Part shown: positions 1-38,492 of the stretch, piece by piece
Numbering within the stretch: the first letter of the stretch is position 1
Layout of the letters: the number at the start of each line of letters is the position of its first letter
Virus record (IMG/VR): IMGVR_UViG_3300046804_000446
Coordinates: 1-38,492 of that record
Length of the DNA: 38,492 nt
Source of the DNA: a virus
Strand: one strand, 5' to 3'
Translations under genes and position numbers: made by a program
The notes under the pieces: generated by a model
What the model saw: the letters and a program-made list of their open reading frames with translations, nothing else
Database searches by the model: none
What the model was told of the DNA's origin: nothing

Positions 1-1
1 G

Positions 2-1309
2 TACGAACTGATGTTCGGAGATGCGGGGGCAGAAGTCTTTACGCTTGCAACTAACCGCGAGCAGGCATCGATCTGTTTTGACTCCTCCAAGGCCATCGTC
101 GAATTGATGGATGAGCGGCTTGCGGCTAAGTTCCTGACGTTCCGCAGCGAGATCAAGAAGCAGGGCGACAGCACCTCAACGTACCGGGCGCTGAGCCGGG
201 AAAATCGCAAGACGGGCGACGGCAAGAACCCGAGCTGCGCGCTTATTGATGAGGCGGCGCAAATTACCGAGCGGTCCAGCATCGAGGTGCTGCACTCCGG
301 TATGGGCGCTCGGAAGAATCCGCTGCGGCTGTACATGACGACGGCCAGCTTTACTCGGGAGACAAAGTTCTTCGAGGATTTGTCCTATTTCCGCAGCTTG
401 CTTCGGGGCGACGCCGCAGACAACGGCAAATGGTTTGGGCTGCTGTACTCGATTGATCAGGGCGACAACTGGCGCGATCAGTCGGTTTGGGGCAAAGCGA
501 ACCCTATGCTAGGGATTTCGGTCACCACCGAGCACATCAAGCACATGGCTGATGAGGCCGCGGCCAAGCCGGCCAGCCTGAATGAGTTTTTGTGCAAGCA
601 GCTCAACGTCTACGTATCGGCTAATGCCGCATGGGTGGACCGCCGGTACTGGGATGAGTCGATTGCCGATAAACCGACCGACAAACCTGAATCTACGTTC
701 TTAGCGTTTGACTTGGCGCATTCTCGCGACCTTAATGCTGTTTGCACACTTCATCGTTACGGGGAAGAAGAGTTTTACGCCGAGTTTCAGTTCTTCCTGC
801 CTGAAGATTCTCTGGACCTTGTGCCCAACCATTACCTGAGCATTTATCAGCAGGCCCAGCAATCGGGCATCCTGAAGCTGACGCCGGGTAACGTGACCGA
901 CCACTCAGAGATCGAAGCTTACATTCGCCAACAGTGCGAGAAGTATGAGGTCAAAGAGATCGGATTTGACCCATATAACGCGGCTGCGTTGGTTGCGAAT
1001 TTGTACGGCTCAGGGCTACCGGTCAAAAAGATCGGGCAGGGCATGGCAATGCTGTCAAACCCGTCCAAGTCCACCGAGCAGCTCATTATGAAGAAAGGCA
1101 TCAAGCACTCGGGCAATCCTTTTGTGGGCTGGCAGCTCGGAAACTGCGAAGTCTACGTAGACGTGAACAATAACGTCAAAGTTCGCAAGAACGAAGCCGA
1201 TCCTTCCGCGAAAATTGACGGCATCATCGCCATGATCATGGCTATCCACTGTCATTTGGACAACGTTTTCGTGTCTGAATCGTTTGGATTTAGGACGTTT
1301 GAGTGGTAA
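2..1309 (+). CDS. Terminase large subunit, 5' end cut off by window edge
   Basis: Motor and nuclease that packages phage DNA into proheads. The frame is open from base 2 with no start, so the N-terminus (Walker A ATPase loop, probably about 100 or more residues) lies outside the window. Counting from the Met at base 11, a Walker B motif ends in D80-E81 (CALIDEA), followed by a TTA coupling motif at 110-112. The C-terminal half carries three acidic positions expected of the RNase H-like nuclease: D234 (AFDLAHSRD), D320 (GFDPYNAAA) and D403 (KIDGIIA). This order and the downstream portal fit the HK97-type terminase (Terminase_1) family. The portal follows after 24 bases. Very sure of the family; the length cannot be judged. 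Confidence 0.95.
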   Translation, partial: YELMFGDAGAEVFTLATNREQASICFDSSKAIVELMDERLAAKFLTFRSEIKKQGDSTSTYRALSRENRKTGDGKNPSCALIDEAAQITERSSIEVLHSGMGARKNPLRLYMTTASFTRETKFFEDLSYFRSLLRGDAADNGKWFGLLYSIDQGDNWRDQSVWGKANPMLGISVTTEHIKHMADEAAAKPASLNEFLCKQLNVYVSANAAWVDRRYWDESIADKPTDKPESTFLAFDLAHSRDLNAVCTLHRYGEEEFYAEFQFFLPEDSLDLVPNHYLSIYQQAQQSGILKLTPGNVTDHSEIEAYIRQQCEKYEVKEIGFDPYNAAALVANLYGSGLPVKKIGQGMAMLSNPSKSTEQLIMKKGIKHSGNPFVGWQLGNCEVYVDVNNNVKVRKNEADPSAKIDGIIAMIMAIHCHLDNVFVSESFGFRTFEW

Positions 1310-1333
1310 AGTGCCCTGAAACGGGGGTCGAAC

Positions 1334-2737
1334 ATGGGAATTCTTGACGTTTTCAAGGGTAAAAAAGCTCAGCAAAACGAAGCGAATACGCTCTTCGGCC
1401 AGACCGCATTGGGCAACAACGTCGTCTATCAGGGCGATAACAAGCGGCCCACGGTCAACACTCAGATCCTGTACGTCACCACCAGCGCGGTTAACGATGC
1501 TGGCCGGGTGGTGGACATCAGCACGCTACAGCGCAATAGCACTGTGCTGGCGTGTATTGCGGCCAAAGCTCGCGCCATTGCTCAATTGCCGGTTCAGGTG
1601 ATGTATGAGCTGGAAGACGGCACATGCGTCGATGCGGTGCGTCATAAGGACGTGCCGACCCGCGCACGCGAGCGCGCCAAGCAAGTGCTCAACCTGCTGA
1701 CCGAGCCGAATAAGTTCCAGTCCCAGTATGAGTTCTGGTATCAGTGGACGATGTGGCTGGACCTGACTGGTGAGGCGTTCACGCTCTGGTGGCGCAAGGA
1801 CCAGAAGAATCCGGTTCAAGTGCCGCTTGAGATGTACGTGCTCGACAGCACGCTTATCGCCGTCACCATCACACCGGCCCGGTATCCTTCGTATCGCCTC
1901 TCGACGCCGAGCTACGGCTTCTCAAAGGATCACCCGCTGGAGTACTGGCAGGTCATGCACGTCAAAGAGATGGCATGGCAAGGCTCGGCTGGCTGGAACA
2001 AGGGCATCGCCGCGGTTGAGCTGGTGAGCTTGGATCAGGACATCGATCTGTACGCAAACTACGTCATGCTCAACGGGGCCAAGCCCTCGGGCATGTTCAC
2101 GACCGAGTCGGTCATTCCTGACGCCAAGTACAAAGAAATCGCCAGCCGCTTGAAGGAAGCTTGGGCCAGCATGACCGGTAGTCGGACCACAGACCCGTCA
2201 AAGCCGGGTCAGGGCATGCTGCTGGATCAGGGCATGAAGTACACGCCGCTGGAAATGCTGAACCTTCAGGATGCGGATGCGTATAACCTGAAGATTCAAA
2301 CCATGAAGCGGATCTGCGGGCTGTTTGGCGTGCCGCCGGCCATGATCGGCATTGCTGACCAGAAGTACAACAACACCCAGACGATGCTGGATGAGTTCTA
2401 TAAGAGCACGATGTACCCGATGATTGTGTCGGTGCAGCAAAAGCTCAAGCAGCATCTTTTGCAGGGCTATCCGGGCCTGAGCATCCAATTCGACACCCAA
2501 AATTTCTTGCAGGGTGCGCCTTTGGATCAAATGAATTACGCGACTGCCGGCGTAAAGAACGGCATTCTGACGCCCAATGAGGCGCGCAAGTACATGGGCT
2601 TGCACGCAATCGATGGCGGCGACGAATTGGCTGTAGATGTAGGTGGCGCTAACGATCCGATCCCGGGAAGTTCCCCGCAGGATACGGGCGGCGGCGGCGG
2701 GAATCAAAAGCGCAAAATGAACATTGGCGCGACTTGA
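1334..2737 (+). CDS. HK97-family portal protein
   Basis: Forms the dodecameric ring at the head vertex through which DNA enters and leaves. At 467 residues it is slightly longer than typical HK97 portals. Recognisable stretches are STVLACIAAKARAIAQLPVQ near residue 65, the LTGEAFTLWWR segment near 145, a middle WNKGIAAVELV, and the clip/stem region RICGLFGVPPAMIGIADQKY near 325, which is characteristic of the family. The C-terminus is a Gly-rich, basic tail, usual for these proteins and probably flexible. It lies between the terminase and the prohead protease as expected. The ATG at 1334 follows a G-rich stretch. A 138-base gap follows before the protease, the longest gap in the head module. 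Confidence 0.95.
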   Translation: MGILDVFKGKKAQQNEANTLFGQTALGNNVVYQGDNKRPTVNTQILYVTTSAVNDAGRVVDISTLQRNSTVLACIAAKARAIAQLPVQVMYELEDGTCVDAVRHKDVPTRARERAKQVLNLLTEPNKFQSQYEFWYQWTMWLDLTGEAFTLWWRKDQKNPVQVPLEMYVLDSTLIAVTITPARYPSYRLSTPSYGFSKDHPLEYWQVMHVKEMAWQGSAGWNKGIAAVELVSLDQDIDLYANYVMLNGAKPSGMFTTESVIPDAKYKEIASRLKEAWASMTGSRTTDPSKPGQGMLLDQGMKYTPLEMLNLQDADAYNLKIQTMKRICGLFGVPPAMIGIADQKYNNTQTMLDEFYKSTMYPMIVSVQQKLKQHLLQGYPGLSIQFDTQNFLQGAPLDQMNYATAGVKNGILTPNEARKYMGLHAIDGGDELAVDVGGANDPIPGSSPQDTGGGGGNQKRKMNIGAT

Positions 2738-2875
2738 CAACCGTTATGGTTAATACAAAATACCTTGCAGCGCTGGCGCAAATGATCAACCAGCGTCAGA
2801 CACCGGCACTCTTGCTGCCGAAAGTCGCCCCTACAATACACGACAACAATCAGTCCATCATGTCAGGGGTGATCA

Positions 2876-3658
2876 ATGAAACAACTCCAACTGGTTTGCG
2901 AAGCTCGCCTGAATTTAAGCGAAAAGGCCGGAAGCGAGCCGACCGGAAAGATTGAAGCGACCGTTACCACATGGGGCGCTCGCGAAGGCGCCGATGGCCG
3001 GCGTTTCTTTTATAAGCCTGAAGGCTTTATGCAATGGGCAGAAGACTTTGCAGCTTCTGGCCGTCCCCTGCCGATGTTTGTCAATCACAACGCTGATTCT
3101 GTTCCGGTCGGTGAGTGGACATCATTTGAATTCACAGACAAAGGCATGACCGCAGAAGGGCGCCTTTATCTGAACACCACTCAAGGCTCTGACTTATATC
3201 AAGTCATGTGCGAATCCCCGGCCATGTTCGGCGGTGTTTCTGTAGGAGCATACGCAGATGAGTACTCTATGGTCGACGCTGAAGGCGCGCCTTGCGGCGA
3301 TATGGAACAAGGTTACTTCCAAATCACCAAAGGCGGACTCCGAGAAGTCTCAGTAGTCATGTACCCCAACAATCCAATGGCAGAAGTGTCGAAGCTGGAG
3401 TTCTTCCGCGAAGACGGCTCTGCAAACCTCAAGGTTTTTGAACAAGCACTGCGGGATGTAGGGCTTGACAAAAAAGATGCGAAATTAGCCGCATCTGTTA
3501 TCAAAGACATCATGGAGAAGCGTGACGTTTCCCGTGCTGTCGTTGACACCGAATCTGATGTGCGGGATGTATCTTCAGATGCGGCTAACGCGGAACTTCT
3601 TGCTGCTCTTGAGCAGCGTGAAATTCTCAAACATCTTTCCAATCGACTGAAAGGTTAA
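2876..3658 (+). CDS. HK97-type prohead maturation protease
   Basis: Serine protease of the S78/herpesvirus-assemblin-like fold that trims the capsid N-terminal scaffold during head maturation. The 260-residue product shows a candidate catalytic His (H71 in MFVNHNADSVPVGEW), a candidate Ser (S122 in GGVSVGAYADEY) and the conserved GGLREVSVVMYPNNPMAEV segment near residue 153. The C-terminal 80 residues are helical and charged, as usual for the internal scaffold part. The ATG is preceded by AGGGG at a good distance. It sits 3 bases before major capsid gene 1, whose N-terminal coiled region is its likely substrate. Confidence 0.93.
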   Translation: MKQLQLVCEARLNLSEKAGSEPTGKIEATVTTWGAREGADGRRFFYKPEGFMQWAEDFAASGRPLPMFVNHNADSVPVGEWTSFEFTDKGMTAEGRLYLNTTQGSDLYQVMCESPAMFGGVSVGAYADEYSMVDAEGAPCGDMEQGYFQITKGGLREVSVVMYPNNPMAEVSKLEFFREDGSANLKVFEQALRDVGLDKKDAKLAASVIKDIMEKRDVSRAVVDTESDVRDVSSDAANAELLAALEQREILKHLSNRLKG

Positions 3659-3660
3659 TC

Positions 3661-5004
3661 ATGTCCAAAGAAATCATCGAGAAGCTGGACGCTATCGAAG
3701 CCCAGACTCTTACCAAGGCAGAAGAGATTGCTGCCAAGGCCAATGAGGCCGTCGAAGCTGCTAAGGCAGAACTGACCGAGAAGGTTTCCGCTCTGGAAGC
3801 CAAGATTGCGACGCTGAATGCGCCCGAGATCATTCGTCCTATCGCCAAGACCGTTCGCCAAGACGTGAATCGTTCTGTGCGCGAGCAACTGGCTAACTTC
3901 TACAAGAGCGGCAAGCATCTCGAAAAAGAGCTGCAAATGTTCGCTTCGGAAGACCAGTACTACGCATACATGCAAGAAGCTTCGCAGCTGACTGCTGGTG
4001 GCGATGGTAAGGGTGGCCGCACCGCATACGACCCCGTGTTCGTTGCACTGCGTCTGTACAACCCGCTGCGTGGCGTGTCTCGCACTGTCGCTACTGATGG
4101 TTCGTCCTATCAGTTCCGCGTCAAGACGGGCAACGCTGGTGCACAGTGGGGCTACGGCATTCAAAATAACGGGGCACCCACCACTGAAAACACGTCCATC
4201 TGGCAAATCGTGCTGAAGGACATCAACGTCCAGTTCCCGATCCGCACTGCGGCTCTGGACGACATTGATGGCTTGGAAGCCAACGTTGTTGATGACATGC
4301 TCGCGGAATTCGCCCAGAGCGAAGCCCTCTCGATGATCACCAACAATGACCAGACCGGCACCGGCACTTCGGTGGCAACTGGTGGTGCTGATGGCCTGCG
4401 CGGTCTGGACCAGTACGGTGGCGCTAACGCTACCTACACCGGCGGCACGACCTCTGTGTCGGCTTTCGGTTCCTCTGGCACCGGCTCGACCTCTGGCCTG
4501 CACTCGCTGGCTACGTATGACCAGTTGACCACCAACGGTTTCGGCACGGCTAACAACGTGACGTTCCAAGACATCGTCAACTTTGTCTACGCTCTGCCGC
4601 AGCAGTACTGGACCCCGAATGCCAAGTTCGTCATCAACAACACCATGTTGGCGGCGATTCGTGGCCTGAAGGACGACAACGGCACGCCCGTGTTCGAGCG
4701 TATGCACCCCGCTGAGACTGACGGCATCGTCGGTAAGCTGCTGGGCTTCGATGTAGTGGTCAACTCTTACGTTGACGCTCCCATCGCTGCTGGTGCATCT
4801 GCTGGCACGACTGCGAAGTACCCCATGTACTTCGCTGACTGGAGCCGCTATCACACCATCATCGACCGTCTGAACATGGTGATGCGTCGCTATGACCAGA
4901 CTCTGCCCGGCTTCATCACCTTCTTCGGTGAAAAGCGTCTGGCAACGTCGGTGCGCGATCCCTTCGCCGGTGTGCGTTATCGCTCCACCGCTACGGGTGC
5001 TTGA
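3661..5004 (+). CDS. Major capsid protein 1 (HK97 fold, with N-terminal delta/scaffold domain)
   Basis: Principal head shell protein, 447 residues. Residues 1-60 form a charged, heptad-rich coiled coil (EEIAAKANEAVEAAKAELTE), the delta domain that acts as built-in scaffold and is expected to be removed by the upstream protease, probably near residue 100. The rest is an HK97-fold shell domain ending in QTLPGFITFFGEKRLATS followed by a VRDPFAG-type end, a very common closing motif. It begins 3 bases after the protease stop. A second, shorter capsid-like gene follows after a hairpin-rich gap and is clearly homologous from about residue 112 onward. Confidence 0.95.
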   Translation: MSKEIIEKLDAIEAQTLTKAEEIAAKANEAVEAAKAELTEKVSALEAKIATLNAPEIIRPIAKTVRQDVNRSVREQLANFYKSGKHLEKELQMFASEDQYYAYMQEASQLTAGGDGKGGRTAYDPVFVALRLYNPLRGVSRTVATDGSSYQFRVKTGNAGAQWGYGIQNNGAPTTENTSIWQIVLKDINVQFPIRTAALDDIDGLEANVVDDMLAEFAQSEALSMITNNDQTGTGTSVATGGADGLRGLDQYGGANATYTGGTTSVSAFGSSGTGSTSGLHSLATYDQLTTNGFGTANNVTFQDIVNFVYALPQQYWTPNAKFVINNTMLAAIRGLKDDNGTPVFERMHPAETDGIVGKLLGFDVVVNSYVDAPIAAGASAGTTAKYPMYFADWSRYHTIIDRLNMVMRRYDQTLPGFITFFGEKRLATSVRDPFAGVRYRSTATGA

Positions 5005-5005
5005 T

Positions 5006-5032
5006 AAAGATGGGGGCTTCGGCCCCCTCTTT
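5006..5032 (+). terminator. UUCG-loop hairpin between the two capsid genes
   Basis: Just after the stop of capsid gene 1, GGGGGC (5012-5017) pairs with GCCCCC (5022-5027) around a TTCG tetraloop, and AAAGA (5006-5010) can pair with TCTTT (5028-5032) around a bulged T. This is a very stable hairpin followed by a short T-rich stretch. It looks like an intrinsic terminator or attenuator. Because the downstream genes are essential late genes without an obvious new promoter, partial termination or mRNA 3'-end protection is more likely than a full stop. That role is inferred. Confidence 0.6.
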
Positions 5033-5061
5033 CCAAAGCGGCCACTAGGCTTCTTTGGAAA
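5030..5061 (+). promoter_or_regulatory. Second hairpin overlapping the first
   Basis: TTTCCAAAG (5030-5038) is an exact inverted repeat of CTTTGGAAA (5053-5061). Inside, GGCC at 5040-5043 can pair with GGCT at 5048-5051 (one G-U) around ACTA. The left arm shares TTT (5030-5032) with the outer arm of the preceding hairpin, so the fully extended forms of the two cannot coexist. The hairpin ends about 19 bases before the ribosome site of capsid gene 2. Confidence 0.5.
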
Positions 5062-5094
5062 GATTCTGGGCGCAACGTGAAAAGGATCACGCCA

Positions 5095-6111
5095 ATGGAC
5101 AATAAAACCGAAGCACTGCTGAGTGCAATGAAGACGGCCATCACCGAGCATCGCATGGTGAAGGTCAACCTCAACGAAGCTTCGGCACTGACCGGCTCTG
5201 GTAGCGGCATCGGTGGCCGAGTTCTGTTTGATGACGCATTCGCTGCGCTTCGTTATGCCAATCCTTTTCGGCAAGCTGCGCGTGTTGTGCCTGTTGATGG
5301 TTCTGATATGCAGTTCGTTGCCAAGACTGGTAACGCAACTAATCAAGCCGGCAATCCTTGGGGCTATGCAGTCCAGAATGACAGTGGTTCGCCCGACACC
5401 AACACCACTATTTGGCAATTGCCGGTGCGTGTGGTTGCGGCCCGTCTGCCGATCCGCTCTGCGGTTCTGTCTGACGTGAACAACCTTCAGGGTGCGTTGG
5501 TTGAAGATTTGATGCTTGAGTTCGCTCAGCTCGAAGGCGCCAGCATGGCGATCAACTCTGACCAAGCTGGCTCGACCACCACGACGACCGGTGCAACGAA
5601 TGGCCTGCGTGGCCTGAACATGTATCTGGACGGCGCTGCATCGGCCTATGGCACGTCTGGCACGGCCATCACCAACGGCATCCACACCATCGCTACTCAG
5701 ACGGCCACCACGGCTGTCAAATACGCTGACCTGTATGCCGCGGCCTCAAAGCTGCCCTCGCAATACTGGTCGCTTCCCGGCACCGCATGGCACATCAGCC
5801 CGACCGTGATTCAGACTCTGCGTTCAGAGACTGACCTTCAGGGCTTGCCGATCATGCTGGAAAGCGGTGATGAGGATGGCGGTGCGATCACGCACATCTT
5901 CGGCTGGCCCGTGGTGCCCAATCCTTACCTGTCGGCCTCTTACCCGGTTTATCTGGCTAACTGGCCGCGGTTCTTGACCATTGGCGACAACGAAGAGTTC
6001 AGCCTGCAACTCATGGAACAAACCCTCCCGGGCTTCGTGACGATGTATGCCGAGAAGCGCGTTGTCAGCTCGGTGCGCGATCCTTTTGCTGGTGTTCGCA
6101 TCAAGGTCTAA
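5095..6111 (+). CDS. Second major-capsid-like protein (HK97 fold, no scaffold domain)
   Basis: Paralogue of the preceding major capsid protein, 338 residues from the ATG at 5095, which has AAAGGA about 9 bases upstream; a GTG at 5077 in the same frame is less likely. Shared anchors with protein 1 include EAS-LT then GGR, NPW/QWGYxxQN, IWQ, PIRxAxL, LEFAQ/AEFAQ, and the C-terminal QTLPGF, EKR and SVRDPFAGVR. It starts about 25 residues before the homologous region, so it lacks the coiled delta domain of protein 1. Both copies keep long intact frames. Possible roles are a minor shell subunit, a penton or vertex protein, or an alternative capsid subunit; the sequence does not decide. Confidence 0.9.
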   Translation: MDNKTEALLSAMKTAITEHRMVKVNLNEASALTGSGSGIGGRVLFDDAFAALRYANPFRQAARVVPVDGSDMQFVAKTGNATNQAGNPWGYAVQNDSGSPDTNTTIWQLPVRVVAARLPIRSAVLSDVNNLQGALVEDLMLEFAQLEGASMAINSDQAGSTTTTTGATNGLRGLNMYLDGAASAYGTSGTAITNGIHTIATQTATTAVKYADLYAAASKLPSQYWSLPGTAWHISPTVIQTLRSETDLQGLPIMLESGDEDGGAITHIFGWPVVPNPYLSASYPVYLANWPRFLTIGDNEEFSLQLMEQTLPGFVTMYAEKRVVSSVRDPFAGVRIKV

Positions 6112-6120
6112 GGAGTCGCC

Positions 6121-6813
6121 ATGAGCGGGGATTCGTATCTGACATACGGTGGGCCGTTTCTAGCGCCCACTCGCAACCCGTTTAATTACGCCAAGTTTGA
6201 GCAGATTAACCGGGACAATGTCACGCCTTGGTTGACGCTGGAGGAGATCACTCAGCAGCTCAACCTGTTCAATGACGAATCGCAAGACACCTACCTGACT
6301 GCGCTGGAGCTGGCGACGCGGCAGGCCATCGAGGACTATCTTGGTCTGCCGATTACGCCTGTTTCGTATCGCGTGTACTACAACGCAAGCTCGATCTACG
6401 GCACGCCTCTGGCGCTGGACCTTCCAGAAGTCAGCCCGGGCACGACCAGTGGGCCGTATTGCTACAACGGCAATAACGGTGTCCAGATCAACTTGGTTGG
6501 GTACTGGAACGACAACAGTCCGACCGTGTTTGTGCCGCTGGCTTCAAGCAGCTACATGTACGACAACTCGGGCAACAAGATCATCTTGCAAGATCTGCCC
6601 ACGTCTATCAATACCTTTATGACCTCGCCTGTGGTCGCTGAGTACACGGTTCAGACCAGTCCTCTGTCGGCCTACCCGGTGATCAAGCAAGCTGGGCTTT
6701 TGCTCTTGACGCATCTCTACAACAATCGCTCGAATACAACCGAGCCGATCATGCATGAGATCCCGTTTGGCGTTGCTCAGCTTCTGCGGCCATACAAGCC
6801 TCTGGTGATGTGA
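6121..6813 (+). CDS. Head-tail connector (gp6-like)
   Basis: Adaptor ring expected to bind under the portal. The segment LTLEEITQQLNLFNDESQD followed by YLTALELATRQAIEDYLGLP (about residues 40-80) is the classic start of the HK97 gp6/Phage_connect_1 family, in which short helices follow a Leu-rich start. At 230 residues it is roughly twice the usual gp6 length, with an added beta-rich, Asn/Tyr/Ser-rich middle and a C-terminal helix LLLLTHLYNNRS. The ATG has AAGGAG nine bases before it. It follows capsid gene 2 by 9 bases. Confidence 0.8.
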   Translation: MSGDSYLTYGGPFLAPTRNPFNYAKFEQINRDNVTPWLTLEEITQQLNLFNDESQDTYLTALELATRQAIEDYLGLPITPVSYRVYYNASSIYGTPLALDLPEVSPGTTSGPYCYNGNNGVQINLVGYWNDNSPTVFVPLASSSYMYDNSGNKIILQDLPTSINTFMTSPVVAEYTVQTSPLSAYPVIKQAGLLLLTHLYNNRSNTTEPIMHEIPFGVAQLLRPYKPLVM

Positions 6814-6814
6814 C

Positions 6815-7159
6815 ATGGCAATTGCGCGCTTCGAGAACATCGCTGTCAATAATTTGGGCTTTGGCAAGTCCGATTTTGGCGAGCAGTCAACCACCATCAC
6901 GAAGTGGTTCGATACGCGCGCGCGTGTAGCTGATGTGGCTAACAGCCTGAGGATCAGCGAGAAATACCGTTTGTACCAAGACTTGGTCAACTTCACGGTG
7001 AACTACACGCCCAACATGAAGCAGATCGTAGATCGGCAAGATCTGTATTCGTTCACGTGGCGCAACCACGAATGGCGCATCACTGATTGCCGTGAATCAA
7101 ACGACCGCATGAGCATTACGTTCATGTGCTATCGCAACGATCCCGCAACGGCAGTTTGA
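6815..7159 (+). CDS. Head closure / head-tail joining protein
   Basis: 114 residues, begins one base after the connector stop. A small beta-barrel-like protein ending DLYSFTWRNHEWRITDCRES and then MSITFMCYRN, which matches the end of SPP1 gp16/HK97 gp7-type stoppers (head-tail joining family: an R-x-RYxxI-like body with a final beta hairpin). In such phages it plugs the portal channel after packaging. Assignment rests on size, predicted strands and position between connector and tail-terminator genes. No cleaner motif is visible. Confidence 0.75.
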   Translation: MAIARFENIAVNNLGFGKSDFGEQSTTITKWFDTRARVADVANSLRISEKYRLYQDLVNFTVNYTPNMKQIVDRQDLYSFTWRNHEWRITDCRESNDRMSITFMCYRNDPATAV

Positions 7160-7160
7160 T

Positions 7161-7577
7161 ATGGCACAAAGCAACGTAGTCCAGTACGGCAAGGCGATTC
7201 AGTACCAACTGAGTCAAATCGTCACGCCTGTGCCGGTCTATGTTGCATTCAACCGTAACTTCTCTACGCAGCCAAAGTTCATCACTTGGTTCCTGCGCGA
7301 CGTTCACCAAGAGGTGTACACGGGCGTGAACCAGAACAACAAAGGCATTGATCGTCCGGTATTTCAGATCTCCATCTTCACGCAAGTGATCGAAGATGGT
7401 TTTGCAATCAGCGATCAAATACTACAATCTTTGCACGGATATAACGGGTTGTTTGGCGGTCCTACTTTCGGCTTTAACGTGTCCAAAGCTGATGTGTACT
7501 GGCTGTACAACTCATACGACAACACCGAAAAAATGGCGCAGATTTTTCTGGACTGCCGTTTGGACATTCCAACATAA
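7161..7577 (+). CDS. Tail terminator / tail completion protein
   Basis: 138 residues. Starts one base after the previous stop. The arrangement of an N-terminal helix (VQYGKAIQYQLSQIV), PVYVAFN, a central strand DRPVFQISIFTQVIEDG, a helix of the type AISDQILQSLHGYNG, and a final strand KMAQIFLDCRLDIP resembles the DUF3168/lambda gpU-like tail terminator fold, which caps the tail tube and joins it to the head. The call is from fold pattern and position immediately before the tail tube genes; there is no catalytic motif to check. Confidence 0.65.
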   Translation: MAQSNVVQYGKAIQYQLSQIVTPVPVYVAFNRNFSTQPKFITWFLRDVHQEVYTGVNQNNKGIDRPVFQISIFTQVIEDGFAISDQILQSLHGYNGLFGGPTFGFNVSKADVYWLYNSYDNTEKMAQIFLDCRLDIPT

Positions 7578-7610
7578 GACAACCCACCGTCTTCACTGAA
7601 AGGAATCGAA

Positions 7611-8105
7611 ATGGCCCTGCCAAACAAAGTTCTACCCGGTTTTAGCGCTACGCTGTACGCACAACCTAGCGCCACGCCAACTCCGCTGACCGTCACGCAA
7701 CTCAGCACGCTGGCTAACGTAGCGGCCATTGCGGTGTCTGGTAACCAACTTAACGTTGAAGCTATCCCGGCCTTCGGTCAGGATGATGCGATGGCGAACT
7801 TCGCCGTGGCTGGTTCGCGCCAGTCCGACAAGATCCCCACGCAGGCTGCGCCGACCTCCATGACGATCACTGCGGCTTGGAACCCCTCGGACACCAACAT
7901 CCTGCAAATGCGCGCTGATGCCTACAACGGCACCATCGACCGCACGTTTGTGGTGTCGGCTACCGATGGCACCAACATCGTGTATTACGCTTTCAATGGC
8001 CGCGTCAGTCAATTCCAGATCGACGCACAACCCGGTGCGGAAGCCAAGGCTATCTTCACCGTCCATCCCCGCGGAAACCAGTACGGCTGGTCCAACAACG
8101 CTTGA
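7611..8105 (+). CDS. Major tail tube protein, copy 1
   Basis: 164 residues; predicted building block of the tail tube. It starts MALPNKVLPGFSA and ends IFTVHPRGNQYGWSNN plus one Ala. Its long conserved core (FGQDDAMANFAVAGSRQSDK through PGAEAKAIFTVHPRGNQ) has the alternating strands expected for a tail tube protein. Position just after the tail terminator and before the chaperones supports this. A near twin follows directly. Ribosome site AAAGGAA lies upstream of the ATG. I see no Ig-like added domain. Confidence 0.85.
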   Translation: MALPNKVLPGFSATLYAQPSATPTPLTVTQLSTLANVAAIAVSGNQLNVEAIPAFGQDDAMANFAVAGSRQSDKIPTQAAPTSMTITAAWNPSDTNILQMRADAYNGTIDRTFVVSATDGTNIVYYAFNGRVSQFQIDAQPGAEAKAIFTVHPRGNQYGWSNNA

Positions 8106-8113
8106 GGTGAATC

Positions 8114-8632
8114 ATGGCACTGCCCAATAAAGTCCTACCCGGTTTTTCGGCATCGCTGTGGTGCCAGTCTGCGGCCACGCCGACGCCGCTTACCACGGCG
8201 AACCTTTCGGTGTGGGCCTCTCAGGTTCAGACCATCGTTGGCACCGCGGCTGGTGGCACCGGCTCTGCTGGTCAGCAATTGAACGTCGAGGCCGTGCCTG
8301 CATTTGGTCAAGACGATGCCATGGCTAACTTCGCTGTGGCCGGCTCGCGTCAGTCGGACAAGATCCCGACTCAAGCAGCGCCCACCAGCATGACCATCAC
8401 GGCAGCTTGGAATCCTTCGGATGCCGGCCTGCTTCAGATGCGTGCTGACGCTTATAACGGCACCGTAGACCGCACGTTCGTTGTGGCTGCATACGACGGC
8501 TCCAATACCGTCGCATACGCCTTCAATGGCCGTGTTTCACAGTTCCAGATTGACGCGCAACCGGGTGCGGAAGCCAAGTGCATCTTCACCGTGCATCCGC
8601 GCGGCAATCAATACGGCTGGAGCAACAACTAA
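8114..8632 (+). CDS. Major tail tube protein, copy 2
   Basis: 172 residues; paralogue of the preceding gene. The two share the first 13 residues and, from QLNVEA onward, nearly all positions by eye; the middle (about residues 28-50) differs and is longer here (a Gly-rich GTAAGGTGSAGQQ insertion). In the identical stretch QSDKIPTQAAPTSMTITAAW many codons differ silently, so this is an old duplication held by purifying selection, not a recent copy or assembly error. Ribosome site GAGGTG precedes the ATG. The stop overlaps the next start (TAATG). Confidence 0.85.
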   Translation: MALPNKVLPGFSASLWCQSAATPTPLTTANLSVWASQVQTIVGTAAGGTGSAGQQLNVEAVPAFGQDDAMANFAVAGSRQSDKIPTQAAPTSMTITAAWNPSDAGLLQMRADAYNGTVDRTFVVAAYDGSNTVAYAFNGRVSQFQIDAQPGAEAKCIFTVHPRGNQYGWSNN

Positions 8633-8841
8633 TGATCAGCAAAGTCATCGAAGAAATCAGCTCGAGCTACGGTGACATTCGGTCATTGGCCCGGGCTGCG
8701 GAAGTCTCTCCCAAAGAGGTCGCCGCGGCCTTGGCTAAAGCAAAGCCGGGAACGGTGGAGCATGTCGTGTTGTCACTGCTGGCTGAGTACCATCCTGTGG
8801 CTGAAGCCCCAGTTGAGAAGCCGGTGGTAAAAGAAGAGTAG
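8632..8841 (+). CDS. Small tail-module protein of unknown function
   Basis: 69 residues from the ATG that overlaps the previous stop (TAATG), implying translational coupling with tail tube copy 2. The N-terminal half (SYGDIRSLARAAEVSPKEVA) looks like a compact helix-turn-helix-type fold; the C-terminus is Pro/Glu/Val/Lys-rich and probably disordered. It lies between tube and chaperone genes, where small accessory tail proteins are common. I do not recognise a family. Confidence 0.6.
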   Translation: MISKVIEEISSSYGDIRSLARAAEVSPKEVAAALAKAKPGTVEHVVLSLLAEYHPVAEAPVEKPVVKEE

Positions 8842-8843
8842 AC

Positions 8844-9077
8844 ATGACAACGACAATACAAAATACGAATGACCTCCTAAACTTTTTGATCAGCCGATCC
8901 GGTTCTGGTGACAAGAACTGGTTCGGCTTTTCTGAACAGCGGATGACCTCCATCACGCTGGCGCATGACATCGCAAAGATGCATGCAGACAAGATGACAC
9001 CTGAAGAGGTTGTCAGATACGCAATCGAATTGAACAGCGCGATCTATCGTCTGATCATTCGGCCACCACAAGGATAA
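8844..9077 (+). CDS. Small tail-module protein of unknown function
   Basis: 77 residues, two bases after the previous stop. Mostly helical: NTNDLLNFLISR, a Gly/Ser turn, then TSITLAHDIAKMHADKMTPEE and VVRYAIELNSAIYRLII. It lies three bases before the tail chaperone gene with AAGGA before the next ATG, so it is part of the tail operon. No family recognised; a small chaperone or assembly factor is a guess from position. Confidence 0.6.
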   Translation: MTTTIQNTNDLLNFLISRSGSGDKNWFGFSEQRMTSITLAHDIAKMHADKMTPEEVVRYAIELNSAIYRLIIRPPQG

Positions 9078-9080
9078 GAC

Positions 9081-9539
9081 ATGAAACTCTCTGCCGCCTT
9101 TGGCGTTTCCGATCAAATTCGCATCAAGACTTTTGAGCTTCAGGGCCAAACGCTGCGCGTGCGCGTGCCTAGGACCAAAGACCTTGAGGAAATCGCGAAC
9201 AAGTGCGAAACGATTGATCAGGCCAAGTTCGCTGAGCGCTATCAAAAAGCCATTGCCGCATTTGACCGCAACGTGCAAGTTGATGGCATTGAATTTACCG
9301 ACGACGACGTGATCGTTGATGGCCGTTCGACTAAAGAGCTTGTGCAGACCTCCATGAAAATGGAGAATCGCATCGTTGAATACGTGAAGCTGCTTGTACC
9401 GGTTGACAACGGCACGATTGATGAATTGACGTATGAAGAGATCGAGGAAGAGTGGCCGTTTTCCATTCAGCTCGAGATCCTCAACAAGATTTCTGAAGCT
9501 ATTCAACCCGGATACAAGGACGCAAGAAAAAACTCCTAA
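9081..9539 (+). CDS. Tail assembly chaperone (lambda G-like), frameshift donor
   Basis: 152 residues in the unshifted form. It starts MKLSAAFGVSDQIRIKTFEL and contains acidic helices (TYEEIEEEWPFSIQLEILNK) typical of tail tube chaperones. Near its end the reading frame passes over A-AAA-AAC at 9527-9533, in the exact phase needed for a -1 slip, and then stops two codons later. In lambda-like phages the short product and a small amount of the shifted G-T fusion together coat the tape measure and recruit tube subunits. Position between tube and tape measure genes fits well. Confidence 0.82.
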   Translation: MKLSAAFGVSDQIRIKTFELQGQTLRVRVPRTKDLEEIANKCETIDQAKFAERYQKAIAAFDRNVQVDGIEFTDDDVIVDGRSTKELVQTSMKMENRIVEYVKLLVPVDNGTIDELTYEEIEEEWPFSIQLEILNKISEAIQPGYKDARKNS

Positions 9540-9592
9540 GGGACATCCGCGCACAAGCTAGAGCATACGTCTACGCACACGGTGGATGTCCC
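9527..9592 (+). promoter_or_regulatory. Programmed -1 ribosomal frameshift signal
   Basis: Slippery heptamer A-AAA-AAC at 9527-9533, read as (AG)A-AAA-AAC in the zero frame. Six bases later begins a perfect 9-base-pair stem: GGGACATCC (9540-9548) with GGATGTCCC (9584-9592), enclosing 35 bases that could fold further or form a pseudoknot. Spacing and stem match known bacterial -1 frameshift stimulators. A -1 slip joins the upstream frame straight into the open frame ending at 9886, giving a predicted fusion of 268 residues. Confidence 0.82.
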
Positions 9593-9886
9593 GATGAAAT
9601 ACCGGCAGACGATATGCGAAACATCGAGATTGCACTGTCAGATGGGTTTATAGGCAACAAGGGAATCTTGCTTGCCTTGAGCAATCTTGCTACTGGCAAT
9701 CTCAACGCAAAGCTTGCCAAGGGAGCGCGCGCCTTCACGATGAAGGACATCCTCCCTGCCACACACGACTACATCGTTCCTCCGCTTTCCGAGCAGGAGC
9801 AGCGCGAGCTTGCCAACGAACAACTATTGGGCTTCATGGTGTCAGCACCGGGAGCCGAAAAGTTCTTGGAGAAGTATCGTGGCTGA
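9533..9886 (+). CDS. Tail chaperone T domain, expressed only as -1 frameshift fusion
   Basis: The -1 frame is open from the slippery site to a TGA at 9884-9886, adding about 117 residues beginning LLRDIRAQARAYVYAHGGCP. An internal ATG at 9614 exists but lacks a clear ribosome site and would cut off the first third, so the fusion is the better model. The region is Ala/Leu rich with no enzymatic motif, as in lambda T. Its end overlaps the GTG start of the next gene by 8 bases. Confidence 0.8.
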   Translation, partial: LLRDIRAQARAYVYAHGGCPDEIPADDMRNIEIALSDGFIGNKGILLALSNLATGNLNAKLAKGARAFTMKDILPATHDYIVPPLSEQEQRELANEQLLGFMVSAPGAEKFLEKYRG

Positions 9887-10373
9887 CTACGAACATCTCT
9901 TTACTTGGAAAGAAGAAGGTTTTGCTGAGCTCGAGCAGCAATTGGCTCAGATGGTCCAAGGCTTCCAATCCGACAAAGTTGTGCAGGCCACTGTGGTCAA
10001 GGCCATGAAACGGGCCGTTGAGCCAATTAAAGAGCGGGCTATTTCATTGGCCCCCGTGGACAACGAAAACCCGCGTGATGCGTATCGACCAATCCACATG
10101 CGGGACACCATCAAGGCCACGGCTCGCATACCTTCTGATGCGGATCGAGAGTCTGTCTACACGAACCCCACCGACATTGCTATCGGCTTTGTATCGGTGA
10201 AGAAAAGTGCCGTGTCACTAGCCAATGAGTTCGGCACCTCCAAGCGGTCAGCAAAGCCATTTTTGCGTCCAGCACTAGCACAAGAAACGACAAAAGCAAT
10301 TGACATCCTACGGGATGAGTTATCCAACATCATCCCGGCCTACGCAGCTAGGCTGGAGAAGAAGAGGAAATAA
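9879..10373 (+). CDS. HK97 gp10-like neck/tail-completion protein, in an unusual position
   Basis: 164 residues from GTG 9879, chosen because GGAGAAG precedes it by a few bases and it overlaps the T stop; a longer frame from 9810 has no such site. The core shows VVKAMKRAVEPIKERAISLAP, then helical and strand elements, IAIGFVSVKKSAVSLANEFG and SAKPFLRPALAQE. The E-F-G-T then RPFxRPA-like pattern is the signature of the HK97-gp10/tail-component family. Such genes normally sit between head closure and tail terminator; here it lies between the chaperones and the tape measure. Confidence 0.8.
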   Translation: MADYEHLFTWKEEGFAELEQQLAQMVQGFQSDKVVQATVVKAMKRAVEPIKERAISLAPVDNENPRDAYRPIHMRDTIKATARIPSDADRESVYTNPTDIAIGFVSVKKSAVSLANEFGTSKRSAKPFLRPALAQETTKAIDILRDELSNIIPAYAARLEKKRK

Positions 10374-12829
10374 TGGCTAAGTCGCAAACAATCGCCCGCT
10401 TGGGCGTACAGATGGCGCTGGACTCCGCAGAGTTTAAGTCCGGCGCATCTAACGTCATTGTTGAGACTCAAAAGCTTCGCAATTCTGTTGCGCGTGAAAT
10501 GCGCGCTGCCGAAAAAGAAATTCAGACCCTCAAGTACGCAACTGAGGATTACGGCAAGACTGTCACCAAAGTAGCCCAGCTCGAACGCGAACTAGAGTCT
10601 GGCCGGTTTAAGAATCTCAAAAGCACAGAAGGTGGTCAGGCCGTTATTGCGCGTCTTCGCGAACAGGCCAAAGCCTATGATGAGGTAGCAGCTAAAGCCA
10701 AGACCGCGGCCACAGGTGGCCTCACAGAGCAGCAAAAGCTTCAGCTCACCTACCAAACCACTGACCTTGTCACGCAGATTGCGTCGGGCCAAAACGCACT
10801 GATTGCACTGCTCCAGCAGGGTGGTCAGTTGAAGGACTCGATGGGCGGCTTCCAAGGCATGTTCCGCGCCTTGGCAAGTGTCATTACACCGTTCCGCGTT
10901 GCAGTGGCCGGTGCTGCTTCCGCAGTCGGTCTTTTGGCGCTTGCGTTCTACAAAGGATCGGAAGAATCTCAGCGCCTGCGCGACGACATGATCTTGACCG
11001 GCAACTATGCCGGCATGACGCAACGAAAGTTCTTTGAACTATCAGAGACTATCGCCAATAAGCTCAATGTCACAGTTGGCGACTCTAAAACAGTCTTTGG
11101 TCAACTTGTTGCATCTGGCAAGTTCACCCAGCAGTCGATTGGTTCTGTTGGTGAAGCAATCTTGCGTATTGCAGATCTAAGTGGCAAAAGCGCAGATGAA
11201 ATTGCCAAGGATCTTATTCCTGCATTTGATGGCTCAGCTTCTTCTGTTAAGAACCTCAACGACAAGATGCATTTCTTGACGCTTGAGCAGTACAGAAACA
11301 TTGAAGCGTTGGAAAAGCAAGGGCGCACTCAAGAAGCCGCGCAGCTTGCTGCTGATGCACTTAACGATAAGCTTTCGACTCAAGAGCGTCGGTTGGGCAG
11401 TCTTGAGCGCATGTGGAAGGCTATCACCACAACCGCTAGTGCCGCGTGGGACGCATTGCTTGGCCTTGGTCGCGCAGAATCGCCTGAAGAACGTATTGAG
11501 AAGCTGACAAAGCAGATCAATAAGATGGCGATGACGCTTCAAGGCGCAAATCCTGATTCTATCTATACGGATAAGCTTCGGGACAGCATGATTGCCAAGA
11601 TGAAAGAGCTTGGCGAGGAGATGCGTAAGCAACAAGAGAAACAAGAAGAAGAGCAAGCTAATCGCAAACAGACTGACCTGATCAATCGATACGCAGCAGC
11701 CGGTGGGCTGCAAAAGCAGCTTGCGCTTGAAGACGAATTCTTAAAGCTAAGCACTCAAAATAAATATCAGAATGCCATGTTTAACGCTGGCATGACTCAG
11801 AAGATTTATCTTGAAGCAGAGGAAAAAACTGAGCTTGCACGTCAAGAGATGGCGCGTAAGAACAGAGATCAGAACAACGTATTTGAAAAACAGAACGCGG
11901 CTATCCTCGCGCAGCAGATCATTGAGATTGAGCGAGACAAACGTCTGAAGCTCAGAGAGATGGCATTGCGTGAGACATTGTCTATACAGGCAATGATCGA
12001 AGAACTTGACGAAGCAATGGCTACAGAAATTGGCCGCAAGAACGAAGTTTTCAACAGCTTAATTCGTGCAAATCAAGCAAACAAAGAAGGTCTTGAGATC
12101 GATCAACGTAAGCTTGAGTTGCAAAGGAATTTGATTGGCGCGACAGCTCAAGAAGCTGCGCTAGAAAATATTCGGCTCAAATACGAAGAACAGCGTCGAG
12201 CACTTAGGAACAATCGCGACGTTGATGATGAGAGAAAAGGTCAGCTTGAGCGTCAGATTGATCAAGCCGAGCAAATCGAACGCGCCAATGCGGCCATCCA
12301 AGACTCAATCATTCGGATTGGTCAGGTGTACGACGCAGTGTTTGGAAACATGATGAATGCCATCGAGCGGTTTGTGCGTACCGGCAAGATGTCGTTCCGC
12401 GACTTGGCCCGCAGCATCATTCAAGACCTGATAATGATTCAGATTAGGGCGCAGGCCACGGCACTGTTTTCGATGCTAATGGGCAATATTGGTGCTGCGT
12501 TCCGCTACGGTACCAACATTGGCTCGCAGCAAACCAGCATGCTTGCAGCTCAAGACGCCTTCTTTAAGGCCGATGGCGGTCCTGTGGTTGGCAATCAGCC
12601 GTACATCGTTGGCGAGCGCGGGCCTGAGCTTTTTGTGCCGCGTGGTGCTGGCACCATCATTCCCAATCATGCGATGGGTGCGGCAAGCACGACAAACGTG
12701 ACCAACAACTACATCAACGCAATTGATGTGAAGAGCTTTGAAGATCGATTGCTTGGCAGTGCTAACACAATTTGGGCGGCTAACCTGTACGCTCAAAAGC
12801 GCTTGCCCTTGGGCACCGGGAGAATGTAA
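10373..12829 (+). CDS. Tail length tape measure protein (lambda H-like)
   Basis: 818 residues; sets tail length and is ejected with DNA. Order: an N-terminal helical region with heptads (about 20-110); the lambda-type TMP domain with NALIALLQQGGQL, a hydrophobic segment FRVAVAGAASAVGLLALAF (about 170-190, possible membrane-inserting helix) and DMILTGNYAGMT (about 205); a long charged coiled coil (about 370-640); and a C-terminal domain RTGKMSFRDLARSIIQDLI ending in GGPVVGNQPYIVGERGPELF, typical of the lambda TMP C-terminal family. At roughly 1.5 angstrom per residue (a known rule of thumb) the tail would be about 120 nm. Its TAATG start overlaps the preceding stop. Confidence 0.93.
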   Translation: MAKSQTIARLGVQMALDSAEFKSGASNVIVETQKLRNSVAREMRAAEKEIQTLKYATEDYGKTVTKVAQLERELESGRFKNLKSTEGGQAVIARLREQAKAYDEVAAKAKTAATGGLTEQQKLQLTYQTTDLVTQIASGQNALIALLQQGGQLKDSMGGFQGMFRALASVITPFRVAVAGAASAVGLLALAFYKGSEESQRLRDDMILTGNYAGMTQRKFFELSETIANKLNVTVGDSKTVFGQLVASGKFTQQSIGSVGEAILRIADLSGKSADEIAKDLIPAFDGSASSVKNLNDKMHFLTLEQYRNIEALEKQGRTQEAAQLAADALNDKLSTQERRLGSLERMWKAITTTASAAWDALLGLGRAESPEERIEKLTKQINKMAMTLQGANPDSIYTDKLRDSMIAKMKELGEEMRKQQEKQEEEQANRKQTDLINRYAAAGGLQKQLALEDEFLKLSTQNKYQNAMFNAGMTQKIYLEAEEKTELARQEMARKNRDQNNVFEKQNAAILAQQIIEIERDKRLKLREMALRETLSIQAMIEELDEAMATEIGRKNEVFNSLIRANQANKEGLEIDQRKLELQRNLIGATAQEAALENIRLKYEEQRRALRNNRDVDDERKGQLERQIDQAEQIERANAAIQDSIIRIGQVYDAVFGNMMNAIERFVRTGKMSFRDLARSIIQDLIMIQIRAQATALFSMLMGNIGAAFRYGTNIGSQQTSMLAAQDAFFKADGGPVVGNQPYIVGERGPELFVPRGAGTIIPNHAMGAASTTNVTNNYINAIDVKSFEDRLLGSANTIWAANLYAQKRLPLGTGRM

Positions 12830-13479
12830 TGTCATTCCAAACCATTGTTGACATCCAACAGTCCATGACGGTGAACAACCGTCGTACCGTCGGCCAGCAG
12901 GTCACCCGCGGTGGTCAGATCAGAACGGCTCAGTACCTCACGTCGGTGCCTTGGGTCTTCACGATCACGCCTCATAACTATCTGTACTACCCGCAGGTCC
13001 GAGATGTCATTCAGACAATCGACAACCTAGACCGACAACTCCCGGCCAATATCACGTTCAACAGCACTACGCTGCAGTGGTTCACAGAGTACAAAGGCGG
13101 TCTAACTACCGTCCAAGCTTCTGCCCTGACGTTGGATTCAGTTCCACCTGCCAACTCGCAAACCATCACAGTAGGCAATCTTCCTTCTGTTGCATCTAGT
13201 ACGGTGGTGTTTGCGGCCGGCGATTTCCTGCAGCTTGGCAGCTACGTGTACAAAGTTACACAAGCTGTTTTGCGCGGATCTGGATCTACGGTGTCTGTAA
13301 ACCTGCATCGTCCGGTGATCGGCACGCCATCCACAGGCACTTTGACCGCAGTTGGTAAGGATGTGTATTTCCCGGTCTATGCAGAGGTCTGCCCGACCTA
13401 CACGCTTACGCCCATGACTAACGGCGCATTCGTGGCGTGGGATCAACCGTTCGTGTTTCGGGAGAATGTCGCGCCATGA
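12829..13479 (+). CDS. Tail tip/distal tail protein, family uncertain
   Basis: 216 residues, start overlaps the tape measure stop (TAATG). Beta-rich: WVFTITPHNYLYYPQVRDVI, a central insert with QTITVGNLPSVASSTVVFAA and DFLQLGSYVYKVTQ, then a C-terminal VYAEVCPTYTLTP. The inner FAAGDFLQLGSYVYKV section looks like a DUF2460/distal-tail style barrel inserted in a larger fold. Position equals lambda M (tape measure, then M, L), so it is probably a tail tip component. I cannot name a specific family with confidence. Confidence 0.72.
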   Translation: MSFQTIVDIQQSMTVNNRRTVGQQVTRGGQIRTAQYLTSVPWVFTITPHNYLYYPQVRDVIQTIDNLDRQLPANITFNSTTLQWFTEYKGGLTTVQASALTLDSVPPANSQTITVGNLPSVASSTVVFAAGDFLQLGSYVYKVTQAVLRGSGSTVSVNLHRPVIGTPSTGTLTAVGKDVYFPVYAEVCPTYTLTPMTNGAFVAWDQPFVFRENVAP

Positions 13480-14129
13480 CCACCACCATGAATGCGCTTA
13501 ACAGCGCAAACATTCGGCACGCAGAGTTTGTAAAGCTTTCGGTTGGCAATCCTGCTTCCCCGACTGTTTATACGTTCTGTAATGCTGCTGCGCCCATCAC
13601 GGTTGGTGGCAACACCTTCAGCTCACTTGGTGCGCTGCTGGCCGTTGGAGAGGTCCAGCGGGACGTTAAGGCCACGTCGTTTGACATGTCCATTAGCCTG
13701 ACCGGCATCGATCCAAACTATGTCGCGCTCATTCTTTCAAGCAACATTAAAGGCAGCACCGTAGAGGTCTGGCGCGGCTTTCTGGACTCTGACAATCAGA
13801 TCATCACGACGCCCACGCTTCAGTTCTTCAAGCGCTGGCAAGGCATCATCAATAACGTCAGCATCTCTGAAGATTTCAATTCACAGATCAGACAACGAAT
13901 TGCCACATGCGTGATCACTTGCTCGAGCATGCGTCGAGTGCTTGAGAACAGAATTGCTGGCATCAAAACCAACAAGACGATTTGGCAATCAATCTATGCT
14001 AACGACATTTCTATGAGTCGAGTAGATGCCATCTCTAACACGTACTTTGACTTCGGCGGCAAGCCTAACGTCGGTGGCATTTCTAGCCCCGGCGGTTCAC
14101 AAGACATTCCAGAGACACAACAAAATTGA
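13476..14129 (+). CDS. Tail tip hub protein, DUF2163-like
   Basis: 217 residues from the ATG at 13476 (ATGA overlap with the previous stop). ANIRHAEFVKLSVGNPASP opens a beta fold; VEVWRGFLDSDNQIITTPTL then FKRWQGIINNVSIS and a strand-rich RQRIATCVITCSSMRR resemble DUF2163/lambda L-like tip proteins (the VEVWRGFL and FKGxI-type hairpins). The C-terminus is flexible, ending GGSQDIPETQQN. Its place after the distal tail protein and before the J-type tip protein matches the lambda L position. Confidence 0.74.
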   Translation: MTTTMNALNSANIRHAEFVKLSVGNPASPTVYTFCNAAAPITVGGNTFSSLGALLAVGEVQRDVKATSFDMSISLTGIDPNYVALILSSNIKGSTVEVWRGFLDSDNQIITTPTLQFFKRWQGIINNVSISEDFNSQIRQRIATCVITCSSMRRVLENRIAGIKTNKTIWQSIYANDISMSRVDAISNTYFDFGGKPNVGGISSPGGSQDIPETQQN

Positions 14130-14572
14130 TTCGCGAAGCCTCCAAATTTGATCTTGATGAATGCGTGCGGATGATGCGGCAATACGCATCTGAAGCGCCG
14201 ATCCTTAAGCTTAGGGACGCGCAATATCACGATGAAAAGCACATACGTGAACTGCTGATGTCCCTGATCATCGGCAGAGGCTTTGTGTTGGTGGATAGTG
14301 AGTACAGAGGAATGGCCGCGGCCATCGTCGTGCCCAACGTTTGGTGTCCTGAGATAAATGAGGTTCGAGAGCTTGCTTGGTGGGTTGACCCAGAGCACAG
14401 GAATGGAACAATTGGCGGCAAGCTGTTTTTGGTCTTTAACAAGAAAGCACAAGAGTTGGTAGACCAAGGCAGAGCGGAGATGACGATCATCTCTCTGATG
14501 CCTCAAAGCCCAAAGATTGATTTGGAGAGTCGCGGATTTAAGAAGATCGACTCTACATACTGTAAGGAATAA
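14126..14572 (+). CDS. GNAT-like acetyltransferase in the tail tip module
   Basis: 148 residues from TTG 14126 (TTGA overlap with the previous stop). The layout matches the GNAT fold: N-terminal IREASKFDLDECVRMMRQYA, a strand GFVLVDSEYRGMAAAIVV, then ELAWWVDPEHRNGTIGGKLF (the R/Q-x-x-G-x-G/A acetyl-CoA loop in the form HRNGTIGGKL) and a final YCKE after a GFKK turn. The enzyme would move an acetyl group from acetyl-CoA to an unknown target. It occupies the place where many lambda-like phages carry K (NlpC/P60 peptidase) and I. Target and role in the particle are unknown. Confidence 0.8.
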   Translation: MIREASKFDLDECVRMMRQYASEAPILKLRDAQYHDEKHIRELLMSLIIGRGFVLVDSEYRGMAAAIVVPNVWCPEINEVRELAWWVDPEHRNGTIGGKLFLVFNKKAQELVDQGRAEMTIISLMPQSPKIDLESRGFKKIDSTYCKE

Positions 14573-14575
14573 GAG

Positions 14576-17500
14576 ATGGTCGGAACAATGATTGCAACCG
14601 CGATCCTCGGCGCTGCAGCCGTGGGCACGTTTGCTTATGCCGCGACCGCTTTTGCTGTCAACTTTGCGTTGTCTTATGTAGTCAACCGCGTGTTTGGCGC
14701 AAAGCCTCCGGGCCAGCAAGACAACGGGGTTCGTCAGCAAATCCCGCCAAGTGCGGACAACTCAATACCGATTGTTTACGGTGATGCGTGGCTGGGCGGC
14801 ACGTTTGTCGATGCGGTCCTGACCACAGACAACCAAGCGATGTACTACGTCTTGGCGATCTCTAACATTTCGCCAAACGGTCAGTTCACTTATGACACCA
14901 CCAAGTTCTATTACGGTGATCGGCTAGTCACTTTTGCTCCCGGCACCAATCGCGTCGCCTCTTTGACCGATGGCGCAGGCAATGTCGACACCAAGATAAA
15001 CAATTATCTCTACATCAACCTGTACACCTCCAACGCAGCTGGTGTTATCACGCCTGTGCTTGGATCTGCACCCAATGTGGTCATGGGCGGTGCGGACATT
15101 CCCGCGGCTTTGCGTTGGCCTGCTAGCGGCCGTCAAATGAACGGCCTTGCGTTTGCAATCGTCTATTTGAAGTATTCGTCTGATGCTGGAGCCACTGGTC
15201 TTCAGCCTTTGACGTTTAAGGTCAGCCATGCACTCAACGGGACTGGCGTGGCAAAGCCGGGTTCTGTGCTTCAAGACTATTTGACGAACACGGTGTATGG
15301 CGGTGCTGTGCCTATCGCTAACGTCGATACAGCAGCTTGTGCGGCGCTAGATACGTATTCGGATCAAACCATTACCTACACACCCGCGGGTGGAGGTTCT
15401 GCCACGCAAGCTCGCTATCGAATCAATGGTGTTATTGACACGGGCGAAACCGTGCTAAACAACATCGAAAAGATTTTGCTGGCATGCGACTCATGGATCA
15501 GCTATCAGGCTGAGTCGGGTCAGTGGGCGCCTGTTATTAACAAAGCCGAAGCAACCAGCTTTGCGTTTAACGACAGCAACATCATTGGCGATATCCGGGT
15601 ATCGGCCACTGACATCACTTCGAGCATCAATCAGGTTGAGCTGTCGTTCCCGTGGAAAGAGAACAAAGACAAGCCCGGTTATGTATTCCTAGACTTAGCC
15701 GTTCTCAATCCTTCGTTGCTTTATCCAAATGAGCCGGTAAACAAGTACAGCGTGACCATGAGCATGGTCAATGACTCTGTTCAGGCGCAGTACCTTGGTA
15801 ACCGCATGCTCGAGCAGGCTCGCGAAGATCTGATTGTTTCGTTTAACACTGCCTACCCGGGCATTCAGGTCAATGCTGGTGACGTTGTCAGTGTGACCAA
15901 TGCGGCCTACGGTTGGACCGATAAACTGTTCCGCGTCATCAAGGTCAACGAAACCTCACTGCCTGATGGCAACCTTGGCGCACGATTTGAACTTAGCGAA
16001 TACAACGCTGCCGTTTATGACGACATGTCAATCACGGCATTCACGCCTGCGCCGAATTCAGATCTTCAGTCCGGCTATTACTTCCCGGCTTTAGCGGCTC
16101 CTACGGTCACCGATCAAGCGCCGACCATTCAGCCTCCAACCTTTAGTGTGGTCTGCCAACTGCCCACGACAGTTCGCGTTACCAAGGTCACGCTGTACTA
16201 CACAACTTCGGCCACACCCAGCACAAGCGATTGGAAGGTATGGGGCACTGAATCTTCCTCTAACACCGCGGCTTTCACTCCGGGGCTTTCGCTGAAATTC
16301 CCCAACGTCAATCTTGCGCCGACAACCTACTACTTTGCGTTCTCTGTTGAGAATGAGATTTCTATTTCTCAACTGTCGGCCACTTCAAGCGCATTTGTTT
16401 GGGCGCCTTCTGCTTCAGTAGGGCCAACTGGGCCAACCGGATCAAGTGGTGCAACCGGACCAACAGGAAGTTCCGGTCCTACGGGTTCATCAGGTCCAAC
16501 AGGTGCATCAGGTACACAGAATGCCAAGCCGACTGTGTATCAATGGGCTTTGTCTATCCCGTCAATTAGCGGGACTTCAACCTACACATGGGCAACTGGC
16601 GCATTCACGCCGACCCCCGCAGGATGGTCTACTTCCATCACATCTTCGCCAAGCGCAGGCTTTACGCTTTGGGCGGCTACGGTCAATCTGACTGATACCG
16701 CAACTGCCACCACATCTACGATCAATTGGACGCTTGCAAGCATCGTTGCGAGTGGCTATGCGGGGCTTCAAGGTGGCACGGCGCGTATCTGCTTTGCGCG
16801 AGTGCCCAACAACCCGACACCCGTATCGGGCAACATCACCACTACGGGATCAAGCTCCTATCCGACAAGCGGTCAGTCTTTGTCTACTTGGGGCTTCTCT
16901 GCGACTTGGGGCGCATCCGATCCCAACCCGTCAAGCACCGACTCTCTGTATCAGGCTGACGGTATCTATGACCCGACAACGGGCAACACGGTTTGGTCCA
17001 CGCCTTATATCTCAAGTCTAAAGGTCGGAACACTCTCGGCCATTACGGTCAACACGGGTGCGTTGACGGTTCAAAACACACTAACTGTCAACACGTTGGG
17101 CAAGATTCAGGGTGGTCAAACAGACTACAACACGGGTACTGGTTTCTTCCTTGGCTATAGCGGTTCAGCTTATAAGTTTTCAATTGGCTCAGCATCTGCA
17201 TCTTTGCTATGGGATGGTTCTTCATTAAGCCTTACCGGCGCAAGCAATCTTGATATTGGTGGCACAGCTAAATTTTCAGGGAACAATTCATCTCTTGGTC
17301 AGAATGTGACCATGTGGGTGCAAGGCTCTGCTACTACATCAACAAGTTTACTTGTTCAAAATTCATATCTTAGTGGTTACTGCATTCAAGCCAATCATCT
17401 TGGAAGTTCTGCAAGTAGTAATCAAGGATCAGGTATTCTTGGTTCCGGTGCAATTACCGGCGTATTTGGTACAACTTCAACATCTTCTGTTGCTCAAGCC

Positions 17501-18277
17501 GGTGTTGAAGGCTATAGCTATTTTGGAAAAGGTGTTCAAGGCTCATCGCAATCTGGATGGGGTGGATACTTTACAAATAGCGGTATTGCAATTCAAGGAC
17601 TATATGCAAGTGGAATTCAAATTCCGCAAACGGCAGAAATGCGATGGCAAAATTCTGCTGGCACCGGAATTGGCGCATACATGGCAACTGACGCCAATGA
17701 TGCGCTTTACATCATCTCAGGCGCATCAGGTTCCGCAGACCCCAAGGCAGTTCTAATCGGCACCAAGGCCACGGCGCGGGTGCGTGTCGAAGCCGCCTTT
17801 TTGCGCCCCGAAGTTGATAATGCTGTCACGCTTGGCGCGGCTTCTTTCCGCTATGTTGATGTCTATGCGGTCAGCGGCTCGGTCAACACTTCGGATGAGC
17901 GAGAAAAGAACATCCTTGGTGATAACCCACTTGGGCTTGATTTCATCAATCGTCTACAGACAATCCAATACAAATGGAAGGTAGCTCAGGCTGCAATCGT
18001 CAACAACATTGTTGATGAAGATGGCAACATCATTGGGCAAGAGGAAGAAGCTCCTGCCCGGAAAGGGGTGCGTACTTTCCACGGTTTGAGTGCCCAACAG
18101 GTCAAGGCAACGCTAGACGCAATGGGCATTGATAGCTTTGCCGGATGGGTGCTGACCGACAAGGACGACCCGAATTCGACTCAGGGTTTGCGCTACTCCG
18201 AATTCATCGCTCCGCTGATCAAAGCGGTGCAGGAACTTAGCCAAAAAGTTGCTGACTTGGAGGCTAGACTTAAATAG
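14576..18277 (+). CDS. Tail tip host-specificity protein (J-like) with collagen-like repeats and S74 chaperone
   Basis: 1233 residues. The N-terminus (1-50) is hydrophobic and small-residue rich, as in J proteins that thread into the tip. Residues about 60-510 are the J-like hub (ILLACDSWISYQAESGQW near 300). A fibronectin-like segment (about 520-610) is followed by a collagen-like block (about 616-650, repeats GPTGPTG and GSSG) and a beta-rich Thr/Ser/Gly shaft. The C-terminus is an intramolecular chaperone of the S74 endosialidase type, with S1106 and K1111 in SDEREK spaced as in the known Ser-Lys autocleavage pair; about 128 residues would be released after trimer folding. It binds the host surface and starts DNA ejection. 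Starts 3 bases after the acetyltransferase stop. Confidence 0.9.
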   Translation: MVGTMIATAILGAAAVGTFAYAATAFAVNFALSYVVNRVFGAKPPGQQDNGVRQQIPPSADNSIPIVYGDAWLGGTFVDAVLTTDNQAMYYVLAISNISPNGQFTYDTTKFYYGDRLVTFAPGTNRVASLTDGAGNVDTKINNYLYINLYTSNAAGVITPVLGSAPNVVMGGADIPAALRWPASGRQMNGLAFAIVYLKYSSDAGATGLQPLTFKVSHALNGTGVAKPGSVLQDYLTNTVYGGAVPIANVDTAACAALDTYSDQTITYTPAGGGSATQARYRINGVIDTGETVLNNIEKILLACDSWISYQAESGQWAPVINKAEATSFAFNDSNIIGDIRVSATDITSSINQVELSFPWKENKDKPGYVFLDLAVLNPSLLYPNEPVNKYSVTMSMVNDSVQAQYLGNRMLEQAREDLIVSFNTAYPGIQVNAGDVVSVTNAAYGWTDKLFRVIKVNETSLPDGNLGARFELSEYNAAVYDDMSITAFTPAPNSDLQSGYYFPALAAPTVTDQAPTIQPPTFSVVCQLPTTVRVTKVTLYYTTSATPSTSDWKVWGTESSSNTAAFTPGLSLKFPNVNLAPTTYYFAFSVENEISISQLSATSSAFVWAPSASVGPTGPTGSSGATGPTGSSGPTGSSGPTGASGTQNAKPTVYQWALSIPSISGTSTYTWATGAFTPTPAGWSTSITSSPSAGFTLWAATVNLTDTATATTSTINWTLASIVASGYAGLQGGTARICFARVPNNPTPVSGNITTTGSSSYPTSGQSLSTWGFSATWGASDPNPSSTDSLYQADGIYDPTTGNTVWSTPYISSLKVGTLSAITVNTGALTVQNTLTVNTLGKIQGGQTDYNTGTGFFLGYSGSAYKFSIGSASASLLWDGSSLSLTGASNLDIGGTAKFSGNNSSLGQNVTMWVQGSATTSTSLLVQNSYLSGYCIQANHLGSSASSNQGSGILGSGAITGVFGTTSTSSVAQAGVEGYSYFGKGVQGSSQSGWGGYFTNSGIAIQGLYASGIQIPQTAEMRWQNSAGTGIGAYMATDANDALYIISGASGSADPKAVLIGTKATARVRVEAAFLRPEVDNAVTLGAASFRYVDVYAVSGSVNTSDEREKNILGDNPLGLDFINRLQTIQYKWKVAQAAIVNNIVDEDGNIIGQEEEAPARKGVRTFHGLSAQQVKATLDAMGIDSFAGWVLTDKDDPNSTQGLRYSEFIAPLIKAVQELSQKVADLEARLK

Positions 18278-18354
18278 AATTTGGCAAGACAAGACACCAT
18301 TCGTAGCCCCGCAAGAGTGTGGGGAGCGTCACTACCCGAGTTTAGGGGAATCGC

Positions 18355-18839
18355 ATGGCGATCTTCAACCGCAACTCGCTTGCTCAGGTAAGCGGGTTTG
18401 ACAATCCGATTTTGGCCGGTGAGTTGGTTTGGAACCAAAAGACTTACTGGAACCTCTCATTCACCAACTGCGCCACGGGCTTGCCCATCGCACTGACCGG
18501 CGCAACGCTTGACGCTCAGATCGTCAGGCGACAAGTCAGCAACATTGTCGATACCCGCAACGGGCTGACCTTCGACATTGCCGACTACAACCCTGCTCCC
18601 ACGCCAGTTAGCCTGACGATCACCAACCGCAACGATGCGGCAGGCACTTTTACGCTTGTGATTGATGACTCCACTTGGGCGCTCATCAACAGTGATCCTC
18701 AGCTAGAGATTAACGCTCAGGATTGCGTGGGGTTCTCGGGTCGCATCAAAGTGTCTTTCCCGGTCAGCGGCTCAACCCCGCAAGATGACGCAATCATCTT
18801 CCTCCTGTTTTTGGTTCGTTCTGATGGCGTGGTGGTGAT

Positions 18840-18843
<4 letters not shown>
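18355..18843 (+). CDS. Baseplate/tail-fibre attachment protein, family uncertain
   Basis: 162 residues with a good AGGGGA ribosome site 77 bases after the J-like gene. Beta-sandwich-like: [35 protein letters not shown], then [20 protein letters not shown] and a final strand [19 protein letters not shown]. This pattern resembles BppU-like or fibre-adaptor domains that hold fibres on the tail tip (family resemblance only). It overlaps the big fibre gene by ATGA, so the two are translationally coupled and are likely partners. Confidence 0.7.
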
Positions 18844-23921
<5,078 letters not shown>

Positions 23922-23923
23922 AC

Positions 23924-24142
23924 ATGGATGAACTGACCCCCGAGCAAATCGCGCAGCACTACAGCGCCGCGATGGACAGCGTGAACTTGCTCAACGCAGG
24001 CAAGCCCCAAGGCATGGACGACATGGAGTGGGCGGGTTGCGTCAAGCGCAATGTGGATCACCTCAAGATCATGGTCGCCAAGGACTTTTGGCAGGGTCAG
24101 GACATGACTCCGCTGAACGCTGCGATTGCGGCAAACGAGTAA
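23924..24142 (+). CDS. Small protein after the tail fibre, unknown function
   Basis: 72 residues from ATG 23924, with AGGAG at an ideal distance; a longer upstream frame would overlap the fibre and is not needed. All helical: TPEQIAQHYSAAMDSVNLLN, DDMEWAGCVKRNVDHLKIMV and DMTPLNAAIAANE. No signal or membrane segment. Acidic small proteins of this look are common next to freshwater phage fibre genes. No function known to me. Confidence 0.65.
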   Translation: MDELTPEQIAQHYSAAMDSVNLLNAGKPQGMDDMEWAGCVKRNVDHLKIMVAKDFWQGQDMTPLNAAIAANE

Positions 24143-24151
24143 GGAAGCATC

Positions 24152-24478
24152 ATGGCAACGACTTTCAACTGGGTCATCACAGCCCTTGACTGTATTCCGC
24201 AGACACCAGAGGGTGCGGATTATGTAACTGTGGCGCACTGGACTTGCAACGGCACAGATGGAACCTATAACGGCTCTGTCTACAGCACCTGCTCTTTCCC
24301 GGTCACTCAAGGGTCGGGCTTCACGCCTTATGCCGATCTGACTCAGGATCAGGTGTTGGGTTGGTGTTGGGCCAATGGAGTTGATAAAGATGCAACTGAG
24401 GCGGCAGTGCAAACTCAAATCAACAATCAGATCAACCCGCCGATAATCCAACCGCCCCTGCCGTGGGCATCAACCTAA
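24152..24478 (+). CDS. Small conserved protein of the fibre region
   Basis: 108 residues, SD AAGGAAG. Starts MATTFNWVITALDCIPQTPE and has the Trp-Trp sequence VLGWCWANGVDK with Cys residues and a Pro-rich end (QINPPIIQPPLPWAS). The N-terminal WVITALDCIP and GWCW segments occur in small proteins that follow adhesins in many environmental phages (from memory, unverified). Fold: small beta domain plus a helix. A role in fibre assembly or attachment is inferred from position only. Confidence 0.66.
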   Translation: MATTFNWVITALDCIPQTPEGADYVTVAHWTCNGTDGTYNGSVYSTCSFPVTQGSGFTPYADLTQDQVLGWCWANGVDKDATEAAVQTQINNQINPPIIQPPLPWAST

Positions 24479-24489
24479 AGGAAACGACA

Positions 24490-24660
24490 ATGAACGACAC
24501 GAAAATCGAACTGACGCTGCCCCTTGTGAATGCCGTGCTGCAATACCTTGGCACCCGGCCTTACCAAGAAGTGTTCCAAATCGTGCAAGCTATCCAAGAG
24601 CAGGCCACGCCTCAAGTGCCTGTGCCGGATATGCCCAAGTCTGACGAAACCGTGCAATAG
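24490..24660 (+). CDS. Small protein, unknown function
   Basis: 56 residues from ATG 24490 (AAAGGAAA upstream; an in-frame earlier start overlaps the previous gene). The sequence LPLVNAVLQYLGTRPYQEVF then VQAIQEQATP is a compact helical pair followed by a Pro-rich tail. Proteins with LN-x-LGxxPYxEV-type starts are common in phage late regions. No function assigned. Confidence 0.62.
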   Translation: MNDTKIELTLPLVNAVLQYLGTRPYQEVFQIVQAIQEQATPQVPVPDMPKSDETVQ

Positions 24661-24668
24661 AGGATGAA

Positions 24669-24890
24669 ATGGAATTGCAGATGTTCTTCAATGCCGTCAT
24701 TGGTATTGCGGCATTCCTTGGCGGTTGGGTACTCAACAACATCACCAAGGCAATTGAGCGTCTAGACAAGGATGTGCGCGATATGCCGCATACCTATGTC
24801 ACCAAAGACACTTATCACCGTGACATTGATGAATTGAAGGACATCTGCCGCCAAATCTTCGCCAAGCTAGACAACAAAGCGGACAAGTAA
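24669..24890 (+). CDS. Small protein with one N-terminal membrane segment and a coiled C-terminus
   Basis: 73 residues. FFNAVIGIAAFLGGWVLNNI (about 6-25) is a single membrane-spanning or signal-anchor segment; the rest is charged and helical (ERLDKDVRDMPHTYVTKDT). In topology this resembles lysis accessory proteins such as XhlA-like holin helpers or spanin-like factors. It lies at the start of the lysis cluster, immediately next to the GTG of the following gene. Role inferred only. Confidence 0.65.
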   Translation: MELQMFFNAVIGIAAFLGGWVLNNITKAIERLDKDVRDMPHTYVTKDTYHRDIDELKDICRQIFAKLDNKADK

Positions 24891-25385
24891 GTGGAGCCGG
24901 TTTCCGCGATCATTGCTGCGGCCACTGCGGCCAACACCGCCTTTACCGTCATCAAAAAGATGGTGGCGACAGGCAAAGAAATAGAGCAGGTCGCGGGGCA
25001 GATTGGTAAGTGGTATTCCGCTTTTGGGACATTCAACACCCTAGCCGCTGAGAAGGCTAACAAGAAACCGCCGCTATTCAAACGCTTGCTTAATGAAGGC
25101 TCTGTTGAACAAGAAGCCTTGCAGATCACCATGCACAAGCAAGCCTTGCATAAGCAAGAGTACGAACTAAAGATTCTCATAGTCGCGCACTACGGGGAGC
25201 GCGTCTACAACGAGATGATCATGGAGCGCGTTCGGGTCAAGAAAGAGCGCGAAAAACGGGCGCGGGAACAGCGGCTCAGGCAGCAAGAGTTTTTCTTGAC
25301 GGTGAAGTACGGTGCGGCGATTGCTTTCTTGGCGGTCGCCGTTATCGCTTTGTTCTATTACCTCAAAGACTTAGTGAGGGGCTAA
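24891..25385 (+). CDS. Protein with a C-terminal membrane segment, lysis cluster
   Basis: 164 residues, GTG start directly after the previous stop. N-terminal Ala-rich helix (SAIIAAATAANTAFTVIKKM), a middle with many charged residues (RVRVKKEREKRAREQRLRQQ), and a C-terminal membrane segment AAIAFLAVAVIALFYYLKD. The tail-anchored layout places the charged part in the cytoplasm or bound to a partner. It overlaps the next gene by one base. It could be a lysis regulator or an inner-membrane spanin-like protein; I do not recognise the family. Confidence 0.65.
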   Translation: MEPVSAIIAAATAANTAFTVIKKMVATGKEIEQVAGQIGKWYSAFGTFNTLAAEKANKKPPLFKRLLNEGSVEQEALQITMHKQALHKQEYELKILIVAHYGERVYNEMIMERVRVKKEREKRAREQRLRQQEFFLTVKYGAAIAFLAVAVIALFYYLKDLVRG

Positions 25386-25888
25386 TGCTTTCATTGTTCT
25401 CAACCCTTGGCGGCTTGCTCATCTCCGGGCTTCCCAAGCTCTTAGAGTTCTTCCAAAACAAGGCCGACCAAGCGCACGAGTTGCGCCTTGCTCAGTTGCA
25501 GAACGAGCGTGACCTAGCGATGGCGGCGCAGGGTTTCGCGGCGCAGCAGCGGATTGAGGAACTCCGCACCGAACAGGTATCGCTTGAGACAGATGCCAAG
25601 ATGACAGAAGCTGCGTTGGCACATGACGAGAAAGTTCTTGAGAAGGCTTCGCAATGGGTGGCTTCCTATGTCGGGACTGTAAGACCTACAGTTACCTACA
25701 TTTTCGTGCTTGAACTGGTGGCAATCAATGCCTTCATGGCTCTGTACCTTTGGAATCATCCGGGCCTGATTCAGAACATTGACGATGTGATCAAGTATTC
25801 TGATTTGATCTTCAGCGAAAGCGAACTCAGTATGCTAGGGTCAATAATTGGCTTTTGGTTTGGAAGCCGTCAGTGGGCTAAGAAGTGA
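25385..25888 (+). CDS. Holin-like membrane protein
   Basis: 167 residues. An N-terminal helix (LFSTLGGLLISGLPKLLEFF), a long amphipathic coil (AHELRLAQLQNERDLAMAAQ), and a C-terminal half with hydrophobic segments (VTYIFVLELVAINAFMALYL; SMLGSIIGFWFGSRQ) ending in KK. The VRPTVTYIF then GSIIGFWFGSRQ pattern matches the phage 3-TM holin family found in gene-transfer agents and environmental phages. It would form the inner-membrane hole that lets the following lysozyme out. Start overlaps the previous stop, end overlaps the lysozyme (GTGA). Confidence 0.75.
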   Translation: MLSLFSTLGGLLISGLPKLLEFFQNKADQAHELRLAQLQNERDLAMAAQGFAAQQRIEELRTEQVSLETDAKMTEAALAHDEKVLEKASQWVASYVGTVRPTVTYIFVLELVAINAFMALYLWNHPGLIQNIDDVIKYSDLIFSESELSMLGSIIGFWFGSRQWAKK

Positions 25889-26388
25889 AGACATCCGAAG
25901 AGGGCATCAAACTGATGCACTTCTTTGAGGGCTACAGGAATCGGCCCTATAGATGTAGTGCATCGGTGTGGACCGTGGGATGGGGCCATGCCCTATATGA
26001 CGACCAACTTGCGTTGCCCAGTGTCAGGAAAAACGGCTACCAAGGAATGATTCGGAATGAATATCCACTCAAGCCGGAAGATGACCGTGTATGGTCAAAG
26101 GAAGAATTGGTTGCCATCTTCAAATACGACCTCATTCGTTTTGAACGCGGTGTTCTTCGATATGTTCCCACTGTACTTGGCCGTCAAGGCTCTTTTGACG
26201 CTTTGGTATCTTTTGCCTTCAATGCAGGGTTAGGCAACCTCCAACGCAGCCAAATCAGGATCAAGGCCAACCGAGGCGAATGGAATGCTGCGGCTCAGGG
26301 CTTTATGAATTTCATCACCGGGGGTGGCAAAGTCCTGCCGGGTTTGGTAAAAAGGAGGCAGGCAGAGATTGCTCTGTTTCTCTCATAG
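25885..26388 (+). CDS. Endolysin, T4-lysozyme type (GH24) with Cys at the catalytic Asp position
   Basis: 167 residues, GTG start overlapping the holin stop. It cuts the beta-1,4 link between MurNAc and GlcNAc in peptidoglycan. The active-site block shows E15 (FFEGYR), C24 (PYRCSASVWT) and T30 (VWTVGWGH); spacing E-9-x-6-T equals T4 lysozyme E11-D20-T26, so the usual Asp is replaced by Cys. SFAFNAGLGN and AAAQGFMNFI and FITGGGKVLPGLVKRRQAE complete the family pattern. No signal peptide or wall-binding domain, so export depends on the holin. T4 D20C is known to stay active, so this need not be a dead enzyme. Confidence 0.92.
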   Translation: MKTSEEGIKLMHFFEGYRNRPYRCSASVWTVGWGHALYDDQLALPSVRKNGYQGMIRNEYPLKPEDDRVWSKEELVAIFKYDLIRFERGVLRYVPTVLGRQGSFDALVSFAFNAGLGNLQRSQIRIKANRGEWNAAAQGFMNFITGGGKVLPGLVKRRQAEIALFLS

Positions 26389-26396
26389 GACAAGAC

Positions 26397-27449
26397 ATGA
26401 AAATATGCGTATACGCAATCTCCAAGAACGAAGAACAGTTCGTTCAGCGATTCTGTGAGTCGGCCAAGGACGCTGACCACATCCTGATAGCCGATACCGG
26501 CTCAACCGACCGCACCGCAGAACTCGCACGGGAGTGTGGGGCTACGGTCTACGGCATCTCAATCAAGCCTTGGCGCTTCGACATGGCTCGGGACACGGCC
26601 CTAGCCCTAATTCCTGCCGACATTGATGTCTGCATCTCCCTAGACCTAGACGAAGTGCTAGAGCCGGGATGGCGCGAAGAAATCGAGCGTGTGTGGGAGT
26701 TGGGCAAGACGACCCGACTGCGCTATTACTTCGACTGGGGACATGGCATCCGGTTCAAGTACGAGAAGATTCACGCTCGGCAGGGCTACCGTTGGCACCA
26801 CCCAGTCCATGAGTACCCCGTGCCCGACAGGCGCATCACAGAGGTTTATGCAGACACAGACCGACTCTTGGTCACGCACCACCCTGACCCCACTAAAAGC
26901 CGGGGTCAGTATCTTGACCTCCTACGCATGGCGGTCGCTGAAGACCCTCGCTGCCCTCGCAATGCTTTTTACTTTGCTCGGGAACTGACCTTCTATAGCC
27001 TGTGGGACGAAGCCATTGACAGGCTCAAGTTCTACCTTGAGATGCCCGAGGCGAACTGGTACACAGAGCGTTCCTATGCGATGCGCTTGCTATCACAAGC
27101 TTACGAACACAAGGCAAATTATTGGGAGGCTATGGCATGGGCCAGACGCGCCGTGGCCGAAGCCCCAAACACCCGGGAAACTTGGGTTAGGCTGGCAGAA
27201 CTCTGCTATAAGCATCACAACTGGCAAGAATGCTACAACGCTTGCCTGCAGGCTTTGGCGATCAAAGACAAGGCGCTTGTATACACAATGGACCCCAGTG
27301 TGTGGACAGAAAAGCCGCACGATTACGCCAGCATCTCGGCATGGCATTTAGGTCTAAAACAAGAAGCAATTGAGCAATGCAAAAAAGCTCTTGAATTTGC
27401 GCCGGAAGACTCGCGTTTAAAGAGCAATCTCGCTATGATGGAAGCGTAG
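26397..27449 (+). CDS. Family 2 glycosyltransferase with C-terminal TPR repeats
   Basis: 350 residues from ATG 26397 (AGGA upstream). N-terminal GT-A domain: VYAISKNEEQFVQRFCESA, LIADTGSTDRTAELA, and SLDLDEVLEPGW, the DxD-like metal and nucleotide-sugar site. Residues about 180-345 are helical TPR-like units (RLKFYLEMPEANWYTERSYA; YWEAMAWARRAVAEAPNTRE; WQECYNACLQALAIKDKALV; LGLKQEAIEQCKKALEFAPE). It would move a sugar from a nucleotide sugar to an unknown acceptor such as a phage protein, DNA base or host glycan. It is the last gene of the rightward unit and is common in environmental phages. Acceptor unknown. Confidence 0.88.
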   Translation: MKICVYAISKNEEQFVQRFCESAKDADHILIADTGSTDRTAELARECGATVYGISIKPWRFDMARDTALALIPADIDVCISLDLDEVLEPGWREEIERVWELGKTTRLRYYFDWGHGIRFKYEKIHARQGYRWHHPVHEYPVPDRRITEVYADTDRLLVTHHPDPTKSRGQYLDLLRMAVAEDPRCPRNAFYFARELTFYSLWDEAIDRLKFYLEMPEANWYTERSYAMRLLSQAYEHKANYWEAMAWARRAVAEAPNTRETWVRLAELCYKHHNWQECYNACLQALAIKDKALVYTMDPSVWTEKPHDYASISAWHLGLKQEAIEQCKKALEFAPEDSRLKSNLAMMEA

Positions 27450-27468
27450 TTGCATGTGAATCCTCCTA

Positions 27469-27524
27469 CCCAAGCCTAGGGCATTGGTTTGGGCTTAGCC
27501 ACTCTTCGGGGTGGCTTTCTTTTT
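27469..27524 (+). terminator. Rho-independent terminator of the rightward late unit
   Basis: Main hairpin: AGCCACTC (27497-27504) with GGGTGGCT (27509-27516) around TTCG, then TTCTTTTT. A first hairpin just upstream, CCCAAGCC (27469-27476) with GGTTTGGG (27486-27493), makes a double stem. It starts 20 bases after the glycosyltransferase stop, so it ends the late transcript. It also overlaps the stop codon region of the leftward gene ending at 27495, where the two transcription units meet tail to tail. Confidence 0.82.
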
Positions 27525-27755
27525 CCACTCTTTGTGGATTACTCGCTCAAGGTATGCGCGGGCTGCGGCGCCTCTGACACGGCCCACCCCCTCAAGATAG
27601 ATGCGACGCTCAGCGAAGGGTTTGGAGAGGACGTAGCGGGCTTCGCATGCGGCTCGAAATGCCTCACTCGAACGATCCTCTCCTCCCAGTTCCCGTGGAT
27701 CTGGTGAGTCACTACTTTGTGCATGCTCTTGCACATTTTTGTTCGCCGCACCCAT
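27495..27755 (-). CDS. Small conserved phage protein, DUF7696-like
   Basis: 86 residues (start uncertain: ATG 27755, alternative GTG 27734; no clear ribosome site). The C-terminal half is strongly patterned: EARYVLSKPFAERRIYLEGV and then RGAAARAYLERVIHKEWKKK, two basic helices with an R-x-x-Y-L then A-A-x-x-L-E spacing that I recall from small phage proteins. The first 40 residues are low complexity. It overlaps the zinc-ribbon gene over 217 bases in another frame. Last gene of the leftward operon. Function unknown. Confidence 0.6.
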   Translation of the reverse strand: MGAANKNVQEHAQSSDSPDPRELGGEDRSSEAFRAACEARYVLSKPFAERRIYLEGVGRVRGAAARAYLERVIHKEWKKKATPKSG

Positions 27756-27820
27756 CGATCAGTATGACGGGTTTCCAGAGTGCGTAATGCTAGACCGCAC
27801 CGCGGACATTTGAGGCGCAT
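27539..27820 (-). CDS. Small zinc-ribbon protein, possibly overlapping
   Basis: 93 residues. The start MRLKCPRCGLALRTLETR followed by KMCKSMHK places C-x2-C near residues 5 and 8 and a later C and H, a zinc ribbon like the N-terminal part of NrdR-type or Ogr-like regulators. The remaining 45 residues are Pro/Ser rich without pattern, and the same DNA in another frame codes the DUF7696-like protein. Either the two genes really overlap by about 217 bases or the ribbon part is the functional piece. Start ATG overlaps the preceding gene by 31 bases. Confidence 0.5.
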   Translation of the reverse strand: MRLKCPRCGLALRTLETRHTDRWVRRTKMCKSMHKVVTHQIHGNWEERIVRVRHFEPHAKPATSSPNPSLSVASILRGWAVSEAPQPAHTLSE

Positions 27821-28041
27821 CTTTCGCTTTCCAAAGCTTTTTCACAGGCCAACTCATACAACACACCACGCAGCACGCCGGTGATGTAACCCAGTTCTCG
27901 CGCCAGTCTAATTCGATCCGAGGTGGGGTCATCTGATAGCCCCTCGCACTCTGCGAATTTTTTGGCTTCGGTTTGCATAACCGCCAATCTTCGGTCTGCC
28001 TTCTCGCATTCGATCCGGTAGAACTTAGTAAATTCACTCAT
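27790..28041 (-). CDS. Small helical protein, unknown function
   Basis: 83 residues, ATGA overlap with the nuclease-like gene upstream and AGGAG ahead of its start. Two long helices: FTKFYRIECEKADRRLAVMQ and LARELGYITGVLRGVLYELA. No membrane segment, Cys motif or enzyme motif. The form is that of a small structural or regulatory protein in an early operon. Function unknown. Confidence 0.68.
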   Translation of the reverse strand: MSEFTKFYRIECEKADRRLAVMQTEAKKFAECEGLSDDPTSDRIRLARELGYITGVLRGVLYELACEKALESERCASNVRGAV

Positions 28042-28457
28042 CTCATTCTCCTAAATCTTGTCGTATAGATCACTGCGGCCATCTCGCGTTCGTTGGGTCT
28101 GTCGTTTCGGTTAAATGGTACTGTGCCGTCATAGCCCAAATCTTCGGTGATGTATTCGTAGACCTTGTCTTTAAACTTCACCACCAAAACGGCCGGGGCG
28201 CTGAGCATGTCAGACAGCGAACGCATCTTGTTGAGCTTGTTCAGGCTGATCAAGTAGCCACCGCGGGCGTCTACCTCTTCGATAGACATGCTGCGGCACT
28301 TGATCTCGACCAGCCCTACTACAGCACCGTTACGAGTGGCGACGTAGTCCACCACCGCAAACTGGGCAGTTTTCTGCATCTCCACGTCGTAAACGGTTTG
28401 AACGTAGGCAGCAACTCGGCGCTCTTCTGCTTCGTTAGCCTGCGTTTCGTAGATCAT
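28038..28457 (-). CDS. PD-(D/E)xK-type nuclease-like protein
   Basis: 139 residues from ATG 28457 (ATGA overlap with the gene before it). Residues about 30-60 show FAVVDYVATRNGAVVGLVEI then KCRS, that is D-(15 or so)-E-I-K, the catalytic pattern of PD-(D/E)xK endonucleases, preceded by a helix EERRVAAYVQTVYDVEMQKT. The C-terminal end is basic (TTRFRRMR). A nuclease of unknown target in the recombination operon; it may process DNA ends or cut host DNA. Real activity is untested; the residues are in the right order. Confidence 0.7.
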   Translation of the reverse strand: MIYETQANEAEERRVAAYVQTVYDVEMQKTAQFAVVDYVATRNGAVVGLVEIKCRSMSIEEVDARGGYLISLNKLNKMRSLSDMLSAPAVLVVKFKDKVYEYITEDLGYDGTVPFNRNDRPNEREMAAVIYTTRFRRMR

Positions 28458-28606
28458 CTGGCGATCCAAATGATGCCGACAACCAAGGCGGCGCAGATGT
28501 ACGGCAGCCAATTGCCTTTCTGTGGCGTGAGATCGACTATCGGATAGCCGACCACAAACTCACATTCGGCCATGGTGCGCGGTGTCTTGTAGTGTGAGGA
28601 TTTCAT
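28454..28606 (-). CDS. Small protein with C-terminal membrane segment
   Basis: 50 residues from ATG 28606, an ATGA overlap with the preceding exported protein; a longer frame to 28657 lies inside that gene. The soluble start AECEFVVGYPIVDLTPQKG is followed by the hydrophobic end WLPYICAALVVGIIWIAR, a single membrane segment with a positive end. With its exported neighbour it forms a pair of tiny envelope proteins in an otherwise DNA-handling operon. Confidence 0.6.
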   Translation of the reverse strand: MKSSHYKTPRTMAECEFVVGYPIVDLTPQKGNWLPYICAALVVGIIWIAR

Positions 28607-28803
28607 AGGCTGAATGGGCAGTAAGAAGTGAAGACGCGGGTGGTGGTGTACTTGCATGCGTAGTCCACGCAGTACGTGCCGATGTACCGGCCACCCTGCT
28701 GGGTGCTGACAAAGTCACACGACACCAACGTGCCGGCACGGGCAAAGGCCACCACTGGGGACAGGTTAGCGGCCATGACTAAACAGACAAAAAGCTTTTT
28801 CAT
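28603..28803 (-). CDS. Small exported Cys-rich protein
   Basis: 66 residues from ATG 28803, with GAGGTG a few bases upstream, and a TTG-based longer start is less likely. A clear signal peptide begins MKKLFVCLVMAANLSP and ends VVAFA-RA, a likely signal peptidase I site. The mature part, about 45 residues, has four Cys (SCDF, TYCVDYACKY, SYCPFS) that could form two disulfide bonds in the periplasm. In early operons such proteins can block superinfection or alter the envelope, but this role is only inferred. Confidence 0.68.
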   Translation of the reverse strand: MKKLFVCLVMAANLSPVVAFARAGTLVSCDFVSTQQGGRYIGTYCVDYACKYTTTRVFTSYCPFSL

Positions 28804-28811
28804 GTTGCACC

Positions 28812-29183
28812 TCAAAAGGGGATGTCGTCGGAATGTGTAGGCTTGCGCGGCGCTTCCTGTGTAGGACGGTCGCCAGCAAACTCAATCGCGTCTACAAACC
28901 CGGCAAGCTTCACGCTTGTCGTACCATCTTGCTTGGTGAAAGTCTCAACGTGCATATCGCGGATGTCGAGAAACACTGACGTGCCCTTCTTGAGATAAGG
29001 TGCCAGCTTCTCTGCGCGCTCGCCAAACAAAGCCGCATCGACCCATTGGCTAGGCCGCTTGCCATCCTTACCCGGCTTGCCGTAGTTCCACGCCACAGAC
29101 AGGTTGGCAATTGCCTTGCCGTCGGTGGTGTAGCGCACTTCTACGTCGCGGCCCAGTCGGCCGACTCCAATTAGCTTCATCAT
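28812..29183 (-). CDS. ssb: Single-stranded DNA-binding protein
   Basis: 123 residues. OB-fold start MMKLIGVGRLGRDVEVRYT, then AIANLSVAWNYGKPGKDGK, QWVDAALFGERAEKLAPYLK, GTSVFLDIRDMHVE and LAGFVDAIEFAG, the standard order of bacterial SSB. It ends in the acidic tip SDDIPF, the segment that recruits partner proteins to ssDNA. ATGATG start with AAAGGA upstream; the ATGA overlap with the exonuclease gene suggests coupling. Protects ssDNA made by the exonuclease and helps ERF annealing. Confidence 0.94.
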   Translation of the reverse strand: MMKLIGVGRLGRDVEVRYTTDGKAIANLSVAWNYGKPGKDGKRPSQWVDAALFGERAEKLAPYLKKGTSVFLDIRDMHVETFTKQDGTTSVKLAGFVDAIEFAGDRPTQEAPRKPTHSDDIPF

Positions 29184-29782
29184 TTGTTGATCCTTTCAAC
29201 TAGCTCACCAACTTCCGAGAGGAACTTCGTCACCTCGGCTTCCATCTGAGCAATCAGCTCAGAATCTCTATTGACCCGCACGATGAACAACTGGAGGTGC
29301 TCAGGGAACCGCGGGTCATATGAAACAAAGTCTGCCCACTGCCGGCCGGTGCAGGCCATCTGCCACTGCATCTGGAACATGTAGTCGGTTGAGGGCTTCT
29401 TGGTGACCAGAGTCTCGAAATGCTTCTTGGACTCCGGGCACTTAATCTCCAGTACCCCATCGTCCCCGACAAGGCCATCAGGCGACGCTCCAGCCATCCG
29501 AATCGTCGGGTGGTCCACCAACCCCACCTCGGTCACAAAACCGCCGGTAGCGATCTCATACGCGCTTCTGGCGGCAGGCTCGGTGTCGATGCCCCACTGC
29601 ATGGCCGCGGACGTAAAGCCGAGTGCTTTGCGCTGGGTGATGCGCTCGAGTGCCAGTTCAAACTTATAGTTTTCACGCGACGCGCCATAGCCAGTCTTAG
29701 TCTTAGCCATGATGTCGCCCATGCGGGATGCTGTGGCCTTGCCCAGACGGGCTGCAAACCATTCGTCAGTGCGCTGATCCAT
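29180..29782 (-). CDS. YqaJ/lambda-exonuclease-like recombination nuclease
   Basis: 200 residues from ATG 29782 (TGATG overlap; a longer frame to 29830 is inside the previous gene). MDQRTDEWFAARLGKATASR is the classic YqaJ opening, and the core has a PD-(D/E)xK site: ASPDGLVGDDGVLEIKCPES, with D, E and K. QMQWQMACTGRQWADFVSYD fits the family. It degrades one strand of dsDNA ends to give ssDNA for the ERF annealing protein, forming a two-part recombination module with SSB between. Confidence 0.92.
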   Translation of the reverse strand: MDQRTDEWFAARLGKATASRMGDIMAKTKTGYGASRENYKFELALERITQRKALGFTSAAMQWGIDTEPAARSAYEIATGGFVTEVGLVDHPTIRMAGASPDGLVGDDGVLEIKCPESKKHFETLVTKKPSTDYMFQMQWQMACTGRQWADFVSYDPRFPEHLQLFIVRVNRDSELIAQMEAEVTKFLSEVGELVERINK

Positions 29783-30048
29783 CACTTGTTCCTTCCGAGT
29801 TTCTTGAACTCTCCGTTTTTCCAAGTGCAAATCTTGTCGGGCATGGACTGAATCACAAACCCGTCAACATCAGGATCACCACCAACACCAAGAACCCAAT
29901 AGCCGTGGTCGCCAGTTTGAATGACTAACGGCGCATCAGGATTGATCAACCATTCTTTTTCATCTTCTTCGGCTTGATCCCATTTCTCTACGGCATCCAT
30001 CATTGCCAACATGACGAATCTGAGGGTTTGCGGTTTGAAATTCATCAT
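29782..30048 (-). CDS. Small conserved protein between ERF and exonuclease
   Basis: 88 residues, ATGA overlap with ERF stop. The N-terminal MMNFKPQTLRFVMLAMMDAV is helical; the rest contains DGFVIQSMPDKICTWKNGEF and a basic end KKLGRNK. I see no enzyme motif or membrane segment. Its place between the two recombination genes suggests it helps that pathway, but nothing in the sequence proves it. Confidence 0.65.
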   Translation of the reverse strand: MMNFKPQTLRFVMLAMMDAVEKWDQAEEDEKEWLINPDAPLVIQTGDHGYWVLGVGGDPDVDGFVIQSMPDKICTWKNGEFKKLGRNK

Positions 30049-30590
30049 GCACCCGCCTTGCTCTTCAGGTCGGCGCTGTGCTTAACCCAGAACGGGCCTT
30101 TTTCGGGGGAGCTTGGCAAGTCCTTAAACGCCTGCTCCAAAGCCTTCAACCCCTTAGTGGCTGCGGCTTCCAACGTAGGCAAGTGTTCAGCTTCGTATGG
30201 AGTCAGCACCGGGCTATCGGTGGTTTCTTCGATGACATCATGCTCGACCGCATCGAGTGCCACCAGCCAAAGGTAGCGACGTTGATAAGTCTCAACGGCT
30301 CCGATGTTCTGCACTTCATGACAGCCCTTAAGAGCGGCTGAACCCATAGGGGAAGTGATGCGGATGTACTCCTCGGGCTTTTCGACGTTGACTATCGTCA
30401 TCGTGGCGGCTTCTTTGTCAAAGCTCACCACTGCACATAGGCCAGCATTTTGGAAGGCCGCTAGGGCCGGCTGGACGATGTCACCCAACGTGAAGTAGTC
30501 ATAGCTGCTGAAGTTGTTGCGCCCCGTCTTTTTAAGGGCTGTCTTGTGGAACTCACGACGGGCGTCGTTAAGCTTCTTATAAACACTCAT
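30045..30590 (-). CDS. ERF-family single-strand annealing protein
   Basis: 181 residues. Fits the ERF superfamily: LNDARREFHKTALKKTGRNN, FSSYDYFTLGDIVQPALAAF, EEYIRITSPMGSAALKGCHE and VQNIGAVETYQRRYLWLVAL, a helical block that binds ssDNA and anneals complementary strands. ERF proteins form rings and work with a 5'-3' exonuclease, here the neighbouring YqaJ protein. The start ATG has GAGGA upstream. Probably used for recombination and repair during replication. Confidence 0.92.
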   Translation of the reverse strand: MSVYKKLNDARREFHKTALKKTGRNNFSSYDYFTLGDIVQPALAAFQNAGLCAVVSFDKEAATMTIVNVEKPEEYIRITSPMGSAALKGCHEVQNIGAVETYQRRYLWLVALDAVEHDVIEETTDSPVLTPYEAEHLPTLEAAATKGLKALEQAFKDLPSSPEKGPFWVKHSADLKSKAGA

Positions 30591-30603
30591 GTCTTGTCCT
30601 CAT

Positions 30604-30738
30604 CTAGAACGGTGCCGGGGGTACTTTGGCAAGATCGTCGCGCTTTTTCTGCGCCAACAGCCTAGCCAATTCCTTGGGCGGCAGGGCACCAAACGGCCAG
30701 CCAAGGGGGTCGCGTTGTTTGTTGGGTGACATCATCAT
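30604..30738 (-). CDS. Short basic conserved protein (44 residues)
   Basis: A short frame starting MMMSPNKQRDPLGWPFGALP and ending AKVPPAPF, between the VSR-like nuclease and ERF. The ribosome site AAAGGAG stands just before a triple ATG; the second or third ATG has the best spacing. It begins with the sequence CTAGATGATGATG, shared with two other leftward starts at 37.4 and 37.8 kb. The LAGWPFG-P-x-ELA pattern is plausible for a small phage protein. No function. Confidence 0.6.
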   Translation of the reverse strand: MMMSPNKQRDPLGWPFGALPPKELARLLAQKKRDDLAKVPPAPF

Positions 30739-30758
30739 CTAGCTCCTTTAGGGTTAGT

Positions 30759-31133
30759 TTATACACTATTGTTAGTGTGTTTATTCGTGTAAACCCGCAT
30801 CAGCCAATCGATGGCTTGGCCGTTCTGCACCTGTGACCCAGTCACCCGCAGGATAGTCCATCCAAGACACATGGCCTCGGCGTACTTCTCGCAGTCCAAT
30901 GTAAAGCCGACGCCGGTAGAGTGCCGCCCGCCGGTCCAGACGCCGCCCTCGATCTCGACGCCGATCTTCTGCTCAGGCCACGCAAAGTCCAGCCGCCACA
31001 TCCGCTTGGGATGGAACCGGTACTCCCTACGCGCCTCGGGCCACTTCATAGCCCTGAGCTGAAATGCGAATGTCTCCTCAAGTGGACTCGGGCCAGAGGC
31101 CAGCAGCTTTAATTTGAGCTTTGGTTCTTTCAT
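30759..31133 (-). CDS. VSR/DUF559-like nuclease family protein
   Basis: 124 residues, start ATG 31133 with GGAA upstream, overlapping the previous gene by 56 bases. Motif order: PSPLEETFAFQLRAMKWPEA, YRFHPKRMWRLDFAWPEQK (D) and GVEIEGGVW (E-x-E), GRHSTGVGFTLDCEKY, and AMCLGWTILRVTGSQVQNGQ. A basic helix, D, then ExE separated by about 12 residues fits very-short-patch-repair/DUF559-type PD-(D/E)xK folds found in many phage recombination regions. Could act on branched or mismatched DNA; target unknown. Confidence 0.7.
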   Translation of the reverse strand: MKEPKLKLKLLASGPSPLEETFAFQLRAMKWPEARREYRFHPKRMWRLDFAWPEQKIGVEIEGGVWTGGRHSTGVGFTLDCEKYAEAMCLGWTILRVTGSQVQNGQAIDWLMRVYTNKHTNNSV

Positions 31134-31383
31134 GTGCGCTGTTCCATATCAGCAATTTGCCTTCTCTTGATGCCCTGCCTTGATCAACCTCATAGTGACA
31201 TGAGTAGCAAAGAGCGGCCACATACTGATCGCTGGCCTTGATCCCGCGACCCTTGCCGTGGATTGATTGATTAGAGTGCGCGGCCACCACCGTGCCGTCT
31301 TGCACTCCGCAAGATTGACATGGGATGGTGCGGCAGAACTCAAGAATGCGCTTGTCGCGCACGTACTCAAACTTGGGCCTCAA
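31078..31383 (-). CDS. HNH-type nuclease-like protein (DUF968/YbcO-like)
   Basis: About 101 residues if it begins at TTG 31383 (17-base overlap with NinB); a start at 31422 would overlap more. Zinc-binding pattern: CQSCG (C-x2-C), then HSNQSIHGKGRGIKASDQY, then LCYSCHYEVDQGRAS. This H-S-N-x-H then C-x2-C-H arrangement is the DUF968/YbcO-like HNH fold found beside NinB and NinG in lambda-like nin regions. Likely a Holliday-junction or structure-dependent nuclease, in keeping with NinB and the VSR-like neighbour. Confidence 0.75.
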   Translation of the reverse strand: MRPKFEYVRDKRILEFCRTIPCQSCGVQDGTVVAAHSNQSIHGKGRGIKASDQYVAALCYSCHYEVDQGRASREGKLLIWNSAHERTKAQIKAAGLWPEST

Positions 31384-31786
31384 ACCGCACCCCCAGCTCC
31401 TGTGTGGCGTGTGCCTCCACACGTGTCATGTATTCAGTGAACTCGCCAACCGTCATTTCGGTAGTGCTCTTGCGCCGGGTGATGATCTCGCCGTCGGGCA
31501 GCACCACCTCATCGCACACGCCAAACTTCCGAGCAAAGTATTCGTGCCACACGTCTGACGCATAAACCTGACCTTTGACAAATGCCTGCTCGGCTATGGT
31601 CTTGAGCACAAAGCCCCAGTACCGCTTATTCTGCTCAGCGTTACGCCTTGTGGTGGCCGTTGTAACGATCAGGCGCAGTGGTGTCCCGCTGTCGTTCAAC
31701 TGCTTGGCATGTTCCCTGACAAAGCTCGCAAAAGCTTGCCACACCTCCGATGAACGCAGTATGTATTCCCGGTACATAGCAGTCAT
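31367..31786 (-). CDS. ninB: NinB/Orf family recombination protein
   Basis: 139 residues from ATG 31786, with GAGGA just upstream; a longer frame to 31813 is less likely. Shows VTTATTRRNAEQNKRYWGFV, a strong match in type to NinB, followed by VYASDVWHEYFARKFG and MTVGEFTEYMTRVEAHATQE. NinB (lambda Orf) helps Red-type recombination by binding ssDNA/SSB, replacing host RecFOR. It fits the ERF/exonuclease/SSB module downstream. Overlaps the preceding small gene by 146 bases in another frame. Confidence 0.85.
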   Translation of the reverse strand: MTAMYREYILRSSEVWQAFASFVREHAKQLNDSGTPLRLIVTTATTRRNAEQNKRYWGFVLKTIAEQAFVKGQVYASDVWHEYFARKFGVCDEVVLPDGEIITRRKSTTEMTVGEFTEYMTRVEAHATQELGVRFEAQV

Positions 31787-31886
31787 TTGTGTCCTCACAT
31801 AGTCTTTCAACAATCACTTTAGATCTGGCCCAGTAGTGCTTGCACGTTTCCCTGCGGTCGCACCAGCCGCCCATACACGAGATCAC
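31641..31886 (-). CDS. Cys-rich small protein overlapping ninB
   Basis: 81 residues, GTG start overlapping the previous stop (GTGA). Begins ISCMGGWCDRRETCKHYWAR and has VERLCEDTNDCYVPG, with four Cys in the first 33 residues. The CMGGWC then C-x2-HY then ERLC pattern recalls small conserved phage proteins of about 60-70 residues. The last 50 residues overlap NinB in another frame and look random. The real product may use only the N-terminal part; the stop at 31641 is the only one in frame. Zinc binding is likely but unproven. Confidence 0.5.
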   Translation of the reverse strand: MISCMGGWCDRRETCKHYWARSKVIVERLCEDTNDCYVPGIHTAFIGGVASFCELCQGTCQAVERQRDTTAPDRYNGHHKA

Positions 31887-32776
31887 GACAGCAGCTCCGC
31901 GCGGCCTTTTTGAAACTCGGCCTTATCAATGTTGCCATTCACATAGTTAGCCCACACATTAAACAACCGCATCAACTTTTCATCGCGCTTGGCATAGTCC
32001 ATCAGGATGCCGCGTTGTTGCTCTCCGCGAGTGAAATATCGGTAGTCGTCTGCGTATGCATACGTCCAATCATGTTCACCGCAAAGCTTGTCGTATTCTT
32101 TAATGTCCATGGTTCTTCCTTCTGCGTTGTCTTGAGCTATCTTGATCTTGTTGAAATCGACATTTGGGATTGGGTCTTCTACAGTTTTTAGTTCATCGAG
32201 TCGCCGCGGCTCCCTCAAACGACGCAACGCGCTTAGCTCGATCTGGCGCACACGTTCACTTGTGACATCAAGCATGCTTGCAATTTCTGAAAGTGAATGC
32301 TCTCTGTCAGTGTTGATGCCAAATCGTAATTGCAGCACCTTTGCTTCACGATCTGTCAGAGATTCCAACACATCGTTCAGTACCCGTTTGCGGTCTTGTT
32401 GCAACAGATTTACTTCTACATCACATTCATCTGGAAGCTCGCCGGTGTGTCTAGCAAGTGTCAGCGCAAGTTCTTTGTGCGACACATTGAAATGCGATTG
32501 ATTCTTTGGCAACACAAAGTAGGTCTGCTCCTGCGTCCAGAGATCTTCTGGAAACAGACCTAGGGCTTTGGCGATTCTTTCAGATAGACCTGTCCATGAC
32601 CCGTCTTTACCGACTGGCAATCTCTTCAGATTGATCATGTCGCCGACGCGCGATGGACAAAGTTTATTGATCTTGCAAAATTGGTTGACTGACTTGTACC
32701 CTGAGTTTTCTATAGCGCTCAGGATCAAGTTGTTGCAAACCTTTAGATTGACGCGATATTCATCTAGCTGTTCCAT
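31883..32776 (-). CDS. Sigma-region-4-like regulator fused to a small conserved C-terminal domain
   Basis: 297 residues, started at the second ATG (32776), where AAGGA has proper spacing; the first ATG (32782) is too close. N-terminal third is an XRE-like or unknown helical domain (NNLILSAIENSGYKSVNQFC; PSRVGDMINLKRLP). About residues 140-190 match sigma-70 region 4: LTDREAKVLQLRFGI, HSLSEIASMLDVTSERVRQI and LSALRRLREPRR, including the recognition helix. No region 2 (-10 binding) is present. C-terminal 75 residues are a domain also found as a free gene (33252-33521). It could steer host RNA polymerase to phage promoters or act as a repressor. Confidence 0.8.
   Translation of the reverse strand: MEQLDEYRVNLKVCNNLILSAIENSGYKSVNQFCKINKLCPSRVGDMINLKRLPVGKDGSWTGLSERIAKALGLFPEDLWTQEQTYFVLPKNQSHFNVSHKELALTLARHTGELPDECDVEVNLLQQDRKRVLNDVLESLTDREAKVLQLRFGINTDREHSLSEIASMLDVTSERVRQIELSALRRLREPRRLDELKTVEDPIPNVDFNKIKIAQDNAEGRTMDIKEYDKLCGEHDWTYAYADDYRYFTRGEQQRGILMDYAKRDEKLMRLFNVWANYVNGNIDKAEFQKGRAELLS
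32108..32121 (-). promoter_or_regulatory. Internal ribosome site and ATG inside the sigma-like gene
   Basis: On the - strand AAGGAAG (32121-32115) stands six bases before an in-frame ATG (32110), a better Shine-Dalgarno than most true starts here. Translation from it would make a 75-residue protein (MDIKEYDKLCGEHDWTYA...) equal to the C-terminal domain alone, the same form as the paralogue at 33252-33521. Confidence 0.45.
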
Positions 32777-32778
32777 GA

Positions 32779-33084
32779 TCATTCCTTAACAAACACTCCT
32801 GACGGCAGCAATGTTCCTTTGCGGTCTTTGATTTGGTCCCACGCGCCGTTCAGGCAATCGATCATGTCGATGTCCAGCAGCGCACACATGTTGATCAGGC
32901 ACACCAGCGTATCGCCCACTGCGTCTTTGACGGCTGGCATGTCTCGCTTGTTCAGTGCGTCGGCCAGCTCGCCCATCTCAGATACAGCCTTAAGGTACTG
33001 AGCTGTTGGCGTGCTGTTGGGAATGATCTTGCGGGCCTCTGCCCAGCGCAAAATCTCAGTCTCAACGATTCGATAGGTCATCAC
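32779..33084 (-). CDS. MazG-like nucleotide pyrophosphohydrolase
   Basis: 101 residues (GTG 33084, or ATG 33081; GGAGGAA upstream). Pattern of all-alpha NTP pyrophosphatases: QYLKAVSEMGELADALNKRD (E-x2-E) and KDAVGDTLVCLINMC (E/K-x2-D), with a final helix CLNGAWDQIKDRKGTLL. The family splits NTPs to NMP and PPi. In phages this may lower ppGpp-type signals or clean the nucleotide pool; the substrate here is unknown. Confidence 0.82.
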   Translation of the reverse strand: MMTYRIVETEILRWAEARKIIPNSTPTAQYLKAVSEMGELADALNKRDMPAVKDAVGDTLVCLINMCALLDIDMIDCLNGAWDQIKDRKGTLLPSGVFVKE

Positions 33085-33271
33085 GATCTAGTTCCTCCAT
33101 GGCGCGTTTCAGATAGATTGCTTGGTCAAGTGCTTCTTCGTATGCGTGCTGTAGCCACTGCCTGAGCGTCAACGGGTTGTCGGCCACGGTAGTCCCGTAC
33201 TTGCTCAACCCTTCCTGCTGGCGATAGGCAATGTCCACGCACACCCGTGCTTCAGTTCCCGATGCTGGCAA
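33062..33271 (-). CDS. Small conserved phage protein
   Basis: 69 residues, TTG start with GGAG seven bases upstream, overlapping the previous gene by 20 bases; a GTG at 33244 is the alternative. The segment QQEGLSKYGTTVADNPLTLR then WLQHAYEEALDQAIYLKRAM is a pattern I recall from short phage proteins of unknown function, with Y-G-T-x-V and a C-terminal helix rich in Glu and Leu. It joins the start of the MazG-like gene by a 23-base overlap. Function unknown. Confidence 0.65.
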   Translation of the reverse strand: MPASGTEARVCVDIAYRQQEGLSKYGTTVADNPLTLRQWLQHAYEEALDQAIYLKRAMEELDRDDLSNR

Positions 33272-33521
33272 CGTAGTTCTCCATCAGTTGATTGCGTTTG
33301 CTGATGAACATGTCTTCGGTCATCCTGTCGGCAGGCGAGCTGAACTCTGAGTACAGCAAGAACAGATCGCGCCAATAAGAATTGGTCATGCTGATGCGTG
33401 CAATTTGCTCCTCCATGCTTTTGTGTGCTGCGTAGTACCGCTTGTCGTCCGACAGTGCGTAGTACCAATCGTGGTCCTGAAGAAGCTGCTCGAACTGCAC
33501 GATGGTCTTGATGCGCTTCAT
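33252..33521 (-). CDS. Free-standing paralogue of the sigma-like gene's C-terminal domain
   Basis: 89 residues, ATGA overlap with the HTH gene, GAGG upstream. Shares HDWYYALSDDKRYYAA with HDWTYAYADDYRYFTR of the sigma-like protein, and then the same layout: charged repeat, LFLLYSEFSS, and a final K-x2-x-L helix. No DNA-binding motif of its own. Likely a small binding or regulatory domain duplicated within the same operon; it might pair with or compete against the sigma-like protein. Confidence 0.65.
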   Translation of the reverse strand: MKRIKTIVQFEQLLQDHDWYYALSDDKRYYAAHKSMEEQIARISMTNSYWRDLFLLYSEFSSPADRMTEDMFISKRNQLMENYVASIGN

Positions 33522-33898
33522 TTCAGTTCCTCATAGCCCACGTGGCCGTTGCCGCGGTCTACGAACTCAGCGTTGCCGCCCAGCACTTGGTTCATCTGCA
33601 TTTGCTTTTTCTTCATCCGGTAGCGAGCCTGCCGCTCAGCAGCCGACATTTGCTGACGTCGCTTGTCGTTGCCTTCGCCAAGTTTGTAGATCTTGGTTAG
33701 ATCCCGGCCGCGGTGGTCCTTAGCCCACATGCAGATATGCACCGCCTTGGCCTTGTGCAGCTCGCGGCAGTACTGAAGAACGGTGACGTAATGCAGGCCC
33801 GTGATGCCGGCCAACTCTTTGCAGGAGTACGCACCCTCCATCAGCAGCTTGATGAGCTGGGCCTGTAGCAATGCGTTTAGTTTTACTTTTTGTTTCAT
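33518..33898 (-). CDS. Helix-turn-helix DNA-binding protein
   Basis: 126 residues, start ATG 33898 a few bases after the membrane peptide stop. N-terminal winged-helix or HTH pattern: LLQAQLIKLLMEGAYSCKEL, AGITGLHYVTVLQYCRELHK (turn plus recognition helix), then KAVHICMWAKDHRGRDLTK and a wing-like end. The last third is basic and Gln/Met rich (RQARYRMKKKQMQMNQVL). Probably a transcription regulator of the early operon; no clear Cro/CI signature, so its partner sites are unknown. Confidence 0.75.
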   Translation of the reverse strand: MKQKVKLNALLQAQLIKLLMEGAYSCKELAGITGLHYVTVLQYCRELHKAKAVHICMWAKDHRGRDLTKIYKLGEGNDKRRQQMSAAERQARYRMKKKQMQMNQVLGGNAEFVDRGNGHVGYEELK

Positions 33899-33901
33899 CT
33901 C

Positions 33902-34012
33902 TTATCCGAACAGGAACTTCAGGATCAGGGCTAAGGCCACAAACGGCGCTAGGAAGATCACTGCAAGAAAGCACAGTGACCAGCACAGCACGAAGATGTC
34001 GCCCAGCTTCAC
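33902..34012 (-). CDS. 36-residue membrane peptide
   Basis: GTG start inside the preceding stop (GTGA overlap). The product is nearly all hydrophobic: KLGDIFVLCWSLCFLAVIF then LAPFVALALILKFLFG, one or two membrane spans. It is translationally coupled to the gene before it and three bases before the HTH gene. Too short for usual gene calling but supported by tight spacing and composition. Role unknown. Confidence 0.5.
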   Translation of the reverse strand: MKLGDIFVLCWSLCFLAVIFLAPFVALALILKFLFG

Positions 34013-34230
34013 TGATTTACATCCTTGTCGTCGGAACCAACCAAATCCAATTCCAGTTCTCCACCAAACAACAAAGCGATCTGGTCATACTCGACACCGG
34101 CAGCATCAAGCTCTTCGCGGATGGCATTGCACCGGTCGGCTAGTCTGGTGGCTTCGTCCCACAAAACGCGACCCTTAGCCACGGTCTCATTAAATTCGTG
34201 CTGTAAAGCACGAGCTTCACCATTTGTCAT
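34009..34230 (-). CDS. First gene of the main leftward operon, coiled small protein
   Basis: 73 residues from ATG 34230, with AGGAG at five bases; the longer frame to 34536 runs through the intergenic promoter zone and the next gene. Helical, charged coiled coil: QHEFNETVAKGRVLWDEATR then LADRCNAIREELDAAG, with an acidic end DLVGSDDKD. No enzyme motif. As first gene behind the shared promoter-like motif, it may be an early regulator. Function unknown. Confidence 0.65.
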   Translation of the reverse strand: MTNGEARALQHEFNETVAKGRVLWDEATRLADRCNAIREELDAAGVEYDQIALLFGGELELDLVGSDDKDVNQ

Positions 34231-34428
34231 GTCATCTCCTGTGTTGTGACAATGCAAGTGTAACGCGACCAAGCCGTGATGCGATAGTGGAAACCCTGAT
34301 GCACGCAGCGCTATAGCGTTGAGTACACTGGCGAAGAACCCGGCTAGGAAGGGAGTAGCTACCCTTCCGAAAAGCGTAACCACCCCGCCTGCCGCGGCTT
34401 CCTTCTGGGTGGAGTCAGTGGGTGAGTT
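34231..34428. promoter_or_regulatory. Divergent early control region
   Basis: 198 non-coding bases between the leftward operon and the rightward replication gene. GCGTTACACT on the - strand (34266-34257) lies about 26 bases before the leftward ATG and recurs before the other leftward operon, with TACACT as -10-like element; no -35 stands out. CAGCGCTATAGCGT (34306-34319), with the perfect palindrome CGCTATAGCG inside, recurs at 36043-36056. CCACCC and GGGTGG arms (about 34380 and 34407) can pair around a 21-base loop ahead of the replication gene. Confidence 0.4.
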
Positions 34429-35184
34429 ATGTATTACTACACGTTCAACATCGGGGACTATCAGTCCCACACCGGCCATCTTGACCCCCTTGAGGACATC
34501 GCGTATCGGCGCATGATCGACTGGTGCTACCTGCATCAGAAGCCGCTGCCAGACGACACAGGCAAGATCGGGCGACTGATTCGCATGCCAGACAACTTGG
34601 CAGTGATTCGCGACATCCTCAATGAGTTCTTCACGCTCACCCCAGAGGGCTGGTGGCAGCAGCGGATTGAAGAAGAGATTGCTCGGTACGAAGAAAAAAG
34701 GGAACAGGCGTCGAGGGCCGGTAAGGCATCCGCTGAACGTAGGCTCAACGGGCGTTCAACTGAGCGTTCAACGGGCGTTCAACCAACCAATAACCAAGAA
34801 CCAATAACCAAAAACCAAGTTAAGAAGACCGCTGCCGCGGCTCCCCCCGAGGGGGTGTCACAGTCTGTTTGGGAAGACTTCCTGCAACTGAGGAAAGCCA
34901 AGAAGGCACCCATGACCAACGCAGCCCTCGCAGGCATCATGCGCGAAGCAGAGAAGGCCAAGTGGACTCTGGAGCAAGCCCTGACCCAGTGCTGCATGCG
35001 CGGCTGGACCGGCTTCAAAGCAGATTGGGTTGCGTCCGCACCCGCGGTCGGTACAATCACAGTGCCCAGTAAACCGGACAGAGATCCCGCGTTGGTGAAG
35101 CTTGATCAAGACGCAGGCAACAGAACGCCGATCCCGCCAGAGCTACAGCAAAAGCTCAAGACATTGTTGAGGAAGGTGACATGA
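34429..35184 (+). CDS. Replication initiation protein, DUF1376 type
   Basis: 251 residues. DUF1376 pattern: YYYTFNIGDYQSHTGHLDPL, EDIAYRRMIDWCYLHQKPLP, and a winged-helix-like part up to about 85. The linker (about 100-135) is low complexity, NGRSTERSTG then NNQEPITKNQ, typical of these phage proteins. The C-terminal part (KAPMTNAALAGIMREAEKAK; QCCMRGWTGFKADWV) is like that of host DnaT/phage O-like primosome proteins. It probably binds the origin or loads host helicase. The linker DNA holds iteron-like repeats (separate entry). The ATG follows GGTGAGTT, a weak ribosome site. Confidence 0.82.
   Translation: MYYYTFNIGDYQSHTGHLDPLEDIAYRRMIDWCYLHQKPLPDDTGKIGRLIRMPDNLAVIRDILNEFFTLTPEGWWQQRIEEEIARYEEKREQASRAGKASAERRLNGRSTERSTGVQPTNNQEPITKNQVKKTAAAAPPEGVSQSVWEDFLQLRKAKKAPMTNAALAGIMREAEKAKWTLEQALTQCCMRGWTGFKADWVASAPAVGTITVPSKPDRDPALVKLDQDAGNRTPIPPELQQKLKTLLRKVT
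34743..34814 (+). other. Candidate replication origin inside the replication gene
   Basis: Three copies of GCGTTCAAC (34752-34760, 34764-34772, 34775-34783), spaced 12 and 11 bases, follow a partial GCTCAAC at 34743. They are followed directly by two tandem copies of CCAATAACCAA(G/A)AA (34787-34800, 34801-34814), an A/C-rich and T-poor stretch. Iterons next to an A-rich unwinding stretch in the initiator gene repeat the lambda ori plan in gene O. These bases also encode a repetitive linker, which is a plain alternative cause. Confidence 0.4.
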
Positions 35185-35573
35185 AGTACTCAGTCGAGGC
35201 CAAACAATCGGACCCGGTGATGGCTTTCGTGATGCACCTGCTGCACTCGGCCACCAACGCTCACATCCAACACTGGATGACGCGCAGCTTCGCCGCCCAC
35301 CAAGCACTCGGATTTTTTTACGAAAAAATGCCGGTTCTTCTGGACGAATTTGTCGAAAGCTTTCAAGGCAAATATGGGCTGTTGCATGACTTCGTTGAAG
35401 ACTACAAACTACCCGCAGACAACCCGATTGAATATCTACAAAGCTTGAGCGACGAAGTGGCGACGCTGCGTAGGGAAAAGCGGTTTCCGCAGGACAGCGA
35501 ACTACAAAATGAGGTGGACAACATCGCCAACCTCATCAACAAAACGCTCTACAAACTCCGCTATTTGAAGTAA
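35181..35573 (+). CDS. Helical protein, possibly ferritin/Dps-like or DUF5856-like
   Basis: 130 residues, ATGA overlap and a strong GAGGAAGG site. Helices: DPVMAFVMHLLHSATNAHIQ, HWMTRSFAAHQALGFFYEKM, PVLLDEFVESFQGKYGLLHD, and ELQNEVDNIANLINKTLYKL. H-x3-HW and the E/D pattern in the second and third helices recall a four-helix ferritin-like fold, but this is fold-level likeness only, not proven family. It follows the replication gene in the same unit. Function unknown. Confidence 0.72.
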   Translation: MKYSVEAKQSDPVMAFVMHLLHSATNAHIQHWMTRSFAAHQALGFFYEKMPVLLDEFVESFQGKYGLLHDFVEDYKLPADNPIEYLQSLSDEVATLRREKRFPQDSELQNEVDNIANLINKTLYKLRYLK

Positions 35574-35575
35574 TC

Positions 35576-35770
35576 ATGCCACTGGTCAAGCGCTCAAACG
35601 GTTGGTTCTGGGGGTCCAAAGGCCCGTTTGATTCCAAAGCCAAAGCGCTTGCCGTGGCTCGCGCGGCTTATGCGTCGGGTTACAAAGGGGAGTCCGCGGA
35701 AAAAAATTTTCTGGTGGAGGAAGGTACGCAAACAAAGCCTTTTTCCAGCGGCCAGCCAGAAAAAAAGTGA
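35576..35770 (+). CDS. Small conserved phage protein
   Basis: 64 residues, three bases after the previous stop. MPLVKRSNGWFWGSKGPFDS then KAKALAVARAAYASGYKG is a tight pattern: W-F-W-G-S-K-G-P-F-D then a helix. I recall many phages with a short protein starting LVKR-x-x-G-W-W-G-SKGPF. The C-terminus is polar and flexible (TQTKPFSSGQPEKK). Last gene of the rightward early unit; an 11-T run follows six bases downstream. Function unknown. Confidence 0.7.
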   Translation: MPLVKRSNGWFWGSKGPFDSKAKALAVARAAYASGYKGESAEKNFLVEEGTQTKPFSSGQPEKK

Positions 35771-36260
35771 CTTCAATTTTTTTTTTTAAGAATGCGTAGT
35801 GGCCCCCCCCCTCTCTCACACATGGTTAGTGAGTACTCACTGACCGAAAAGTTGGTTAGCGCTCACTTCGCCTACAGGCCGCGTGCATCCTAGGCGCGCC
35901 CACCGGCACCGCGCCAGCACCCACCGGCCAGCCCCGACGCCAGCCCCAGCGGCCACCAGCGCCAGCCCACCGGCCACACCGCGCCACCAGCCCACCAGCG
36001 CCAGCCCAGCGCCACCGGCCGCGCCACACGCGCCACCAGCCCCAGCGCTATAGCGTCGGCCACCGGCCACCGGCCAGCCCACCGGCCATCAGCGCTAGCG
36101 AATCGCAAACCCGGCCACCGCGCACCGGCCATACGCCAGCCCCGGCCACAATGCACACCAGCCCGGGCCATATGCACACCAGCGCCGGTTACCCGTGACA
36201 CGCACTAGGCCCGATGTCACGCGCGCCGACAATAGTGCAGTAAGCGCTCACTTACATCAC
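35771..36260. other. C-rich, T-poor non-coding region with palindromes
   Basis: No convincing gene in about 490 bases. Contains T11 (35777-35787), C9 (35803-35811), the palindrome AGTGAGTACTCACT (35828-35841), the repeat AGCGCTCACTT at 35858-35868 and again at 36243-36253, a 300-base stretch (about 35885-36195) built of imperfect CACCGGCCA, CCAGCGCC and CAGCCC units with very few T, and the palindrome-bearing CAGCGCTATAGCGT at 36043-36056 shared with the divergent control region. A reverse frame across it gives only Trp/Gly/Ala-rich sequence and is not a gene. Confidence 0.6.
35828..35841. promoter_or_regulatory. 14-base perfect palindrome, candidate operator
   Basis: AGTGAGTACTCACT is its own reverse complement; flanks GGT and ACC extend the symmetry with one mismatch. 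The half-site CTCACT recurs at 35862-35867 and 36247-36252, so several half-sites lie near one full site. A dimeric regulator could bind; the HTH protein of the leftward operon is a possible partner (inference). Confidence 0.5.
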
Positions 36261-36266
36261 AGGGTC

Positions 36267-36296
36267 AAAAAAACCCGGGAATTAACCCGGGCTTTT
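36267..36296 (-). terminator. Terminator of the second leftward operon
   Basis: CCCGGG (36274-36279) pairs with CCCGGG (36286-36291) around AATTAA. Leftward transcripts then read seven T (complement of A at 36267-36273), a strong intrinsic terminator. On the + strand the hairpin is followed only by CTTTTG, so rightward stopping would be weaker. It lies 13 bases past the end of the gene at 36309, so it ends the leftward operon. Confidence 0.78.
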
Positions 36297-36308
36297 GTCA
36301 CACCGCGA

Positions 36309-36506
36309 CTAGGTGGGCATGCGGTCAATCAAAGGCCAAAAATGCCACACGTCATGCCACACGCGCGCGCCGACGTCGTCTAAGGGTTCGAATTCGCCAA
36401 TGGCGCATGAAAACATGCCCACAAACCGGAACATGCGCGCCGGATTGCGGGTGTCGTCTAGCATGACGCCAATGGCGCCGGGTGTCGGGGCTTTAAAGTG
36501 CGTCAT
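36309..36506 (-). CDS. Small protein, unknown function
   Basis: 65 residues from ATG 36506 (GGGGGGAT upstream; earlier in-frame start at 36521). MTHFKAPTPGAIGVMLDDTR then RMFRFVGMFSCAIGEFEPLD and VWHDVWHFWPLIDR. A Trp/His-rich end is unusual. It overlaps the previous gene by 14 bases and is the last gene before the terminator. Function unknown. Confidence 0.55.
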   Translation of the reverse strand: MTHFKAPTPGAIGVMLDDTRNPARMFRFVGMFSCAIGEFEPLDDVGARVWHDVWHFWPLIDRMPT

Positions 36507-36738
36507 ACAAATCCCCCCCAAGCTTTTCCAGCGCGCTCAAGCTGTCAATCAAGGCAAAGCGCACACCGTCCAACACGTCAATGTGCGTGGAATTTTCTTT
36601 AGTCCGATTCATTTCATTAAAAAGCATCGCGACGGTTGACAGCACCGCGTTAATGCGCCGGGTTTCAAAATCTAGCGTGCGCACGGCCGAGCACACCGAC
36701 ACCGTCAATTTTTGCGTTTTGGTTTGCTTTTTTTCCAT
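36493..36738 (-). CDS. Small helical protein, unknown function
   Basis: 81 residues. Basic start MEKKQTKTQKLTVSVCSAVR, then a long helix RRINAVLSTVAMLFNEMNR and a second helix VRFALIDSLSALEKLGGDLY. No membrane or catalytic motif. Lies 11 bases after the Cys-rich protein gene in the same leftward operon. Function unknown. Confidence 0.6.
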   Translation of the reverse strand: MEKKQTKTQKLTVSVCSAVRTLDFETRRINAVLSTVAMLFNEMNRTKENSTHIDVLDGVRFALIDSLSALEKLGGDLYDAL

Positions 36739-36749
36739 GATGTAACCCT

Positions 36750-37433
36750 TTAAGCTTTTGCAATAGGAATGACGCGCCGTGCCTTAGCATCGGCCACACG
36801 TGCACGGGTTCCATGTGCCCGGAAACCGACGATAACGGCACGGTTTGCGCGCTGACATAGACCGCACGTCGCGCATGTCACGTCGTCGGATGTTTGCGCC
36901 GGGCAAACGACGATAGGCCGGCCTTCGGGTGTAGTGGAATGTTTTGGGGTGTCAATCGGGACCACGCACGTCAAGGGCAAGCCGGCATCGGCCAGCGCGT
37001 CGCATTCCCCGGCATCATCGGCGCTTAGGTTGACAGTAAAGCCCCAGCGCGTCGCATGTTGCGCCCATTCGATTGCTTCGGCCGATTTTTTGTGGGTGTA
37101 CGTAAAGCCCCGACGGCCGATGTTTGCGGCGACGATTTCCCCCAGCGCCACCGGATCGACGGTTTCACCCGCGCCGGGTAGATCCCCTGCAATATTGTGG
37201 CGCCACAGTGTGCCCGGGGGCAGTGCCCGGATAGCGTCGGCCACATCGGCCACACTAGAACCACGCGCGCCCACTTTGTCCCATACCATGCGGGTATGGA
37301 ACCCGGCATCGGCGTAGCATGACGTCCGATAGTGGGGGCAGGATTCGGGGCACGTTTCCCGCTCGGAATACGTGACGGGAATAGGTCCGGTTTTGGTGTT
37401 GCCCGATACGGGTACAAAGTGAATTTTCATCAT
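36750..37433 (-). CDS. Cys-rich conserved phage protein (DUF7227-like)
   Basis: 227 residues (226 if started at the second ATG; AGGA then CTAG before ATGATG). Starts with HFVPVSGNTKTGPIPVTYSE then CPESCPHYRTSCYADAGFH, a C-x3-C-x6-C cluster, followed by an alpha/beta body (TYTHKKSAEAIEWAQHATRW; VNLSADDAGECDALADAGLP), and a second cluster CPAQTSDDVTCATCGLCQRA. The two Cys clusters could hold zinc or an iron-sulfur centre. The layout recalls a barrel-like phage protein widespread in siphovirus early regions. No function is known to me. Confidence 0.8.
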   Translation of the reverse strand: MMKIHFVPVSGNTKTGPIPVTYSERETCPESCPHYRTSCYADAGFHTRMVWDKVGARGSSVADVADAIRALPPGTLWRHNIAGDLPGAGETVDPVALGEIVAANIGRRGFTYTHKKSAEAIEWAQHATRWGFTVNLSADDAGECDALADAGLPLTCVVPIDTPKHSTTPEGRPIVVCPAQTSDDVTCATCGLCQRANRAVIVGFRAHGTRARVADAKARRVIPIAKA

Positions 37434-37450
37434 CTAGTCCTATGATCAAT

Positions 37451-37543
37451 TTACAGAATGCCAAAAGCCCACAGCGCCAACGGCGCCAGCACGCACGCGG
37501 CCAGCGCTGCAGCTTGCACAATGTCACGTAGCAGCGCTTTCAT
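37451..37543 (-). CDS. 30-residue membrane peptide
   Basis: ATGA overlap with the previous gene; G-rich site upstream. The product is KALLRDIVQAAALAACVLAP then LALWAFGIL, a single hydrophobic span with a basic N-terminal edge. It mirrors the 36-residue peptide at 33902-34012: both are tiny, hydrophobic and translationally coupled to early genes. Too short to be certain. Confidence 0.5.
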   Translation of the reverse strand: MKALLRDIVQAAALAACVLAPLALWAFGIL

Positions 37544-37827
37544 ACTTGCCCCCCAGTTGCGCGCACAATGGCCGTGCGTGCGGCATGCAGTGCGTCGGCG
37601 CGCATGTCGTTTGCGTCGGTCAACATGCCCACAATGTCGCGCAGTGTTTCGAGCATGTCGGGCACAGCCGCGATTAGCTGCGCGTGTGCGTTTGTAGACT
37701 GCACGTCACCCTGCCATTCGGCGCGCGCTACGTGCCCATAATCGGCGCTTATGACCGGGTGACGCGTGGTAAACCCGTCGGCGGGAAACGTGACAGCCCA
37801 TAGGCCCAGTGTTTTGCGATTCATCAT
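37540..37827 (-). CDS. Small conserved protein, first gene of the second leftward operon
   Basis: 95 residues. MMNRKTLGLWAVTFPADGFT, a Gly/His stretch, and then NAHAQLIAAVPDMLETLRDI, the N-A-x-x-I-A-A-x-P-x-x-L-E-x-L pattern frequent in short phage proteins, followed by ADALHAARTAIVRATGG. The start has CTAGATGATGA with G-rich bases before it, as at the other two leftward starts. Function unknown. Confidence 0.7.
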   Translation of the reverse strand: MMNRKTLGLWAVTFPADGFTTRHPVISADYGHVARAEWQGDVQSTNAHAQLIAAVPDMLETLRDIVGMLTDANDMRADALHAARTAIVRATGGQV

Positions 37828-37863
37828 CTAGCCCCATCAAAGCCGCAACATTACGGCCGCGCC

Positions 37864-37873
37864 AGTGTAACGC
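37864..37873 (-). promoter_or_regulatory. Promoter-like motif of the second leftward operon
   Basis: GCGTTACACT on the - strand (37873-37864) lies about 37 bases before the start of the operon. The identical decamer stands before the main leftward operon (34266-34257). It contains TACACT as a -10-like hexamer; TTG-containing bases lie about 18 upstream but are a weak -35. Shared sequence and position suggest co-control. Confidence 0.35.
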
Positions 37874-37920
37874 TAGCACATCGTAACGCACAAGCCCCAA
37901 CGCTATTAGGACAAACCCGA

Positions 37921-38325
37921 ATGCCAAGCATGCCACCGCCACAGTGCGACGCGCCCCGATGCAAAGCGCCGGCCGTGCCGCATTCCCGATTCTGTATAGA
38001 GCATGCGCCAGCACGCGCACCAGCACCAAGCAAGGCCGACGGCGCTGCATATAAGACAACAGCATGGGCCCAGCTAAGGGCCGCGCAGCTATCCCGTGCG
38101 CCATTGTGTGCCGGGTGTCAAACCATGGGCATAGTGCGCGCGGCCACCGTCGTGGACCACGTGTTTCCATGGCGCGCCATCGGACCCCATGCTTTCCGGT
38201 CCAACCGGTTCCAATCCCTATGCCCCGAGTGCCACAGCCTGAAAACGGCGCTGGAAAGCCGGGGCACGTGCAGGGAATTCGGGGTTAGAGACTGGGCGCT
38301 GGCCGACTATCCCGGCACCACATAG
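37921..38325 (+). CDS. HNH endonuclease next to the packaging genes
   Basis: 134 residues. An N-terminal Cys/His cluster (CDAPRC, then SRFCIEH) is followed by a second zinc pair LCAGCQ and the HNH core: ATVVDHVFPWRAIG (D-H, catalytic His) and NRFQSLCPECHSLKT (N and C-x2-C-H). HNH proteins of this type lie beside the terminase in HK97-like phages and help cut DNA during packaging. It is the first gene of a rightward unit that would continue past the edge into the small terminase. Upstream 90 bases hold the divergent leftward promoter motif. Confidence 0.88.
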   Translation: MPSMPPPQCDAPRCKAPAVPHSRFCIEHAPARAPAPSKADGAAYKTTAWAQLRAAQLSRAPLCAGCQTMGIVRAATVVDHVFPWRAIGPHAFRSNRFQSLCPECHSLKTALESRGTCREFGVRDWALADYPGTT

Positions 38326-38340
38326 GCCGCGGCCACCGCG

Positions 38341-38447
38341 CGGTCATATAAATCAAGCACTTAGCACGCACACCGCATGCGCCGGGGCACGTGTGCCATG
38401 CATCCTATTGATTGATCGTCGGTCAATAAAATCAAGCACTTACACGC
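38341..38447. repeat. Pair of about 28-base direct repeats after the HNH gene
   Basis: First copy 38341-38369, second 38420-38447. They share CGGTCA, then AAATCAAGCACTTA exactly (38350-38363 and 38429-38442, 79 bases apart), then CACGC, with small changes between. A short inverted repeat GGCAC-GT-GTGCC lies between them. Position beside packaging genes makes a terminase-recognition or cos/pac-like site possible, but regulatory sites for the next gene are equally possible. Confidence 0.55.
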
Positions 38448-38492
38448 GCTTGCTCATGCTTTGCGCGCACTATCGGCCGCATGCGTGTGATT

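Follow-up and report, generated by a model that had tools for sequence, protein, structure and literature searches.

Two adjoining genes in the head operon of a 38,492-base virus record, analysed here over its whole length (hereafter referred to as the window), encode capsid proteins of the HK97 fold, M1 and M2, of which only M1 has an N-terminal scaffold domain of the delta type. The sequences indicate that M2 probably co-assembles with M1 in some way and, by analogy with gp24 beside gp23 in T4, there is about an even chance that it is a minor capsid subunit forming the pentameric vertices. The pair, which is fixed over hundreds of freshwater virus contigs and one cultured phage, is a candidate second case of a two-protein shell, apparently unrelated to that of T4 and much smaller, and provides a natural comparison for two questions: how an HK97 subunit comes to form pentamers or hexamers, and which subunits need a delta domain.

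M1, the major capsid protein (3661..5004, plus strand; 447 residues), matches Pfam PF05065 (E 1.3e-30) and the NCBIfam HK97 major capsid model TIGR01554 over almost the whole profile (E 1.6e-33). M2 (5095..6111, plus strand; 338 residues) follows directly, and both open reading frames are intact and lie between an S78 prohead protease gene (HK97 gp4-like; 2876..3658, plus strand; PF04586, E 1.2e-7; phrog_80, head maturation protease) and a gp6/Ad1-like head–tail adaptor gene (6121..6813, plus strand; PF05135, E 2.2e-5; phrog_40; synteny). The coordinates and description of the tandem pair in the initial annotation are correct, with one refinement: the listed M2 frame opens at GTG 5077, and ATG 5095 is the likelier start, because an AAAAGGA ribosome-binding-like site lies ~9 nt upstream of it and the resulting length matches the relatives. 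BLASTP aligns M1 and M2 at 39% identity over 344 columns (E 1e-72), from residue 104 of M1 and residue 26 of M2 to near both C termini, and the EAS-LT, QTLPGF and SVRDPFAGVR anchors, from which a common HK97 fold had been proposed, all fall inside this alignment. M2 also matches phrog_10 (E 6e-12) and TIGR01554 (E 3.1e-17), both proteins scoring above the curated cut-off of the latter (62.8 bits for M2 against a cut-off of 27.5). M2 thus belongs to the HK97 capsid family, and a PF05065 search with M2 gave no match; 'hypothetical' genes behind a capsid gene can therefore be capsid proteins.

The delta-like N-terminal region of M1 spans approximately residues 1–104 (3661..3972, plus strand). In the AlphaFold model of M1 (pLDDT 69.5), it comprises a long helix (residues 2–53), a weak linker (residues ~54–64) and a further helix (residues 65–82), with low confidence in this part. 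M1 thus combines the two features of the delta type, a long helical N-terminal region and an S78 protease gene (2876–3658), the product of which is expected to remove the region. Among 67 representatives, M1 has 98–112 residues ahead of the common EAS motif, versus 23–41 in M2, which lacks the ~100-residue N-terminal domain of the HK97 type; in agreement, TIGR01554 matches M1 from profile position 6 and M2 only from position 127. The proposal that only the first protein has a delta domain was therefore borne out. A hidden delta domain or a frameshift fusion upstream of M2 was ruled out, because an in-frame stop lies 1–4 codons 5′ of the M2 start in many relatives and the two genes have a terminator-like hairpin between them.

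The AlphaFold model of M2 (pLDDT 76) has a single short N-terminal helix (residues 4–18), which the joint alignment sets against helix 65–82 of M1; M2 would in that case start at about the same place as mature, cleaved M1. The model shows an HK97 fold with the spine helix, E-loop, and A and P domains, and its best fold matches are the GTA and cf-PICI capsids (VIA-align Z 21) and HK97 prohead I (Z ~18). Encapsulin structures are also found among the matches and, together with the missing delta domain, would fit a role of M2 outside the infectious virion, as an assembly helper or as the maker of separate small scaffold-free shells. However, the GTA and HK97 capsids are closer matches than the encapsulins, the gene is embedded in the head operon and its codon bias is nearer to that of virion structural genes (see below), making such a role quite unlikely. 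Within the shell core, M2 has three multi-residue deletions, at M1 residues 256–264, 289–295 and 374–385, all of which presumably fall in the A domain, as assigned from the order in which the modelled elements occur rather than by residue-level structural superposition. Similarly, some of the gp23 mutations that bypass gp24 in T4 lie in the A domain (PMC9958956).

When 274 loci were classified by profile, some of them sharing a contig, 256 (~210 distinct sequence pairs) had M1 followed by M2 in the same order. In the remaining loci, the contig ends at most 161 bases from the gene, one of them holding just a 123-base scrap of M1, and no locus with adequate downstream sequence has M1 without M2. 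Since the exceptions lie at contig ends and all 13 records of 35–39 kb have exactly two capsid genes each, the pair is obligate in the group as sampled, which is a large, uncharacterised set of freshwater phages represented by hundreds of IMG/VR contigs and by the Methylophilaceae phage P19250A (KX815270). P19250A, the only cultured relative found, resembles the window in the gene pair, its order and the gap hairpin (58.5% and 55.7% identity for M1 and M2, respectively), and its M2 is annotated as a 'hypothetical protein'. The OM43 phage Venkman, which the literature likens to P19250A, was rejected: it has a single capsid gene, with the scaffold encoded by a gene of its own, and no match to either M1 or M2. 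A first scan for host genomes gave none; a second, run with the M1 profile, yielded five contigs from bins of metagenome assemblies, each of which has the pair. These contigs (L182–L186) were binned as several bacterial groups and even an archaeon (Candidatus Nitrosotalea), names that are probably binning errors in part.

Among 67 representatives, the M1 proteins have a median identity of 68% and the M2 proteins one of 61%. The dN/dS medians (NG86) are 0.08–0.24 for either gene at every distance, with no difference between M1 and M2, and the values in close pairs are 0.03–0.33, never near 1. M1 and M2 are under equally strong purifying selection (dN/dS ~0.1–0.2) and, with both frames intact, both proteins are in use, as the initial annotation had supposed. 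It had also named a dN/dS near 1 in relatives, together with an absence of protein 2 from purified particles, as the sign of a decaying duplicate. The values obtained rule out decay, M2 has been kept at all loci through a deep radiation and, as nothing besides its being a paralog speaks for a decaying or redundant copy, that explanation has practically no probability left.

A tree that included seven outgroup capsids placed M2 in one clade (SH-aLRT 99) and M1 on the other side, with most of the change on a long M2 stem (1.48 changes per column); the root position is soft, as the outgroups are very distant. M1 and M2 are two clades from one ancient duplication, and the better scores of M1 on the family models suggest that it retained the ancestral role. 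Recent duplication or gene conversion was ruled out, since M1 and M2 of the same genome are 41.0% identical versus 40.8% for mismatched genomes (permutation p 0.037, a negligible effect). Partners have apparently been swapped by recombination and kept: in one locus (L142), the tree places M1 in one clade and M2 in another, and some close M1 pairs have far more distant M2 proteins (for example, L118/L087, with dS of 0.19 for M1 and 0.72 for M2).

The joint alignment contains 64 columns in which M1 and M2 have the same residue, conserved to at least 90%, and 15 that are conserved yet different, indicating the same fold with stable specialization; 42 conserved positions are specific to M1. The 64 common positions, and an M1–M2 identity far above the 17–20% of gp23 and gp24, would be compatible with M2 mixing with M1 at variable sites of both hexamers and pentamers, perhaps to adjust stability or the surface, and the two-component family 2B encapsulin offers a precedent for such heteromeric capsomers in its seemingly random tiling (PMC12407261). 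Such mixing is nevertheless unlikely, as the M1-specific positions and the 15 fixed differences suggest a defined rather than an interchangeable role, same-genome partners are no more alike than mismatched ones and M2 is predicted to be rarer than M1. The M1–M2 divergence is even over the domains (M1–M2 relative to within-family identity, 0.59–0.70 in each), and as a test of vertex versus hexamer this comparison singled out no capsomer interface and did not separate the rivals.

The M1–M2 gap contains a GC-rich hairpin (GGGGGC-TTCG-GCCCCC, then TCTTT; 5011..5026, plus strand; RNA fold), which resembles an intrinsic terminator and is a putative one. A hairpin occupies the same place in all 135 full pairs, with a stem of at least 6 in 133 of them (script) and usually with a T run, and its sequence varies between lineages. 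A terminator here is ordinary, since the capsid gene of HK97 is likewise followed by a putative one; a capsid paralog behind it is unusual. A second inverted repeat, TCTTTCCAAAG...CTTTGGAAAGA (5027..5062, plus strand; RNA fold of the gap), lies 3′ of this hairpin only in the window's own subgroup (L003, L005 and L013) and is absent in most relatives. Just past the hairpin, two groups (L006, L009, L012, L030 and relatives) have a 100-residue open reading frame of an uncharacterised family (phrog_2859, E 6e-27) between M1 and M2, and L056 has a homing endonuclease gene there (phrog_314; 1511–2080).

Codon adaptation, with the tail tube gene as the reference, is higher for M1 than for M2 in 46 of 50 genomes, and higher for M2 than for the portal (38 of 45), the protease (37 of 47) and the adaptor (43 of 50). 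As a weak proxy for dose, it suggests that M2 is a medium-abundance virion protein, with a dose between those of the major capsid protein and a 12-copy protein. The adaptor gene lies directly 3′ of M2 in 147 of the 147 loci tested, as might be expected if M2 were a specialized portal–shell adaptor, located at the unique portal vertex or in a ring around it. However, a codon adaptation above those of the portal and adaptor suggests more than 5–12 copies, and no family of such a kind matched M2; we regard a portal-vertex role as very unlikely.

A pentameric vertex subunit has its model in T4, in which gp23 makes hexamers and gp24 pentameric vertices, and the N-terminal propeptide that is removed measures 65 residues in gp23 but only 10 in gp24 (PMC9958956). 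T4 is the sole virus known to have a separate vertex capsid paralog, according to a 2025 paper (PMC12407261), and prior reports of tandem HK97 capsid paralogs in the accessible literature were limited to T4, the encapsulin and Bacillus phage B450T, the last of which is a single mention at the level of annotation. Like M1 and M2, gp23 and gp24 are two HK97-fold paralogs in one phage, considered to have originated by gene duplication, and the minor paralog has the much shorter N terminus (PMC9958956), so that M2 resembles gp24 in arrangement. By contrast, T4, a large myophage, has a prolate head and uses separate scaffold core proteins, whereas the M1/M2 phages are 35–39 kb with a fused delta-like domain, and M1 and M2 are 39% identical as compared with ~17–20% for gp23 and gp24. 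The duplication looks independent of that in T4, because T4 proteins, including gp24, were absent among the fold matches listed for M2, as from the sequence search, although absence from such a list is not exclusion. The window shares with HK97 the order portal–S78 protease–capsid–adaptor and the putative terminator, and M1, with its delta-type N terminus, and M2 have the same fold as HK97 gp5 and the Rhodobacter GTA and cf-PICI EcCI2 capsids; unlike the pair, these systems use one capsid protein for pentamers and hexamers. The two-component encapsulin of Streptomyces lydicus likewise has two HK97-fold shell proteins of one operon, which co-assemble, but it is a non-viral shell reported to have mixed capsomers with random tiling and has no phage assembly genes (PMC12407261), whereas M1 and M2 are both encoded in a phage head operon.

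We propose that M2 descends from a copy of the major capsid gene made in an ancient duplication and has lost the scaffold domain. M1, with its fused delta domain, would nucleate the prohead together with the portal and protease and make the hexamers, and M2 would join the growing shell as a subunit with no need of delta-domain cleavage. Its most likely place would be the 11 vertices other than that of the portal, which it would occupy as homopentamers; a T=7 head, with the T number assumed from the genome size, would then hold ~55 copies. The dose of M2 would be kept below that of M1 by the terminator-like hairpin together with the weaker codon adaptation of its gene. As in a gp24-type vertex protein, M2 is a paralog of the major capsid protein with conserved differences of its own (the reciprocal clades and 15 fixed differences), and we count in favour of a vertex position the pairing, equal selection, reciprocal clades, conserved columns, M2 fold, hairpin, codon tiers, A-domain deletions and the propeptide asymmetry of T4. 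Homology, universal pairing, selection, loss of the N-terminal domain, the hairpin and the codon tiers are shown by the sequences; that M2 is in the virion, that it sits at the vertices, its copy number and the T number are inferred, as is co-assembly, for which the indirect support is good.

Several points count against a vertex position: to our knowledge, all other well-studied HK97-fold phages build pentamers and hexamers from one protein; the delta-containing gp5 of HK97 makes both; and the even domain divergence, the commonness of terminators after capsid genes and the weakness of the codon proxy weigh on the same side. Tentatively, with a little under an even chance of being right, an entire lineage of small tailed phages of the HK97 type (fused scaffold, 35–39 kb) would have divided its capsid, independently of T4, between a scaffold-bearing hexamer protein and a scaffold-free pentamer protein. 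In that case, only hexamers would need the scaffold domain, and two separate genes would set the shell geometry in these phages. The initial annotation had held that the second protein must co-assemble with the first, depend on it or replace it at vertices. Co-assembly or a special place such as the vertices is still the best reading, because both proteins have the HK97 fold, both are in use and the pairing is without exception. Obligatory dependence on M1 is plausible but does not follow: HK97 itself requires a fused delta domain, whereas other shells of this fold do without, many phages having separate scaffold proteins and encapsulins none.

Two further features of the window concern the tail and fibre genes. 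The tail tube gene is also duplicated (7611–8105 and 8114–8632; copies 78% identical); among 105 relatives with sufficient sequence, 32 have two copies and 73, including P19250A, have one, and this patchy duplication is probably younger than that of the capsid gene. Positions 18840–23921 encode a fibre-like protein of 1,693 residues, which has long GPTGPTG repeats of the collagen-like kind and ends in a chaperone-like tail (DFRLKKNI motif).
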